From an uncultured SAR86 cluster bacterium (GTDB lineage: Bacteria > Pseudomonadota > Gammaproteobacteria > Magnimaribacterales > D2472), in NCBI GenBank assembly GCA_902594005.1, contig CACJKN010000004.1, positions 1 to 63,668 on the forward strand: 63,668 nt of DNA. The letters run 5' to 3'. This document shows, one piece after another, positions 1 to 63,668 of this stretch. How positions within the stretch are numbered: the stretch's first letter is position 1; each line of letters opens with the position of its first letter. A program made the position numbers and the translations under genes. Below the pieces are notes generated by a model. It ran no database searches. It saw nothing but the letters and a program-made list of their open reading frames with translations, and was not told where the DNA came from.

Positions 1-1014
1 GTTGAGGATATGGTTAATTTTATTGATAAATTAATCCAGAAAGATAAAGCTTATGAAAAAGATGGACATGTATTTTTTCATGTTCCTTCCTATGAGGGTT
101 ATGGAAAATTATCAAACAGAGAAATAGATCAACAACTTGCTGGAAGTAGGGTGCAAGTTTCCGATATCAAAAAAAATCAACAGGATTTTGTTTTGTGGAA
201 ACCGTCTAGCAAAAGTCAGCCTGGATGGGAATCTCCATGGGGGATTGGAAGACCGGGATGGCATACAGAATGTTGTGTAATGTCTGAGGTAAATCTAAAA
301 ATACCTTTCGATATTCATGGTGGTGGGCAAGACTTGCTCTTTCCTCATCATGAAAATGAAATTGCTCAATCTTGTGCAAGCGTTAATTCTGACAATCCTG
401 AAGATTATGCTAAGTATTGGATACACAATGGTTTTGTCACTATAGATGGCGAAAAAATGTCAAAATCTCTTAATAATATTATTCTTCTGAATGATCTTTT
501 AAAAGAACATGATGGAGAAACAATAAGACTTGCGCTGCTATCTTCTCATTATCGAAAATCACTTGATTGGAATGAAAATCTGATAAAACAGTCCAAAGTA
601 TTGTTGGATAAAGTTTATGATTTTCTTGGTAACTGTGACGATGATCCTGAAGGTGAAATTGATGAAAGTCTCATAGAAAATTTTTCCAATGATCTTGATA
701 TACCTAAAGTATTAACCTCTATTAATGAGCTTTTAAAAAACAAAGACTCTTCAAACACTCGAACCATAAGGCAGTCTTTACTATTTGCAGGAAGCATTTT
801 AGGAGTATTTAACAAAAAACCATCGGAATGGAATAAGCAAATTGAAATTAGTGATTCTGAATTGGCAGAAATAGAAAAGCTTATTAATGAAAGGAAAACT
901 CTCAAAGAAAATAAAAATTTTACTGGCGCTGATGCAATAAGAGATTTACTTTTAGAAAAAGGTATTGAGCTTATAGATTCTGAAGATGGCACCACCTGGA
1001 AATCTAAAAGCTAA
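1..1014 (+). CDS. cysS: Cysteine--tRNA ligase, C-terminal part (5' end outside window)
   Basis: Cysteinyl-tRNA synthetase, a class I enzyme that charges tRNA-Cys in the cytoplasm. The frame is open to base 1, so the Rossmann HIGH motif and the first zinc cysteine lie outside the window; an internal ATG at 10 is not the true start. Visible hallmarks are the tandem cysteines at 271-276, the HHENE zinc/substrate segment at 346-360, and the KMSKS loop at 454-468. The family is usually about 460 residues, and roughly the last 337 are present, ending with the anticodon-binding helices. No terminator is evident before the next gene. Identity is secure. Confidence 0.97.
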   Translation, partial: VEDMVNFIDKLIQKDKAYEKDGHVFFHVPSYEGYGKLSNREIDQQLAGSRVQVSDIKKNQQDFVLWKPSSKSQPGWESPWGIGRPGWHTECCVMSEVNLKIPFDIHGGGQDLLFPHHENEIAQSCASVNSDNPEDYAKYWIHNGFVTIDGEKMSKSLNNIILLNDLLKEHDGETIRLALLSSHYRKSLDWNENLIKQSKVLLDKVYDFLGNCDDDPEGEIDESLIENFSNDLDIPKVLTSINELLKNKDSSNTRTIRQSLLFAGSILGVFNKKPSEWNKQIEISDSELAEIEKLINERKTLKENKNFTGADAIRDLLLEKGIELIDSEDGTTWKSKS

Positions 1015-1077
1015 TTTCACTTAATTCTTTCTTTACTGTCACAAACTTATAGTAATATCTAATAGGAGGATTTTATT

Positions 1078-1512
1078 ATGAGATATTTTTTATTATTAAC
1101 TTTTTCAATCTTTTCATTTGCAGATGATCATCGTATTTCAACAGATTTCTCAGACTGCGAAGGAAAAGTTGTAAATTATTATGTTTCTAAGATTATTTCT
1201 GGTGGCAGTGTTGAAGGAATGATGAAAGCTAGCAAGATGCATCAAAACTTTTACGACGAGCAAGGCGCAAATATAAAAGTTTATCCAGCACTCCAATATT
1301 TAAGAAATGATGATGGGACAGAAGAAAAACTTCATCGTGTTTCAACAATGGTTGTTTGGGATAGTGTTAATTCATGGAGTGAATGGAGAGAAAGCATCGA
1401 AGCTTTATCTAAAGAAGAAAGAGAACTTGCTGACAAAAAATACAATGCCTTTGTTGCTATGTACAACAAGAATACTGAGGTTGTTGCTCAGAGAAGATGG
1501 TGTATGCTTTAA
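1078..1512 (+). CDS. Small exported protein of unknown function
   Basis: 144 residues, family not recognised. An N-terminal hydrophobic stretch (residues 2-14, followed by FADDH) looks like a short signal peptide with cleavage after the alanine, so the mature protein is probably periplasmic. Two cysteines (DCEGK near the N-terminus and RRWCML at the C-terminus) could form a disulfide. Tryptophans cluster in the VVWDSVNSWSEWRES segment. The start is well supported by a strong Shine-Dalgarno, AGGAGG, at 1064-1069. It is first of three small genes spaced 13-28 nt apart, a probable operon. The alternating beta/alpha pattern could suit a small ferredoxin-like fold, but this is a guess. Confidence 0.75.
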   Translation: MRYFLLLTFSIFSFADDHRISTDFSDCEGKVVNYYVSKIISGGSVEGMMKASKMHQNFYDEQGANIKVYPALQYLRNDDGTEEKLHRVSTMVVWDSVNSWSEWRESIEALSKEERELADKKYNAFVAMYNKNTEVVAQRRWCML

Positions 1513-1540
1513 TAATATGTGTTTTTTTTGGAGATAAATT

Positions 1541-1849
1541 ATGTTGCATATAGGAAAATATGAAATGAGAAGCGATGCTGATAGAGACGCTTTCGGTCAT
1601 GCTGCTCTTGCAGTTTGCAAGGCTGCAAAAAATGTCGAAGGTGTAAATGATGCAAAGTTTTTCTGGGTGAATCCAAACTTGATTGGAATTATAGTCGATG
1701 CAGAGAAGGGTGTATGGGGTAGCGATGCTGATCCCTCAGCCGAGACCATGAAAGCCTTTTTTGATTTGGCTGATTTATCAAATCAAGTTTCAAATGAGAT
1801 TTGGATGTCAGCCGGTGTTGGTGAAGAAAGATTTAATATGACTAGATAA
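1541..1849 (+). CDS. Small cytoplasmic protein of unknown function
   Basis: 102 residues with no signal peptide or membrane segment; family not recognised. The start ATG has a GGAG ribosome site about 8 nt upstream. The sequence is acidic and aromatic-rich, with a segment (FFWVNPNLIGIIVDAEKG) that looks like two adjacent beta strands. It lies 28 nt after an exported protein and 13 nt before another, so it is probably co-transcribed with them. It might be a small ferredoxin-fold protein, judged only from secondary-structure impression. Confidence 0.7.
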   Translation: MLHIGKYEMRSDADRDAFGHAALAVCKAAKNVEGVNDAKFFWVNPNLIGIIVDAEKGVWGSDADPSAETMKAFFDLADLSNQVSNEIWMSAGVGEERFNMTR

Positions 1850-1862
1850 AAAAGGAGGAAAA

Positions 1863-2357
1863 ATGTTTAGAAATATATTGTTAAGTTTAGCTTTAATCTT
1901 TTCAGTCGCTGTATTTGCTGATGGTCATACAGGTGCTGAAAAAACAGTTCTAAAAAATATTGAAGCTTATTGGGAAGCAAGGAACACATCAGATTGGGAT
2001 AAAGTTGTAGCTATGAGTAGCGCATCAGGAATGCTAAATACTAATTCTGATGGGAGTTTTCATAAACCAATGACTGCTCAAACAGTATCAGACTGGGAAA
2101 GACAAAGTGCTGGCGGAACTGGAGTGATTCAAGTTCATGCATCTGAAGCTCATCAGCTTAATGATACTACTGTATATGTAAGATATTATGCTGAGGGAGT
2201 TGTTGCTGATGGAAACGGAGGAATGAAGCCTTATCGAACCAGAGTTACTGGTGTATGGGTAAAAGAAGGTAAAAATTGGGTTGTTAAAACATCTCATTTC
2301 TCTTCAGCTGCTTATGGAGGCACTCATCAGACTGTTCAAGCTGATTTCGAAGACTAA
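1863..2357 (+). CDS. Exported NTF2/SnoaL-like protein
   Basis: 164 residues. The N-terminus (MFRNILLSLALIFSVAVFADG) is a clear Sec signal peptide with cleavage after FA. The mature part begins with a helix containing AYWEARNTSDWDKV, followed by strand-rich sequence ending in TGVWVKEGKNWVVKTSHFS. This is the pattern of the SnoaL/DUF4440 cone-shaped NTF2-like fold: helix plus W-D at the start, and W-x-I/V-x-x-x-H at the end. Catalytic function cannot be assigned. An AGGAGG ribosome site lies just before the ATG. It is the last gene of the three-gene group and is followed directly by a strong terminator. Confidence 0.75.
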   Translation: MFRNILLSLALIFSVAVFADGHTGAEKTVLKNIEAYWEARNTSDWDKVVAMSSASGMLNTNSDGSFHKPMTAQTVSDWERQSAGGTGVIQVHASEAHQLNDTTVYVRYYAEGVVADGNGGMKPYRTRVTGVWVKEGKNWVVKTSHFSSAAYGGTHQTVQADFED

Positions 2358-2362
2358 TAATT

Positions 2363-2397
2363 AAAAAAAAGCCGGCTTTTCTAGGCCGGCTTTTTTT
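2363..2397. terminator. Rho-independent terminator (bidirectional)
   Basis: The GCCGGC arms at 2371-2376 and 2385-2390, extended by an A-run on the left and a T-run on the right, form a GC-rich stem with a short loop and T7 tail. It lies 6 nt after the NTF2-like gene and also just beyond the stop of the convergent MAPEG gene, so it can serve both strands. Confidence 0.93.
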
Positions 2398-2409
2398 ATT
2401 ATAGAACTT

Positions 2410-2775
2410 CTAAAGTAGAGCGCACGCCATAGCAATCAAGGATCCTATAGATCCAAACCAAGCAAGAGTTCTAACATATGTTATCCCCATAATATATGTA
2501 GCTCCATGGGCAACTCTAAATATTAACCACCAACATGCAGCAGTGGTTACATCTACATTTATGATCATAGATAAAAGGGCCAATGCTAAAAAAGCTGGCA
2601 AACTTTCTTGAAGATTCGTTGATGCTCTTCTTGCTCTTGCAAGCATTTCTGATGGTTCATCAGATTCTTCTCTGTTTGAAAGAAGCCAATTCATATTGCT
2701 CATATTCAAAACCATCGGAATAATCCATATTTGTAAAATTGCCAAAACAAGTGAAATAACTATTAACGATTCCAT
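2410..2775 (-). CDS. MAPEG-family membrane protein
   Basis: 121 residues with four predicted membrane segments. The ARARRAS..NLQESLPAF segment after the first loop matches the conserved R-A-x-x-N-x-x-E-x-x-P-x-F signature of the MAPEG superfamily (membrane-associated eicosanoid/glutathione metabolism proteins). Bacterial members include small glutathione-dependent enzymes of unknown substrate. The start has GGAG 6 nt upstream. The gene stands alone on the minus strand, divergent from the hydrolase at 2872 and sharing the 3' terminator with the plus-strand operon. Confidence 0.85.
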   Translation of the reverse strand: MESLIVISLVLAILQIWIIPMVLNMSNMNWLLSNREESDEPSEMLARARRASTNLQESLPAFLALALLSMIINVDVTTAACWWLIFRVAHGATYIMGITYVRTLAWFGSIGSLIAMACALL

Positions 2776-2814
2776 ATTTTCTCCAAAAATGTTAAAAATC
2801 TAGATTATCAGCGA

Positions 2815-2828
2815 GAATTTATAAATTC
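2815..2828. repeat. Perfect 14-bp palindrome in divergent intergenic region
   Basis: GAATTTATAAATTC reads identically on both strands. It lies midway between the divergent MAPEG and hydrolase starts, where an operator would be expected, but its A+T content makes chance occurrence plausible. Confidence 0.35.
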
Positions 2829-2871
2829 AAGAATAAAAAAACTTTAGAATACTGATATAAATTTATCACTA

Positions 2872-4716
2872 ATGAATTTTATTAAAACAAATAGATTACT
2901 AGTAGGCTTAGCTTCATCAATTTTATTTTTTAGCTTTCTTGCCTCTTTGATACTTACAAGCTTTGGTAATGTTGAGGTAAAGAGCTTAAGACTTGATACA
3001 GACAAGGGTCAGTATATCGTCTATGACCTATTTAGACCTAAGTCGGCTCAGTCGGAATCTAAGGCACCATTTATAGCCATCATTCCAGGTTTTCAAAGAT
3101 CAAAAGAAGCTTTATCTAATATAGCTATTGAGCTTTCTAGAAGAGGATATGTTGTCGCCTTGATCGATCCTTATGCCCAGGGTTTATCTTCTTCATCTTT
3201 AAGCACTAGAGCTGCAACTACACAAGGCTATGGGATGTTTGCCTTAGTAGAGTATGTACATGATGGTGCTTTTGATTTTGTAAATATAGATAAGATTGGG
3301 GCAACTGGTCACTCAATGGGAGGAAATGCAGCAATACGAGGCGCTGATTTTTTTGGAAAACAAGCAATTCAGGATAATACAAAAAGCAAACTAGATTCCG
3401 TTTATGTTTCTGGTTACGTGCTCACATTAAGAAACAATATTTTAAGAGACTCAAAATCAAATATGGGTGTTAGCTATGCCCTATATGACGAAGGGGCTTT
3501 TAGAAATGAGCTGACTGCATGGGACTCTGCAAATATGATGATTGCTCCTGAATCTCTTAGAACTATTAATAGCATTCTTCCTAAAGAAGGCCAAATAGAC
3601 GAAGTTGAATTAGGAAAATATTATGGCTCAAAAGAAAGAAATTCTTTAAGAGTGATTTTTAATGAACCAGTTTTGCACCCATTCCAACCATATAATTTTG
3701 AAGCAACCTCAAATCAACTGGATTATTTTGAGGAAGTATTTGGAGCACCAAATCCAATAAATTCAAATAATCAAATTTGGCACTGGAAAGAAATATTTAC
3801 TCTTATAAATATGGTTTTAGCATTAATTATGCTTATTCCAATCGCAAAATTACTTTTGAGCTTAAGGTTTTTTTCATCTATTAAAAAAGAGATTCCAGCT
3901 CCCTTAAACATTCCAAATGATAAAGGAAAAATAATTTTTTGGTCTATCTTCTTCATAAGCGCTTTAATTGCTTGTGTAACTTTCATACCAATGGTTGAGG
4001 TTGCAAAAATCTTATTTGAAGATGCAGCTAATAGAAAATTGACTTGGTTTTTCCCTCAAAGAATGAATAACTCAGTAATGTTGTGGGCTGCATTTAATGG
4101 ATTGGTGGGGATTATCATTTTCTTCCTTTCATACAGGCTCTTTGGTAAGAAAAATGGAGTAGATTCTCAGTCCTGGGGGCTTTCTATAAATAAGATAGAC
4201 TTTTTTAAGACATGTGTTCTAGCTTTGCTGGTTTTTTCAATTTTTTATATTTTCCTTTTTATAAATTATGGTCTTTTTCATGTCGATTATAGATTTTGGT
4301 TCATGGGAGTAAGAATATTCCAAGCAGAAATGCTTCTAGTATTACTAATGTATCTTCCGCTTTTCATTATCTTCTTTTTTTCAAATTCATTAAGAGTAAA
4401 TGGAGCAATGAGATTTAAAGATCAACCCGAATGGCTTTCTATGCTTATAGCAGGCTTTGCAAACTCTTTTGGCTTAATGTTGATAATAATTATTCAATAT
4501 TCAGTTTATTTTCAAACTGGTACGGTCTTTTGGACAACAAATTGGTTAAGTGTGAATCTGCTTTTTGGTATAGTCCCAATGATGTTTATTTTGCCTTATT
4601 TTAATAGGATATTTTTTAGAATGACCGGAAGAGTTTATTTAGGCCCTTTAGTTACATGTCTTGTTTTTATTATGATACTTTCAACTAATACGGTAGTTTA
4701 TTTACCAATCTATTAA
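2872..4716 (+). CDS. Alpha/beta-hydrolase fused to a polytopic membrane domain
   Basis: 614 residues. A signal-anchor helix (about 10-30) is followed by an alpha/beta-hydrolase fold of the dienelactone-hydrolase/BAAT kind (about 45-240), with the nucleophile elbow GHSMGG placing Ser148 and an oxyanion-type IPGF loop near residue 71. After about residue 300 the protein becomes a string of roughly seven hydrophobic helices with short polar loops. The hydrolase half would face the periplasm if the N-terminal helix is an anchor. The substrate is unknown. No Shine-Dalgarno is obvious before the ATG. It is followed 1 nt later by a lipoprotein esterase, so an exported esterase operon is plausible. 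Confidence 0.8.
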   Translation: MNFIKTNRLLVGLASSILFFSFLASLILTSFGNVEVKSLRLDTDKGQYIVYDLFRPKSAQSESKAPFIAIIPGFQRSKEALSNIAIELSRRGYVVALIDPYAQGLSSSSLSTRAATTQGYGMFALVEYVHDGAFDFVNIDKIGATGHSMGGNAAIRGADFFGKQAIQDNTKSKLDSVYVSGYVLTLRNNILRDSKSNMGVSYALYDEGAFRNELTAWDSANMMIAPESLRTINSILPKEGQIDEVELGKYYGSKERNSLRVIFNEPVLHPFQPYNFEATSNQLDYFEEVFGAPNPINSNNQIWHWKEIFTLINMVLALIMLIPIAKLLLSLRFFSSIKKEIPAPLNIPNDKGKIIFWSIFFISALIACVTFIPMVEVAKILFEDAANRKLTWFFPQRMNNSVMLWAAFNGLVGIIIFFLSYRLFGKKNGVDSQSWGLSINKIDFFKTCVLALLVFSIFYIFLFINYGLFHVDYRFWFMGVRIFQAEMLLVLLMYLPLFIIFFFSNSLRVNGAMRFKDQPEWLSMLIAGFANSFGLMLIIIIQYSVYFQTGTVFWTTNWLSVNLLFGIVPMMFILPYFNRIFFRMTGRVYLGPLVTCLVFIMILSTNTVVYLPIY

Positions 4717-4717
4717 T

Positions 4718-5983
4718 ATGCAGAAAATACTTTATTTTTTTACTATTTTTTTTATTTCTAGCTGTGGAGGTGGAGGTGGAAGTCAAGAGATATCTCAAAA
4801 CAGTCAACCAATAATCACAAATAATATATTTACTTACGATGTCCTTGAAAATCAAAATCTAGCTTTTATTGTTGAAGCATCGGATCCCGATAGCGATTCA
4901 ATTTCTTTTCAGATTACTGGAGGTACAGACCAGAAGCTTTTTTTTGTTAGTAACTCAGGGCAAGTATCCTTTCTTTCCTCGCCAGATTTTGAGAATCCTT
5001 CTGATGATAACCTTGATAATTCATATGAGATTTCAATACGTGCATTCGATGGCAGCCTTTATTCAGCTAGTTATAATTTCACTGTAAATGTTACTAATGA
5101 TGTAAGTGATGATGGAGATGATAATTCATCAGCAACATGCTCTGAACAGTCAGAGTCTACTTCTTATTGCACTATAAGCTGGGATAATTTAGAAAGAGAA
5201 TTTTATGTAGTCTTCCCAGATGAGTTTTCAAAAGACCAGACCTATCCTGTCATTATTAGCCTCCATGGTGGCGGTGATTATGCTGATGCAAACATGGAAT
5301 ATACTGGATTTACAAAAATAAATAACCAAAATAACTTAGTTTTATTGTTTCCCCAAGGAACAGTAGCTCCTGGAAAGGGAGACACTGGTTGGTTTGCAGG
5401 CGGCGATTGTTCAAACTTAGAAGTTTGCGATCTTTCTTTTATTGAGAGACTGATAGACTACTCCATTGATGAATTATCAATTGATTCAAGCAGAGTATTT
5501 GTTTCTGGTTTTTCTAATGGCGCTTTTATGGCATATACAACCGCATGTTTTTTAAGTAACAAAGTCGCTGCAGTTGCTCCCGTATCAGGATCATTATCAC
5601 CCGAAGACTATGAGTCATGTGATCCTCAAAGACCTATCCCAGTAATTCACTTGCACGGAGAAGATGATTCAGCAATTCCAGTGCAAGGCGGAGACTACAT
5701 TACACCTCTTCAGCTTGTCAGCAATTACTGGAGTTCCTTCAACCTCTGCAATGAAAATGTTACCACTAGCGGTGAAGATTTAAATGGAGATGGTTATGCT
5801 TGGTATTCGGAAATTTCAACAAATTGCCAAGAAGGAGTTAGCGTAAACTTTACATATTTAGAAAATTTTGATCATAGCTGGCCAAGCACTGAATCAGATA
5901 AAGGCAGTGGATCTGATATTGATGGAGCAACATTTATCTGGGATTTTTTATCCTTGTATGATATCAATGGGTTGATAAACTAA
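4718..5983 (+). CDS. Lipoprotein esterase of the PHB-depolymerase/feruloyl-esterase type with a cadherin-like domain
   Basis: 421 residues. The signal peptide ends in a lipobox ISSC (Cys16) followed by a glycine linker. Residues about 30-128 resemble a cadherin-like repeat (EASDPDSDSISF and similar Asp-rich turns), and 150-420 form an LpqC/PHB-depolymerase-type esterase. Catalytic candidates are Ser266 in GFSNG, an Asp in HGEDD (316-317) and His386 in DHSW. Paired cysteines suggest disulfides in the exported domain. The role is probably hydrolysis of polyester or carbohydrate esters at the cell surface. It starts 1 nt after the preceding stop and is followed 5 nt later by a paralogue lacking the cadherin domain. 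Confidence 0.88.
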   Translation: MQKILYFFTIFFISSCGGGGGSQEISQNSQPIITNNIFTYDVLENQNLAFIVEASDPDSDSISFQITGGTDQKLFFVSNSGQVSFLSSPDFENPSDDNLDNSYEISIRAFDGSLYSASYNFTVNVTNDVSDDGDDNSSATCSEQSESTSYCTISWDNLEREFYVVFPDEFSKDQTYPVIISLHGGGDYADANMEYTGFTKINNQNNLVLLFPQGTVAPGKGDTGWFAGGDCSNLEVCDLSFIERLIDYSIDELSIDSSRVFVSGFSNGAFMAYTTACFLSNKVAAVAPVSGSLSPEDYESCDPQRPIPVIHLHGEDDSAIPVQGGDYITPLQLVSNYWSSFNLCNENVTTSGEDLNGDGYAWYSEISTNCQEGVSVNFTYLENFDHSWPSTESDKGSGSDIDGATFIWDFLSLYDINGLIN

Positions 5984-5988
5984 AGCTA

Positions 5989-6930
5989 ATGAGATTTATT
6001 TATTTATTGGTTGCTGCTCTTACTATTTCATCATGTGGCGGAGGTGGATCTTCAACTGAAATAATAGTAGATACTGAGGAGAATAGCGCTGAGCCATGCC
6101 AAAATTATATATCCAGCAATGGTAGTGGTAAAACCTTCAATTGTTCAGTTATCCACGACGAAAAAAATAGACAATTTTTTATTTATCAAGGAAGTTCATA
6201 TTCTGGAAATGCTCCTATTTTGTTTGTCCTTCATGGCTATACTAGTAGAGCTTTATGGATTATGAATTATTCGGGCTTCCAGTCTATAGCTGATGAGTTT
6301 GGTTTTTTAGTTATTTATCCTCAAGGAACGCTCCTTCCATCTTCAGGTCAAACACATTGGAATGTTGGAGGCTGGACAACTAGCAGCACAACTGATGACG
6401 TGAGCTTTATAAACTCTTTAATTAACTTTATTGATGATGAATATTCTATAGATCCAAAAAGGATTTACTCTACCGGAATGTCAAATGGAGGCTATATGAG
6501 TTATAAGCTGGCATGCGATTTAAGTTCAAAAATTGCAGCAGTTGTTTCCGTAACTGGCTCTATGACTATTCAAACGGTTGATGGCTGCAACCCATCTCAT
6601 CCAACATCAGTGGCTCAAATTCATGGATTACAAGATTCTGTAGTTAGTTACTATGGAAATGCATGGAGTAAGCCAATTGAAGAAGTGATGGAGTATTGGG
6701 CCAACTATAATAATTGCTCAAATGAATCAAATTCGTCTGAAATTACTGGAAGTAATGGTGGAGGAACCCATGATGTTTACTCTGAATGCGATAACCAAAC
6801 AAGTGTAGAGCTTTTTTTAATGAATAATATGGGACATGATTGGCCAAATCTCAACAATCATGATATTCAAGCATCAACAACTATCTGGGACTTCTTATCT
6901 AAATACGATATTGATGGATTAATTCAGTAA
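5989..6930 (+). CDS. Lipoprotein esterase, PHB-depolymerase type (paralogue of the preceding gene)
   Basis: 313 residues. A short signal peptide ends in lipobox ISSC (Cys16) plus CGGGGSS. The esterase domain covers about 50-310, with HG-Y oxyanion loop near 82, nucleophile Ser165 in GMSNGG, an IHGLQD segment carrying the acid, and a late GHDWP histidine. Architecture and spacing match the preceding gene apart from the absent cadherin-like module, so the pair looks like a tandem duplication followed by domain gain or loss. It is 34 nt ahead of thrS with no clear terminator. Confidence 0.88.
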   Translation: MRFIYLLVAALTISSCGGGGSSTEIIVDTEENSAEPCQNYISSNGSGKTFNCSVIHDEKNRQFFIYQGSSYSGNAPILFVLHGYTSRALWIMNYSGFQSIADEFGFLVIYPQGTLLPSSGQTHWNVGGWTTSSTTDDVSFINSLINFIDDEYSIDPKRIYSTGMSNGGYMSYKLACDLSSKIAAVVSVTGSMTIQTVDGCNPSHPTSVAQIHGLQDSVVSYYGNAWSKPIEEVMEYWANYNNCSNESNSSEITGSNGGGTHDVYSECDNQTSVELFLMNNMGHDWPNLNNHDIQASTTIWDFLSKYDIDGLIQ

Positions 6931-6964
6931 TAACATTAAAATAGTCTAAAAATTATATATTTTT

Positions 6965-8899
6965 ATGAAAATTAATTTACCAGACGGATCTTCAAAGGAA
7001 CTTCAAGATGGTTCTAATGGTCTAGATTTAGCAAATTCAATTGGAGCAGGCCTTGCAAAGAGTGCTGTTGCTGTTTCTATTGATGGAAAGCAAAGAGATC
7101 TTCTGGATGAGCTTCCTGATAATTCCTCAGTATCAATAATTACTATTCAATCTGATGAGGGTTTAGAAATAATGAGGCATACATTAACTGCTCAGATTCT
7201 TGCTAAGGCAATTAAAAATTTGTACTCAGATTCAAAATTAGCAATAGGGCCAACTATCGATAATGGTTTCTATTATGATGTATCAACTAAAACACCTATA
7301 TCAGTAGAAGATTTACCACAAATAGAAATAGAAATGAAAAGAATATTAGAAAAGAAATCTAATATTGTTAAATCTTTCCATTCTAAAAAGGATGCAAAAA
7401 AGTTATTTAAAGATAAGGGAGAGACTCTCAAAATAGAAATAATAGATGATTCAGATCAAGCTGATAACTTTCAAATCTATACAAATGCTGACGAAGATTT
7501 TATTGATTTATGCAGAGGACCTCATTTACCAAACCTATCTTTTATTGGAGCATTTAAGCTAACTAAAGTCTCTGGAGCCTACTGGAAAGGAGATTCTTCC
7601 AATGAAATGCTTACAAGAATTTATGGGACAGCATGGAGAAATGAAAAAGAGCTTCAGGAACACCTAAAGTCTATCGAGGAAGCCGAAAAAAGAGATCATA
7701 GAAAGATTGGAAAAGATATGGATCTTTTCCATTTCCAAGATGAAGCTCCAGGCATGGTTTTTTGGCATCCAAAAGGCTGGACTATTTATTCAACTTTAAA
7801 ATCTTATATGTCAGAAATGCAAAAGAAAGCTGATTATAAAGAAATTAATACTCCATCGGTGATAGATAGAAAGCTTTGGGAAAAATCTGGTCATTGGGAC
7901 AAATATAGAGAAAACATGTTTATCACTGAGATCGATGAGGAGCATGCGAATGAGAAAAGGGTTAATGCTTTGAAACCCATGAATTGTCCTGGACATGTTC
8001 AGGTTTATAATCAAGGCATTAGATCATATAAAGAACTTCCATTTAGGTTATGTGAATTTGGTTCATGTCATCGATATGAGGCATCAGGCACTATGCATGG
8101 CTTAATGAGAGTGAGAGGTTTCACACAAGATGATGGTCATATTTTTCTTACAGAAGATCAAATAGAGTCGGAAACAGCTATCTTTATTGATTTACTATCA
8201 AAGGTTTATGCAGATCTTGGGTTCAATGAATTTGAAATTAAACTATCAACACGCCCGGAACAAAGAGTCGGATCTGATGAGATTTGGGACAAAGCTGAAT
8301 TGTCTCTAAAAAATGCAATCGAAAAGCTTGGACTGGAATACAGGGTAGATGAAGGAGATGGTGCATTTTATGGTCCAAAATTAGATTTTGTATTAACAGA
8401 TGCAATTGGAAGGAAGTGGCAATGCGGAACTCTTCAGTTAGATTTCAATCTTGCTGATCGTCTAGATGCTCAATACGTTGCAGAGGATGGGAATAAATAT
8501 AATCCAGTTATGTTCCATAGAGCAATTCTGGGGTCTTTTGAAAGATTTATAGGCATTTTAATTGAGAACTATAGTGGTAATCTTCCTTTATGGCTTGCTC
8601 CTACTCAAGTGACTGTTTGTTCAATTACAGATGAAGCTGATGATTATGTTAAAGAGATATCAGAAATGCTAAGAAGTGAAAATATTCGATGTAATTCAGA
8701 TTTAAGAAATGAAAAGATTAGCTATAAAGTCAGAGAGCATAGTGTCTCAAAAGTGCCAATAATTATCGCTGTCGGGAAAAAAGAGGTTTCAGAAAGAACT
8801 GTTTCAGTAAGAAGGCTTGGCAGTGATGATACATCTATATTATCACTTGATGATTTTACTACTTCAGTAGTGCAAGAATCTCTTGCCCCAAATAAATAA
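6965..8899 (+). CDS. thrS: Threonine--tRNA ligase
   Basis: 644-residue class II synthetase that charges tRNA-Thr. It has an N-terminal TGS domain (1-62), a second-additional (editing) domain (about 65-225), the catalytic core with motif 2 (CHRYEASG) and motif 3 region, and a C-terminal anticodon-binding domain. The catalytic zinc cysteine lies in NCPGH. In the editing domain LCRGPH is intact, but the usual HxxxH reads His72-T-L-T-A-Gln77, so the second histidine is missing. The length is normal. Unlike many gammaproteobacteria, thrS is not followed by infC-rpmI-rplT; yidD begins 1 nt after its stop. Confidence 0.97.
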   Translation: MKINLPDGSSKELQDGSNGLDLANSIGAGLAKSAVAVSIDGKQRDLLDELPDNSSVSIITIQSDEGLEIMRHTLTAQILAKAIKNLYSDSKLAIGPTIDNGFYYDVSTKTPISVEDLPQIEIEMKRILEKKSNIVKSFHSKKDAKKLFKDKGETLKIEIIDDSDQADNFQIYTNADEDFIDLCRGPHLPNLSFIGAFKLTKVSGAYWKGDSSNEMLTRIYGTAWRNEKELQEHLKSIEEAEKRDHRKIGKDMDLFHFQDEAPGMVFWHPKGWTIYSTLKSYMSEMQKKADYKEINTPSVIDRKLWEKSGHWDKYRENMFITEIDEEHANEKRVNALKPMNCPGHVQVYNQGIRSYKELPFRLCEFGSCHRYEASGTMHGLMRVRGFTQDDGHIFLTEDQIESETAIFIDLLSKVYADLGFNEFEIKLSTRPEQRVGSDEIWDKAELSLKNAIEKLGLEYRVDEGDGAFYGPKLDFVLTDAIGRKWQCGTLQLDFNLADRLDAQYVAEDGNKYNPVMFHRAILGSFERFIGILIENYSGNLPLWLAPTQVTVCSITDEADDYVKEISEMLRSENIRCNSDLRNEKISYKVREHSVSKVPIIIAVGKKEVSERTVSVRRLGSDDTSILSLDDFTTSVVQESLAPNK

Positions 8900-8900
8900 A

Positions 8901-9122
8901 ATGATTGGTAAGTTTTTTATTGCATTAATCAAGATTTATCAAAAGTTTCTTTCGCCAATGCTCGGAAGCAATTGCAGGTTCCAGCCTACATGCTCAACAT
9001 ACACTATAGAGGCTATTCAGAAATTTGGCGCTTTTTCAGGAATTATTTTAGGGTTTAAAAGAATCGTTAAGTGCAGGCCCGGTGGGGAGTGCGGGTTTGA
9101 TCCTGTACCGGAGGAGTTGTAA
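8901..9122 (+). CDS. yidD: Membrane protein insertion efficiency factor YidD
   Basis: 73 residues counted from the ATG at 8901; an upstream in-frame TTG at 8883 lies inside thrS and is unlikely. It contains the YidD hallmarks: an amphipathic N-terminus (IKIYQKFLSP), the C-R-x-x-P-T-C-S-x-Y block and the RIVKCRPGGECGFDPVP tail. YidD assists YidC-dependent insertion of inner-membrane proteins. It normally sits between rnpA and yidC; here it sits alone between thrS and a reductase gene, so it has moved from its usual locus. Its TAA overlaps the next ATG by one base. Confidence 0.95.
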   Translation: MIGKFFIALIKIYQKFLSPMLGSNCRFQPTCSTYTIEAIQKFGAFSGIILGFKRIVKCRPGGECGFDPVPEEL

Positions 9123-9889
9123 TGATTTTTGATTTATTTACCAGTAACTTCTATCTACTTTTAAGCCTTTGGATTGGTGTTGCAATCATTACTTTCTGCT
9201 ATCTTTTTTTTGTTACTGCGCCATATGGCCGCCATGCTAATACAAATTGGGGGCCTTCAATGGATGCAAGATGGGGTTGGATAGTTATGGAGTCTCCATC
9301 TGTATTCTTAATAGGGGGTCTATGTATATTTTTTAGGGAAAATCTAAGCCTAGTATCGTCAATTTTCGTATTAATCTATATTTTTCATTATTTCCATAGA
9401 ACCTTAATTTGGCCTTTTGTTGCAGAAATGGATGGTAAAAAGATGCCCGTTTTTGTTGCTTTTCTAGCGTTTGTTTTCAATATTTTTAATGTCCTTTTTC
9501 AGTGCACTTGGATTCTTTTTATAGCAAATTATGAAAACAGTTGGCTTACAAGTTTTCCATTTATTTTAGGAATATTAATCTTTGTAGCTGGATTCTATAT
9601 AAATGTTAGATCTGACTATATGCTTATTAATTTAAGAAAATCAAAAGGTCCTGGCTATCATATCCCAAGGGGATTCCTGTATGAAAAGGTATCTGCTCCC
9701 AACTATTTTGGAGAGATGCTAGAGTGGTTAGGATGGACAATATCTAGTTTAAGTCCTTCTGGATTAGCTTTCTTTATTTGGACATCCGCAAATCTCATAC
9801 CAAGAGGAATCTCAAATCACAATTGGTGTAATGAAAACTTAGAAAACTATCCCCAAGGTAGGAAGGCAGTCATTCCAGGTATTATTTAG
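9122..9889 (+). CDS. Steroid 5-alpha-reductase-family membrane protein
   Basis: 255 residues with about six hydrophobic segments. The C-terminal part matches the 3-oxo-5-alpha-steroid 4-dehydrogenase/ICMT-like fold: GPGYHIPRGFLYEKVSAPNY, then FGEMLEWLGW, and a late NLIPRG-x-x-NHNWC segment that in this family binds NADPH. Eukaryotic relatives reduce the delta-4 bond of steroids or trans-enoyl chains; bacterial substrates are mostly unknown. The start codon overlaps the yidD stop (TAATG), implying translational coupling. With the acyl-CoA dehydrogenase pair and the P450 elsewhere in the window it may take part in lipid or sterol modification, which is inference. Confidence 0.87.
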   Translation: MIFDLFTSNFYLLLSLWIGVAIITFCYLFFVTAPYGRHANTNWGPSMDARWGWIVMESPSVFLIGGLCIFFRENLSLVSSIFVLIYIFHYFHRTLIWPFVAEMDGKKMPVFVAFLAFVFNIFNVLFQCTWILFIANYENSWLTSFPFILGILIFVAGFYINVRSDYMLINLRKSKGPGYHIPRGFLYEKVSAPNYFGEMLEWLGWTISSLSPSGLAFFIWTSANLIPRGISNHNWCNENLENYPQGRKAVIPGII

Positions 9890-9890
9890 A

Positions 9891-10880
9891 ATGATTATTA
9901 GGGTTTTTTTATTTCTAGCTTTATCTTTTTCATATTTTGTTTCAGCTGAGCAGATTTCCATTATGTCCTACAATCTAAATAATTTATTTGATGCCCAAGA
10001 TGACGTTGGAAAAGATGATAAAGCTTATTTACCTATTGAACTTAAAAATACTGATGATCATATTATGGGATGCCTGCAAGTTAATAATTCTAAGTGGAGA
10101 AATGAATGTTTATTCTTAGATTGGAGTGAGGAACTAGTACAAAAAAAGATTTCTAACATTTCAGATCTATTAATTTCTATGGGGGAATCTCAACCAGATA
10201 TTATCGCAATTCAAGAAATTGAAAATTTAAATGTTCTTCGAATGCTCTTTAGTAAAATAGAAGCTTTCGGATATACAGATTTTGCTTTAATCGAAGGTGA
10301 AGATTATAGAGGAATTGATAATGCTATTATTTCAAAGTATCCAATTTATGGCGCAAGAAATTTTAAGATTAGATTCTCAGACTCTGTTGAGGTGACAAGC
10401 TCAAGACCAATTTTTGAGGTGAAACTTGGTCTGGATAATGAAATCATAAGAGTTTATGTAGTTCATTTTCCTGCTCCCTACAATAGTGCTAATTCAAGAA
10501 TTGATGCATTAAATAACCTTTATGCAATTGTTAACTCTCACAACGATAAGTGGATTGCTTTGGGAGATTTCAATATCACTTCTCAAGAGGAAAAAGATCT
10601 GGGTATTTATTCCCAACTTAATAATGATTGGTATATATCCCATCTTGATGGATGTAAAAAATGTAAGGGTACTTTCTTTTATGGTCAGGACGGCACCTGG
10701 AGTTTTTTAGATGCAATTGTTTTTCCAAAAAATAAAAAGATGAGTTTAGAAACCTCATACATCTTTAAGAATGAAATAAATATTGATACCAAAGACGGTA
10801 AACCAAGAGATTTTGGGATTCTTACCGGAAAGGGTATTTCAGATCATCTTCCAGTTGTAGCTGAAATAAGAATTAATTAA
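9891..10880 (+). CDS. Secreted endonuclease/exonuclease/phosphatase-family protein
   Basis: 329 residues with a Sec signal peptide ending near FVSAEQ. The mature part is an EEP fold: SYNLNNLFD at the start, the metal-binding Glu in AIQEIEN, GDFNIT, and the C-terminal ISDHLPV motif with the catalytic Asp-His. Members include extracellular DNases and phosphodiesterases, and the substrate here is not fixed by sequence. A CxxC pair (CKKC) lies in the loop before the C-terminal region. The gene starts 1 nt after its predecessor and overlaps the convergent acid phosphatase by 8 nt. A nuclease plus a phosphatase side by side would fit phosphorus scavenging. Confidence 0.88.
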   Translation: MIIRVFLFLALSFSYFVSAEQISIMSYNLNNLFDAQDDVGKDDKAYLPIELKNTDDHIMGCLQVNNSKWRNECLFLDWSEELVQKKISNISDLLISMGESQPDIIAIQEIENLNVLRMLFSKIEAFGYTDFALIEGEDYRGIDNAIISKYPIYGARNFKIRFSDSVEVTSSRPIFEVKLGLDNEIIRVYVVHFPAPYNSANSRIDALNNLYAIVNSHNDKWIALGDFNITSQEEKDLGIYSQLNNDWYISHLDGCKKCKGTFFYGQDGTWSFLDAIVFPKNKKMSLETSYIFKNEINIDTKDGKPRDFGILTGKGISDHLPVVAEIRIN

Positions 10881-11703
10881 CTCTAATATTTTCTAATTTT
10901 GCTTTTGTTTTTGACTCGTCATCAAGAAGCTCAAATCCATATATAGATTGTTCCCAATGACCATAGACGGGGTTGGCTAGCATAAACCACTTATTGCCCC
11001 ACATATTCTCATATTTAAGAACAGAGTTTTTTCTAGTGACATAATCAGCTTTATCTGGAAGATCAAAGAAATCATTAAGGTTATCTCCAAACATCATTAT
11101 TACTCTATGATCTTTGGAAACATGTGATCTTCGAGAAGCTTTACTAGAACCCCATCCATTTTCACCCCGCGTTAGGAGCACATCAATATCATCATCAAAT
11201 GGTAGCCCAAGTTTTTTAATATTGTTTTTTGTAGCTTCCTCATAAACAGTTCTTCGATTAGTCACATAAAAGATTTTTACACCTTTGTTTTGAGCGCTCA
11301 GCAAGAAATCTTTAACCCCAGGAATCAAAGTTGCTTTTTCTTCATATATCCATATATCCCATCCCTCAGGATAGTTGGTCTGATTCATAATAGATCTAGC
11401 ATTGAAGGGTGTATTATCTAAGACTGTCTCATCAACATCTAGGATTATCGCAGGAGTTCTATTTGTTTCTCCCTCTGATTCAAGAACTGCATCCCAATCT
11501 GAATCACTAATAGCCTCGTCTAGGAGCTCAGTTGCAGTGTTATAAGTCTGTACAAAAGTAGCTTTTATCTCACCAGATGTTTGTGAGTAAAGAACTGACA
11601 TAAGTGATTCTAGATTTTTATCAGCATCTGAATCAATGCTAAAGAGAAAAACAATACTGAGAAAGAATAGATTTCTTTTATTTTTTATCACGCCAACCTT
11701 CAC
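10873..11703 (-). CDS. HAD-family acid phosphatase, class B/lipoprotein e(P4) type
   Basis: 276 residues. A hydrophobic N-terminus (FFLSIVFLFSIDS) acts as signal or anchor, without an obvious lipobox cysteine. The catalytic signature ILDVDETVLDNTPF carries the DxDxT nucleophile motif of HAD phosphatases; YVTNRR (motif II) and FGDNLNDFFD (motif IV) follow. Relatives release phosphate from 5'-nucleotides or other monoesters in the periplasm. Its start overlaps the end of the upstream cupin gene by 26 nt, so the two are translationally linked; a GTG four codons downstream is an alternative start. Its 3' end overlaps the EEP gene on the opposite strand. Confidence 0.9.
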   Translation of the reverse strand: MKVGVIKNKRNLFFLSIVFLFSIDSDADKNLESLMSVLYSQTSGEIKATFVQTYNTATELLDEAISDSDWDAVLESEGETNRTPAIILDVDETVLDNTPFNARSIMNQTNYPEGWDIWIYEEKATLIPGVKDFLLSAQNKGVKIFYVTNRRTVYEEATKNNIKKLGLPFDDDIDVLLTRGENGWGSSKASRRSHVSKDHRVIMMFGDNLNDFFDLPDKADYVTRKNSVLKYENMWGNKWFMLANPVYGHWEQSIYGFELLDDESKTKAKLENIRVN

Positions 11704-12082
11704 GATCGAAGATTCTTAAATAAGCCAGCTGATCATGTTCTGATTTATTTGATACTTTTACATAATCTCCTGACTGAACAAGTATCACATCTCCAGCAAC
11801 TAAATCATATGAGTCTTGATGCTCAACACCATAAGATGGATCACCGCCATGACCTTCCTCAGAATTCATATATTCAACAACTTCCATTCTTCCTCGTCCA
11901 TTTACAACGACATAGACTACATCAGAATCTATAAGCTTGTGTCCTTCTGTTGACTGGCCTGGTTGAATAATAGTTTTACTTGCAATAACTTTACCAAGGA
12001 GATCATTTGTCCACACAGTATAAGCATCTGTTTCTTTATACGGGGAACCCCCAACTCTAAAATTTACGTATTTTCTTGGCAT
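11678..12082 (-). CDS. Cupin-domain protein
   Basis: 134 residues, soluble. A single cupin barrel is suggested by GQSTEGHKLIDSDVVYVVVNGRGRM (split by short gaps in motif 1) and the later GDVILVQSGDYVKVSN (motif 2 region). Motif 1 normally supplies two His and one Glu; here one His and acidic residues are visible, so metal binding may be reduced. Function is unknown. It is co-directional with and overlaps the acid phosphatase. It is divergent from the sulfhydrylase at 12211, with a 128-nt shared intergenic region. Confidence 0.8.
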   Translation of the reverse strand: MPRKYVNFRVGGSPYKETDAYTVWTNDLLGKVIASKTIIQPGQSTEGHKLIDSDVVYVVVNGRGRMEVVEYMNSEEGHGGDPSYGVEHQDSYDLVAGDVILVQSGDYVKVSNKSEHDQLAYLRIFDREGWRDKK

Positions 12083-12101
12083 AATAATTCTCTAAAACAT
12101 A

Positions 12102-12130
12102 ATGATACTTGATCAAAAAAAAATATCATT
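12102..12130. repeat. Inverted repeat upstream of the O-acetylhomoserine sulfhydrylase gene
   Basis: AATGATA (12102-12108) and TATCATT (12124-12130) are perfect 7-bp arms separated by 15 nt, in the spacer between divergent cupin and sulfhydrylase genes. It could be an operator; it does not match the MetJ box (AGACGTCT). Confidence 0.35.
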
Positions 12131-12151
12131 GATTTTTTAGATTTTTTTCTT

Positions 12152-12180
12152 TTTAATTCATCAAAATAAAGCTTTATAAT
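12152..12180 (+). promoter_or_regulatory. Candidate promoter for the sulfhydrylase gene
   Basis: A perfect TATAAT at 12175-12180 lies 30 nt before the ATG. A poor -35 match (TTTAAT) sits 17 nt upstream of it. The -10 box is convincing, the -35 box is not. Confidence 0.45.
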
Positions 12181-12210
12181 ATCGTTCACCAAATTTTAAA
12201 AAGAATTCAT

Positions 12211-13503
12211 ATGAGCAAAATCTATAAAAATCCAGAAACAATAGGACTGCATGCAGGCTGGCGTAAAGATGAGAATACTAATTCAGTAGCAGTACCGATA
12301 CACCAAACAACAAGCTATCAATTTGATGATTGTGATCATGCTGCTAATTTATTTGCACTATCTGAGCTTGGAAACATCTATACAAGGATAATGAATCCAA
12401 CAGTTGCAGTTCTTGAGGATAGAGTATCAGCTATTGAGGGAGGAGTCGGTGCCTTGGGAGTCGCATCAGGCTTAGCGGCATCTGCTTATGCTATTCAGAA
12501 TCTATGCAAAAGCGGTGACAACTTTATCTCATCAACACACCTGTATGGAGGAACTTATAATCAGTTTAAAAATACTTTTGCAAACATGGGTATTGAAGTG
12601 AGATTTGTTGATCCAAGTGATCCACAAAACTTTTTAGATGCTGTAGATGATAAAACCAGAGCTTTTTATGGCGAAACTTTACCAAATCCAAGTTTTGAAG
12701 TTTTTCCAATTGGAGAAGTTGCAGCTTTAGGAAAACCTTTGGGAATTCCATTAATTATCGACAATACAGCAGGTCCAGTTATTTGTAGACCCTTTGATCA
12801 TGGCGCGGCTGTAATAGTTCACTCCACAACTAAATATATTGGTGGTCATGGAACATCAATTGGAGGAATAATTGTGGATAGTGGGAATTTTGATTGGGAA
12901 GCTGTTCCTGAGAGACAGCCTTCTCTTAATACTCCTGATCCCTCTTATTCCGATGCTATTTGGACCGAAGCAGTTAAACCGCTTGGACCAATTGCATATA
13001 TTTTGAAAGCGAGAACTACTCTTTTAAGAGATCTTGGGGCAGCAATGAGTCCTTTTAATGCATTTATGTTTATTCAAGGACTTGAAACGTTAGCATTAAG
13101 GATGAAAGAGCATTCAAAGAATGGGGCTATGGTTGCAGAGTTTTTACAAAACCATCCTAAAGTTGAAAGGGTTAGCCATCCCTCAGTAGCAGATGGATTT
13201 AAAAAAGAAAGAGCCGACAATTACCTAAACGGTGGTTGTGGAGGCTTAATGGGTTTTGAAATTAAAGGTGGACTAGAATCTGGTAAGAAATTTATAGAGT
13301 CACTAGAAATGTTTTATCATGTTGCTAATATTGGAGATTCAAAAAGTCTTGCAATACATCCTGCAAGTACTACTCATAGTCAACTCAATGAAGAAGAGCT
13401 TTTGAGCGGAGGTGTCAGTCCCGGCTATATAAGACTCTCTATTGGGCTAGAGCACATAGATGATATTCTTGAGGATCTTGGAAACGCGCTTGATAATAGT
13501 TAA
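12211..13503 (+). CDS. O-acetylhomoserine/O-acetylserine sulfhydrylase-type PLP enzyme
   Basis: 430 residues, Cys/Met-metabolism PLP family. HSTTKYIGGHG holds the PLP lysine, and the N-terminal block (TIGLHAG, VPIHQTTSYQFDD) and GNIYTRIMNPT match O-acetylhomoserine (thiol)-lyases (MetY). It would make homocysteine from O-acetylhomoserine and sulfide, or possibly use methanethiol. The length is typical of MetY and longer than cystathionine gamma-synthase. The gene begins after a divergent region with a good -10 box, and is followed 3 nt later by a glycosyltransferase-like gene. Confidence 0.92.
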   Translation: MSKIYKNPETIGLHAGWRKDENTNSVAVPIHQTTSYQFDDCDHAANLFALSELGNIYTRIMNPTVAVLEDRVSAIEGGVGALGVASGLAASAYAIQNLCKSGDNFISSTHLYGGTYNQFKNTFANMGIEVRFVDPSDPQNFLDAVDDKTRAFYGETLPNPSFEVFPIGEVAALGKPLGIPLIIDNTAGPVICRPFDHGAAVIVHSTTKYIGGHGTSIGGIIVDSGNFDWEAVPERQPSLNTPDPSYSDAIWTEAVKPLGPIAYILKARTTLLRDLGAAMSPFNAFMFIQGLETLALRMKEHSKNGAMVAEFLQNHPKVERVSHPSVADGFKKERADNYLNGGCGGLMGFEIKGGLESGKKFIESLEMFYHVANIGDSKSLAIHPASTTHSQLNEEELLSGGVSPGYIRLSIGLEHIDDILEDLGNALDNS

Positions 13504-13506
13504 AGC

Positions 13507-14016
13507 TTGAATAAGTTAATAAACTATATATATATCGGCTCAAAAAAAAGGTTAGGCCAGCTCAAGCTATTTAAAGAAGAAAATTTCGAAAAAGTTACAA
13601 AATTGAATTTCTCTAATGAAAGAGAGATAGTAGATTTATTAGACTCTGAGATAGCAGATTTTAATGGAAATATTATCGTTATTCTTCTTCCTGGCTGTGT
13701 TCCAAGTAAAGATGCAAGAGCTACATTAAAAAAGATTGCATTGATAAATCAGCTTTCATGGGGCTGGTTTGGAGGAAATAAGAAATTTACAGATATGATT
13801 TCGCAAATTAAGAAAATTAGTACCATAGTCACTAAAACGCCAAACACTGATCAAGGCATATATTTGTCAAGAGAACTTTATTTTTCACTAGGAGGCTTTG
13901 GAGAGCTTAATAAATTCTCATTTAAAGAAATCTCAAAAAGACTTTATTCGAGACTCGACCCCCAAAAACCCTTACCACCGCTTATAATTAGATCAAAAAA
14001 GGTTCAAGTCTCATAA
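13507..14016 (+). CDS. Short GT2/rSAM-associated glycosyltransferase-like protein
   Basis: 169 residues starting at a TTG 3 nt after the previous stop. The C-terminal part (DQGIYLSRELYFSLGGFGELNKFSF split across a short line) resembles the conserved GDQ-x-x-F-x-R-x-x-F-x-x-x-GGF region of the small group-2 glycosyltransferases often found near radical-SAM/selenodomain genes (TIGR04283 type). A middle LLPGCVPSKDA replaces the usual DxD-containing LHADT stretch, so the metal-binding aspartates appear lost and the enzyme may be inactive or divergent. It lies directly before ccmA (2-nt gap). Confidence 0.6.
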   Translation: MNKLINYIYIGSKKRLGQLKLFKEENFEKVTKLNFSNEREIVDLLDSEIADFNGNIIVILLPGCVPSKDARATLKKIALINQLSWGWFGGNKKFTDMISQIKKISTIVTKTPNTDQGIYLSRELYFSLGGFGELNKFSFKEISKRLYSRLDPQKPLPPLIIRSKKVQVS

Positions 14017-14018
14017 CT

Positions 14019-14588
14019 ATGCATTTTTTAGAAGCTCAAAATATTTCATATAAGATTAATGATAGGAATATTCTAAGGAGCATAACTTTCAATATTGGCT
14101 TTGGTGAGTTGGTAAAAATCTCAGGGAGAAATGGATCAGGAAAAACTACACTTTTAAAAATAATTATTGGTCTAACAGAACAGACAAAGGGATCTTTAAC
14201 AAGGAAGAGCGAAGAAAAGATTTGTTTTCTTGGACACAAAAGCGGGTTAAAAAATTATTTAACTGTTAGAGAAAACCTTCTTATTCATGGTTTAAAAATA
14301 AATTCATTAAACCTTGGCCTCCTTGAAAAATTAAACCTAAAGAGACATATCGATAATTCTGTTGGAACTCTATCTTTTGGCCAACAAAAAAAATTATCTT
14401 TAATAAGAATTTTGAATGCAAAGGAGAGAATTATAATTCTAGATGAGCCTTTTGTAGGGTTGGATGAAGAAAGTAAAAATATCCTCAGAGAGTTCATGGA
14501 TTCCATAAAAAAAGAAAATAGAACCCTTATATTCACATCTCATATTGATCTCGAAGATAACTACAGGGAAATCAAGATAGATGAATAG
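14019..14588 (+). CDS. ccmA: Heme exporter ATP-binding protein CcmA
   Basis: 189-residue ABC ATPase of the CcmABCD complex, which releases holo-CcmE for cytochrome c maturation. The Walker A is GRNGSGKT (36-43), the signature LSFGQ is at 118-122 and Walker B ILDEP follows at 140-144. The usual length is about 200. It is the first gene of the contiguous ccm operon and overlaps ccmB by 8 nt. The signature Q replaces the more common GG but is usual for CcmA. Confidence 0.95.
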   Translation: MHFLEAQNISYKINDRNILRSITFNIGFGELVKISGRNGSGKTTLLKIIIGLTEQTKGSLTRKSEEKICFLGHKSGLKNYLTVRENLLIHGLKINSLNLGLLEKLNLKRHIDNSVGTLSFGQQKKLSLIRILNAKERIIILDEPFVGLDEESKNILREFMDSIKKENRTLIFTSHIDLEDNYREIKIDE

Positions 14589-15231
14589 AAACTTACTGTT
14601 TATTGAGGGCTTCAAACTATTTAAAAGGAGTAGGGCTTGGGTCGGACCAGTATTAGTTTTCCTTTTAATAATAATTTCTTTTCCACTAACGCTGGATATA
14701 AATAGCGATAATCCGCCTCAAATTTATCTATCTTTTATTTGGATTTCTACACTTTTGGTTACTATGCTAGGAACTGAATTGATTTTCTCTGAAGATTTTG
14801 AAGATGGCACTCTCGAGCAATATGCAGTAAATAATAAACTTATTGAAATTGTTTTTTATAAAATCCTCGTTCATTGGGTATTGATTGGTATTCCTCTTGC
14901 TTTTGTTGCTTTTCTATTTATCTTATCTTTGAATATCTCAATTCACATAAGTTCAATTGCTTTGTTATGTTTAGTAATCTCAAATCTAATTTTTATTAAT
15001 TTCTTTTCTCTTGGAAATGCCCTTAGCCTTAAAAAAGGATCTATTCTTGGTCTTTTAATAACGATTCCATTTTTAATTCCTGTGTTGATTGTTCTTGGCA
15101 AAATCACAACGTCAACCTTGCTGGGGTTAAGTTTGGTGGGTCATTTGAGCCTTTTAGTAGGAGTAATGATCCTGGTAGCAAGTTTTATACCATTTATTAT
15201 TTCATTTATACTGAGAACGCATTTGGAATAG
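14581..15231 (+). CDS. ccmB: Heme exporter membrane protein CcmB
   Basis: 216 residues with six predicted membrane helices. The FSEDFEDGTLEQYA segment after the second helix is the conserved CcmB cytoplasmic loop (D-x-x-x-G-x-L-E). It partners CcmA in the inner membrane. It overlaps ccmA by 8 nt, and ccmC follows after 25 nt. Confidence 0.94.
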   Translation: MNRNLLFIEGFKLFKRSRAWVGPVLVFLLIIISFPLTLDINSDNPPQIYLSFIWISTLLVTMLGTELIFSEDFEDGTLEQYAVNNKLIEIVFYKILVHWVLIGIPLAFVAFLFILSLNISIHISSIALLCLVISNLIFINFFSLGNALSLKKGSILGLLITIPFLIPVLIVLGKITTSTLLGLSLVGHLSLLVGVMILVASFIPFIISFILRTHLE

Positions 15232-15256
15232 CAAAAAAAACCCATATATTATTTTT

Positions 15257-15985
15257 GTGATTAAAAAATTTTTTCATCAATTTGCCTCTCCTAAGAGTTA
15301 CTTTGCTATTGCTAATAAGTTTGTTAAGCCTTTTTTGGCATTCTTTTTTTTACTTTATATAGGCGCTTTAGTATGGGGGCTTTTTTTTACGCCTCCTGAT
15401 GCAGTACAGGGAGATTCTTACAGAATAATTTATATGCATGTTCCAGCATCATTTATGGCTCAGATTCTTTTTGTTGTAATGGCAATTACCTCAGCTGTCT
15501 TTCTTATTTGGAAGCTCAAATTAGCTGCTTATGTCTCAAAATCAATCGCCCCAATTGGAGCAATTGTGACTTTCTTTGCACTATTTTCTGGCTCTATTTG
15601 GGGCATACCAACTTGGGGAACCTGGTGGCAGTGGGATGCCAGAATTACCTCTACATTGATTTTATTCATAATGTATCTTGGCTTGATTTCTTTGCATGCA
15701 TCTTTTGAAAATAAAGATAAGGCTGACAAATTTTTCTCAGTGCTCGTTTTAATAGGAGTGGTGAATATACCAATAATTAAGAAATCAGTAGATTGGTGGT
15801 CAACACTTCATCAATCTGCATCCATAACATTGACGAGCAAGCCCGCAATTGATCCAGTAATGTTGTATCCCTTAATGTTTTCTATAGTTAGTTTCATAGG
15901 CCTAATTTTTGGGTTAGTTATTCTTTCTTCACAGAATGAAATCTTAAAAAGGGAAAAATATAAAAGCTGGGTAAAAAATATTTGA
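15257..15985 (+). CDS. ccmC: Heme-handling protein CcmC
   Basis: 242 residues with six membrane helices. It has the tryptophan-rich periplasmic WWD domain (WGIPTWGTWWQWDAR, about residues 114-128) flanked by histidines (MHVPASF upstream and LHQSASI downstream) that ligate heme. CcmC loads heme onto CcmE. The start is a GTG at 15257. The stop is 2 nt before ccmD. Confidence 0.95.
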   Translation: MIKKFFHQFASPKSYFAIANKFVKPFLAFFFLLYIGALVWGLFFTPPDAVQGDSYRIIYMHVPASFMAQILFVVMAITSAVFLIWKLKLAAYVSKSIAPIGAIVTFFALFSGSIWGIPTWGTWWQWDARITSTLILFIMYLGLISLHASFENKDKADKFFSVLVLIGVVNIPIIKKSVDWWSTLHQSASITLTSKPAIDPVMLYPLMFSIVSFIGLIFGLVILSSQNEILKREKYKSWVKNI

Positions 15986-15987
15986 AA

Positions 15988-16146
15988 ATGAATCAAGATA
16001 GCTTAATAAATATTCTAAGCATGGGTGATCATGGAGTATATGTATGGATTGTTATAGTTGTTCTTTTTGTAATCCTGGGATCTACGATCATTCTTCTAAA
16101 TAGAAAAATTCGACAAGCCAAGCAAGAAATAAATGAAGAAGCATAG
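15988..16146 (+). CDS. ccmD: Heme exporter small protein CcmD
   Basis: 52 residues, too short for most gene callers. It has one membrane helix (about 19-37) preceded by the CcmD signature HGVYVW and followed by a basic, then acidic, cytoplasmic tail (RKIRQAKQE). CcmD stabilises the CcmC-CcmE complex during heme transfer. The ATG lies 2 nt after the ccmC stop, and the 3' end overlaps ccmE by 14 nt, exactly where ccmD sits in other gammaproteobacterial ccm operons. Confidence 0.93.
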   Translation: MNQDSLINILSMGDHGVYVWIVIVVLFVILGSTIILLNRKIRQAKQEINEEA

Positions 16147-16546
16147 AAAAAAAAGACTTTTTGGAGTTCTTCTAATTATAGGTAGCTCCTGCTTAGGTAT
16201 TGGTTTAATTTTGTATGCGCTCAATTCAAACCTTGATTATTTTTTAACACCTAGTGAACTAAAACAAAGTGAAGAAAATGTTGTTTTATCATCAAATACA
16301 AGAGTTAAGCTTGGTGGTATGGTAAAAAAAGATAGCTTTTTCATTAATGAAAATAAAGTAAACTTTGAGGTTACTGATTTTGAAGACTCTATTAAAGTTA
16401 TTTATGAGGGCTTATTACCAGATTTATTTAAAGAGGGAAAAGGTATTGTTGTCCTTGGCAAATACAATGATGGAATTTTTTATGCAGATGAAGTTTTTGC
16501 CAAGCATGATGAGAACTATATGCCACCAAACCTAGAATTGGACTAA
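16133..16546 (+). CDS. ccmE: Heme chaperone CcmE
   Basis: 137 residues: a basic N-terminus, a signal-anchor helix (about 8-30) and a periplasmic OB-fold. The HDENYMPP motif carries the covalent heme histidine (His125) and Tyr129. It receives heme from CcmC and hands it to CcmF/H. It overlaps ccmD by 14 nt and precedes ccmF by 2 nt. Confidence 0.95.
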   Translation: MKKHRKKRLFGVLLIIGSSCLGIGLILYALNSNLDYFLTPSELKQSEENVVLSSNTRVKLGGMVKKDSFFINENKVNFEVTDFEDSIKVIYEGLLPDLFKEGKGIVVLGKYNDGIFYADEVFAKHDENYMPPNLELD

Positions 16547-16548
16547 TT

Positions 16549-18441
16549 ATGTTAGGTGAAATAAGTCACTTCTTAGCTTTTTGCTCATCAATTGTGTTTA
16601 TGGCCTGCTTTCTTTTAGCTTTCTTTTCCTATTCCTCAAATACTAACAGCATAAGTATTTTTGTTCCTAAGGTTTTTGTATTGGCATCATTGACACTAAT
16701 TACTTCATTTTTACTCTTTGTTTACTTAGCAATAATTGATGATTTCTCTATGGCTTACATAGCGAGTCACTCAAACTCAAATCTTCCAATCTTTTATAAA
16801 GTATCTTCAATATGGAGTGCGCATGAAGGTTCACTATTTCTTTGGGTTTTAATAATTTCTTTATGGGGCCTATTTTTCTTAATATTTAGAAACCATTCGA
16901 CAACAACTTTTTATCCTCAAACAATAGGGATAATTTCATTAGTGGTAGCATGCTTCCTTCTTTTTTTATTATTCATTTCAAGTCCATTTGAAAGAATATT
17001 ACCTTTTGGAGTCCCCGATGGAGCTGATATAAATCCCATCCTGCAAGATCCAGCTTTAGCAATTCACCCACCAATGCTTTATTTTGGTTATATTGGTTAT
17101 GTTATTCCTTTCGCATTTGTTACAGCTTTTCTAATAAGTGGAAGGTTTGAAAAGTTTCCAATTGCTGAAATCAAGAGTTTTATACTGTCATCGTGGATAT
17201 TTCTTACTATTGGAATAGCCCTTGGAAGTTGGTGGGCTTACTACGAATTAGGTTGGGGTGGTTATTGGTTTTGGGATCCAGTAGAAAATGTTGCTCTGAT
17301 GCCTTGGTTGGCAGGGACAGCTCTGCTCCATACAGTTTACGTTTCTTCTAGATCAAAGAATCTAATAGCATGGACAATATTTTTATCAATTCTTGCATTT
17401 ACGCTGAGTTTATTCGGAGCTTTTATTGTTAGATCTGGGATAATTGATAGTGTTCATTCATTTGCAAATGACCCAACTAGAGGTTTGTACTTGCTTGGAA
17501 TGTCTGCATTCTTAATTACTGGACCGATAATGCTTTTTGTTAAAAATTTATCAAAAATCCTATCTGTTAATAAGGTAAAAGACTTTTCAAAAGAGTTTTT
17601 TATTGGTACCAACAATATCTTTTTCATTACCGCAGTATTTATTATTTTCTTAGGCATATCCTATCCATTAATATTAGAAGCGTTTTCAGATTCTAGGGTT
17701 TCAGTAGGAAGTCCTTTTTACAATAAAGTATTTGCTCCACTTACTTTTATAACTTCTTTATTCTTGGTTTTTTCAACTTATTCAATATGGTCTCGTGATA
17801 TACCTTTAATAGGAATCCTAAAATCTTCAACAGTAGTTTTTGCTTTAACGATATTGTCTTCGATTGCGATCATATATTTTCTGCATAGTTATGAGTGGTG
17901 GCTGATAGGAGGTATTTTTTTTGGTAATTTAATTCTTATAAGATACATAGTATTGATTATTGATTCCGTTATTTCTAAAAAATACTTTAATCAAGGGAGT
18001 GCAATAGCACATATAGGTTTTGCACTGTTGATCATTTCTATTTCATTAAATGCTGCTCTCAGCAGTGAAAGAACATTTAGCATGAGTGTCGGAGATGAAG
18101 TTAAATTTAATGAGAATACAATTGAGTTTGATAAGATTTCATTACAAAAAAGTTCTAACTTTGAATCCCTTTCTGCAGACTTTATTTTTTCAAATGGAGA
18201 AGATACTTTTGAGCTTTATCCAGAAAAAAGAAAATATTTTGTAAGAGGTGAAATTACAACTGAATCAGATATATCCATAAAGCCCATAAAAGATATATAT
18301 ATAACAATTGGTGAGCAGCAATCTAATGGTAAATGGATAGTTAATGTGCAAGAAAACTATTTTGTTAGATTGATTTGGATTTCTGCAATAATAATGAGCT
18401 TAGGCGCAGTTTTAGTAATTAGAAGAAGAATTTATGTTTGA
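16549..18441 (+). CDS. ccmF: Cytochrome c heme lyase subunit CcmF
   Basis: 630-residue polytopic membrane protein. It has the WWD domain (WGGYWFWDPVEN) and conserved P-His residues (AIHPPMLY, SAHEGS). With CcmH/I it ligates heme to the CXXCH motif of apocytochromes c in the periplasm. The length is normal. It overlaps ccmG by 8 nt. Confidence 0.96.
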   Translation: MLGEISHFLAFCSSIVFMACFLLAFFSYSSNTNSISIFVPKVFVLASLTLITSFLLFVYLAIIDDFSMAYIASHSNSNLPIFYKVSSIWSAHEGSLFLWVLIISLWGLFFLIFRNHSTTTFYPQTIGIISLVVACFLLFLLFISSPFERILPFGVPDGADINPILQDPALAIHPPMLYFGYIGYVIPFAFVTAFLISGRFEKFPIAEIKSFILSSWIFLTIGIALGSWWAYYELGWGGYWFWDPVENVALMPWLAGTALLHTVYVSSRSKNLIAWTIFLSILAFTLSLFGAFIVRSGIIDSVHSFANDPTRGLYLLGMSAFLITGPIMLFVKNLSKILSVNKVKDFSKEFFIGTNNIFFITAVFIIFLGISYPLILEAFSDSRVSVGSPFYNKVFAPLTFITSLFLVFSTYSIWSRDIPLIGILKSSTVVFALTILSSIAIIYFLHSYEWWLIGGIFFGNLILIRYIVLIIDSVISKKYFNQGSAIAHIGFALLIISISLNAALSSERTFSMSVGDEVKFNENTIEFDKISLQKSSNFESLSADFIFSNGEDTFELYPEKRKYFVRGEITTESDISIKPIKDIYITIGEQQSNGKWIVNVQENYFVRLIWISAIIMSLGAVLVIRRRIYV

Positions 18442-18955
18442 GTCAACTTTAAGAACCTTAATAGTAATTATATTTTTATCAGCTGTTATTCTTTTTACAT
18501 CTTTAATAAGAAATGATAACAACAGTCAGTCTCAAGCAGATCTCAACACTCCATTACCTGAATTTACTCTTAGGACTCTTCATTTAGAAAAAAAGATTAC
18601 AAATGAGGATTTAGAAGATCTTTTTGTGCTTAATATTTGGGCAAGTTGGTGCATAACTTGCAGAGTTGAGCATCCATTCTTAGAAGAGATATCAAAAACA
18701 ATTCCTATCATCGGACTAAATTATAAGGATGAAAAGAACAATGCTACTGACTGGTTAAATAAGCTTGGAGATCCATATATTTTTTCTCTATATGATTATT
18801 ATGGAGAGCTTGCACTTGATTTAGGCGTAACAGGAGCTCCAGAAACATTTTTAGTTCACAAAGGTAGAATAATTTCACATCATGTCGGCGAAGTAAATCA
18901 GAAGGTCTGGAGTTCTAAATTTTTATCAAAAATAAATCAAATTAATAATGATTAG
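18434..18955 (+). CDS. ccmG: Thiol:disulfide interchange protein CcmG/DsbE
   Basis: 173 residues with an N-terminal anchor (about 8-25) and a thioredoxin fold. The active site WCITC (Cys73, Cys76) differs from the more common WCPTC/WCVPC; the cis-proline lies in GAPETF. It keeps the apocytochrome or CcmH cysteines reduced. The likely electron donor is the DsbD-like protein at 56392-58344. It overlaps ccmF by 8 nt and ccmH by 8 nt. Confidence 0.93.
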   Translation: MFESTLRTLIVIIFLSAVILFTSLIRNDNNSQSQADLNTPLPEFTLRTLHLEKKITNEDLEDLFVLNIWASWCITCRVEHPFLEEISKTIPIIGLNYKDEKNNATDWLNKLGDPYIFSLYDYYGELALDLGVTGAPETFLVHKGRIISHHVGEVNQKVWSSKFLSKINQINND

Positions 18956-19316
18956 GCTCATTGCTATCTCCATGATTTTTTCAGTATATACAGCTGGGGA
19001 ATCTCTGTTCATTTTTAATTCTGATGAAGATGAGGCTAGATACTACCAAATTATAAATGAGATTAGATGCCCAAAATGCACTAGTGGCTCATTATCAAGC
19101 AGCAATGCACCAATATCTGAAGACCTTAAGAGAAAGATTTATGAACTCATTCAAGAGGGCCGCTCTGATCAAGAAATTAAAGATTATGTTGCTCAACGAT
19201 ATGGAAAAGATTCATTGTATGAGCCGGACTTCTCAGAGAATTTATTTTTATGGTTAAGTCCTGTTATCTTTATGATCCTAATAGCTGTTAGTGTCCTACT
19301 AATAAGAAGAAGATGA
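18948..19316 (+). CDS. ccmH: Cytochrome c maturation thioreductase CcmH
   Basis: 122 residues with a signal peptide, the RCPKC active site (Cys41, Cys44) equivalent to the family's LRCxxCQ motif, a three-helix domain, a C-terminal membrane helix (about 98-117) and a basic tail. It is the short (non-fused) CcmH type. The usual QNQ after the CxxC is replaced by TSGS, a visible divergence. It overlaps ccmG by 8 nt and the next gene by 4 nt. Confidence 0.93.
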   Translation: MIRLIAISMIFSVYTAGESLFIFNSDEDEARYYQIINEIRCPKCTSGSLSSSNAPISEDLKRKIYELIQEGRSDQEIKDYVAQRYGKDSLYEPDFSENLFLWLSPVIFMILIAVSVLLIRRR

Positions 19317-20092
19317 TATTGAGTTTAATAATTTCTTTTTTAATTGCTGCGCCATTCTTTTTATATATTTTTAATGTTGGGAATAGGGCGAGATCGCTTG
19401 TCCTTTTCTTTGGCTTATTAATTATTTTCATTCCCTCTTTCCTTTTTCTGAGTAAATATTCTGTAATTGGCTCATCAAAGGAGATAATTCTTGTTAGCGA
19501 AGTGAATTCTAAGATAATTTCGGGCGAGGCTTTAAAAACATCAGATTTAAAAAAAATAAGAAACTATGTTCCTGAGGATGAGCTAGTTTTATGGTTTGAA
19601 GAGATTATAAGAAAGTCCATTCAAGAAAATAATTTAGATGCTGCAGAACTTACTCTTAGATATGCTGAAGAAGATTTTATGCAATCTGGTAATGAGACCT
19701 CCTATTATTTTCTTTTTTCACTTTTAAGAGATAAAAAATTTCCTCAATTTGCTTCTGCGTCAATCACATTAGATATTTCTGATCTACCCAAATGCGCTAT
19801 TGAAGACTCCGTCTTTAAGATTTTTATCAATGATGGACCTCTTATTCCTTTAGCAATCTCACAAAATAACTCCAGTGAGGTTATTCACAAGATTACAAAT
19901 GCTAATTCTCCAATACCTGGATTTGATATATCTTCCGCATTTATGAATGAATCTACCCTTCGAATTATCTCAAAAGTAATTTGTGAGAATGATGATATTT
20001 TTGAAGCAAAAAGACTATTTAAATTGTCCAAGAATGATGTGAATGTGACCTATAAAATCCCTTCAAATCAATGGTTAATAGCCCTTAAATAA
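19313..20092 (+). CDS. Divergent CcmI-like protein
   Basis: 259 residues in the ccmI position. Two N-terminal membrane helices (about 4-20 and 27-45) match the CcmI-1 part. A short, degenerate helical region follows, where TPR repeats are expected (AELTLRYAEEDF). The C-terminal segment (SVFKIFINDGPLIPLAI, then FDISSAFMNES) resembles the CcmI-2 periplasmic domain pattern V-F-x-x-x-x-x-GP-x-x-PLA. CcmI presents apocytochromes to CcmF/H. The family is usually about 400 residues, so this copy is shortened. Identity rests largely on position. Confidence 0.7.
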   Translation: MILSLIISFLIAAPFFLYIFNVGNRARSLVLFFGLLIIFIPSFLFLSKYSVIGSSKEIILVSEVNSKIISGEALKTSDLKKIRNYVPEDELVLWFEEIIRKSIQENNLDAAELTLRYAEEDFMQSGNETSYYFLFSLLRDKKFPQFASASITLDISDLPKCAIEDSVFKIFINDGPLIPLAISQNNSSEVIHKITNANSPIPGFDISSAFMNESTLRIISKVICENDDIFEAKRLFKLSKNDVNVTYKIPSNQWLIALK

Positions 20093-20127
20093 GGTAAAAT
20101 AAGCATTTAATTTATTGATATTTTTTG

Positions 20128-22311
20128 ATGCAGCTTAAGCACATTAAATTGGCTGGTTTCAAAAGTTTCGTGGATCCCACGAGGATATCTTTCCCAACAA
20201 ATATGGTAGCTGTTGTAGGTCCAAATGGATGTGGAAAATCTAATATTATTGACGCTGTCAGATGGGTGCTTGGCGAACTCTCAGCAAAAAATCTTAGAGG
20301 CGATTCAATGTCAGATGTTATTTTTAATGGATCTGAGCAAAGAAAGCCATCTGGGCAGTGCAGTATTGAACTTTTATTTGATAACTCAAGTGGAAAAGTT
20401 GGAGGCGAGTATGCAGCTTTTAATGAGATATCTGTAAAAAGAGTCATGACTAGAGATAGTCAATCAAGTTATTACATCAATAACACTAAGTGTAGAAGAA
20501 AAGATGTTCAGGATATTTTTCTTGGAACAGGGCTTGGCCCAAGCAGTTATGCAATTATTGAGCAAGGAATGGTTTCCTCTTTGGTAAGTGCAAAGCCTGA
20601 GGAGTTAAGAACACATATCGAAGAGGCTGCAGGGGTTTCAAAATATAGAGAAAGAAGAAAGGAAACAGAAAGCAGAATAAAAAAGACCAAGGAAAACTTG
20701 TCTAGAGTCAATGACATCAGGGATGAAATTGGAAGATTGATAAGAAGATTAGAAAGCCAGGCTAAAGCTGCTGAAAGATACAAAGATTATAAAAATCAAG
20801 AAAAAGAAAAAGAGTTGAATGTTGCTATCCTTTTTTCTCTTGATGCCAGAGACAAAAGAGATCTCTTTAATAATAATCTCGCAGCGCTTCAAAAGGATGA
20901 ATCTGTAAAAGAATCAGAAGTTTCAGTAAAGCAAGCTAAGCTTGATCAATACAGAACAGAGCATGAATCAGTTCTTTCTAAATATGAAGATGCGCAGAAA
21001 AAGTTTTATGAGGTTGGGTCAGAAATAGCGAGGTTTGAACAGAATCTTCAAAATATTAGAACAACCAAAGATAATACGACGAGAGAACTTGAGAGAGTAA
21101 AAGCGGCTTATGAAGATGCTCTTGAAAAAGCTTCAGATTTTGAAAACTTGTCTCCCAAAGAGAAGGCCCTTCACTTAATAGATGAAATTATTTCTAAAAT
21201 CTCTATTCCTGAAATCAAAAGCAAAGCAGAACAACTTAAAGATATATTGCTTAGTATATTCAATATTGTTCTTAAACAATCTAAAGAAATTAGCGATGAA
21301 TATCTGAATCAGCAAGAAAACCTAGAGACTGAACTTGAGAAAACAAAGCAAAGCTCAAAAGAAATTTCTACAAAACTTCAAGAGCTTATAGAGACAAGCG
21401 CCTCAGCAGAAGCTGAGTTAAATTCCATTAGAAAAGATCAACAAGAAGTAGATATAGAAATAAGAAGATTGGAAAATGAAAAAAGTGTTTCCTTATTGGA
21501 TCTTAAAGCAATTCAGGAAAAAATTACCAACACAAAAATTGAAATAAGTTCTCATAGTGTTCATCTTGAAAATTCATCGAAAAGAATATCTGAATCGGGA
21601 ATTGATATTGATAATATTGATAGAGCTAACTATCAAGATTTATCGATAGAAAAACTTGAATCGGAACTTGAGACCATTAGATCTAGAATTATCAGATTGG
21701 GTGCCATTAATTTAGCAGCTCCAGATGAAATTGCTGAAGAGAGAAAAAGAAAAGATGAGCTGGATAAGCAAAATGAAGACTTAGAAGAAGCACTGGAGAA
21801 GTTAAATAAAGCCATCTCACAAATCGATAAAGAGACTAAAGAAAAATTTATTGAGAGTTTTAATGCAGTAAATAAAAGATTGAAATCTATCTTCCCAATA
21901 ATGTTTGGAGGAGGTCATGCAGAGTTATCTCTTACTGACAATAGCTACCTAAATGCTGGTGTTAAGCTTATGGCTCGCCCACCAGGTAAAAAGAATTCGT
22001 CTCTTTCGCAGTTATCAGGCGGAGAAAAGGCTATGACCGCTTTAGCTTTAGTCTTTGCTTTATTTGAATTAAATCCTGCACCTTTTTGCCTACTCGATGA
22101 AGTTGATGCGCCGCTTGATGATCTTAATACTTCAAGATTTATCAATATGGTTGAAGAAATGTCAAAGAAAATTCAGTTTATCTTTATAACTCATAACAAG
22201 GTATCAATGGAAAAAAGTGACCATCTAATGGGAGTTACAATGCAAGAAGCTGGTGTTTCCAGAGTCGTGTCTGTTGATGTCAATCAAGCAGTTGAGTTCG
22301 CAGCCCAATAA
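20128..22311 (+). CDS. smc: SMC chromosome-partition ATPase, shortened and apparently hinge-less
   Basis: 727 residues from the ATG at 20128 (a TTG one codon upstream is also in frame). The N-terminal head has Walker A GPNGCGKSN (31-39) and a Q-loop region. The C-terminal head has the signature LSGGEKA (about 629-635) and Walker B LLDEVDAPLDD (about 655-665), followed by the THNK switch. The C-terminal block RLGAINLAAPDE and the PPGKKNSSLSQLSGG run are typical proteobacterial SMC. Proteobacterial SMCs usually have about 1,160 residues; here the central globular hinge and part of both coils are missing, and residues about 330-395 form a short helical linker. The gene is directly followed by zipA and ligA. 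Confidence 0.9.
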   Translation: MQLKHIKLAGFKSFVDPTRISFPTNMVAVVGPNGCGKSNIIDAVRWVLGELSAKNLRGDSMSDVIFNGSEQRKPSGQCSIELLFDNSSGKVGGEYAAFNEISVKRVMTRDSQSSYYINNTKCRRKDVQDIFLGTGLGPSSYAIIEQGMVSSLVSAKPEELRTHIEEAAGVSKYRERRKETESRIKKTKENLSRVNDIRDEIGRLIRRLESQAKAAERYKDYKNQEKEKELNVAILFSLDARDKRDLFNNNLAALQKDESVKESEVSVKQAKLDQYRTEHESVLSKYEDAQKKFYEVGSEIARFEQNLQNIRTTKDNTTRELERVKAAYEDALEKASDFENLSPKEKALHLIDEIISKISIPEIKSKAEQLKDILLSIFNIVLKQSKEISDEYLNQQENLETELEKTKQSSKEISTKLQELIETSASAEAELNSIRKDQQEVDIEIRRLENEKSVSLLDLKAIQEKITNTKIEISSHSVHLENSSKRISESGIDIDNIDRANYQDLSIEKLESELETIRSRIIRLGAINLAAPDEIAEERKRKDELDKQNEDLEEALEKLNKAISQIDKETKEKFIESFNAVNKRLKSIFPIMFGGGHAELSLTDNSYLNAGVKLMARPPGKKNSSLSQLSGGEKAMTALALVFALFELNPAPFCLLDEVDAPLDDLNTSRFINMVEEMSKKIQFIFITHNKVSMEKSDHLMGVTMQEAGVSRVVSVDVNQAVEFAAQ

Positions 22312-22875
22312 ATGCTTTCAAATACTGAGATTTACTTAATAGGTTTAGGTTTTTTCTTAGCCATACTTGGAGCATTTCTTTATTTTAGAAAAGTATCTAA
22401 TTCGAACAAAATACTTTTGAAAGCAAAGCAAGCAGATTTAAAGGACTTTAGCTATAAAAGTGAAGCTTTTGCAAAGCAAGATTTAGTGATTCTATATTTA
22501 TTTAGTATTGACGGTAAGTTCTTTGATATGAGTCAATTAAATGATTTTTTAATTAATTATGGGTTTCAAAAGAATGATGATTTCTTTTCTATATATGACA
22601 ATGATGTTGAGAAATTTAGAGTGGCAAATGCCTTAAAACCAGGCACTCTTAATGAAGATACTCAAACTCAAGCATTACTTTTAGCAACAGACCTGGCTGC
22701 ACAGGAAAACGCAACTGACAGTGTTGAGGATCTTTTAAGGTTTGCCACTAAATTTTGTGAAAAGATATATGCAAATATTTGTGATTCAGACAGACAGCCA
22801 CTTTCATCAGAAAGTATAAAAGATCTAAAAATGCGAGCATCTTGTTATCTTTTTAATGATGAAGAGCCCAGTTAA
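22312..22875 (+). CDS. zipA: Cell-division protein ZipA (short form)
   Basis: 187 residues. A single N-terminal membrane helix (about 7-25) is followed almost directly by the FtsZ-binding domain: DLVILYLFSIDGKFFD matches the family's first strand, and FRVANALKPGTLNE the conserved F-S-x-A-N-x-x-x-PGTF block. The long Pro/Gln-rich linker of E. coli ZipA (328 residues) is absent. ZipA tethers FtsZ to the inner membrane. It begins immediately after the smc stop and ends immediately before ligA, the standard smc-zipA-ligA order. Confidence 0.85.
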   Translation: MLSNTEIYLIGLGFFLAILGAFLYFRKVSNSNKILLKAKQADLKDFSYKSEAFAKQDLVILYLFSIDGKFFDMSQLNDFLINYGFQKNDDFFSIYDNDVEKFRVANALKPGTLNEDTQTQALLLATDLAAQENATDSVEDLLRFATKFCEKIYANICDSDRQPLSSESIKDLKMRASCYLFNDEEPS

Positions 22876-25480
<2,605 letters not shown>

Positions 25481-25500
25481 TCTTTTTTTATTTCAATAAC

Positions 25501-25529
25501 TTGAATTTTCTAAACATGAACTGCATATT
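25501..25529 (+). promoter_or_regulatory. Candidate promoter for the DUF4136-like lipoprotein
   Basis: TTGAAT (25501-25506) and CATATT (25524-25529) are separated by 17 nt, and the -10 box ends 7 nt before the ATG. The start would give a nearly leaderless transcript. Confidence 0.35.
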
Positions 25530-25535
25530 AGTATT

Positions 25536-26057
25536 ATGAATAATTTTAAAAATTTCCTTACCATAGCAACAGTAATTTTTTTAACCGGATGCGTCTCTAA
25601 TCAATCTTTTTATCTAAAAGTTGATTCTGTGAATGGTTTTACACTTCTTAGTTATGAAGATTTTAATTTAGAAACTAACAGCGAGAATTTATCTCCTGAA
25701 GTTAATCCAATTGTTCTTGAGGCAATTGAATCAAGATTAGTGAGTGAACTTGAATTAAGAGGCTTAGACTCTTCGAAAGACTCTAATCTAGTTTTTGAGC
25801 TTTCAATCTCTGCAAAAGATGAGATTGAATCAAACAGATTTGGTCCCAGAAGCTATTACTATGATAGAAGATACTTTTACCTAGATGATGATATTGAGAC
25901 CGAAGAAAGATTTGTCTTAAGGTTAACTATCAAAGACAAAGCTGAGGACAAATCATTGTGGACTGGCTTTACAAGCTGGAATCAAAACAGGCTAAATGAT
26001 TCAAGTGATACAGAAACAATACAAGCACTTGTAAACAGCCTTTTAGAAGAACTATAG
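25536..26057 (+). CDS. DUF4136-like lipoprotein
   Basis: 173 residues. A signal peptide ends in lipobox LTGC, so the protein is probably an outer-membrane lipoprotein. The order of a Tyr-Phe strand near the N-terminus, a helix with LEAIESRLVSELELRG, a VFELSIS strand and a late SLWTGFTSWN matches the DUF4136 layout. A tyrosine-rich loop (SYYYDRRYFY) sits in the middle. Function is unknown. It is convergent with mnmC, 2 nt apart, with no terminator between. Confidence 0.7.
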   Translation: MNNFKNFLTIATVIFLTGCVSNQSFYLKVDSVNGFTLLSYEDFNLETNSENLSPEVNPIVLEAIESRLVSELELRGLDSSKDSNLVFELSISAKDEIESNRFGPRSYYYDRRYFYLDDDIETEERFVLRLTIKDKAEDKSLWTGFTSWNQNRLNDSSDTETIQALVNSLLEEL

Positions 26058-26059
26058 AT

Positions 26060-27832
26060 TTAAATATTAAGTAAAGTAAATATCTCTTTACTAAGAGGTA
26101 TTTGCTTATCTTGAATTGCAGAGGAAACAATCTCTGCGAGGAAAGGGGCATAGGATAAACCTCTAGAACCAAGCCCTCCTATACAATAAATATTTTTTGC
26201 TCCAGGTATTTTTGATGCTATAGGAAAATTATTTTTAGCACTCACTCTTTCACCATCCCATAGATCTTGTATCTCAAAAGACATACCTTTTTTGCCAAAA
26301 ATGGCATGATTTAATTTAACTTTCTCCTCAATATTTTCTTTTTTAAAATCTGTTGACTGTTCATATGTACTTCCTATCCAATTGGTGCCATTTACTTTTG
26401 GAATAATATATCCCTGATGATTGAGGGGCATTTTAATATTGAATAGATCCTTGTTGCTTATGCCTGCCATCTGTCCATAGCTAACTTTAAGATTGTCATT
26501 AAAATCTTTGAGGCCTTTTCCTGTGCAAACTGCAAGAGCATCATAAGATTTGCGCAGACCAGACTTAAAATCTACTTCAACTTTATTCTTTTCTTCAGTA
26601 AAAGAGACAAACTTCTCATTAAGTATGATTTTTATAAAGCGATGCTCCAGTAATTTCTTTTTTAATTCTAATGGTTGAAGGAATAGTCCTTTTTTTACAT
26701 GCAGAGCTTTTTTTATCTCACTGACTCCAAGCAAATCTTCTAACTCATCATCGTTTAAGAGTTCAAATAAATCATCTCTTTTAAGAGTTAATATCTTAGA
26801 AATCCACTTATCTTTGGTTTCATCTAATCCATAAAAAAGTAATCCCGTATTCTCAAAGCCAAGAGTTTTAATATAAAAATTTAATGAAAAGAAATAAGAA
26901 GCAATTAAAAACTTGGATCTTGGGCTATTATCCAAAGAGAATTTTGGATACATGGAAGCAATTGGACCACCTGACGAACCCTTGCTTAAGTCATCTAGAG
27001 CATCATATACATCAACTTCAATATTAGAATTTGCAAGGTTAAAAGCTAAGTTACTCCCAGAAAGACCAGCACCCAAAATTGCAATCTTCTTGATCTCATT
27101 GGATTTCTTATTTTCTTCAAACTTTCTACCAACAATTCGATGTCTCTTAGTGCCAAACCCTGGTATTTTGCTCACCTCAAAGCCATTTTCTAAAAGCGCT
27201 CTTCTTATCCTTCCTACCGAAGTAAAAGAGCTAAAAGATGAATCACTAGAGCTAAGATCAAAAACCGCTTTTAAAACATCTTCTGTCCACATCTCAGGAT
27301 TTTTCTTTGGATCAAACCCGTCTAAGAACCAGGCATCTATATTTGAAATGCAAATATCATTTATTGCTTTTTGAACATCTTCGGTCACTAAAATTAATCT
27401 AATTTTAAGATCAGGTATCGAAATGCACTCGAAACCATTATGACCAACTACATCACATTCTTTAAGGATCTTGATTTCTTTTTTTAAGTTTGGAAATGTT
27501 TCCTCAAGCAGCACCAGATTTCTTTTCTCTAGTATTTTTTTATCAATTCCTATGTAATCAAGATTAAAGGACCTCTCTTTCTTTAACCAACAATGCATCG
27601 TAGTTAAGAAATTTAAACCTAAACCAAAACCCAGCTCACCAACAGTAAAACAACTCCCTGAGAAACTTTCCCACCTCTCTTCGAGGTTATTACCATCAAT
27701 GTAGACTTCTTTTGATTCCTCAAATCCATTATCTTGGAAATACCTATCTTCATAATCTTTGGAAGCAATTGATCCTCCATCTAAGGTTGTTTTGTGATGT
27801 TCTACTTTTAATGGATGATCGTTCACTTTCAA
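26060..27832 (-). CDS. mnmC: Bifunctional tRNA U34 modification enzyme MnmC
   Basis: 590 residues. The N-terminal methyltransferase domain (1-240) has the SAM loop GELGFGLGLN (65-74) and the conserved DGFDPKKNPEMW (171-182). The C-terminal FAD-dependent oxidase begins with GAGLSGSN (254-261) and ends with the GLGSRGLSYAPF block. It converts cmnm5(s2)U34 to mnm5(s2)U34 in certain tRNAs. The length is a little shorter than the E. coli enzyme (668). Its ATG lies 24 nt from the likely start of the divergent sulfatase. Confidence 0.95.
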   Translation of the reverse strand: MKVNDHPLKVEHHKTTLDGGSIASKDYEDRYFQDNGFEESKEVYIDGNNLEERWESFSGSCFTVGELGFGLGLNFLTTMHCWLKKERSFNLDYIGIDKKILEKRNLVLLEETFPNLKKEIKILKECDVVGHNGFECISIPDLKIRLILVTEDVQKAINDICISNIDAWFLDGFDPKKNPEMWTEDVLKAVFDLSSSDSSFSSFTSVGRIRRALLENGFEVSKIPGFGTKRHRIVGRKFEENKKSNEIKKIAILGAGLSGSNLAFNLANSNIEVDVYDALDDLSKGSSGGPIASMYPKFSLDNSPRSKFLIASYFFSLNFYIKTLGFENTGLLFYGLDETKDKWISKILTLKRDDLFELLNDDELEDLLGVSEIKKALHVKKGLFLQPLELKKKLLEHRFIKIILNEKFVSFTEEKNKVEVDFKSGLRKSYDALAVCTGKGLKDFNDNLKVSYGQMAGISNKDLFNIKMPLNHQGYIIPKVNGTNWIGSTYEQSTDFKKENIEEKVKLNHAIFGKKGMSFEIQDLWDGERVSAKNNFPIASKIPGAKNIYCIGGLGSRGLSYAPFLAEIVSSAIQDKQIPLSKEIFTLLNI

Positions 27833-27856
27833 GTTAGAATTATGCTGAGGCTCTTA

Positions 27857-29560
27857 ATGAGAAATTTCTTAATAATACCTATTTTATTCATTTTTTTAGC
27901 AAGTTGTTCAAATTCAGAAGATTTTGATATTCCTAAAATTAGTAAGCTTGAAAAACTAGAGGAGCATTCAAATCAATTTATAAAGGGTATATATTCTTAT
28001 GATAACGGAATTCATGTCGCGATTGGCTTTGGTATTGCTAATTCAATAATGGTAGAAGGAGAGGGAGGCAATATTATCATTGATACAACTGATGATGTTT
28101 CTCAAGCTAAAGAAGTTTTAAGCGAATTCCAAAAGATTAATCAAAATCCAATTAAGGCAATTATATATACACACAACCATGGAGATCATGTTTTTGGTGC
28201 CTCTGAATTTTATAATGCTCAAGAGGAAAAACCCTTAGTAATTGCCCACTCAACAACAGCAGAGAAAGTCGAAAAGATTCTTGGAATCATAAATCCAATT
28301 ATTACCCTCAGGAGTGGAAAGATGTTTGGAACAAATCTTGATGATAATGAGCTTATAAATGTAGGTCTGGGTCCATATTTAAGTGCTGGAAGGAGTTCGC
28401 CAGGATATATTGCTCCAACGATGACCTTTGAAAAAGAGCTTAAGCTTGAAATAGCAGGACATAAGGTTGAGCTTTATCACGCTCCGGGTGAAACAGATGA
28501 TCAATTATTTGTATGGTTTCCAGAATTGTCTGCACTTATGCCTGGCGATAATTTTTACACAACATTTCCCAATCTTTATACAATCAGAGGCACCTCGCAT
28601 CGTGATGTTACAGGCTGGGTGAACAGTATTGATAAAATGAGATCGCTAGATCCACAATACCTTTTCCCGAGCCATACAATGCCAGTTGAAGGTGAGGAAA
28701 TATCAAATGCACTAATTATTTATAGGGATGGCATGCAGTATGTCCACGACCAAACGGTTAGATTAATGAATAAAGGACTTACGCCAGATGAGATTGTTGA
28801 GCAGCTTGATCTGCCTCAAAATCTGAAAGAATCGCCATACCTAGCTGAGTTTTATGGAACCGTTAGATATTCAGTTAGAAGTATTTTTAATGGGTATTTA
28901 GGCTGGTTTAGTGGAGATTTAGCTGATTTAGATCCATTAAATATAGACGAGAGATCTCAAAAGATTTCTAATTTAGTAGGAGGTAATGAAAATTTATTCT
29001 CTGAGCTGACTAGAGCCAGTGATGCAAACGAGCATCAATGGGTTTTAGAGCTATCAAATATGTTAATTAGCTTGGACTTCAAGACTGAAGAAGTAATGAA
29101 AATTAGGAATAAGTCTGTCATGCAGATTGGCATTCATGAAACTAACCCACCAAAGAGGAATTTTTTCCTTTCTTCTGCAAAAGAGTTCATGGAAGGTAGA
29201 GATCCAGCAATAGGATTGTCTAATAGCGATACACTTTATCAGATTCCTGTAGAGAACTTTTTCAGCATTTTATCTGTTAGGCTAAATCCTTCTAAAGTTG
29301 ATGGAGAGTTAACGAGTGGATGTTTTGTTTTTGATAATAAGAAAAAGATTAAAACTACTATAAGAAACCAAGTATTAGAGATTTCATCCTATTTTGAAGA
29401 AGAAGACTGCGATTTTATTATTTCAAGCGAAGAAATAACTTTCAAAGAAGTATTAGCTGGATTAAAAGGCCCTATAAAAACTTTAGGCGCTGGTGAAATG
29501 GAAATGAAAAAAGGCAACTCAGTTGCCTTTCTCACTTATTTATCAAAATTTACTGATTAA
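27857..29560 (+). CDS. Lipoprotein MBL-fold alkyl/aryl-sulfatase
   Basis: 567 residues from ATG 27857, chosen because it gives a compact lipoprotein signal (lipobox LASC, Cys17) and has TGAGG at 27846-27850; upstream in-frame ATGs at 27842 and 27815 run into mnmC. The metallo-beta-lactamase motif THNHGDH is at 105-111, with further ligands in APGETDDQ and PGDNFYT, and an SCP2-like tail at the C-terminus, the layout of SdsA1-type alkyl sulfatases. It would release sulfate from alkyl sulfates. Its 3' end overlaps the convergent acyl-CoA dehydrogenase by 4 nt and contains a hairpin acting on the other strand. Confidence 0.88.
   Translation: MRNFLIIPILFIFLASCSNSEDFDIPKISKLEKLEEHSNQFIKGIYSYDNGIHVAIGFGIANSIMVEGEGGNIIIDTTDDVSQAKEVLSEFQKINQNPIKAIIYTHNHGDHVFGASEFYNAQEEKPLVIAHSTTAEKVEKILGIINPIITLRSGKMFGTNLDDNELINVGLGPYLSAGRSSPGYIAPTMTFEKELKLEIAGHKVELYHAPGETDDQLFVWFPELSALMPGDNFYTTFPNLYTIRGTSHRDVTGWVNSIDKMRSLDPQYLFPSHTMPVEGEEISNALIIYRDGMQYVHDQTVRLMNKGLTPDEIVEQLDLPQNLKESPYLAEFYGTVRYSVRSIFNGYLGWFSGDLADLDPLNIDERSQKISNLVGGNENLFSELTRASDANEHQWVLELSNMLISLDFKTEEVMKIRNKSVMQIGIHETNPPKRNFFLSSAKEFMEGRDPAIGLSNSDTLYQIPVENFFSILSVRLNPSKVDGELTSGCFVFDNKKKIKTTIRNQVLEISSYFEEEDCDFIISSEEITFKEVLAGLKGPIKTLGAGEMEMKKGNSVAFLTYLSKFTD
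29503..29531 (-). terminator. Minus-strand Rho-independent terminator inside the sulfatase 3' coding region
   Basis: Arms AAAGGCAA (29509-29516) and TTGCCTTT (29522-29529 approximately) flank a 5-nt loop. Read on the minus strand the hairpin is followed by a run of six Ts, about 26 nt past the stop of the acyl-CoA dehydrogenase at 29557. On the plus strand there is no T-run, and the bases encode the sulfatase C-terminus. Confidence 0.82.
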
Positions 29561-30783
29561 GAGCCGCTAGGTATATCCTTAAAGGCAAGACCTTTATCAG
29601 CTCTTGCTTCTTGAGGTAGACCAAGAACACGCTCAGCAATAATATTTTTAAGGATTTCATCGGTTCCACCGGCAATTCTCAGGCCAGCTGCACCCATCCA
29701 CGCCATTTGGAATTTTATAAAATCAGACTCCTCATCCATAAGCATGCCTGACATGTCTGATGAGTCCATTCCAAAGTTACCTATTGCTTGAAGCTTATTA
29801 GCACTTACAATTTTTGTGATTGAAGCTTCAGGTCCAGGAGTATCTCCTCTAGAAAGTGCTGACATAGTTCTGAGTTTTGTATTTTTAAGCCCTGATGCCT
29901 CACAATACCAATCAGCAATAGACTCCCTTACAGCATTATTATCAATTAGCTGTTCTCCATCCTTATCATGTTTTTTTGCTAGCTCAAAAGCTTCATTAGC
30001 ATCCACTCCATCAGCATCACCAACTGCAAGCCTTTCATTCATTAGAGTAGTGATAGCAACTTTCCATCCATCACCAATTTCACCTAGTCTTTGTGAGTCA
30101 GGTATAACCACATCATTAAAATAGACCTCATTGAAACTGGAACCACCTGTTAGCTGTTTAATAGGTTTAACTTCAATTCCTGGAGATTTCATATCAACAA
30201 AGAAAAAGGTGAGGCCTTTGTGTTTTTCTAAACCTGGATCATGCCTGACAACCAAAATACCGTAGTCAGAGAAATGAGCACCAGAAGTCCATACTTTTTG
30301 ACCGTTTACAATCCAATTCTCCCCATCTTGAACAGCTTTAGATCTTAGTCCAGCAACATCAGAACCTGCAGATGGCTCTGAAAACAACTGACACCATATT
30401 TCTTTTCCTTCAGCCATTGGTGGCAAGTATCTTTCTTTTTGTTCATCAGTTGCATATTCCATCATAACAGGACCAGCCATACCAAGACCTATCTCATAAA
30501 CCCCTTTAGGAACATTAAACTTTGATTCCTCTTGAGCCCAGATAATCCTTTCAATAGGCGTAGCACCGATTCCTCCGAATTCTTTTGGCCAATGGATCAT
30601 TGCCCAGCCAGCATCATATTTTTTCTTCTGCCATTCAGCAGCTGCCTCTAGCAAACTTTTATTACCAACATTCATATTTTTTGTAGAATTAGTCTTCTTT
30701 GTTTTGAGCTCAGCATTGGCATCTAACCAAGCTCTGCACTTAGCTCTAAATTCTGCTTCTTGTGGAGTATCATTAAAATCCAT
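29557..30783 (-). CDS. Acyl-CoA dehydrogenase, alpha-type subunit of a probable heteromeric pair
   Basis: 408 residues with the three-domain acyl-CoA dehydrogenase fold: CQLFSEPSAGSD (FAD/substrate contact), GQKVWTSGAHFSDYG, and C-terminal GGTDEILKNIIAERVLGLP. The C-terminal sequence after AGLRIAGGTDEI lacks the GF-T-W-E glutamate seen in its neighbour. This resembles the two-subunit acyl-CoA dehydrogenases of steroid side-chain and isoprenoid degradation. It oxidises acyl-CoA to enoyl-CoA, passing electrons to ETF. The gene follows its partner after 8 nt. Confidence 0.9.
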   Translation of the reverse strand: MDFNDTPQEAEFRAKCRAWLDANAELKTKKTNSTKNMNVGNKSLLEAAAEWQKKKYDAGWAMIHWPKEFGGIGATPIERIIWAQEESKFNVPKGVYEIGLGMAGPVMMEYATDEQKERYLPPMAEGKEIWCQLFSEPSAGSDVAGLRSKAVQDGENWIVNGQKVWTSGAHFSDYGILVVRHDPGLEKHKGLTFFFVDMKSPGIEVKPIKQLTGGSSFNEVYFNDVVIPDSQRLGEIGDGWKVAITTLMNERLAVGDADGVDANEAFELAKKHDKDGEQLIDNNAVRESIADWYCEASGLKNTKLRTMSALSRGDTPGPEASITKIVSANKLQAIGNFGMDSSDMSGMLMDEESDFIKFQMAWMGAAGLRIAGGTDEILKNIIAERVLGLPQEARADKGLAFKDIPSGS

Positions 30784-30791
30784 ATTTTCTC

Positions 30792-31907
30792 CTATAGTTT
30801 AATATTTGCTTGTTCTAAGCTTTTAATAAGTTTTTCGCGCCATGATGGCAACGAACCCAAGTTAAGTGAAAGCACTTTAGATCTTTTATAGAACATATGA
30901 CAGTCATACTCCCATGTAAACCCGTTACCGCCATGCGTTTGAATATTTTCTTGAGAACATAGCTGGAAAGCTTTGGTTGCAGAAACTCTGGCCGTTGCAG
31001 CGGCTGTTGGAAGTTCAGCTGCATTTGAAGATAGAGCCCATGCTCCATAAAAAGAGTTTGATTTAGCTAGAGTTAAAGCTACATACATGTCAGCCAATTT
31101 ATGCTTCATTGATTGGAAAGATCCTATCGGTCTTCCAAATGCATACCTTTCTTTTGCATATGTATTAGCCATATCTAGACTTGCTTGTGCGCCGCCTATT
31201 TGTTCAAAGGAGAATAAAACCGCAGCGTGGTCCATAATTTTTTCAAGGTTTGACCAACCTGATTCCTCATCGCCAATTATTTCAGCATTAGCGTCATTAA
31301 AAGAAACTGAATAATAGCCTCTGCTTTCATCGATATTTCTTTGAACAGTAATATCAACATCATCTGAATTTAGATCTGCAACACATAAAGAAACACTATC
31401 ACCATTTTTTGCTACAACAACTGCATGAGTAGCTACTTCTGCATCAGGAACTGCAATCTTAGTTCCAGAAAGTTTTCCATCTTTAAGTTCCACGGAAATA
31501 TTATTTATAGTAGGAGCTGAATTTGTTTCTGCAATTGCAAGAGTTCCAATAACGTCTCCGGTTACTAATTTTGGAAGGATTGATTGTTTTTGCTCCTCAC
31601 TACCAAATTCAATTAGGGTCTCAGTAAACAAATATACTGAGGAGGAGAAGGGTACTGGAGCAAGCTGTCTTCCAAGCTCTTCAGCAATGACGCATAACTC
31701 TAAGTGAGAAAGCCCTAATCCTTGATACTCTTCTGGTATTCTAATACCAGTCCATCCAAGCTCTACAATCTTATTCCAAAGGTCTTGGTCATAAGTTTTA
31801 TCACTATCCATAACTGCTCTATTTATTTTTAGAGCATCTTCTTTAGTTAAAAATTTTTTAGCTTCTTCTTGAAGAAGTTTTTGATCGTCTGAGAAATCTA
31901 GATTCAT
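30792..31907 (-). CDS. Acyl-CoA dehydrogenase, partner subunit
   Basis: 371 residues, shorter than the usual 380-400. The N-terminal helical domain has IRIPEEYQGLG and ELCVIAEELGRQ; the central strand domain is weakly conserved (LAIAETNSAPT). The C-terminal HGGNGFTWEYDCHMFYKR contains the glutamate that serves as base in this subgroup. It is first in a two-gene minus-strand operon with the adjacent dehydrogenase and probably forms a heterotetramer with it, as FadE pairs do in actinobacterial cholesterol degradation. The substrate is unknown. Confidence 0.88.
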   Translation of the reverse strand: MNLDFSDDQKLLQEEAKKFLTKEDALKINRAVMDSDKTYDQDLWNKIVELGWTGIRIPEEYQGLGLSHLELCVIAEELGRQLAPVPFSSSVYLFTETLIEFGSEEQKQSILPKLVTGDVIGTLAIAETNSAPTINNISVELKDGKLSGTKIAVPDAEVATHAVVVAKNGDSVSLCVADLNSDDVDITVQRNIDESRGYYSVSFNDANAEIIGDEESGWSNLEKIMDHAAVLFSFEQIGGAQASLDMANTYAKERYAFGRPIGSFQSMKHKLADMYVALTLAKSNSFYGAWALSSNAAELPTAAATARVSATKAFQLCSQENIQTHGGNGFTWEYDCHMFYKRSKVLSLNLGSLPSWREKLIKSLEQANIKL

Positions 31908-31985
31908 AATTTTTTTTTCAGTTAAAATATACTTTTACAAAGCTAATAAATTATATTACTTTTAAAAAAATATATAAATTAACTT

Positions 31986-32597
31986 ATGAAAGTAAGCAGA
32001 GAAGATAGTATTAACTTTAAGCCACAAAAAAATAGTAGCTTGATGCTTGGCATAATATTTGTTGCCATACTGGGCGCAGTTCTCTTCTTGCTTCTCAGGT
32101 CCGAACAAACAAGCACCAAAATTGATTCAACCTCTGCCTCATTAGATGACAGATTGTCTAAAATTGAAGATCAGCTACTTATGTTAGATGAGGTAAATTC
32201 AGATTCCCTTATTGAGGTTGGCGCAGAACTACAATTTTTAGATAAAGAGATTAGAAAGCTTTGGGACCTTAGCAATAAAAGAAATAAAGTTAATATCGAA
32301 AAACTTACGAAAAGCTTAAATGAGCTTATCCAAAAATATAATAAAACGGATAAAGAAATCGATGATGCTATAGCTTCAATCAATACTGAATTAAATAATT
32401 TAACTCAGTCAATTGAAAATCAGCCAGACTTATCAGGAACTGTCAGCCAGTCAGAAGCTGAAATAAGATCTCTTAAAAGACAAATTCTTTTTATAGAGGA
32501 GTCTGTTCAAGCTCTTGAAGCTTACAGAACTCAAAATAATCAGATTCTTCTTGAGATACAAAATTCTATAAATAATGAAGTTGTAATAGATGAATAG
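31986..32597 (+). CDS. Membrane-anchored coiled-coil protein of unknown function
   Basis: 203 residues. A short charged cytoplasmic N-terminus, one membrane helix (about 20-38) and then a long heptad-patterned region rich in Leu, Ile, Glu and Lys (about 50-195), predicted to be a periplasmic coiled coil. The family is not recognised; the layout resembles small envelope or division-related proteins, which is only an analogy. It overlaps the next small membrane gene by 8 nt. Confidence 0.75.
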   Translation: MKVSREDSINFKPQKNSSLMLGIIFVAILGAVLFLLLRSEQTSTKIDSTSASLDDRLSKIEDQLLMLDEVNSDSLIEVGAELQFLDKEIRKLWDLSNKRNKVNIEKLTKSLNELIQKYNKTDKEIDDAIASINTELNNLTQSIENQPDLSGTVSQSEAEIRSLKRQILFIEESVQALEAYRTQNNQILLEIQNSINNEVVIDE

Positions 32598-32802
32598 ATA
32601 TATTCTTCAGGCACTAACTTTATTAGCATTCGTACCACTTATAATCCTGGCTGGTAGTATTTTCATTGTTGTTCTTCCAATCATTCTCTCTGGCATGACC
32701 TACAATGCCTTCAATTACAATAGGATGAAAGAATTCTATATTTATCTTGTTCTAACTTTTGTAAGTATTTTGATAGCTCTTAGCCTGTTGGGAGTTCTCT
32801 AA
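32590..32802 (+). CDS. Small two-helix membrane protein
   Basis: 70 residues: two hydrophobic helices (about 8-33 and 49-69) joined by a short polar loop (NAFNYNRMKEF). Not recognised. It overlaps the coiled-coil gene by 8 nt and precedes the GST-like gene by 2 nt, so it is translated as part of that unit. Confidence 0.7.
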   Translation: MNRYILQALTLLAFVPLIILAGSIFIVVLPIILSGMTYNAFNYNRMKEFYIYLVLTFVSILIALSLLGVL

Positions 32803-32804
32803 TT

Positions 32805-33860
32805 ATGGAATTAGAAAGAATAACTTTGATTGGGGCACCTCCATCTCCGTACACAAGAAAAATGATTTCTTTGCTGAGATACAGACATATAAATTATGAA
32901 ATTATCTGGGGTGATCCAGGAACTATTCTCGATAGCGATGAAATTTTTACAAAACTTAATATTGAAAAACCAAAACCAGCTTTACTTCCAACATTTATTC
33001 TTCCAAATAAAGATGGAGAAATGGAGGCAGTTACTGACTCTACACCGATACTAAGACGCTTTGAAAAAGAGTATTTAGAAAGGAGCGTAATTCCTAAGAA
33101 TCCCGTCCTGTCTTTTTTAAACTTTTTATTGGAAGATTTTGGGGATGAGTGGGCTACGAAATATATGTTCCATTACCGATGGCATTTTAAAGAGGATGCT
33201 GAAAACGCAGCTTCTTTGTTACCACTTAATCATAATGCAAGCCTACCAGATGAGCATTGGAAACAATTTAGTGACTATATAGGACCAAGACAGATTGAAA
33301 GGTTGTGGGTAGTTGGTTCTAACGAGAAGACAGCACCAGTTATTGAAGATAGTTATAAGCGTTTTCTGGCAATTATGGAAAAACATCTTGCTAACAGTCC
33401 ATTTATTCTCGGACAAAAACCAAGCTCAGCAGACTTCGCGATATTTGGCCAACTAACGCAATTAATTGGATTTGATCCCACGTCTAGAAATATAGCTCAT
33501 GAGATTTCTAAGAGAACAGTTGCTTGGATAAACTCAATGGAGGATTTGTCAGGTTTAAAGATTGAGAATAAAGAGTGGCTGGATGTTGACTCTATTCCAT
33601 GTAGCCTGAAAGAGCTTTTTGCAGAAGTCGGTAAAGTTTATGCCCCAGCATTGATTGCAAATGCTAAAGCTTTAGAAAATGGTGATGAAACTTGGGAAAC
33701 GGAAATAGATGGTGTTGCATGGAGTCAAAAAGCTTTTCCATATCAGGCCAAGTGCCTTAAGTGGATAAGAGAAGAATTTAAAAGTCTCTCTGAAGAGGAT
33801 AGGGCGAAGGTATTAGAAATACTCGATGGCTCTGGTTGTGAAAGATTGGTAAAAAGTTGA
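32805..33860 (+). CDS. Glutathione S-transferase-like protein with extended C-terminus
   Basis: 351 residues. The N-terminal thioredoxin fold (about 1-85) has LIGAPPSPYTRKM in place of the usual GST active-site start, with Ser/Pro near the glutathione position, and TDSTPILRRFE, the conserved glutathione-binding block. The C-terminal helical domain extends to about 250, with a further ~100 residues. GST relatives conjugate or reduce electrophiles. It sits immediately before the haloalkane dehalogenase (1-nt gap), suggesting a joint role with haloorganics or other electrophiles. Confidence 0.83.
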   Translation: MELERITLIGAPPSPYTRKMISLLRYRHINYEIIWGDPGTILDSDEIFTKLNIEKPKPALLPTFILPNKDGEMEAVTDSTPILRRFEKEYLERSVIPKNPVLSFLNFLLEDFGDEWATKYMFHYRWHFKEDAENAASLLPLNHNASLPDEHWKQFSDYIGPRQIERLWVVGSNEKTAPVIEDSYKRFLAIMEKHLANSPFILGQKPSSADFAIFGQLTQLIGFDPTSRNIAHEISKRTVAWINSMEDLSGLKIENKEWLDVDSIPCSLKELFAEVGKVYAPALIANAKALENGDETWETEIDGVAWSQKAFPYQAKCLKWIREEFKSLSEEDRAKVLEILDGSGCERLVKS

Positions 33861-33861
33861 T

Positions 33862-34746
33862 ATGAAAATTCTGAGAACTCCAGATGAATGTTTTGATAAT
33901 CTAGAAGATTATCCTTTTGTGCCAAATTATATTGATATAGAGCAAAATGATCAGACATTAAGGATGCATTATCTTGATGAAAACTCTGAATCTGATGAGG
34001 TTGTTTTATTAATGCATGGTGAGCCTACGTGGTCATATCTATATAGAAAAATTATCCCTATCTTAGTTTCTAATGGTAAAAGAGTTATTGCTCCTGATCT
34101 AATTGGATTTGGAAAATCCGATAAACCCGCATCTAGAGAGGATTATTCTTATGCAAACCACATTATTTGGGTCGAGTCATTACTACATAAACTCGATCTT
34201 AAAAATATCATCTTTTTTGCGCAAGATTGGGGTGGCCTCATAGGCCTTAGGTTGTTAGCAAAATATCCAGATTTATATGAAGGGCTAGTAGTATCAAACT
34301 CAGGCCTTCCTGTTGGAAGCGGAGCAACTGAGGGTTTTATGCAGTGGCTGCACTTTAGTCAAAATGTAGAAGACTTTGATTGTGGAAAGATAGTGAATCA
34401 AGGTAGTCTCAAACAACTTAGTGAAGCTGAAATAGCAGCATACAATGCTCCATTTCCTGATGATTCATATAAAGCAGGACCAAGAGTTTTTCCTACTTTA
34501 GTCCCAATAACTAAAGAACATCCTCAAGTTCAAGAAAATATAGAGGCATGGGAAGTGCTAAGAAATTTTAATAAACCTACCATCACTCTTTTTGGTGAGC
34601 ACGATATGGCTTTTATAGGCGGAGAAAAATTCTTTATAGAAAAGATTCCTGGTGCTAAAGATATGCATCACCAAATAATTGATGCAGGACATTTTTCTCA
34701 AGAAAATCAGCCAGAGCTAATTGCAAAAACAATCCTATCAATCTAG
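33862..34746 (+). CDS. Haloalkane dehalogenase-type alpha/beta hydrolase
   Basis: 294 residues. The HGEPTWSYLYRK oxyanion-side block is diagnostic of haloalkane dehalogenases, subfamily I. The nucleophile is Asp122 in QDWGG (Trp123 beside it is a halide-stabilising residue), the acid is Asp248 in GEHDMAF and the base is His277 in DAGHF. It would hydrolyse C-halogen bonds to alcohols in the cytoplasm. It starts 1 nt after the GST-like gene. Natural marine substrates are unknown. Confidence 0.9.
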   Translation: MKILRTPDECFDNLEDYPFVPNYIDIEQNDQTLRMHYLDENSESDEVVLLMHGEPTWSYLYRKIIPILVSNGKRVIAPDLIGFGKSDKPASREDYSYANHIIWVESLLHKLDLKNIIFFAQDWGGLIGLRLLAKYPDLYEGLVVSNSGLPVGSGATEGFMQWLHFSQNVEDFDCGKIVNQGSLKQLSEAEIAAYNAPFPDDSYKAGPRVFPTLVPITKEHPQVQENIEAWEVLRNFNKPTITLFGEHDMAFIGGEKFFIEKIPGAKDMHHQIIDAGHFSQENQPELIAKTILSI

Positions 34747-34757
34747 GTAAGATAATA

Positions 34758-34763
34758 TATAAT
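34758..34763 (+). promoter_or_regulatory. Candidate -10 box for tRNA-Leu
   Basis: A perfect TATAAT ends 11 nt before the tRNA 5' end. No good -35 box was seen at 16-18 nt upstream, so the tRNA may also be read from the upstream operon. Confidence 0.45.
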
Positions 34764-34774
34764 TCTTCTACCCT

Positions 34775-34859
34775 GGGGATGTGATGGAACTGGTAGACAT
34801 GCTTGGCTTAGAACCAAGTGCCGCAAGGCGTGGGGGTTCGACTCCCTCCATCCCTACCA
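34775..34859 (+). tRNA. tRNA-Leu(UAG)
   Basis: The cloverleaf folds with the acceptor GGGGATG pairing to CATCCCT (first pair G-U), a long variable arm typical of class II tRNA, anticodon stem CTTGG/CCAAG with loop CTTAGAA giving anticodon TAG (reads CUA and relatives), a TTCGA T-loop and encoded ACCA. Only 20 nt separate its 3' end from the next ATG. Confidence 0.96.
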
Positions 34860-34879
34860 ATTTGTAATATAATAAAATC

Positions 34880-35260
34880 ATGGATAAATTATTTAATATT
34901 CTTACCTATGTAATAGGTTTTCTTTTCTTGTTGATGGGCCTTCAGTGGCTGGTTGATCCAACTTCAGCTGCAGCAGGTTTAGGTATGAGCTTGCTCTCTG
35001 GTCACGGTCTCAGTACGCAAATTGGAGATCTTGCAAGTTTCTTTCTTGTTGTTGGTGTTTTCACCCTTTGTGCGGCTATCAAAAAGAATAAAGTTTGGTT
35101 ATATACGCCAATTGCCTTATTTGGTCTTGCAGCTGTTTCAAGATTAATTGCATTTGTATTTCATGATGCAGCTTTATCGACCGATAAAATCTTGGTCGAA
35201 TTGGTATTAGCAGGGTTTTTGCTCTTTTTAGTCAAACGAAAAGAAAACAGTTTTTCCTAA
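34880..35260 (+). CDS. Small four-helix membrane protein, DUF4345-like
   Basis: 126 residues with four predicted membrane helices. The GLGMSLLSGHGLSTQIGDLASFFL region and the spacing of helices resemble DUF4345 proteins, of unknown function. The C-terminus is lysine-rich and cytoplasmic. The gene begins 20 nt after tRNA-Leu and is followed 3 nt later by a beta-propeller fragment protein. Similar small membrane proteins lie at 41969 and 42376. Confidence 0.65.
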   Translation: MDKLFNILTYVIGFLFLLMGLQWLVDPTSAAAGLGMSLLSGHGLSTQIGDLASFFLVVGVFTLCAAIKKNKVWLYTPIALFGLAAVSRLIAFVFHDAALSTDKILVELVLAGFLLFLVKRKENSFS

Positions 35261-35263
35261 CCA

Positions 35264-35884
35264 ATGGAAAAAATAGGAATTTTTGGAAAGAAAAATTCAG
35301 TCGTAAAGTACAATTTGGATACCCATGAGTCTTTGTGGGTTGCAGATTTACCTCACGGACAAACCCCAAAAGCCATAGCTCAGTATGAGGATTTCCTCCT
35401 CGTAATTCACCAAAATTGGGCAGGCACAAAAAACATAAGTTGTTTTAGTGAAAGTTCAGGTAATTTATTGTGGAGATATCGTTATGATTTTCTGTGTGGT
35501 TGGAATATTTATTTTCAGCCAATCTTTATCGGAAAGGATTTAATTTTTAAATCTGGGGCAGTGGATTTCACAAAACTTTGTTGTGAGACAGGAAGAATAA
35601 TTTATAAGAAAACCATAAAGCAAAAGAAACTTTTTTCCTTTGAAAAATTTGAGATTATTTATGTTGGTGAGACTTTGATAGCTTTTTCTAACAAAGAGAT
35701 AAGAAAAATTGATATTGCATCAGGCCAAAGCGAGATAGATCATGAGCTTACTAAAAAATTTAATGTAAATGGTGTCACAGCATACCTTGGTAATGGAGTT
35801 TCTTTTGTTTCTTCAATTTCTTCATTGAATCAACAACTTGAAGATGAAGCAGCCGCAGCTTCAACCACTACTCCAGCAGGATAA
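35264..35884 (+). CDS. PQQ-/quinoprotein-like repeat protein, cytoplasmic
   Basis: 206 residues without a signal peptide. Repeating units such as SSGNLLWRYRYD and ETGRIIYKKT, and KIDIASGQSEID, look like blades of a PQQ-like (quinoprotein alcohol dehydrogenase-like) propeller, but there are only about four such units, too few for a complete propeller. Several cysteines, including a CC pair, are present. The C-terminus ends in an Ala/Thr-rich tail. Function is unknown. Confidence 0.6.
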   Translation: MEKIGIFGKKNSVVKYNLDTHESLWVADLPHGQTPKAIAQYEDFLLVIHQNWAGTKNISCFSESSGNLLWRYRYDFLCGWNIYFQPIFIGKDLIFKSGAVDFTKLCCETGRIIYKKTIKQKKLFSFEKFEIIYVGETLIAFSNKEIRKIDIASGQSEIDHELTKKFNVNGVTAYLGNGVSFVSSISSLNQQLEDEAAAASTTTPAG

Positions 35885-35924
35885 GCTTATTAGCATTTTA
35901 GCTATTGATTGATATAATTTTTTC

Positions 35925-36368
35925 ATGGAAACAAAAATACCTCCGCCAATAGTCACTCTTATATTTATTTTCTTAATAGCTTTTTCAAATAGGCTTGTCG
36001 AACCTTTTAGTTTTGAATATCAAACACCTCTTGGAGTTTTGATAATTATTGGTGGTTTGTCGATTTTGATTTCAGCTGCCAGAGTCTTCAAGCAGCTAGA
36101 AACTACTATTAACCCAATGCAACCTTCGCAAGCTTCAAAACTTGCCATCATAGGTCCCTTCAAATATACCCGTAATCCAATGTATCTAGGAATGAGCATA
36201 ATGTTAATAGGTTTTGGATTAATCTTTGGCGCCAAGCTTACAATTTGTTTAGTGGCACTGTTCGTGCTTTATATAACTTTTTTCCAAATAATGCCTGAAG
36301 AGCGCGCAATGCAAGAAAAATTTACTGACTGGGAAGATTATTGCTCAAAAGTTAGAAGGTGGTTATAA
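35925..36368 (+). CDS. Isoprenylcysteine carboxyl methyltransferase-family membrane protein
   Basis: 147 residues with four hydrophobic helices. GPFKYTRNPMYLG is the conserved ICMT/PEMT SAM-binding segment, and the late PEERAMQEKFTDWEDYCSKVRRW matches the family's E-E-x-x-L-x-x-x-F-x-x-x-Y-x-x-x-V-x-R-W pattern (shown in parts). Bacterial members methylate small lipophilic or isoprenoid molecules. It precedes the P450 gene by 4 nt, so the two may act on one hydrophobic substrate. Confidence 0.87.
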   Translation: METKIPPPIVTLIFIFLIAFSNRLVEPFSFEYQTPLGVLIIIGGLSILISAARVFKQLETTINPMQPSQASKLAIIGPFKYTRNPMYLGMSIMLIGFGLIFGAKLTICLVALFVLYITFFQIMPEERAMQEKFTDWEDYCSKVRRWL

Positions 36369-36372
36369 AAAA

Positions 36373-37734
36373 ATGAGCTCAGGATATGTTTTGTCAGATG
36401 AAGTTCTAGATCATAAGATTAATGAGCCTGCTTATCCAAAGAAGTCTTCCTACAAAGCTGAAAGATCCCTTAATGATTTAGACCTTTTTACTAAGGGCCA
36501 ACCAGTAGATTTTTATAAGGAATTGAGAGACAACGCACCTGTATATTTTCATGATCCTATGCCTACAGATCCGGAGCCTGGATATTGGGTATTAACTAGA
36601 CATGAAGATATCAAGCATGTATCAATGAATCCTAAAATATTTTCTTCTCAATATGCAACTGGAAACTTATTAACACTTGGAACAGAAGAAAATAGGCATC
36701 CCAAGCTTTTCAAAACAACAATAGATCATATGCTAAACCTCGATGGTGAAATGCATTTGGGATTAAGAAAAGAACATATGCCTTTCTTCAAGCCAGGTTT
36801 TGTTGAAGATTTACAAAAGAAAGTCTCATCTAAGGTTGGCCAGCTTCTTGATCAAATAGCTCCTATGGGTGAATGCAACCTTGTGAGTGAAGTTTCTCAG
36901 CAGCTTCCAATTTTTACTTTATCGGAAATCTTAGGAATTCCTGAAGCTGACAGACAAAAACTTGTTTCATGGATGGAATTTTTAGAATTGGCGCAATACT
37001 TTACTCTTGAACAAATCAAACAAAAGAATGAGGGCGTGTCTGATACAACACCAGACCCAGAAATGATAAATCTGTTTAATGCGATGGTGGATGAAATGTT
37101 TGATTATGGAAAACATATTCTTCTTAAAAAGAGAAAAAATCCTGAAAATGATCTTTTAAGCGCAATCGCAAATGCAAAAATTGAAGGTGAGGAACTCACT
37201 CAAGAATTCCTTGATGGTTCTTGGCTCTTAATAGTCTTTGCAGGCAACGATACAACAAGAAATACTATGAGTGGAGGCATTAAGTTGCTTCATGACAATC
37301 AAGATCAAAAGGAGCTTTTAATAAGCAATCCTGACTATCTTCCAAACTTTATCAATGAAACTGTCAGATGTGTTTCTCCAGTAATTCATATGCGTAGAAC
37401 CTCTCTTGAGGAGACAGAAATTAGTGGTCAAAGAATCGGACCCTATGAAAAGATTGCATTATGGTATGGAGCCGCAAATAGAGATCCTGAAATCTTCGAG
37501 GATCCAGACACCTTCAATATTCTAAGAGAAAATGCTGATAAGCATCTAGCTTTTGGAATAGGAAGACACACTTGTTTAGGTAAGCCGGTTGCATTAATGC
37601 AGCTTAAAGAATTTTATTCCCAGTTCTTAAAAAGGTTTCCTGATTTTGAGATGAGTGGTGAATGGAAGGTAGCACCAAATAACTTTGTTCATGCAATCCA
37701 AGAAATGCCAATAAAATTTTCGCCTAAATCTTAG
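36373..37734 (+). CDS. Cytochrome P450
   Basis: 453 residues, soluble bacterial class. The I-helix motif AGNDTTR, the ExxR in NETVRC and the heme-ligand block FGIGRHTCLG (Cys401) are all intact. The sequence pattern around the I-helix and heme resembles CYP153/CYP111-like bacterial P450s that hydroxylate alkanes or monoterpenes, but the subfamily is not secure by eye. No ferredoxin or reductase gene is adjacent, so redox partners lie elsewhere. It follows the ICMT-like gene by 4 nt and precedes an MFS transporter by 2 nt. Confidence 0.94.
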   Translation: MSSGYVLSDEVLDHKINEPAYPKKSSYKAERSLNDLDLFTKGQPVDFYKELRDNAPVYFHDPMPTDPEPGYWVLTRHEDIKHVSMNPKIFSSQYATGNLLTLGTEENRHPKLFKTTIDHMLNLDGEMHLGLRKEHMPFFKPGFVEDLQKKVSSKVGQLLDQIAPMGECNLVSEVSQQLPIFTLSEILGIPEADRQKLVSWMEFLELAQYFTLEQIKQKNEGVSDTTPDPEMINLFNAMVDEMFDYGKHILLKKRKNPENDLLSAIANAKIEGEELTQEFLDGSWLLIVFAGNDTTRNTMSGGIKLLHDNQDQKELLISNPDYLPNFINETVRCVSPVIHMRRTSLEETEISGQRIGPYEKIALWYGAANRDPEIFEDPDTFNILRENADKHLAFGIGRHTCLGKPVALMQLKEFYSQFLKRFPDFEMSGEWKVAPNNFVHAIQEMPIKFSPKS

Positions 37735-37736
37735 GC

Positions 37737-38993
37737 ATGCTTCCACAAAGGATTAACCTCATTGCATATTCAACCCTTGCTGTAATTATCTGTTATATAG
37801 ATAGAGTTAATATTTCCGTTGCAATCATCCCTATGCAAGAACAGTTTGGTTGGAGCGATTCCCAAGTTGGTTTTATTTTTTCTTCTTTTTATTTGGGATA
37901 CATGCTCACAATGGCTTTGGGTGGATATTTATCTGATAAGTTTGGAGGAAAACGTGTTTTAGGATGGGGCGTTGTTTTATGGTCAATCTTTACAATTCTT
38001 ACGCCACTAGCTGCTCATAATGGTTTTTTTGCTCTATTTTTCATAAGAGTTTTAATGGGTATTGGAGAGGGAGTTACATTTCCTGCGTGGCATAGCTTGT
38101 ATGCAAGATGGATTCCGTTTAATGAAAGAACAAGAGCCATAGCCTTTACCAATAGCGGAATCTCCATTGGGACTATTATTGGCTATATAGGTACGCAAAT
38201 GATAATTATTGCCATGGGTTGGGAGTGGGCATTTTATATCTTTGGCATAGTTGGCCTAGTGTGGTTTATTTTCTGGTACAGAAATGTAACTTCATACCCA
38301 AACGATCATCAAAGAATTACTGCAGAAGAGCTAGCTTATATTCAAGAGAATGCTCCATCATCTGAGCCCGCAAAAAAGATTCCTTTGAGAGAATTACTGG
38401 TTAATAAACCTTTCTTAGCGATAGTTGCAGCAACCTTCGCAAACAACTGGAGTTTATTTGTTTTTTTATCATTCTTACCAAAATTTATCAATAATGAGTT
38501 GGGGATAGAACTAGAATCAAGTACTTTTATAATTCTTATTATTATTCCAAGCATTATTTCGGTAATTGCTCTCAATGCCGGAGGCTATCTTGCAGATAGC
38601 TTAATAAAAGGTGGTATGAGAGTAATTAAGGTAAGGAAGATATTGAATTCAATAGGATTCTTTGGATCAGCGATTTGTCTTTTTATGATCCCATTTTTTG
38701 AATCAATCATTATCATAATAGTGTTAATTTGTATCACAAATCTATTTACAGGAACTGCAGCGGGGGGGTTTGGTGTTAATCATGCAGATATTGGACCTAG
38801 CACAACAGGAACTCTCGTTGGCATTGCGTCAACTTTTGGCATGATTGCAGGAGTTGTAGGGAATGCTGTTTCTGGCTATATCCTAGATATCACTAACTCA
38901 TGGACCTTAGTATTTCATATTGCTGCTAGTTTAATTGTAGTTGGCGGACTAATTTATCTATTTTTTGCCAGCGATCAAAGGCAATTTGAATAA
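37737..38993 (+). CDS. MFS transporter, anion/cation symporter type
   Basis: 418 residues with 12 membrane helices. The loop between helices 2 and 3 (GGYLSDKFGGKRV) is the MFS signature, and IDRVNISVAIIPM at the start resembles the ACS (anion:cation symporter) family, such as hexuronate and sialic-acid or phosphate transporters. The central loop is at about 195-225. It lies 2 nt after the P450 and about 100 nt before a TonB receptor, so substrate uptake for the same pathway is plausible. Confidence 0.9.
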   Translation: MLPQRINLIAYSTLAVIICYIDRVNISVAIIPMQEQFGWSDSQVGFIFSSFYLGYMLTMALGGYLSDKFGGKRVLGWGVVLWSIFTILTPLAAHNGFFALFFIRVLMGIGEGVTFPAWHSLYARWIPFNERTRAIAFTNSGISIGTIIGYIGTQMIIIAMGWEWAFYIFGIVGLVWFIFWYRNVTSYPNDHQRITAEELAYIQENAPSSEPAKKIPLRELLVNKPFLAIVAATFANNWSLFVFLSFLPKFINNELGIELESSTFIILIIIPSIISVIALNAGGYLADSLIKGGMRVIKVRKILNSIGFFGSAICLFMIPFFESIIIIIVLICITNLFTGTAAGGFGVNHADIGPSTTGTLVGIASTFGMIAGVVGNAVSGYILDITNSWTLVFHIAASLIVVGGLIYLFFASDQRQFE

Positions 38994-39021
38994 AAAAACC
39001 TTTAAAAACAATAGTTTCAGG

Positions 39022-39053
39022 ACTAAAAAACATTCTTTTTATACATTTTTAGT
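39022..39053. repeat. Inverted repeat upstream of the TonB receptor
   Basis: Perfect 8-bp arms ACTAAAAA (39022-39029) and TTTTTAGT (39046-39053) with a 16-nt spacer, abutting the candidate -10 box. It may be an operator for the receptor gene. Confidence 0.4.
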
Positions 39054-39061
39054 GCTATATT
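39053..39061 (+). promoter_or_regulatory. Candidate extended -10 promoter of the TonB receptor
   Basis: TGC followed by TATATT (39056-39061) has the extended -10 form, 33 nt before the ATG; the -35 region TTCTTT is poor. A good Shine-Dalgarno, AGGGGA, lies just before the start codon. Confidence 0.4.
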
Positions 39062-39093
39062 TATGAAATAAATTTATTTTTAGGGGAAAAAAA

Positions 39094-41427
39094 ATGCATT
39101 TTCTAAGAAAAATAGCTTTTGTGACATTTTTAACACCATTCGCTTTTATTCAAGCTGATGTGGAAGAAGTGATCGTAACAGCAAACAAAAAAACGGAAAC
39201 TGTTCAGGAAATACCAATGAATATTTCAGTTATTACTGAAGTTGATATTCAAGAGAGAGGTATTTCTAATCCAGAAGATTTTTTAAGAACTTTAGCGGGT
39301 GTAACAACTCCTGGGGGAGCAAGATATTACTCGTTTAGAGGTTTAAATACTAGCTCAGCACAAAGATCATCAGGAACAACTTCAACTTACATAGACGAAA
39401 TACCTGGAACTACAATGAATATTTGGGATATAGAAAGAATTGAGGTTTTAAGAGGACCTCAAGGAACTTTATATGGATCAAATGCAATTGGCGGGACTAT
39501 AAGATACATAACAAAGAAACCAGATCTATCTGGTTTTGATTATGCGTATTCAGTTGAATATGGAAAGAAGAAATATGCTGAAAATTCAATTGTTAACTAT
39601 AACGCTATGGTTAATGTTCCTTTAAATGATCTTTTTGCTTTAAGAGCAACATATTCAAAATCTCTTGATCCAGGTATTTACCAAAATATCATTACTCAAG
39701 ATATGGGCGTTGGTGACCAAGATGATGAAAGATATACCTTAACAGTTGGCTTTGAAAGAGACGATTCTTTTATCGGTAACGGCGATGTTTCAAGCATGGT
39801 TAGATATATAGTAAGTGATCGTCATGATGAAGGTATGAAAGAGAAAGGAAATGGTGATAAGCCCGGAACAGCTGATATTTTTGATCCAAATTGTAGCTTT
39901 AGTACTGCATTTTATTACGGTGAGTCTTGTACCAGATTAACTGCATTAGCAGATGCATATGGAAGAGATTTATCAAAATATAATCCATTATTAGCTTTTG
40001 CAGATGCTACAGATGAAATTCACAATGTAGTATTGTCAACATTAGCTTCAACAACTAAAGTCGGATTCGATTGGGGATCTGCAACATTAACCACAATGTA
40101 TAGAGACTATGATGAAGATAGTGATACAGAATGGGGAAGAATTGACACGGATGACCTTTATCCCGCTCCTCTAATAGTGACTTCTGATAGTGAAACAGAA
40201 ATTACAGAGTTAAGACTTAGTTCAAATCCTGGAATGATTGAATGGACAGTTGGACTGTATGATTTTGAATCAAAAGCAGACCCTAATCAGATAGTCGAAA
40301 ACCAAGCCTTACTTTCTGCAGAGGCTTTTGATTACATTGGATTTATGGTTCCTCCTGGGTATGATGGTGCAGCATATTGCCCACCTTATTGTGGCGATGA
40401 TGCTAGTCCATACTTCTACTATGGGAGCTATACTTTTTATAGTTACTCAGAAGAGCAAGCCATGTATGGTGAAGTTGCTCTTAACCTTGATAAGTGGAAA
40501 TTCACTGCAGGACTTAGAGATTATGAAATCAGTGATGGCTATAAGCAGTCAGAGTTTGGTATTTTTTATACCGGAAATGGTTGTGATGGGACTTCCACTG
40601 AAGGTACTACATGTTCACAAGAAGCTGGAACTGAGGCAGATACAAGACCTAAGTTAACTGCAACCTACATGCCAAATGATGATCTAACCTTATTTGCAGT
40701 TTCATCAGCAGGATATAGACCTGGCGGCAATAATTCAGCTCTACCTCCATTTTGTGCAGGTGATCCAGAAGCATCTTCTTTCCAAAGAAGGTATACCTCT
40801 GATAAAGCAGAAAATACTGAGTTTGGAATAAAAGCAAGAGGTGATACATTCAATTTTAATGCTACTTACTTCATGATTGATTGGACTGATATACAAATTG
40901 GAATTGCCCCAGCGTGTGGATGGAGTTTTACAGGTAATGGCGGAGAAGCTGAAACTAAAGGTATTGAATTAGACTTTGATGTAATGCTTGCTGACGGCTT
41001 ATATATGGACTTTGCTGGATCATTTATGACAGCTGAAACCACAATCGATATGCCAAGTTTTGGTGCTACTGCGGGAGACAGCTTACCTGGAACAGTTGAG
41101 GAACAATACAATGTTGGTCTTTCATATGACTATTCTATGGGCTCTAAACCAGCTTATACTAGACTAGATTACCTTTATTACGGAGAGAGTTATGCAACTT
41201 TTGGACAATCTGAAGACCAAATGTCTCCGGCATATGAGAAGTTTAATCTTAATATGGGAGTCGAGCTTAGTGAAAATTCTTCACTTCAGCTCAGTATAGA
41301 TAACTTGATGGATAATAGAACTGAGGCATTTAAGTTCTCTGCAGATAGTCCTGGATGGAGACCAAGAAACTATCTTCAGTGGATTCCTCCAAGAAGTGTT
41401 TCATTGAGATATACCTACAGATATTAA
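39094..41427 (+). CDS. TonB-dependent outer-membrane receptor
   Basis: 777 residues. A Sec signal peptide ends near IQAD, followed by a TonB box (EEVIVTA), the plug domain (about 35-150, with SFRGLNT, VLRGPQGTLYGSNAIGG), and a beta-barrel ending in the aromatic terminus YTYRY. The GAIGGTIRYITKKP plug motif is that of the Fiu/CirA-unlike, sterol/oligosaccharide-type receptors common in marine bacteria. The ligand is unknown; the neighbouring MFS/P450 genes hint at a hydrophobic organic compound. It is closed by a strong terminator. Confidence 0.95.
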   Translation: MHFLRKIAFVTFLTPFAFIQADVEEVIVTANKKTETVQEIPMNISVITEVDIQERGISNPEDFLRTLAGVTTPGGARYYSFRGLNTSSAQRSSGTTSTYIDEIPGTTMNIWDIERIEVLRGPQGTLYGSNAIGGTIRYITKKPDLSGFDYAYSVEYGKKKYAENSIVNYNAMVNVPLNDLFALRATYSKSLDPGIYQNIITQDMGVGDQDDERYTLTVGFERDDSFIGNGDVSSMVRYIVSDRHDEGMKEKGNGDKPGTADIFDPNCSFSTAFYYGESCTRLTALADAYGRDLSKYNPLLAFADATDEIHNVVLSTLASTTKVGFDWGSATLTTMYRDYDEDSDTEWGRIDTDDLYPAPLIVTSDSETEITELRLSSNPGMIEWTVGLYDFESKADPNQIVENQALLSAEAFDYIGFMVPPGYDGAAYCPPYCGDDASPYFYYGSYTFYSYSEEQAMYGEVALNLDKWKFTAGLRDYEISDGYKQSEFGIFYTGNGCDGTSTEGTTCSQEAGTEADTRPKLTATYMPNDDLTLFAVSSAGYRPGGNNSALPPFCAGDPEASSFQRRYTSDKAENTEFGIKARGDTFNFNATYFMIDWTDIQIGIAPACGWSFTGNGGEAETKGIELDFDVMLADGLYMDFAGSFMTAETTIDMPSFGATAGDSLPGTVEEQYNVGLSYDYSMGSKPAYTRLDYLYYGESYATFGQSEDQMSPAYEKFNLNMGVELSENSSLQLSIDNLMDNRTEAFKFSADSPGWRPRNYLQWIPPRSVSLRYTYRY

Positions 41428-41445
41428 GTTTATATTTGACTTGAA

Positions 41446-41475
41446 GAAAGCCAGGTTTTATACCTGGCTTTTTTA
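41446..41475. terminator. Rho-independent terminator after the TonB receptor (bidirectional)
   Basis: AAGCCAGGT (41448-41456) pairs with ACCTGGCTT (41462-41470) around a short T/A loop; T-runs follow in the plus direction and an A-rich stretch on the other side. It also abuts the stop of the convergent thioredoxin-like gene. Confidence 0.92.
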
Positions 41476-41970
41476 TTCCTTATATTCTTGGAAGTAATTG
41501 AAGATCTCTTGTTTCGTTCTTGACCTTGCTGTTGTCCATTCACCAGTATCCTTTATATTAAGGACCTCTTTATCTTTATTGAGTATAACAACCCTAGGAA
41601 TGCCTTGTTGAGGCATAATATTAAAGAATTCCATCAATGACATATTGATATCATATCTACCTAAGTCGATATAAAGGATTTCAAAGTTATCGTTCATATA
41701 TTCGCTTACAGTTTTAAGTTCTAATACTGCACTGAGAATTCTGCAGTCTGGGCACCAATTGGCGCCAAAAATTACTATAGGCTGCTTTTTATTATTGATA
41801 GAATTATCAATGAAATTTCTTAAGTCACTCTCATTTAAATCAACTCTTTCATAAGGAAGAGGGAATGGCTTTTCTAGAATTTCTTCGTTAGGCACAATGA
41901 TATTTGTTGACATAATAGGAAATGATACTAAAACTAAGTAAAATGATAAAAAACTGTTTTTAAGATTCAT
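41473..41970 (-). CDS. Exported thioredoxin-like protein
   Basis: 165 residues using the ATG at 41970; the open frame extends upstream to 42048, but that start lies deep in the divergent gene and would bury the signal sequence (SFLSFYLVLVSFPIMS). The thioredoxin fold carries the active site NWCPDCRIL (Cys73, Cys76) and a cis-Pro in QGIPRV. WCPDC is a variant found in Thioredoxin_7/YbbN-like exported proteins. The role is probably thiol redox in the periplasm. Its start codon overlaps the start codon of the divergent gene. Confidence 0.82.
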   Translation of the reverse strand: MNLKNSFLSFYLVLVSFPIMSTNIIVPNEEILEKPFPLPYERVDLNESDLRNFIDNSINNKKQPIVIFGANWCPDCRILSAVLELKTVSEYMNDNFEILYIDLGRYDINMSLMEFFNIMPQQGIPRVVILNKDKEVLNIKDTGEWTTARSRTKQEIFNYFQEYKE

Positions 41971-42376
41971 GAATATTATAGAAAAATTAGTATTATTTGC
42001 TTTATTTACCTTCTTACTTATTATGTCTGGCCTTTTTATGTTTGCCAATCATTTAGTTGTAGTTTTTCCTGGAACTGAATTAGATCCGATGGTGATGGCT
42101 GAGTGGAGGACGAGGACTATTCAACCAGCTTTTTATATGACAGCCTGCTATTTTATATTAAGACACTTCCTTGGAAAAAACCCGACTACTACTCTTTGGC
42201 CTGTATATCTAATATTTTTATTTTTTACTATTACACAAGGACTTCTATTTATTGAGAGACCATATAAATTTGGTATTCCTGGAATAGGCATGTTTTTAGT
42301 CTCGATTTTAGTAACCCTTTTCGTAAGACTTAGCCATTCAAAAAGAAAAAAAGAAATAAGAATGGATACATTTTAA
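41969..42376 (+). CDS. Small membrane protein of unknown function
   Basis: 135 residues with four hydrophobic segments and a basic C-terminus (SHSKRKKEIR). Not recognised; its helix layout is similar to DUF4345-type small membrane proteins. The ATG overlaps the thioredoxin-like gene's ATG (CATG on opposite strands). Its last base overlaps the first base of the following ATG (TAATG). Confidence 0.65.
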   Translation: MNIIEKLVLFALFTFLLIMSGLFMFANHLVVVFPGTELDPMVMAEWRTRTIQPAFYMTACYFILRHFLGKNPTTTLWPVYLIFLFFTITQGLLFIERPYKFGIPGIGMFLVSILVTLFVRLSHSKRKKEIRMDTF

Positions 42377-42810
42377 TGAATATTTATACACGCATAAGCC
42401 TGATAATCTTTTTACTTTTGATGGCAGCTGTTTATTTACCAATAGGTTTATGGGCAATTATTGCTCCAGCACAGGACGCCCTTGGTTTAGAGCTACCATC
42501 TTTTTATGAAGCTGTTGGTTTATCTGTAATATCACCAATTGGTTACTCAGAATTTGCTGGCATATATGGCGGCATTAACATTGTCATTGGCCTGATGTTT
42601 CTTATAGGAATTTTTAAAAAACAGGTCGGCTTATTTTCTATAAAAATACTTGTTTTTCTTGTTGGCTCAATAGCTTTTGGTAGGTTTTTACTTATGTTGC
42701 TAGGATCTCAAGCAGGGTTACCTCCACAAATTAATACTTTTCTTATCTTTGAAATTGTAGTCTTCTTTATAGGTATAATTTTTATTAAAGTTCTAAAAGA
42801 TACTAATTAG
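42376..42810 (+). CDS. DUF4345-like membrane protein
   Basis: 144 residues with four membrane helices. The YSEFAGIYGGINIVIG segment between helices 1 and 2 matches the conserved E-x-x-G-x-YGG pattern of DUF4345. Function is unknown. It is coupled to the preceding gene by a TAATG overlap and is convergent with the Ca/Na exchanger, overlapping it by 18 nt. Confidence 0.75.
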   Translation: MNIYTRISLIIFLLLMAAVYLPIGLWAIIAPAQDALGLELPSFYEAVGLSVISPIGYSEFAGIYGGINIVIGLMFLIGIFKKQVGLFSIKILVFLVGSIAFGRFLLMLLGSQAGLPPQINTFLIFEIVVFFIGIIFIKVLKDTN

Positions 42811-43740
42811 GTTACTTAAATTCAAAACGTAAAGAATATAAAAACTTATAAATCCAAATCCAAGAATAGAACCTAAATACTTTGGTATTTTTAACCTAGA
42901 TAAAAAAAGCATTATTAAAGCAAAAGCTAAGGTTAATATGATTAGAGGAAATGAATCTCTTTCCCATAATTCAATCGGCATTATGGCTGAAGAGAATATG
43001 CCAATAATTGGCACTATAATAACTAAATTAAGAATATTTGAGCCAATAATATTTCCTATCACCATTTGATTTTTACCTTTAAAGATAGCCGAAACAGTTG
43101 CCGCAAGTTCGGGAAGACTTGTGCCTAACGCCAAGATTGTCAAACCAACTATTACTTCTGAAATACCAATTGAGAGAGCAAACTTTTCTGCATATATCAC
43201 TGCGAAGTTTGAACCAACAACAAGTAGCACTAAACCTATTATTAACATCAAGAAGTTTTTTAGCATATCCGAATTGCCCGAAACAATATTGATTACCTCC
43301 GATCGCTCTTTTGAAAGAATCACTAGAAAATAAAATAAGATCACAATAAATCCAAGGCATTCCAAGAGACTAAATCTTAGATCTTTTAGAGCAAATAAAA
43401 ATAAAAGAAAACTTAAGAAGAATGGTATGAGAGATTCAAGTGAAAAACCTTTTTTTATTTGATTAATTGCGAAGCAAGATACACCAAAAATAAGGGCAAT
43501 ATTGGTAATATTTGATCCAACAATTGTACCAATAGCTACAGTTTCAGCAGAGTTTACAACTGAGCTGATAGCAACAAATATTTCAGGTGCAGACGTCCCA
43601 AGGGCAACAATAGTTAAGCCTACAAATAAGTCACTGATGCCAAAGTTTCTAGCTATTTTAGAAGATGCATCTACAAACCTTTCAGCACCAAAGACTAGTG
43701 TTGCAATGGATATAATAAGGAGTGATATGTTTATAAACAT
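42793..43740 (-). CDS. Calcium/sodium:proton-type antiporter, CaCA family (YrbG-like)
   Basis: 315 residues with about ten helices. Both alpha-repeat motifs are present: GTSAPEIFVAISS in the first half and ALGTSLPELAATVSA with GNIIGSNILNL in the second. These inverted repeats bind Ca or Na in the membrane centre. The length is typical of bacterial YrbG-like exchangers. The final 18 nt overlap the convergent DUF4345-like gene. Confidence 0.94.
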   Translation of the reverse strand: MFINISLLIISIATLVFGAERFVDASSKIARNFGISDLFVGLTIVALGTSAPEIFVAISSVVNSAETVAIGTIVGSNITNIALIFGVSCFAINQIKKGFSLESLIPFFLSFLLFLFALKDLRFSLLECLGFIVILFYFLVILSKERSEVINIVSGNSDMLKNFLMLIIGLVLLVVGSNFAVIYAEKFALSIGISEVIVGLTILALGTSLPELAATVSAIFKGKNQMVIGNIIGSNILNLVIIVPIIGIFSSAIMPIELWERDSFPLIILTLAFALIMLFLSRLKIPKYLGSILGFGFISFYILYVLNLSNLISIF

Positions 43741-43761
43741 ATTTATATTGTATAGATTTAA

Positions 43762-44907
43762 TTAAAAAAATCTCGAGGGTCTGAAATCTTTTAAAAGCAA
43801 ACTGTCAACTTCGTCTACAATTTCTTGTGAGACTAAATTACCTACTATTGCTGCTAGACTAATTCCGCTATGCATTACAGCAACATAGACTGATTTATTT
43901 TTAAACCTGCCAATAATTGGTAAGTTGTCCTTTGGAATGGGTCTCCATCCAACTAATATTTCTAATGGATTTAAATCAGATGCACCTTTAACCATATTCT
44001 TGAAATGCCTATTAATTCTTTTTAAATGATCTCTCGAATTTTCTTTTATTGGTGCAGTAATTTGCTCACCAATTATTATTTGACCATTAGTTTGTTGGTG
44101 CGCATGAATTTTAGGCCCATAAACAACAGAATTTATAAGGCTTTTCTGTGGTTTAGTTTTAATGATTACACCTGGCCTTGGTTTTTTCAAAAAATTTACA
44201 TTAAAGCTTTTATCAATATCAATGCCATTACAAAAAATAACATTTTCGGATTTTAATATTCCCATTGATGTCTTAATTTTTGAGAAGGAGTCATTGCTTT
44301 CTATAATTTTTTCAAACTCGCAAGGATATAGAACTGATCCACCATTTTTTTTAATTGCATTTATCATTTTTGATATAGCATCTTTAGGATCGATTGCTCC
44401 ATCTGCTTTTGAAAAGATTATATTTTCATTACCTTTAAAATCTACATATGGGTCCAATTTTTTGGCTTTTTTATAGCCAATTACGGAAGTAGGAGTATAT
44501 TTTGGATAACTCTGTAACTCATTTACACTTTCTATTAGTTTCTCTTGGTCCTCTATTGATAAAGACCATTCTAAAGATCCGTTCCACTTAATATCGAGAG
44601 ATAATTCTCTTTGGATTATATGAAATGCATTGATACCAAGTTGTGAGAACAAATTATATGAATAAGGCTTCTTTGGATATGTCGCATTTATCCACGAAAA
44701 TGAGCTTCCGCTACAGGCTGAACCTGGAACATTTTTATCTATCAAAGTTACTTTAACTCCTCGTTTTGATAACTCATAAGCAATGGAGGAGCCAATAATC
44801 CCAGCCCCAACAATAACTGCTTCTTTGGATTTATTCTTTTGTGCATAGATTTTTTTGGGCGATAGGGCAAAAAGGCCCAATATTTTTAAAAAATCTCTTC
44901 TGTTCAT
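43762..44907 (-). CDS. Tat-exported FAD-dependent oxidoreductase (DAO family)
   Basis: 381 residues. The N-terminus NRRDFLKILGLFAL has the twin-arginine motif of Tat signals, so the folded FAD enzyme is probably exported. The dinucleotide motif VGAGIIGSSIAYEL (about 33-46) is followed by a DAO/glycine-oxidase-like fold with a C-terminal GWRPIPKDNLPIIG block. It would oxidise an amine or D-amino acid. A Tat-exported DAO enzyme is uncommon. It is divergent from the SDR gene. Confidence 0.87.
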   Translation of the reverse strand: MNRRDFLKILGLFALSPKKIYAQKNKSKEAVIVGAGIIGSSIAYELSKRGVKVTLIDKNVPGSACSGSSFSWINATYPKKPYSYNLFSQLGINAFHIIQRELSLDIKWNGSLEWSLSIEDQEKLIESVNELQSYPKYTPTSVIGYKKAKKLDPYVDFKGNENIIFSKADGAIDPKDAISKMINAIKKNGGSVLYPCEFEKIIESNDSFSKIKTSMGILKSENVIFCNGIDIDKSFNVNFLKKPRPGVIIKTKPQKSLINSVVYGPKIHAHQQTNGQIIIGEQITAPIKENSRDHLKRINRHFKNMVKGASDLNPLEILVGWRPIPKDNLPIIGRFKNKSVYVAVMHSGISLAAIVGNLVSQEIVDEVDSLLLKDFRPSRFF

Positions 44908-44959
44908 TATTAAGATTATATTACTAAAAGAATTTCGTATTACATTTCTTTTTCAAAGT

Positions 44960-44965
44960 TATAAT
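44960..44965 (+). promoter_or_regulatory. Candidate -10 box of the SDR gene
   Basis: A perfect TATAAT 23 nt before the ATG; the -35 region is not convincing. A strong Shine-Dalgarno (GAGAGGA) follows. Confidence 0.4.
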
Positions 44966-44988
44966 AGTATTTTATTGAGAGGATAATC

Positions 44989-45786
44989 ATGGATATAAAT
45001 AAATTATTTAACATTGATGGAAAGACAGCATTAATTACTGGCGGATCTCGGGGTATTGGAGAAATGATTGCAGCTGGGTTTTTAGCGAATGGTGTTAAGG
45101 TCTATATTACTGCCAGAAAGGAAGCGCCGTTAATAGATAAAGCTAAGGAGCTATCAGAAAAATTTAATGGAGAATGCGTTGCAATTCCATGCGATCTTAG
45201 CAATATGGAAGGTATACAAAAGCTTGCTTCTGATTATCTAAATCATGAAGATAGTTTAGATATTTTAGTGAATAATGCCGGTGCTGCATGGGGCGAGCCA
45301 TATGAAAACTTCTCAGAGAAGGGCTGGGATAAGGTTATGGATACAAATGTTAAAAGTATGTTCTTTTTAACAAGAGATCTCACTCCTGCTCTTACAAAAA
45401 ATGCCTCTGATGACGAACCTTCAAGAGTTATAAATATTGGATCAATAGATGGAATCAATGTGCCAATATTTGAGACTTTTTCTTATAGTGCTTCAAAAGC
45501 CGCTGTCCATCATCTTACTAGAGCTCTTGCAAGTAAGTTAGTAAGGGAAAATATACTTGTTAATGCAATTGCACCTGGTCCATTTCCAAGTATGATGCTG
45601 GGTTCAGCCGTAAATCATGATTATTCCGGAATTGCAGTACGAAACCCAAGAAAAAGGGTTGGAACTCCAGAAGATATTGCAGGACTAGCTATATTTTTAT
45701 GCTCTCGAGCTGGCTCTTATACAATTGGCGAGACAATTACTTGTGATGGGGGTCTTGTGAATGCCTCAGGGCATGATCTGAGCTAA
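44989..45786 (+). CDS. Short-chain dehydrogenase/reductase
   Basis: 265 residues, classical SDR. The NAD(P) motif is GGSRGIG (18-24), NNAG at about 95-98, and the catalytic triad is Ser152, Tyr166 and Lys170 in YSASK. C-terminal TIGETITCDGG is typical of the family. The substrate is not fixed; RhlG- or BKR-like enzymes use 3-oxoacyl or gluconate-type substrates. A GAGAGGA ribosome site precedes the ATG. It overlaps the convergent LysR gene by 4 nt. Confidence 0.93.
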   Translation: MDINKLFNIDGKTALITGGSRGIGEMIAAGFLANGVKVYITARKEAPLIDKAKELSEKFNGECVAIPCDLSNMEGIQKLASDYLNHEDSLDILVNNAGAAWGEPYENFSEKGWDKVMDTNVKSMFFLTRDLTPALTKNASDDEPSRVINIGSIDGINVPIFETFSYSASKAAVHHLTRALASKLVRENILVNAIAPGPFPSMMLGSAVNHDYSGIAVRNPRKRVGTPEDIAGLAIFLCSRAGSYTIGETITCDGGLVNASGHDLS

Positions 45787-46688
45787 ACTTTTTGAGCTTC
45801 GGCAAAGGCTTCGATTAAAAGATCTTTCATCCATAGGTGAGGACCTTCATTATCATCACTGGAATGCCAAATTAGATGTTGCTCTACTTTTGGCAGGTCA
45901 ATTGGGAGTTTCTGAAAAGCTAAATTATTTTTAATTGCAAAGGTTTTAGAGCAAATCAAAACATAATCACTATTTTTCACAATTTGAGGAGTAACCATGA
46001 AGTGTTGAGCTCTTAACGCAATATCTCTTTTAAGTTGAAGCTTTTCTAGCTCAACATCAATTAATGATGGGCCTCTTCTTCTGTTAGATATATTGATATG
46101 TTTTAAGCTTAAAAACTCTTTCATAGTAAGCTTCTTTTCATCACCAATTGGATGATTCTTTCGATGCGCACAAACAAACTCATCTTCGAAAATTAGATCA
46201 TGTTTTATATCTTTAGATCTTGGGATAACTGGGTCAACAACAAAATTTAATTGATTGGTTGCAAGAGCATGAACAAAATCTTTTCTTTCAAATTGATAGC
46301 TCTCAATAGAGACTCTTGGAGCAATTGTTTTTATTTTTTTTAAAATATAAGGAAGAACTCTCTCTTCAGAAATATCGCTTAAAGAAATTCTGAAAGTTAA
46401 TTCGCTGGTTTCTGGATTGAACTCATCTGGCTCGTTCACACTTTTTTGCATTAAATCTAATGCTTTTTTAACATCTAAAATAATATTTTCTGTTTTCTGG
46501 GTCGGGGTCATGCCTGAACCTGTTCTTATGAAGAGATCATCATCAAACTTTTCTCTCAAACGAGCAAGTGCATTACTAACAGCAGGTTGAGTTATTCCGA
46601 CAACCTCAGCTGCTTTCGTAAGACTTCCTTCTGTATATATCGCGTTAAGAACTACAAAAAGATTTAAATCAAACGTACTTATTTTCAT
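45783..46688 (-). CDS. LysR-family transcriptional regulator
   Basis: 301 residues. The N-terminal winged HTH (about 3-62) has NLFVVLNAIYTEGSLTKAA (in part) and QPAVSNALARLREKF typical of LysR; the periplasmic-binding-like effector domain follows. It resembles the NodD/LinR-like subgroup (DLNLFVVL, NRRRGPSLIDVEL). It is divergent from an acyl-CoA dehydrogenase gene with two palindromes between, so it probably controls that gene. It is convergent with the SDR gene. Confidence 0.93.
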   Translation of the reverse strand: MKISTFDLNLFVVLNAIYTEGSLTKAAEVVGITQPAVSNALARLREKFDDDLFIRTGSGMTPTQKTENIILDVKKALDLMQKSVNEPDEFNPETSELTFRISLSDISEERVLPYILKKIKTIAPRVSIESYQFERKDFVHALATNQLNFVVDPVIPRSKDIKHDLIFEDEFVCAHRKNHPIGDEKKLTMKEFLSLKHINISNRRRGPSLIDVELEKLQLKRDIALRAQHFMVTPQIVKNSDYVLICSKTFAIKNNLAFQKLPIDLPKVEQHLIWHSSDDNEGPHLWMKDLLIEAFAEAQKV

Positions 46689-46726
46689 ATTTTACGAGAC
46701 ATGTATAGATTTGCTTTCTACTTAAA

Positions 46727-46740
46727 GTTATCATGATAAC
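46727..46740. promoter_or_regulatory. Palindrome GTTATCATGATAAC, candidate LysR operator
   Basis: A perfect 14-bp palindrome in the 116-nt region between the divergent LysR and acyl-CoA dehydrogenase genes. It sits about 39 nt from the LysR start codon, a place expected for the recognition-binding site of a LysR regulator. Confidence 0.6.
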
Positions 46741-46758
46741 AATATATTTGTAATATTC

Positions 46759-46779
46759 ACAGTATTTATAATGTACTGT
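46759..46779. promoter_or_regulatory. Second inverted repeat overlapping the -10 box of the acyl-CoA dehydrogenase
   Basis: ACAGTA (46759-46764) and TACTGT (46774-46779) flank a perfect TATAAT at 46767-46772. A regulator bound here would overlap the promoter, so it could be the LysR activation-binding site or a repressor site. Confidence 0.55.
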
Positions 46780-46804
46780 AAGTCAAACCATAGTGGGGAT
46801 AAAA

Positions 46805-48025
46805 ATGAGTATGAATCTAAGACCTGAAGCCCAAGAATTATTAGAAAGAGTATCTAATTTTCTTGAAAGTGAGGTTGCTCCTAACGAAGCTAAATTTCAT
46901 GAACAAATAAAAACTGATGAAAACAGATGGAATTATTTCCCGGAGATTGTTGAGGAGCTAAAAGACAAGGCAAAATCTCAAGGTCTTTGGAATCTATTTC
47001 TGCCCGAAAGCGAATTTGGAGCAGGACTAACAAATTATGAATATGCTCATCTTGCCGAGCAAATGGGAAAATATAGTATGGGATCAGAGGTTTTTAATTG
47101 TTCAGCTCCTGATACCGGAAACATGGAAGTTATAGCAAGATATGGTAATGAAAAACATCAAGAGGAGTGGCTAAAGCCTTTACTTGATGGTGAGATAAGA
47201 TCATGTTTCGGAATGACAGAGCCTGGTGTAGCTTCGTCTGATGCAACAAATATGCAAGCGACTGCTGTTTTAGATGGCGATGAATATGTTATTAATGGAG
47301 AAAAATGGTGGACCTCAGGCGCAGGAGATCCAAGATGTAAAATTATGATATTTATGGGTGTCACGAACCCAGATAATGCAAAACATCAAAGGCATTCTAT
47401 GATCTTAGTTCCTATGGATGCAGATGGTTTAGAAGTCCAAAAAATGATGCATGTATTTGGCTATGATGATGCTCCTCATGGCCATGCGCATATCAAATTT
47501 AATAATGTAAGAGTTCCAAAAGATAATTTACTTCTCGGTGAGGGAAGGGGGTTTGAAATTGCTCAAGGAAGATTGGGACCTGGAAGAATTCATCATTGTA
47601 TGAGGGCTATTGGTGTAGGCGAGAGAGCACTTGAATTAATGTGTACTCGGGGAATAGACCCAAACAAAAATGCATTTGGTAAACCTTTGGCACAACTAGG
47701 TGGTAATTTCGATCATATTGCAGACTCTAGAATTGAGCTTAATGCAGCAAGACTACTAACACTTGATGCTGCTCATAAGATGGATACCGTTGGAAATAAA
47801 GTTGCTGCAAGTGAGATTGCACAAATTAAAGTTATGGTTCCAAACATTGTTCTCGATATAATTGACAGAGCGATTCAAATACATGGAGGTGAAGGAGTTT
47901 CACAGTTAACACCTTTAGCATCTATGTTTGCTCATATGAGAACATTAAGACTAGCTGATGGTCCTGATGAAGTACACAGAAGAGCTGTAGCAAGATATGA
48001 ATTGGGAAAATATATTACGAAATAA
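46805..48025 (+). CDS. Acyl-CoA dehydrogenase
   Basis: 406 residues starting at ATG 46805, preferred over the GTG at 46793 because GGGGA lies 6 nt upstream. It has the acyl-CoA dehydrogenase domains with [16 protein letters not shown] (CoA/FAD contact), [10 protein letters not shown], and C-terminal [15 protein letters not shown] with [15 protein letters not shown]. The GEGV block is that of the long FadE/ACAD10-11-like group. It probably oxidises an acyl-CoA using ETF. It is divergent from and likely controlled by the LysR regulator. The following lipoprotein's possible start lies inside its 3' end. Confidence 0.93.
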
Positions 48026-49916
48026 TTTGAATTTTAAGTTTTATAAAAAAAAATACTCCCTTCTTACATTTTTTACTATATTTTTATTCTCTTGCTCATC
48101 CAGCAATAACGATAATTTATCTGAAGACAATACCAATCAACAAGATACAACAACAAAAGTTATTGAGGCAAGACCCTTAAACACAACTAATAGTTGGTCA
48201 AAAGATATTAAATTTAATTTTTATGATGTCTCGCTTTTAGGGATTAGAAATTTTTTAGCAAGCCCTGAGCAACACTCAGACTCAACTGATTCGGGTTCTG
48301 GTTCTCATAACATAGAAACTTGGGATTCTTTTGGAAATGAAATTATTGATTCAATTGTAACGAGTGAAGATTTATTTTTAGCTGATATATCTTTCAATTC
48401 AAATAATGGCGATTTTTATCTTATCACTGATCCGCATATACAGAATGCTCTTACGAATAACAGTTTTTCTGGGGCTGATTGTTCAATAATTAGGGTTTAT
48501 TCTGTAAATAATGAATATGAATGTATTTTAATCTTTGATACAGGTCGTGCAGAACCAAATTTGAAACGTTTGTCTACATCTTTAGACTTCTCAAGAAGAA
48601 CTATCGAATGGAATTCACAAAATTATGGGATTTTAAATGCTTATGTAAATTCTGACTTTCCTTCAAATATATCTGGAGGAACAAATAGTTCAGTCACTTT
48701 ATTTTTTGATGATCTCAATAGCGCATTTATAGCCACAGAAGAGGGTTATAGAAATGAAGCTAGTGTCTGGATAAACAATAGTATGTTTGTTACTTTTGAT
48801 GGGCCATGGTATTTGGATGATGGCGGGCTTTATAATGGTAATCCATATAAATATAATTTTTGGGAAATAATTGATGGCCTTCCTACAGTAATTTATTCAT
48901 ATGAATGCTTTAGCTGCGATGACTCATTTAACTTCTTAGTCGAAAGTGGTGGGAAGGTGTATACAAAGAGTAAGATCTTTTCCGTATCTAATTCAGGAAC
49001 TATAAACATAAAAGATAGTGCAATTGAATTTCCAATGAGTTCGAAAGAAGGAAAGATTTGGGCTCTTGATAATTATCATGATGAAAATACTCCAATAGAA
49101 ATTGAGGAAGTTCTTAATGATTCAATCAATAATTCAAGTGCAAAAGTCTTGATTATTAGCGATATAGGAAATATAAATTTGCAAAGAGGATCCGGTATAG
49201 CCCCTATTCAATATAATCCAATAAATATTCATTCAGATTACTTGATGTATCTGAAAGTATTTGAACCTAAAAATCAGATTTCCTCTATTGAGGGAAAGGC
49301 ATTTGATGTAAATAGCATTTTTGATCTTGATGGAGGTGCAAGCCTCTCATTTGTAAATTCAAATTTAATGACTATTAGCCTCTCGGAGGATTTTGATGAT
49401 AGTAATGATTTGATTATTGACTATATGGTTAATGATGATACGAATAATCATTCATTAATAATTGAAAAAAATACAATATCTAATTTCATTAACTCAGAAT
49501 ACTTTGATGGAAATCTCAAATGGCCAAGTCCAGAACCACAAAGAGAAGGTTTTTGCGTTTTCTCACTAGTCAGCAATCAAGAAACTTGCACTTTAATAGA
49601 AAATTATGACGTACATATTATCGATCTTGAAAGTTATGACTTTCCTCAACGATTTGATGGAGCTGAGGAGTATCCAAACCCAAATCATCTTTATAATCTC
49701 TTAGGAAGAGCATTGCCAGGAGTGCAAACTATTCAGCTTATTAATGATGAATTAGCTGTCTATTTTAAAGATAGTAAAGATAATAATTATTACAAAGGAT
49801 CTGCAAATATTGATGATTTTTTGAGCAATGGATATCAATCGCTTTTAATTCAAACCTCATCAAATACTGAGGGTGATTTAGAATTAATAATGAGTCTTAT
49901 TGATATTACAAATTAG
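47997..49916 (+). CDS. Large lipoprotein of unknown function
   Basis: 639 residues from ATG 47997, which lies 29 nt inside the acyl-CoA dehydrogenase gene; a TTG at 48027, right after that stop, would also give a lipoprotein signal and may be the true start. The lipobox is LFSC, followed by a Ser/Asn-rich linker. The mature part is beta-strand-like, rich in Asn, Asp, Ser and aromatic residues, with CFSCDD and other scattered cysteines; it could be a beta-propeller or surface-adhesion lipoprotein. Family not recognised. No Shine-Dalgarno is seen at either start. It is followed by tRNA-Val. Confidence 0.7.
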
Positions 49917-49979
49917 TTAACATTGATCATAGAAAAAACTTTATAATTCTCAATATATTTAATATTTAGTTTTTTTTAA

Positions 49980-50057
49980 GACTCTGTAGCTCAGTTTGGT
50001 TAGAGTGCTTGCTTGACATGCAAGAGGTCGCTGGTTCAAGTCCAGCCAGAGTCACCA
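49980..50057 (+). tRNA. tRNA-Val(GAC)
   Basis: 78 nt including encoded CCA. The acceptor GACTCTG pairs with CAGAGTC; the anticodon stem CTTGC/GCAAG encloses loop TTGACAT with anticodon GAC; the T-loop is TTCAAGT. The downstream ATG lies 20 nt beyond the CCA end. Confidence 0.96.
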
Positions 50058-50077
50058 TTTTAAAAAGAGGAGTTATT

Positions 50078-51265
50078 ATGTATTTAAAATCTTTATTTTT
50101 ATTCAGTCTATTGATAAGTTTTAATTTGAATGCCAGTGAAAACTTAGAAATTAAAGATCCAAATGAATTGGGAGTCAGTCAGTCAGATATAGATAATTTA
50201 TTTAATTTATCTTTCGAGGATGAATCTACTCAATCAGTTGCACTCCTTAAAAATGGCTATCTTATTGGTGAAAGGTATGCGGATGGTTTCAATAAAGATT
50301 CATATGGTACTTCTTGGTCAATGGCAAAGAGTTATTACGCAGCTTTAATTTTAATTTCCATTGACAGGGGTGAAATAAAAAGTCTTGATGAAAAAGCCTC
50401 AAATTACTTGCCTTTTTTTGATGATGAAAGATCTGTTATTACAATTAGGCAGCTTTTAAATATGTCTAGCGGGTTGCAATATCCAGATCATCAACATGAA
50501 ACTATGTTCTTTAGAAAAGATCATCTTGAATATTCAAGAAATGTGAAATTAGAAAAAGAGCCAGATACTTTGTTTGAATATAATAATGTCAATTCCATGC
50601 TCCTAGGTGAGATACTAGAAGCTGCTACAGGAAAGAAAGCCGATACTCTCTTAGAGGAAAGAATTTTAAATAAGATTGGCGTTGAGAAAAAGACTCTTTG
50701 GCGAGATGAGGCACAAAATGTTTTAACTTACTGTTGTATTGATATGTCTGCAAGAGATTATGCTAAGTTTGGTCAATTATTCTCAAATGGAGGCAGCTGG
50801 AACGGCGAACAAATAATTTCTAAAGAACTAATTGATGAGACTTTCCAATATGTTTGGGATACACCTAATTGGTGGACTGATGAGAAAAGGGGCTATTCAC
50901 TGCATTGGTGGGTATCAAGATATACTGAAGAATCAAAGATCTTCAATGCTAGTGGAAGATTTGGTCAGTACATCTTTGTTGATCCAAAGAATGATATTGT
51001 TTTTGTAAGAATAACTAAATACAAGCCTTCCAATGGGTCTGTCCAAAAATGGGGAAATCTATCATGGTTAAGCGCACTCAATAATGTTGAATTTTTGATT
51101 TGGTTTTATCAAAAGCTAGAAAAATGGGGATTTATATCAATTGAGGCAAAAGAGGGAAGAGAAGTTACAGTTATTACACCTAATACAGATAGAGATGGAG
51201 CTTCTAAAGAATTTTATGAAAACTATAGTTTAGTTTTAGATGCTATTGATGAATTATCTTCTTAA
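50078..51265 (+). CDS. Exported serine hydrolase, class C beta-lactamase/esterase family
   Basis: 395 residues from ATG 50078 (ribosome site GAGGAG); the longer open frame from 50009 starts inside tRNA-Val and is not used. A Sec signal peptide ends near LNAS. The SxxK motif is SMAK (Ser81, Lys84), the YxN motif is YNN (Tyr168, Asn170), and an HWW-type block near the C-terminus stands for the KTG box. Relatives include esterases and D-aminopeptidases as well as beta-lactamases. It is convergent with the SLC13 gene with no gap or terminator. Confidence 0.9.
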   Translation: MYLKSLFLFSLLISFNLNASENLEIKDPNELGVSQSDIDNLFNLSFEDESTQSVALLKNGYLIGERYADGFNKDSYGTSWSMAKSYYAALILISIDRGEIKSLDEKASNYLPFFDDERSVITIRQLLNMSSGLQYPDHQHETMFFRKDHLEYSRNVKLEKEPDTLFEYNNVNSMLLGEILEAATGKKADTLLEERILNKIGVEKKTLWRDEAQNVLTYCCIDMSARDYAKFGQLFSNGGSWNGEQIISKELIDETFQYVWDTPNWWTDEKRGYSLHWWVSRYTEESKIFNASGRFGQYIFVDPKNDIVFVRITKYKPSNGSVQKWGNLSWLSALNNVEFLIWFYQKLEKWGFISIEAKEGREVTVITPNTDRDGASKEFYENYSLVLDAIDELSS

Positions 51266-53029
51266 TTAAAGCCAGACAAATAGTATCATTGGTATTGAAG
51301 CTAAGACTATAAGAATATCTAGTGGTAATCCAAGCCTCCAATAGTCAGAAAACTTATAATTGCCTGGACCCATTACTAAAGTATTACATTGATGGCCAAT
51401 TGGCGTTAAAAAAGCGCAACTTGCTCCAACTGCAACTACCATGAGAAATGGCTCTAAAGGCTGCCCTAATTGAAGAGCGATATTTACGGAGAAAGGAGCC
51501 ATTATTACTGCCGTTGCTGCATTGTTAATTACATCAGTTATCAACATCGTAATTATTAGAATAATCATCAAGACCCAAAAGATGTGAAGATCACCTGCTA
51601 AAGATACAACCTCGGTTGCTATAAGGGCAGTGATACCTGTTGACTCTAATGCCTGTCCAATCGGGATCATTGCTGCAAGCATAATAACAATTGGCCATTC
51701 AATATGCCTATATAGGTTGCTTTTAAGTATTTTGATCCCCACAAATCCCAACACGCATAAAAGGAAAGCAGTAAGAACATTAATTACATTAAAGGCAGCA
51801 AGCAAAATAGCAGTCATAAAGAAAATTACAGCCTTTAAAAATCTACTTCTACTAGGAAGAGTAGATATCTCTCGAGATCTAATTGGCATCAGGCCAAGAT
51901 GATTTATTTTTGCAGTAACATCTTCCTTGTCTGTATCTCTGACACCTAAAAGTAAAACATCTCCTATCTTAAACATTTGCTTGGAGAGCCTAGTTCTGAA
52001 TCTGGCACCTTTTCTCCACATACCAAGCAAAAATAACTCTTCATAAGCAAGTTTAATTAAATAATTCTGCTTTCTTCCAACAAGCCTTGATCCTGGAGTA
52101 ATAACTACCTCTATTTCATCAATTAACTCCTCTTTGAGATCATGAGAACTTTCAGCAATATTTAAACCAAATCTATCTTGAATGGATGAGATATGATTTG
52201 GAGAAACCTTCATCACTAAGTGTTGATCAGCTCTTATCTTTGAGTTATTTCCGACTTTAGACACAGACCCTTTTTCATTAACAAGTCCAAGAATTTCAGT
52301 TTCATTTCCTGCTTTTTTAATAAAGCTTGAAAATGTTAGACCAATTGCATTACTCCCCTCTGGAACAACTAGCTCGAATAAGAAGTTATCAAGATCTATA
52401 AGATTATTTGTCTTTGCAAGTTTTCTTTTTGCAACGAGTTTGCTGCTTATCAATCCAATGAAAATTATACTTAAAAAGCTTACAAGCAAACCCACATAAG
52501 AGAAATCAAAGAAATTAAAAGCTTCCCCAGTGTAGGATTCTTTAAATTCAGCAATAATAATATTTGGAGGGGTGCCAATGAGTGTATTCATTCCTCCTAA
52601 AATTGATGCAAACGCAAGAGGCATAAGAAATTTTCCAGCGTGCCATCCCATTTTTTGACAAGTTGATAGAGTAATTGGAAGTAGAAGTGCCATTGCACCT
52701 ATGTTGTTAATGAATGAAGAAAGAATGGCTGCAATGAACATTATTAGAAATAAGAACTGTGTCTCACTTGGAGAAAATCTTCCAATAATGTTTCCCGTGA
52801 CAGCTGATAAACCTGCATCCTGAAGGCCTTTGCTTATAAGCAAAACTAAAGCAACAGTTATAACCGCTGGATGAGAAAAACCAATGAAAGCATTCTCAAT
52901 TTTTATGACATCAAAAAGTATAAGAAGGGCCAATGCACCCAGAGACACATAATCATACCTATACTTACCTGAAATAAAGAAAACTAAAAGTCCAATAATT
53001 ACAATGGACAGAATTAATTGATCATTCAC
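51266..53029 (-). CDS. SLC13-family transporter with TrkA-C domains
   Basis: 587 residues. Two membrane bundles (about 1-195 and 390-587) carry the SLC13/ArsB-like helices, including NNIGAMALLLP and the C-terminal NNAATAVIMAP repeats; GGMNTLIGTPPNII is a typical DASS loop. Between them lie two soluble RCK_C/TrkA-C domains (about 210-370), the layout of bacterial sodium/dicarboxylate- or sulfate-like transporters with regulatory RCK domains. It overlaps the MscS gene by 8 nt and is last in a minus-strand operon. Confidence 0.92.
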   Translation of the reverse strand: MNDQLILSIVIIGLLVFFISGKYRYDYVSLGALALLILFDVIKIENAFIGFSHPAVITVALVLLISKGLQDAGLSAVTGNIIGRFSPSETQFLFLIMFIAAILSSFINNIGAMALLLPITLSTCQKMGWHAGKFLMPLAFASILGGMNTLIGTPPNIIIAEFKESYTGEAFNFFDFSYVGLLVSFLSIIFIGLISSKLVAKRKLAKTNNLIDLDNFLFELVVPEGSNAIGLTFSSFIKKAGNETEILGLVNEKGSVSKVGNNSKIRADQHLVMKVSPNHISSIQDRFGLNIAESSHDLKEELIDEIEVVITPGSRLVGRKQNYLIKLAYEELFLLGMWRKGARFRTRLSKQMFKIGDVLLLGVRDTDKEDVTAKINHLGLMPIRSREISTLPSRSRFLKAVIFFMTAILLAAFNVINVLTAFLLCVLGFVGIKILKSNLYRHIEWPIVIMLAAMIPIGQALESTGITALIATEVVSLAGDLHIFWVLMIILIITMLITDVINNAATAVIMAPFSVNIALQLGQPLEPFLMVVAVGASCAFLTPIGHQCNTLVMGPGNYKFSDYWRLGLPLDILIVLASIPMILFVWL

Positions 53030-54116
53030 TATTCTTTGGCAGAGACTCTACAAAAATGGATGAAGTTGGATACGCAAATTCCGAATTATTAGACTCCACA
53101 ATTTTGATTATATTTTTAATAAACCTATGTTTAATCTTTTTAAAGTCAGAAAAACCACAAACATCTGAATAGCAGAGAATTCCAACATCTATTGAGCTTG
53201 CTCCAAGCTCATTTATTGTTACAAGATGTTCTTGATTTGGATTATCTACAAAGTCATCAGATTCTTCAATGTGTTTAGAAATTTGGTCACAGATCCTTTC
53301 TAAATCCTCCAAAGAAGTCGAATAAATTAGATTTATTACCCAATTAATTCTTCTGTATTCCATATTTCCATGATTAATTAGTCTCATGTCAGATAAATCC
53401 TTGTTTGGAATTATCATTGGTGCAGTGTCAAAAGTTTTAATAATTGTTGAACGAAAACCAATAGTATCTACAACTCCATGAAGCTGTCCTGGGACTTCAA
53501 TTCTATCTCCAGGCTGGAATCTGTTCTCTCCAATAATTAAGATCCCTGAAATCAGGTTCTTGAAGAAATCTTGAGCACCCAGTGCAACTGCCACTGAGAA
53601 TAAACCTAAACCAGCTACTAGGGGACCAATTTGGATTCCAAAAAGCTCAAGAATTATGGCAATACCGATAATCCAAACTATTACTCTTGAAGACCTTTCT
53701 AGCCATATTTGCATTGACTCCGTCAACCAAGAAGTAGACGACATGGCTGTAAAAACAGGATGTATTGAATTTGCTAATGCAGAAAAAATTGTAAAAATAA
53801 TTAGAGCTTTAACAATATTTGAAGATATATCGCCTGCAACACCCTCAAGAGGCAAAATCATCGTTACTATGTATATACCGATTGTTACAGGAACATAGCT
53901 TAAGGGTTTTTTAACTGCTTTTAGAATTTCATCATCCAGTGAAGACTCTGTGCTATTTGCAAGTCTTTCAATGGAGGACACAACAACTGTAACTACAAAT
54001 CCTCTTAGAAGAAAAGATAGCAACAAGACGGCAATCGAAGCAATAATTTTGGTCATACTCACACCAAGAAGACCATTTACCCAAACCTCATTTAAAATTG
54101 CTAAAAAGTTATCCAT
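53022..54116 (-). CDS. Mechanosensitive ion channel, MscS family
   Basis: 364 residues. Four predicted N-terminal membrane helices precede the pore helix and the MscS cytoplasmic beta domain: GLFSVAVALGAQDFFKNLISG is the pore/TM3-adjacent region (shown split here), and ENRFQPGDRIEVPG and IPNKDLSDM are the conserved beta-domain motifs. It opens under membrane tension during osmotic downshock. It overlaps its neighbours by 8 nt on both sides, indicating a tightly coupled operon. Confidence 0.95.
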   Translation of the reverse strand: MDNFLAILNEVWVNGLLGVSMTKIIASIAVLLLSFLLRGFVVTVVVSSIERLANSTESSLDDEILKAVKKPLSYVPVTIGIYIVTMILPLEGVAGDISSNIVKALIIFTIFSALANSIHPVFTAMSSTSWLTESMQIWLERSSRVIVWIIGIAIILELFGIQIGPLVAGLGLFSVAVALGAQDFFKNLISGILIIGENRFQPGDRIEVPGQLHGVVDTIGFRSTIIKTFDTAPMIIPNKDLSDMRLINHGNMEYRRINWVINLIYSTSLEDLERICDQISKHIEESDDFVDNPNQEHLVTINELGASSIDVGILCYSDVCGFSDFKKIKHRFIKNIIKIVESNNSEFAYPTSSIFVESLPKNSE

Positions 54117-55089
54117 TATTGGTACCTAAAAGTTCATTGTATCTATTTGCATCTATATTTCCACCTGACAGAATAGTGAAAATTTTTTTATTTTGACAAA
54201 TCTCTTTATTTTGAAGTATGCATGCCAGGCCAATAGCTCCACTGGGCTCAACAATTAGATCAAATTCATCATAAAGGATTTTCATAGCCTCAATAATATA
54301 TTTATCATTTGCTGAGAGGCCCTTTGTATTAAGAGCAGAATTTATTCTAAAAGTAATTTCACCTGGTTGTGGATTTTCAAGCGCATCACACATTCCATGT
54401 TTTTTAGTTTTAATTGAGACTATATTATTTTGTAAGAATGATTTTTCATGATCGTTCCAGTCTTTTGGCTCAGCAGTATAAAGTTGACAATCACTCAAGC
54501 TATTTTTTAGAACAATCCCTGTGCCCGCAGCTAAACCTCCACCACTGCAACAAACAACTGACATATCAAATTTTGTATCGACTTCATCCATTACTTCCAA
54601 AGCAGCAGTTCCCTGACCATAAATTACATTTAAATCATCGAAGGGTTTAATAAGTTTTCTTCCGTCTTCCATGGCAATACTAAATCCAATCTCCTCTCTG
54701 TTATCTTCATCTCTATCATAAAAAATTACCTCTGCACCATACTCCTGCGTCTTCCGTATTTTTATTTTTGGTGCATCAGAAGGCATAATTATCTTTGCGC
54801 TAGTTCCAAGCTCCCTTGATGCATAAGCAATCCCTTGGGCATGATTACCTGATGAAAAAGCAACTACGCCTCTAGATTTTTCTTCTTCAGAGAGCGCTGA
54901 TATAGCCGAAGAAGCTCCTCTTAATTTAAAAGAACCTGTTTCTTGAAGGCACTCAGCTTTGAATGTTATGTCAGCTTTTAAAGCTTTGTTTATGCTTATG
55001 CTTGAAAGAACAGGAGTTTGGTAAACAATTTCGGAAATCCTTGAAAAGGAATCTTTAATATTTTCAAGCTCTTTTTTAAGCTCTAACAA
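54109..55089 (-). CDS. Threonine/serine dehydratase (PLP)
   Basis: 326 residues, fold type II PLP enzyme. The PLP lysine is Lys55 in ETGSFKLRGA, and the phosphate-binding loop is CSGGGLAAG. The length suits the short catabolic-type threonine dehydratase or serine racemase (no ACT domain), and not biosynthetic IlvA. It would deaminate threonine/serine to 2-oxobutyrate/pyruvate. It lies between the MscS (8-nt overlap) and TIGR02206 genes (3-nt gap) on the minus strand. Confidence 0.93.
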   Translation of the reverse strand: MLELKKELENIKDSFSRISEIVYQTPVLSSISINKALKADITFKAECLQETGSFKLRGASSAISALSEEEKSRGVVAFSSGNHAQGIAYASRELGTSAKIIMPSDAPKIKIRKTQEYGAEVIFYDRDEDNREEIGFSIAMEDGRKLIKPFDDLNVIYGQGTAALEVMDEVDTKFDMSVVCCSGGGLAAGTGIVLKNSLSDCQLYTAEPKDWNDHEKSFLQNNIVSIKTKKHGMCDALENPQPGEITFRINSALNTKGLSANDKYIIEAMKILYDEFDLIVEPSGAIGLACILQNKEICQNKKIFTILSGGNIDANRYNELLGTNNG

Positions 55090-55092
55090 CTC

Positions 55093-55806
55093 CTACTTTG
55101 CCCTATCTTTAATAAAATAAGGGAGATAAACCAAATAAAATGCTGCAAGTGCAATTGGAAGAGTATATATAATATGCATAGGTGGATCAGGCATAAAGTC
55201 CATGATACTTCCACCAGCTGGTTTATTAGCTAGATACCAAAAGTTAGCAGGCTCACCAAGAATAATATTGATGAAGTATATTGGGATAGCCAAAAGCAAT
55301 GTAAATACTATAACTCTATTCATTTCATTGAAATATGGTCTTTGGTTTAAGGCAATAACTGCATAAAAAACCCCAAAAAGAATTAATCCATGACCATAGA
55401 AGAACATAAGAAAATTCATGCTTGGGAATCCAAAAGGAATATCTGGAGTAAGAAGCGCCATAGAGGCCCCAGCAATTCCCCAAAAGAATGCACAATTGAA
55501 AAAGAACTTGTTTCCTCCAAGTAGATAAATTGCAATAAAGATTAAAGAAAAGTCACACATATGGAATGGGAGCACTTCCTTCCAGCTGTAAGGCTCAACA
55601 ACAAGATAAAGATCGCTGTATGGCGAAAAGAAAGTATGAAAGATTGCTAGATAACCTATTATCCTTCCAATTAATTCTCTTTTGTCAGAAAAATACTTAT
55701 TCGTTATTTTTGGCAAAGCAATCATAACAGCAAAAATAACTGCAAGACCTGCTAAATGTGTTGTTCCAAATAAAATAAATTCTGGTCCTTCCATATTCTC
55801 CTCCAA
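55093..55806 (-). CDS. TIGR02206 (YwaF-like) integral membrane protein
   Basis: 237 residues with about six helices. The EPYSWKEVLPFHMCDFSL segment is the conserved TIGR02206 hallmark. Function is unknown. It is the first gene of a four-gene minus-strand unit with the dehydratase, MscS channel and SLC13 transporter. The Shine-Dalgarno on the minus strand (GGAG) precedes the ATG. Confidence 0.88.
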   Translation of the reverse strand: MEENMEGPEFILFGTTHLAGLAVIFAVMIALPKITNKYFSDKRELIGRIIGYLAIFHTFFSPYSDLYLVVEPYSWKEVLPFHMCDFSLIFIAIYLLGGNKFFFNCAFFWGIAGASMALLTPDIPFGFPSMNFLMFFYGHGLILFGVFYAVIALNQRPYFNEMNRVIVFTLLLAIPIYFINIILGEPANFWYLANKPAGGSIMDFMPDPPMHIIYTLPIALAAFYLVYLPYFIKDRAK

Positions 55807-55882
55807 ACTTTTATAAAAAGTATTGAATTGGTTTCAAGGGCCAATTATAGTATTTTTAAACTTAATTTACATAGGAAAAAAT

Positions 55883-56395
55883 TTGTTACGAGATTGTCTT
55901 CTTCTTAACGGGAATGGAAAGCCAGTTAGCTTTTTTCCGCTTTCAGTGATTAATTGGAAAACTGCCGTTAAACTCCTACTTGCTAGGAATGTTATTTTAA
56001 TTAAGGCTCATGATGATCAGTATGTAAGATCTCCATCGATTTCTGTTGAGCTCCCAAGCATTCTTATGCTTAAAAGATTTCACAAATTCCATAATTATGT
56101 AAAGTTTTCAAGATCAAATGTTTTCTTAAGGGATATGTATACATGCCAATATTGCCAAAATATCTTCTCTAGGAACGAATTAACTCTTGATCACGTTATC
56201 CCGAAATCTAAAAATGGACTTACTAACTGGGAAAATGTTGTTACTTCTTGCAAATCATGCAACTCTGCAAAGGGATCAAGTTTGCAAAAGCCAATAAGAG
56301 AACCATTTAAGCCAAGTTTTTCACATCTACTCAATGGACATAAAATAGATGAGAACACCTTTCCAGACAGTGAATGGGCTAAGTATATATTTTAG
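55883..56395 (+). CDS. HNH endonuclease
   Basis: 170 residues if translation begins at TTG 55883, preferred because AGGA lies 6 nt upstream and the protein then opens with DCLLLNGNGKPVSFFPLS, like other HNH homologues; the frame is open back to 55823. The HNH domain has zinc cysteines CQYC and CKSCN, plus the catalytic LDHVIPKSKNG and NWENVV. Such free-standing HNH proteins have uncertain roles, often in DNA repair. It is convergent with the DsbD-like gene, overlapping it by 4 nt. Confidence 0.87.
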   Translation: MLRDCLLLNGNGKPVSFFPLSVINWKTAVKLLLARNVILIKAHDDQYVRSPSISVELPSILMLKRFHKFHNYVKFSRSNVFLRDMYTCQYCQNIFSRNELTLDHVIPKSKNGLTNWENVVTSCKSCNSAKGSSLQKPIREPFKPSFSHLLNGHKIDENTFPDSEWAKYIF

Positions 56396-58344
56396 AGATT
56401 ATTTTTAATGATTTGATCCGTAAGGATGGCAGGTAAAATTTTTGGATTTTCAAAACCAGGCTCCCAATAAACATAGAAAGGCACACCAGATCTTCCATAT
56501 TTTTTTAAAGATCTTGTGATGGCATCATTTCTATTTGTCCAGTCGGCTTTAATATATTCGATGTTTTTTTCTTCCAAAAGACTTTTAAAACCATCTTTAG
56601 AAAAAGCTGTTATTTCATTACTTTGACAAGTTATGCACCAAGCAGCTGTAAAGTTTATAAAGTAAGGTTGATTTTTATTTCTTAGATCATCCTCAATCCC
56701 TTCATACCATTCTGTAGCAGAACCAATGATTAGATTTTGTTCAGTTTCAATGTCCTCAGTTTCAGGAAGGAAATAAATCATGCTAAAAATTGATATACAT
56801 AGAAATATAACTTTATTTTTTGTTTTATAGTCTTTTTGAAAGATCCAAAAGTTTAATGCCAATAAAAGCCAACCAATCAATAAGAAAATTACAAGGATTT
56901 GATTAACTTGAAGAGAGAATACCCAAAGTAACCATAATGCAGTAGCTAACATTGGAAACGCAAAGAACTCTTTTAGAGCTACCATCCAATCACCTGGCTT
57001 AGGCAAGAAATCTATTAATTTAGGATTTGCTGCTAAAAGCAAGTAGGGAAGTGAGAATCCTAGCGACAATGATAAAAATATTGGAACAGTTTCCCCAGAG
57101 GGCTGAATTAGGGCATATCCAAGAGCAGCTCCCATGAAAGGGGCAGTGCATGGTGATGCAACAACTACAGCTAATACACCCGTTAGAAATGAAGAGTAGT
57201 AACCCTTTTCACTGCCTCCAATATTGCCGAGCTTTGTAAGTGATTCTCCAAAACTATTATCAGTTATTAGAACCAACGAAATGAAAACCATCACCAGGCT
57301 TAGCAATCCAACTATAAGTGGTGATTGAAGCTGGAAACCCCACCCAACAAAATTCCCAGCCTGCTTCAATAAAACAATGGTTAAAGCTATCAACATGAAG
57401 GAAGCAATAACACCAACTGTAAAAACCAGGGCGTGATTTCGAATTTTCCTTGGTGAGCTACCTCCCATTGAAACAAAGCTCAGTACTTTTAGGGAAATTA
57501 CTGGGAACACACAAGGCATTAAGTTGAGAATTAAGCCACCAAGTAATGCAAATATCAACGCAGTTATTAAGGAAAGGCCTTCCTCATTAAAATCCTCAAA
57601 CGTACCATTAGATACGTTATAGCCAGTTCCATCTATATCTAATACACCAGAAACATTTTGGAGCTCATCATTGAAAAGTTTTATAGAAAGGAAGTAACCA
57701 TCATCCTTTTTATAAAAATTTTGTTTTGAAGAATAATCTATAGAATTATTTTCATCAGGAAAGAAATAAATTTCCTTGATTTCTTTTTCAAAAGTAAATC
57801 TAATTTCTAAATTATTATCGTTAAGAGAAGTTGTAATTGGCAAAGACTTTGATGGTGTAGATTCTAGCCATTCATATATCAATGAATCACTTTCAATATC
57901 CAGCAGGTTTGATGATATTTTTCCTGACTCAGGAATACATACATCTGCGCAAATAAGAATGTCGGCAGCCATTTCAAAATAATCGTCTGAATAATCAGCT
58001 GGAATTGATAAGACCATTGGATAAATAACAAAATCTTCGTACCCATAGGTCATTAAAGGAGGATACTCAATCTTTTCTGGAAGAGGCCATTTAATATCGC
58101 TTACACTGAAGCCTTTGGGCAAAACCCAGTCAATCTCTATCGGTCCTCCTGAATCTCCAGGATTTCTCCAATACGTATGCCATCCCTTATCCATTGAAAC
58201 TTTTAAGCCAATGTTTATAGAAGTTCCTGGAACAAAGTCACTGTGATCTTTAATTAAGCTTATTCTGGCATGGCCAGTATCAACTATCTCAGCAGACCCA
58301 AAAAAAGAAAAGAGTAGCAAGATTGAAAAGATAGTTTTATTCAT
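56392..58344 (-). CDS. DsbD/ScsB-family thiol:disulfide reductase
   Basis: 650 residues. A signal peptide (to SAEI) is followed by an N-terminal periplasmic domain with CADVC, a membrane domain whose core helices carry MPCVFPVISLK and SPCTAPFMG with conserved cysteines, and a C-terminal thioredoxin domain with WCITC (Cys570, Cys573). It moves electrons from cytoplasmic thioredoxin to periplasmic substrates. The active site sequence is the same as that of CcmG at 18434. It is convergent with the HNH gene and separated from hsp20 by a terminator. Confidence 0.92.
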   Translation of the reverse strand: MNKTIFSILLLFSFFGSAEIVDTGHARISLIKDHSDFVPGTSINIGLKVSMDKGWHTYWRNPGDSGGPIEIDWVLPKGFSVSDIKWPLPEKIEYPPLMTYGYEDFVIYPMVLSIPADYSDDYFEMAADILICADVCIPESGKISSNLLDIESDSLIYEWLESTPSKSLPITTSLNDNNLEIRFTFEKEIKEIYFFPDENNSIDYSSKQNFYKKDDGYFLSIKLFNDELQNVSGVLDIDGTGYNVSNGTFEDFNEEGLSLITALIFALLGGLILNLMPCVFPVISLKVLSFVSMGGSSPRKIRNHALVFTVGVIASFMLIALTIVLLKQAGNFVGWGFQLQSPLIVGLLSLVMVFISLVLITDNSFGESLTKLGNIGGSEKGYYSSFLTGVLAVVVASPCTAPFMGAALGYALIQPSGETVPIFLSLSLGFSLPYLLLAANPKLIDFLPKPGDWMVALKEFFAFPMLATALWLLWVFSLQVNQILVIFLLIGWLLLALNFWIFQKDYKTKNKVIFLCISIFSMIYFLPETEDIETEQNLIIGSATEWYEGIEDDLRNKNQPYFINFTAAWCITCQSNEITAFSKDGFKSLLEEKNIEYIKADWTNRNDAITRSLKKYGRSGVPFYVYWEPGFENPKILPAILTDQIIKNNL

Positions 58345-58350
58345 ATTGAA

Positions 58351-58380
58351 TTAAAAAATGGGGCTTTACGCCCCATTTTC
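58351..58380 (-). terminator. Minus-strand Rho-independent terminator of hsp20
   Basis: The arms ATGGGG (58359-58364) and CCCCAT (58371-58376) flank a 6-nt loop; on the minus strand the stem is followed by a T-run. It begins 6 nt past the hsp20 stop. On the plus strand the tail has only four Ts. Confidence 0.88.
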
Positions 58381-58386
58381 TCATAC

Positions 58387-58836
58387 TTATTTTTTACCTA
58401 ATATTCTTTTAGGTGATTTAATTTCAATTTTTTTTGGTTTTCTCTCATCTGGAATTATTTTCTCTAAATATAGAGTAAGAAGTCCATTGATAAGTTCAGC
58501 ACCTTTTACAACTACATCATCAGATAATGTAAATTGTTGTTGAAATGCTCTTTGAGCAATCCCCTGATAAACAAGATCATTGCTGCCGTTAACTACTTGA
58601 GTATTTGGTCCAGCATATGATATTGAAAGGATTCCATCAGCTAGCTCTATATCCAGATCTTCTCTGGAAAGACCTGCAACAGCAACTTCTACAAAAATAT
58701 CATTACCATCACGCCTAATATTGTAGGGTGGATAAGATGATCTTGAAGAAGATTCAGATAGAGTTTGAAGTCTATCAAAAAGGGATTCAAATCCTAGAAC
58801 TCTAGTTGAGAAAAATGGATCAGTAAAATTTAACAT
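58387..58836 (-). CDS. Small heat-shock protein, Hsp20/IbpA family
   Basis: 149 residues. A short N-terminal arm precedes the alpha-crystallin domain (about 35-130) starting with YPPYNIRR and containing AGLSREDLDIEL and GIAQRAFQQQF. The IEI motif near the C-terminus is the I-x-I anchor for oligomerisation. It holds unfolded proteins for DnaK/ClpB refolding. The leader on the minus strand has a heat-shock-type promoter candidate and three hairpins, the last enclosing the Shine-Dalgarno. Confidence 0.95.
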   Translation of the reverse strand: MLNFTDPFFSTRVLGFESLFDRLQTLSESSSRSSYPPYNIRRDGNDIFVEVAVAGLSREDLDIELADGILSISYAGPNTQVVNGSNDLVYQGIAQRAFQQQFTLSDDVVVKGAELINGLLTLYLEKIIPDERKPKKIEIKSPKRILGKK

Positions 58837-58838
58837 AA

Positions 58839-58917
58839 TAGTCCTCCTTAGCGACTAATAAGCATCCTAAAAGGCATGCTTGGTTAATATTATGTAAGCC
58901 CTTATGGCGCCTACATA
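58839..58917 (-). promoter_or_regulatory. Candidate ROSE-like RNA thermometer in the hsp20 leader
   Basis: On the minus strand three successive hairpins precede the hsp20 ATG. I (58917-58891): TATGTA paired to TACATA plus inner GC pairs and a bulged G before CC/GG, loop ATAA. II (58881-58860): AAGCAT/ATGCTT with a bulged G, then CCT/AGG around TTT. III (58857-58839): TAGTC/GACTA around a loop holding the AGGAG of the Shine-Dalgarno (58843-58848). The multi-hairpin order with an SD-containing last hairpin is that of ROSE elements of ibpA-type genes. Folding was done by eye only. Confidence 0.65.
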
Positions 58918-58923
58918 CCTTTT

Positions 58924-58950
58924 TTATGGTTTAAAATGAAAAATTCAATG
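58924..58950 (-). promoter_or_regulatory. Candidate sigma-32-like promoter of hsp20
   Basis: Minus strand: CATTGAA (58950-58944), 14 nt, then CCATAA (58929-58924). It resembles the heat-shock consensus CTTGAA...CCCCAT with imperfect boxes. The predicted start lies within a few bases of the first hairpin of the thermometer-like leader, which supports it. Confidence 0.4.
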
Positions 58951-59033
58951 AAAAATAAAGATTTTTATTACAAAACTTCAAGAAAAAACTACAATAAATG
59001 GAACTAAATTAATATTTTTTTATCTATATAAAT

Positions 59034-59456
59034 ATGAACAATAAATACAAACTAATTAAGCTTTTACTTGTGCTTCCATTTTTTCTTAGCCTCAACTCAT
59101 TTACAAACAGTGATTCAATTGAGGTAGGTCAAGTATGGAAGTTAAATGTAAGAAGTAGCGCATCTATGAATGGTTCGGGGGAAGTCCTTTACCAAATAGC
59201 TTCTGATGCATATCACACTCACAGAGCGAGAATGTTTGATGATTGGGATGTTTTTTCAGTAGTTGATTCTAGAGATCTTGTAAGGCTAAGAAAAGGATAT
59301 GAGATCGAAGTTACAGAAAAACTTTATTCTAATGAGGTTCTCAAAGTAAAGCTGCTCGATGGAAGATATAAGGGTAGATTTTACTATGCAATAGCAGATG
59401 ATTTAGTCAAAAAGTATTTATTGGAAGAAAAGGAAGAACAAAATGAAAACTCTTAA
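59034..59456 (+). CDS. Exported protein of unknown function, SH3-like
   Basis: 140 residues. A signal peptide (about 1-26) is followed by a compact, strand-rich domain with VGQVWKLNVRSSASMNG and a C-terminal half (RLRKGYEIEVTEKLYSNEV and DGRYKGRFYYA) reminiscent of bacterial SH3-like domains. Not recognised as a family. It overlaps the next glycine-zipper lipoprotein by 14 nt. It lies about 200 nt from the hsp20 start on the other strand. Confidence 0.65.
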   Translation: MNNKYKLIKLLLVLPFFLSLNSFTNSDSIEVGQVWKLNVRSSASMNGSGEVLYQIASDAYHTHRARMFDDWDVFSVVDSRDLVRLRKGYEIEVTEKLYSNEVLKVKLLDGRYKGRFYYAIADDLVKKYLLEEKEEQNENS

Positions 59457-59904
59457 AAGCATTAACATAATACTTATTCTAGTTATTGGGACAGCTTGTT
59501 CTATGGCAGATTACAAACCTGAATCAATTTCAAAATATCAGGCTGGTGAGATTGAAACAGTTCTTTTAGGAACAATCCTTCAAGTAGAGTCAGTGGTTAT
59601 TGAAGGAGATAGAGAACTCGGTGCAGCTGCGGGAGCCGCTGTTGGAGCTGATTTAGGTTCAGATAATGACAAAGCGCCTGTCGCTGCAGGAGTGATCGGA
59701 GCTCTTATTGGTTCAGCTGTTGGTGCAGAAATAGGCTCTAAGGTTAACGAAAAAATAGCTGTTGAGCTTACTATCCAATTGGACAACGAGAGAATTATAT
59801 CTATTGTTCAAGAAGTATCGGATCAATATAGTTTTTTTGAAGGACAAAGAGTAAAAGTAGTTAAATCAAACTATCGAAGCAGAGTTCAGCCATTTAATAA
59901 TTAA
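59443..59904 (+). CDS. Glycine-zipper lipoprotein, SlyB/Pcp-like
   Basis: 153 residues. The signal peptide has lipobox GTAC. The central part contains two glycine-rich segments (GAAAGAAVGADLG and GALIGSAVGAEIG) in the GxxxG spacing of the glycine-zipper lipoproteins SlyB/Pcp/OmpA-linked proteins. It likely resides in the outer membrane and may help maintain envelope integrity. It overlaps the upstream exported protein by 14 nt, and its stop shares its last A with the recX start (59904). Confidence 0.85.
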   Translation: MKTLKSINIILILVIGTACSMADYKPESISKYQAGEIETVLLGTILQVESVVIEGDRELGAAAGAAVGADLGSDNDKAPVAAGVIGALIGSAVGAEIGSKVNEKIAVELTIQLDNERIISIVQEVSDQYSFFEGQRVKVVKSNYRSRVQPFNN

Positions 59905-60335
59905 TGGCGTCAGCCGAAATTTATAACAAAGCTCTAGATCTTTTATCAAGAAGAGAACATTCTCGAAAGGAGCTTTATCTAAAGTTAAGAAAACGGTTTG
60001 AATCAAAAGAGGACATTAATTTAACTATGGACAGATTAGAGAAAAATAATCTGTTAAGTGATTTTCGATTTGCAGAGGAATATGTTCAGGCTAGGAGAAA
60101 AAAAGGTTTTGGCCCAATTAAAATTTCAGCAGAGCTTGAGAAAAGGGGCTTAAATGAGCCACTCATTTCTAATGAGATCGATAAGTTTGACGATTGGGAA
60201 GATTTAGCTGAATTATCTTTTAAAAAAAGATTCCCTGATGGTGTTAGTAAAGATTTTCAGAAGCTTCAAAAACAAAAAAACTTTTTATCAAACAAAGGGT
60301 TTACTTTTTATCAAATTGAATCAGTTTTAGACTAG
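59904..60335 (+). CDS. recX: Regulatory protein RecX
   Basis: 143 residues, all alpha-helical. The helical repeats show the RecX motifs SRREHSRKELYLKL and LLSDFRFAEEYVQARRKKGFGP. RecX limits RecA filament growth. The usual neighbour recA is not in this window; it may lie elsewhere. The start overlaps the preceding stop by one base. It precedes dnaX by 22 nt. Confidence 0.9.
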   Translation: MASAEIYNKALDLLSRREHSRKELYLKLRKRFESKEDINLTMDRLEKNNLLSDFRFAEEYVQARRKKGFGPIKISAELEKRGLNEPLISNEIDKFDDWEDLAELSFKKRFPDGVSKDFQKLQKQKNFLSNKGFTFYQIESVLD

Positions 60336-60357
60336 TACATGTTATTATTTGGTACTT

Positions 60358-61476
60358 ATGTCTTATCAAGTTCTTGCAAGAAAATATAGACCAAATTCCT
60401 TTGATGAAGTCATTGGTCAAGACCATGTTGTTCAAGTTATTAAGAACAGCATTGAGCAAGAAAGAGTGCATCAAGCTTTCCTTTTTAGTGGAACAAGAGG
60501 GGTGGGCAAGACAACAATTGCAAGACTTCTAGCGAAGTGCCTAAATTGCATGTCATCTGATTCTCCAACTTCACAGCCATGTAACAAATGTGAATCATCT
60601 ATATCTATTCAAGAAGGAAAAAGTATTGATTTCCTTGAGATAGATGCAGCTTCAAGGACTGGAGTAGAACATATGAGAGAACTTCTCTCATCTGTTCATA
60701 CATCTCCAAGCGTTTCAAGATTTAAGATCTTTTTAATCGATGAGGTTCATATGTTGTCCAAAGGCAGTTTTAATGCTCTTTTAAAAACGCTGGAGGAACC
60801 TCCAAGTCATGTCATTTTTTTAATGGCTACGACGGATCCTGAAAAAGTTCCTAAAACAGTAATTTCTAGATGCCTTCAGCTAAATCTTAAAACTGTTTCT
60901 AGAAACGAGCTTCAAGAACATTTCAAAAAGATTTGTGAAAAAGAAGGAATCAAATCAGATGATGAGTCTTTATCTTTAATTGCAAAGTCCGCTGAAGGAT
61001 CTGTAAGAGATGGTTTAACTTTGCTTGATCAGGCTATTGCTCATGGCAACGGAAAGTTAGTTGCCGATGATGTAAAAAAACTTTTAGGTACGATCGATGA
61101 CAGCTTGATTCATGAGTTACTTGATTCTATAACTGACGGAAGAAAGGAAGATGCATTTAAAACGTTAAATGATATTGAAAAACTCAACCCGGATTATGAA
61201 GTCCTTTTGAAAGATTTAATTTCAAATATTCATGAAGTTTCATTGCATCAATTTCTTGAAGACTCAAATAAAGAGGCCATTGCTAATATAGCCTCTAAAA
61301 TGGATGAACAGTATTGCCAACTTATATATGAAATTGGCATTAATGCTTTTCAAAAGATTCACACTCATCCATCACCTAGAGAAGCAGTAGAGATGTGCTT
61401 ATTAAGAATGCTAGCCTTTCAGCCTGTTCAAAATATCAATACAGGCGAAGTAAAAACTCAAAAAAAAAAAGACTAA
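60358..61476 (+). CDS. dnaX: DNA polymerase III gamma-type subunit DnaX (zero-frame product)
   Basis: 372 residues from ATG 60358, ignoring the TTG at 60349. Clamp-loader AAA+ ATPase: Walker A GTRGVGKT (45-52), a four-cysteine zinc module (Cys61, 64, 75, 78), Walker B DEVH (128-131) and Ser-Arg-Cys sensor region (SRCLQL). The zero frame stops at 61474-61476 just after an 11-A run. The tau-specific C-terminal region is open in another frame directly downstream. This may be a programmed slippage site or a homopolymer error. The usual ybaB is absent between dnaX and recR. Confidence 0.95.
   Translation: MSYQVLARKYRPNSFDEVIGQDHVVQVIKNSIEQERVHQAFLFSGTRGVGKTTIARLLAKCLNCMSSDSPTSQPCNKCESSISIQEGKSIDFLEIDAASRTGVEHMRELLSSVHTSPSVSRFKIFLIDEVHMLSKGSFNALLKTLEEPPSHVIFLMATTDPEKVPKTVISRCLQLNLKTVSRNELQEHFKKICEKEGIKSDDESLSLIAKSAEGSVRDGLTLLDQAIAHGNGKLVADDVKKLLGTIDDSLIHELLDSITDGRKEDAFKTLNDIEKLNPDYEVLLKDLISNIHEVSLHQFLEDSNKEAIANIASKMDEQYCQLIYEIGINAFQKIHTHPSPREAVEMCLLRMLAFQPVQNINTGEVKTQKKKD
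61459..61471 (+). other. A11 slippage site in dnaX
   Basis: C followed by 11 consecutive A and then G, in the dnaX zero frame reading CAA AAA AAA AAA GAC TAA. Losing one A (or gaining two) by transcriptional slippage, or a +1 ribosomal shift, joins the reading frame to the downstream tau region. A -1 shift stops after a few codons at 61488-61490. Confidence 0.75.
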
Positions 61477-61921
61477 TAAGGCCCAAATAAAGACTGCAAA
61501 TAAAGAAAAACCTCAAATAAATGAAGAGGCTGCTCAACAGACTTATGAAATAAACTCTTCTTCTTGGCCTACTTTATTTAACGATATGCAACTTTCATCA
61601 TTTGCTAAGAATTATTTTGGGAATCTTTCATTTGTAAGATTTAATGACCAAAAGATATTTTTATGCGGATCAGCAGATCAGCTTGATATCCCTAAAAAAA
61701 TTATTAGTGAGTTTGAGGAAAAAATTAAAGATAAATTTGGTAAGATTGAGGTCGGCCTTGAAGAGGGTATTTCCTCATCTTCACCAAATATAATCAATGA
61801 AGAAAATAATATTAAAGATATTGAAAAAACAAAAAAAGAACTCTCAAGTGATTCTGAAATTAAAGACTTTTTAGATGAGTTTGATGGCGAAATTGAGGTT
61901 GTAACTAAAATAAAGAATTAG
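61460..61921 (+). CDS. dnaX: Tau-specific C-terminal region of DnaX, in the +1 frame
   Basis: This frame is open from the A-run to the stop at 61919-61921, encoding about 150 residues. A stretch beginning SWPTLFNDMQLSSFAKNYF and continuing through ISEFEEKIKDKFGKIEVGLEE resembles the DnaX C-terminal domain that follows domain III in tau (the W-x-x-L...L-x-L-x-x-x-A-x-x-L-A pattern). It is not an independent gene: an internal ATG at 61586 would omit the start of the domain. Full tau would be about 520 residues after slippage. Tau binds DnaB and the polymerase core. Confidence 0.8.
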   Translation, partial: KKKKTNKAQIKTANKEKPQINEEAAQQTYEINSSSWPTLFNDMQLSSFAKNYFGNLSFVRFNDQKIFLCGSADQLDIPKKIISEFEEKIKDKFGKIEVGLEEGISSSSPNIINEENNIKDIEKTKKELSSDSEIKDFLDEFDGEIEVVTKIKN

Positions 61922-61923
61922 AA

Positions 61924-62520
61924 ATGAGTTCGGATTTATTAGATAAATTAATTAAGGCATTAACAATTCTTCCCGGAGTTGGGAAGAAATCTGCGCAAAG
62001 AATGGCTTTATATCTGTTGGACAAAAATAAAAGTGGTGCCAGAGAGATTGCTAGCTCTCTCAGTGATGCGCTTGATAATATTCAAAGATGTAAGTCGTGC
62101 AGAATGTTAACAACAAATGATTTATGTCATGTCTGTCAGGACGAAACAAGAGATTTACAATCCATTTGTGTGATTGAAAGCCCATCTGACCTTTTGGCAA
62201 TTGAATCTGCAGGAGGGTATAAAGGAAAATACTTTGTCTTAATGGGAAGACTCTCACCGCTTGATAATTTAGGCCCAGATGATCTAGGAATTCCTCAACT
62301 TTTGGAGAGGATTGATAAAGAAAATATAAAAGAGATAATTCTTGCACTAAGTTCTACTGTTGAAGGTGATGCAACTGCAATATTTATCAAGGATCATGTT
62401 GAGAATATTAAGGTTTCAAGAATTTCCTATGGTATTCCGATCGGAGGAGAGTTAGAGTATGTTGATAGTAATACAATAGCTAGATCAATAATTGGAAGAG
62501 TTGAAATAAATGACGATTAA
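61924..62520 (+). CDS. recR: Recombination mediator RecR
   Basis: 198 residues. It begins with a helix-hairpin-helix ([13 protein letters not shown]), then zinc cysteines Cys56, 59, 68 and 71, and a TOPRIM domain with [13 protein letters not shown] and [10 protein letters not shown]. RecR works with RecF/O to load RecA at gaps. The gene begins 2 nt after the tau stop and overlaps dcd by 11 nt. Confidence 0.96.
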
Positions 62521-63079
62521 ATCAGATAAGTGGATAAGAAAGATGGCAGTTGAACATGGCATGATTGAGCCATTTCAAGAGGATCAAATAAGATATTCTG
62601 ATGATAATTCAAGACTTATATCATATGGTCTTTCAAGCTACGGGTATGACGTTAGGTGCGCAAATGAATTTAAAGTATTTACTAATATTCATTCAGCGAT
62701 AGTTGACCCAAAATCTTTTGATGAAAAAAGCTTTGTAGACATTAATTCAGATGTATGTGTAATACCTCCCAACTCCTTTGCTTTGGCAAGAACAGTAGAG
62801 TATTTCAGGATACCCAGAGATGTGTTAACTATCTGTCTCGGCAAATCAACTTATGCAAGATGTGGAATTATAGTAAACGTAACTCCCCTGGAGCCTGAAT
62901 GGGAAGGTCATGTCACGCTCGAGTTCTCAAATACAAGTAATTTGCCAGCTAAAATATATGCAGGTGAGGGCGTAGCACAAATGATATTTCACCAATCAGA
63001 TGAGCAATGCGAGGTAAGCTATAAGGACAGAGATGGAAAATATCAGGGCCAAACCGGAGTTACACTACCCAAAACTTAG
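62510..63079 (+). CDS. dcd: dCTP deaminase
   Basis: 189 residues, complete. The trimeric dUTPase-like fold shows [20 protein letters not shown] and the catalytic-site [13 protein letters not shown]. It converts dCTP to dUTP for thymidylate synthesis. It overlaps recR by 11 nt and its 3' end overlaps the convergent DUF3108-like gene by 15 nt. Confidence 0.96.
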
Positions 63080-63668
63080 TATTTTTTCAGCTTCAATAGA
63101 TATTTTTCTTTCTTTCCTTTCATCAGAAACTTTTATAAGAATGAAGTCTAGAGTTTCAGCTATATAGTATAGGCTTTTACCACCTTTTTCGTCGGTCCTC
63201 TCTACGACTTTGCAAGGATATTTTATATCTTTGATACTCAGAACTTCTTCTCCAATAACTTTAAATTTATTTTCTTTAAAGGTACCTTCATCTAATTTAA
63301 TCTCGTTTAGTTCAAACTCCTCAATACCCATTTTAAGATTTTGCCTTACCTGAAAACCGCTTGAGATGGGATCTAGGGGTATTTTCTTACCAGAAAAATC
63401 TATTACCCAATTTACATCTCCTGATGAGATTATCTTCATATCCTTATAGTCGTAATCAATTTTTTGATATTGCTTACCTTTAATCGGCAATTTAATTTCT
63501 TGAGAGTATTGATTTGGAAAAACTTTTAAATTTGTAAGAGAAAACTGGGATTCTTGAAGTATTTCTGCATTTAATACTTTATTTTCACCTTTGAACGTGA
63601 CGCTAAACCCCTTTCCTTTTTTACTAAAGGTCTTTAATCCGTTAAGAGAAAATGGCCCAATTTTATTT
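63065..63668 (-). CDS. DUF3108-like protein, C-terminal part (5' end outside window)
   Basis: The minus-strand frame is open from its stop at 63065 to the window edge (about 200 codons visible), so the TTG near 63490 is not the real start. The sequence alternates short beta strands with lysine-rich turns ([22 protein letters not shown], in parts, and [17 protein letters not shown]), resembling periplasmic DUF3108 proteins with a YCxxV-type core (KYPCKVVER). The signal peptide should lie beyond the window. It is convergent with dcd, overlapping by 15 nt. Confidence 0.65.

Follow-up and report, generated by a model that had tools for sequence, protein, structure and literature searches.

The dnaX gene lies near the right end of a 63,668-nt stretch of SAR86 DNA (the whole stretch analyzed, referred to below as the window), in the gene order recX-dnaX-recR-dcd, and it raises the question of how gamma and tau, its two predicted products, could both be made. 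Its zero frame encodes gamma and closes just past a run of 11 A residues (A11), and the tau-specific part stands in the +1 frame. Does this gene make gamma by default and tau by slippage, i.e. the reverse of the order known from Thermus, or does it carry one A too many? The features of the locus are collected in Table 1. The run is bordered by C at 61459 and G at 61471 and is directly followed by GACTAATAA; the zero-frame codons across it read CAA AAA AAA AAA GAC TAA, and the +1 frame stays open through 61918.

Table 1. Features of the dnaX locus of the window (positions in the window)
Feature	Coordinates	Strand	Basis or remark
dnaX zero-frame ORF, gamma, 372 aa	60358..61476	+	ATG at 60358, TAA at 61474-61476; Pfam matches and identity to congeners
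A11 run at the gamma/tau junction, presumably slippage-prone	61460..61470	+	congeners have A10 here
TAA terminating gamma, zero frame	61474..61476	+	3 nt past A11
TAA of the -1 frame	61488..61490	+	17 nt past A11
tau-specific C-terminal part, +1 frame	61472..61921	+	TAG at 61919-61921; amino-acid constraint
recR (context only)	61924..62520	+	start 2 nt past the tau stop

Both parts of the gene are readily recognized. The gamma part matches the Pfam delta2/AAA+, DnaX lid and gamma/tau domain III families, each above its cut-off, and is 88–97% identical in amino acids to its counterparts in eight congeners and 60% identical to that in the ninth. The tau part is 86–88% identical to the tau C-terminus of three congeners. 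Its match to tau domain V (PF12170) is below threshold (19.8 bits for a cut-off of 28.8, E 0.00095), which is no sign of damage since the two intact congeners scanned score equally poorly or not at all (L004, 18.3 bits; L006, no match at E≤0.01). The preliminary description of this DNA was thus exact as to the run and the frames, and its further statements hold as well: the -1 frame soon closes, the +1 frame encodes a DnaX C-terminal domain, and on these frames tau would require one A fewer, two A more, or a +1 shift.

The tau part is also under amino-acid constraint. Its dN/dS between the window and four relatives is 0.19–0.24, compared to 0.09–0.23 for six other pairs, so that a pseudogene is not supported for this part. 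Since the tau part is constrained, the A11 run, if real, would be recent, or tau would still be produced. Note that the dN values between the window and L003, L004 and L006 (0.057–0.060) lie above those among L003, L004, L006 and L007 (0.031–0.045, five pairs computed), and that the value for the window and L005 (0.088) equals that for L005 and L006; a slight relaxation of the tau part in the window is possible.

Comparison within the genus locates the anomaly. In all nine other genomes, dnaX is a single frame of 520–529 codons (by the count of the search). In eight of them, a run of A10 with similar flanks stands where the window has A11 and shares its phase, and the ninth, the one that is 60% identical, carries A10 in a different phase; tau is in frame in all nine, so that the odd thing in the window is the extra A and not the run. 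A one-base homopolymer surplus had been put forward in the preliminary description as the rival to its own reading, and it gains weight from these same-phase A10 runs. The refuting case that was also envisaged there, homologues whose frame is continuous and that lack an A-run, gave a mixed result: the frame is continuous, but the A-run is present with it.

Is the assembly at fault in general? The genome of the window, 79% complete, measures 0.99 Mb (989 kb) and is split into 30 contigs. When the window was compared to three relatives, 57 of 66 relative ORFs (G008), 62 of 77 (G002) and 39 of 41 (G005) matched at ≥60%; the frame-broken cases were dnaX alone for G008, dnaX plus one ORF at the window edge for G002, and dnaX, one edge-cut ORF and one doubtful case at 27850-26622 for G005. 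A generally poor assembly is therefore not supported, dnaX being the sole clear break among the 57 and 62 genes compared to G008 and G002. In the doubtful case (26622-27850, minus strand), the G005 ORF matches two overlapping frames near its C-terminus, possibly reflecting a small frame difference; it was not flagged in the comparisons to G008 and G002. Yet this test does not tell mutation from error, because both are likeliest in the longest homopolymer and no coding homopolymer sampled is longer than the dnaX run: in 227 ORFs (with 212 kb of coding sequence, from about 224 kb sampled of the 989-kb genome), A7, A8, A9, A10 and A11 runs number 116, 39, 4, 0 and 1, respectively, the sole A11 being the dnaX site, and T runs reach 8 at the longest, T9+ being absent. 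The other long A-run of the window is found in the ORF at 47997, at its codon 17.

The run itself extends far beyond the genus. We surveyed 203 genomes of the SAR86 order, of which 171 gave a dnaX match and 32 none; 165 loci were read (the matches of G109, G124, G131, G136, G147 and G164 were left unread), and 164 of them are readable at the run, L186 being excluded as it lies at a contig end. An A9–A11 run is present at the gamma/tau junction in 162 of the 164 (A10 in 113, A9 in 45, A11 in 4; one locus has A8 and one, L226, no run), at query codons ~344–375, just past domain III, and in 20 of the 21 genera. Tau is in the unslipped frame in 159 of the 165 loci, the window, with tau at +1, being an exception. 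The run is retained where the identity of the gamma part has fallen to about 41%, and each of the three codon phases is in use: family f1 mostly has phase 1, f2 has phases 1 and 2, f3 has phase 0 and f4 mainly has phase 2. Thus, what is kept is the bases and not the amino acids or a peptide. A DNA search around the run gave nothing beyond the results of the protein search. Altogether, there is an order-wide conserved run of the slippage type, and this conclusion is independent of whether the A11 of the window is correct. Note that L226, the sole readable dnaX of the order lacking a junction A-run, comes from G162, the only genome of its genus sampled and, with 1.8 Mb, the largest among the order genomes with a dnaX match.

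The window is not alone in lacking a zero-frame tau: five more of the 165 loci do so. Two of them differ by one A from close relatives: L245 has A10 where its sisters L248 and L249 have A9, which puts tau at +1 as in the window, and L125 has A8 where its genus-mate L134, with near-identical flanks, has A9, which puts tau at -1. Taken with the window, they amount to a one-A change in 3 of 164 genomes, in a run of about ten bases. The others are of a different kind, the frame being broken past the run in L155 and ahead of it in L185, and L186 being cut by the contig end.

The run is accompanied by stops in both other frames. These were counted in 158 loci, i.e. excluding L226 and the six without zero-frame tau (L002, L125, L155, L185, L186 and L245), and compared to shuffles of the 40 codons downstream. 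A -1 stop lies within 15 nt of the run in 152 loci (108 ± 5.6 after shuffling), a +1 stop within 15 nt in 124 (57.6 ± 5.8), and 139 loci have stops of both off-frames within 20 nt (50.1 ± 5.8), the median distances being 5 nt in the -1 frame and 8 nt in the +1 frame. With one random locus drawn per genus, both stops are near in 18.2 of 20 cases, compared to 6.7 ± 2.1 after shuffling. This order-wide pattern of a conserved run with close stops in both off-frames could not have been seen in a single genome. An E. coli-type site requires the -1 stop only. For Thermus dnaX, the Atkins 2016 review (PMC5009743), as excerpted, names nearby stops in both non-zero frames.

What could maintain such a run? 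That it has no function and merely results from AT-rich DNA in a linker rich in lysine might be suggested by the codon usage, as AAA makes up 76% of the lysine codons in the first 340 codons and as A9 arises in 16% of the trials when 60-codon linkers are codon-shuffled. However, this rate predicts A9+ runs in 26.8 of the 164 loci, compared to the 162 observed (bearing in mind that codon shuffles only partly account for shared descent); only 5 of the 227 ORFs sampled from the genome of the window itself contain A9+; the columns around the run in the 96 loci with A10 in phase 1, a set defined by that run, have 33–88% majority identity (30 columns before, 35 after); and in a gammaproteobacterial family described below (G355), A9 is present in 29 of 29 readable loci, at a locus GC content of 42–64%. 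We thus hold a by-product to be very improbable. More deserving of attention is the proposal that the run serves the ribosome, with SAR86 gamma arising by -1 frameshifting as in E. coli dnaX (PMC5009743, in the excerpts used). Gene and products are the same in both; the run of the eight A10 congeners ends in CAA AAA AAA AAG, which holds the E. coli heptamer A_AAA_AAG in frame, and 17 of 163 loci carry an in-frame heptamer at the run, which is present in nine f4 genomes as well as in these eight congeners. Moreover, the -1 stops are very close, nearer than the +1 stops, and in the single-contig SAR86 genome G052 a single tRNA-Lys(ttt) is the only tRNA-Lys in the set of tRNAs read, which covers 30 of 34 loci and their neighbors; this is a condition that favors shifting in E. 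coli. The lone tRNA-Lys(ttt) is no help to the slippage reading, since the Atkins review (PMC5009743), as far as excerpted, ties two tRNA-Lys to Thermus slippage; in the genome of the window (79% complete), no tRNA-Lys was found among 28 tRNAs. Against the ribosome, the heptamer is missing at the run in 146 of the 163 loci, i.e. from most of the order, and is absent from the zero frame of the window; the run exceeds seven bases and occurs in any phase; and the +1 stops are enriched as well. A general downstream stem-loop as in E. coli is likewise not evident. The predicted fold of the 60 nt starting 3 nt past the run has a median z of -0.17 relative to base shuffles in 81 of the 163 loci, with 6 below -2, and that of the 63 nt downstream of the run in the window has a z of -0.18. 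Shine-Dalgarno cores of four bases within 20 nt upstream are found in 26 of 163 loci and cores of five bases in 8 (simple matches, without a chance level), and an Rfam scan for the DnaX element over 61000-62200 reported none at E≤1. The fold values and the Rfam scan leave a structured ribosomal frameshift signal unsupported, and an E. coli-like origin of SAR86 gamma appears improbable. For the SAR86 dnaX genes, transcriptional slippage is, judging from sequence comparisons, likely, and ribosomal shifting, alone or in addition, would be unlikely.

Transcriptional slippage would account for the two proteins as follows: (i) RNA polymerase would slip on the A9–A11 run, which separates the clamp-loader part from the tau tail, yielding mRNAs with varying numbers of A; (ii) in most SAR86, tau would come from the unslipped mRNA, whereas a gain or loss of one or two A would lead into the nearby stops and give gamma, as in Thermus; (iii) in the genome of the window, where the template has one A more than in congeners, the unslipped mRNA would give gamma, and tau would depend on a slip of minus one or plus two A. 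The one-A difference between the window and its congeners would thus swap the default and the alternative product. In the A10 congeners that share the next bases of the window, a +1-A slip or a -1 ribosomal shift would lead on to GAC TAA and yield the same gamma as the zero frame of the window, which ends in QKKKD. If the extra A is a genuine recent mutation, it might be tolerated because slippage would still yield some tau; alternatively, it may stem from an amplification or assembly error.

This brings us back to the extra A. The reading that it is purely technical, the run being truly A10 in an ordinary dnaX with tau in frame and its eleventh A a product of amplification or assembly, comes somewhat short of an even chance in our estimate. 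It fits the restriction of A11 to one genome of the genus when eight congeners show A10 in the same place and phase, and the longest coding homopolymer sampled is also the likeliest site of error. Several congeners bear AG- or AH- isolate names that we take to denote single-cell genomes, and the titles of some say 'MAG'. A comparable extra A is seen in the dnaX run of L105, an alphaproteobacterial locus described below whose SCGC label presumably also denotes a single cell, relative to its four sisters. On the other hand, no further clear frame break was found among the 57–62 window genes compared, so that the assembly looks good, and A-runs of such length mutate in living cells too. That the lineage of the window has truly switched to gamma as the default product, with tau made by slippage (minus one or plus two A), is possible but doubtful. 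Reversed dnaX genes are known (G248, L112 and, within one gammaproteobacterial family, 15 of 29 readable genes, see below), 17 of them were listed by Antonov 2013 (PMC3711429) and single-base role reversal in dnaX is discussed by Atkins 2016 (PMC5009743), both as excerpted, and the tau part of the window is still under constraint. But the reversed genes that are common to relatives carry tau at -1, which one extra A suffices to reach, and not at +1, which requires minus one or plus two A in the window, and A11 is present in none of the nine congeners. Those +1 cases that were read along with sisters (the window, L245 and L105, but not L108) differ from them. For these reasons, we favor an isolated insertion over an established reversed gene, an error being slightly ahead of a real recent change. 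The combination of a conserved slippage run with an isolated insertion in the window, real or erroneous, is probable. That gamma would be made throughout SAR86 by slippage on a selected A9–A11 run and that this species would have been flipped by one base to gamma by default, with tau obtained by -1 or +2 slippage, is rather unlikely. If such a flip were true, it would mean that an essential replication gene can pass from one expression layout to another by a near-neutral change of one base, here in a +1 orientation unseen among the reversed genes common to relatives.

How do these genes relate to known systems? Slippage of the Thermus type is marked by mRNAs that vary in A number and by tau and gamma at a ratio of about 1:1. 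Programmed transcriptional slippage in Thermus thermophilus dnaX was reportedly described by Larsen in 2000. It is treated in PMC5009743 and PMC1088944, in the excerpts used. Like the Thermus gene, most SAR86 dnaX genes have an A-run of at least nine at the gamma/tau boundary, tau in frame and two close off-frame stops; unlike it, their runs are mostly of 10 A and slippage is predicted, and in the window one additional A makes gamma the zero-frame product. Since tau is read without slippage in nearly the whole order, the order is Thermus-like and the gene of the window itself is not. The comparison to Thermus made in the preliminary description was thus apt, and its reversed order is borne out as a layout, but not as a novelty, the reversed layout (gamma by default, tau by recoding) being already in print. 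Antonov 2013 (PMC3711429), as excerpted, lists 17 two-ORF dnaX genes from 12 genera in which tau is obtained by recoding; 12 of the 17 contain a poly-A, of 10 A in nine cases, and all are -1 at the DNA level. The window resembles them in having gamma in the zero frame and tau in another frame past the poly-A; they differ in the -1 sign (taken at face value) and in recurring in 12 genera, the window being +1 and isolated, with none of nine congeners alike. In addition, the Atkins 2016 review (PMC5009743) states, in the part excerpted, that a one-base change can reverse the roles and names dnaX.

With Blochmannia and Buchnera, the window shares an AT-rich genome and a one-base poly-A indel with possible rescue by slippage. 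SAR86 bacteria are free-living, unlike Blochmannia and Buchnera. Frameshifted poly-A genes of the latter, with possible slippage rescue, are described in the excerpts of PMC3017870 and include the dnaX gene of Blochmannia, where, unlike in the window, the indel is downstream of the gamma/tau slippage site. Slippage leading to a short product is hard to detect by comparison according to Baranov 2005 (PMC1088944, as excerpted); the SAR86 data bypass this difficulty because the run and the off-frame stops are both conserved. As to why bacteria produce gamma, and how often they do so via slippage, a run kept through wide divergence in a marine order is strong comparative evidence for selection on gamma. 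On the practical side, such dnaX genes are easily mislabelled as truncated or mis-assembled. Our literature search found no paper combining SAR86 with dnaX, none on topic by title for SAR86 with 'frameshift', and nothing on point by listing on homopolymer errors due to amplification (subscription journals and bioRxiv being outside the search).

Junction runs are not confined to SAR86. A named collection provided 61 loci from other bacteria, of which 14 have an A9–A10 run in the linker stretch searched, 13 of them at codons 353–398, and seven of these 13 belong to loci of 56–63% GC. The loci with A9–A10 at the dnaX junction in other phyla or in GC-rich contexts comprise L062, L066, L069, L071, L095, L097, L101, L104, L115, L116 and L118. 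These runs suggest that slippage-type dnaX genes are more widespread than the few described cases. In L112, the zero frame gives gamma and tau stands at -1. The layout of the window recurs in L108 (Legionellales MED753), where an A10 run at codon 353 leaves a zero-frame gamma of 366 aa and tau at +1. In L105 (SCGC AAA028-D10), an A9 run at codon 434 puts tau at +1 and four sisters have A8 with tau in frame; this break is a possible parallel for an amplification error.

Among 49 loci of other Gammaproteobacteria, an uneven sample consisting of the best 29 matches and 20 picked ones, six of the latter for short frames (four of them due to contig ends), eight have A9+, and two of these eight (G355 and G248) are reversed, with tau at -1. 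The family of G248 is represented by one genome only. In the family of G355, 36 of 40 genomes gave a match and 30 loci were read (L381–L410), one of which is cut at the run. The remaining 29 all have exactly A9, at junction codons ~370; tau is in frame in 14 of them, and in the other 15 gamma is in frame and tau at -1. Antonov 2013 (PMC3711429), in the excerpts used, takes a frame direction that is unconserved among orthologues as pointing to transcription. The occurrence of both layouts on an unchanged A9 comes close to this criterion, so that slippage is favored in the G355 family, which with its two layouts on one A9 run provides a natural test of whether frameshifting is transcriptional or ribosomal.
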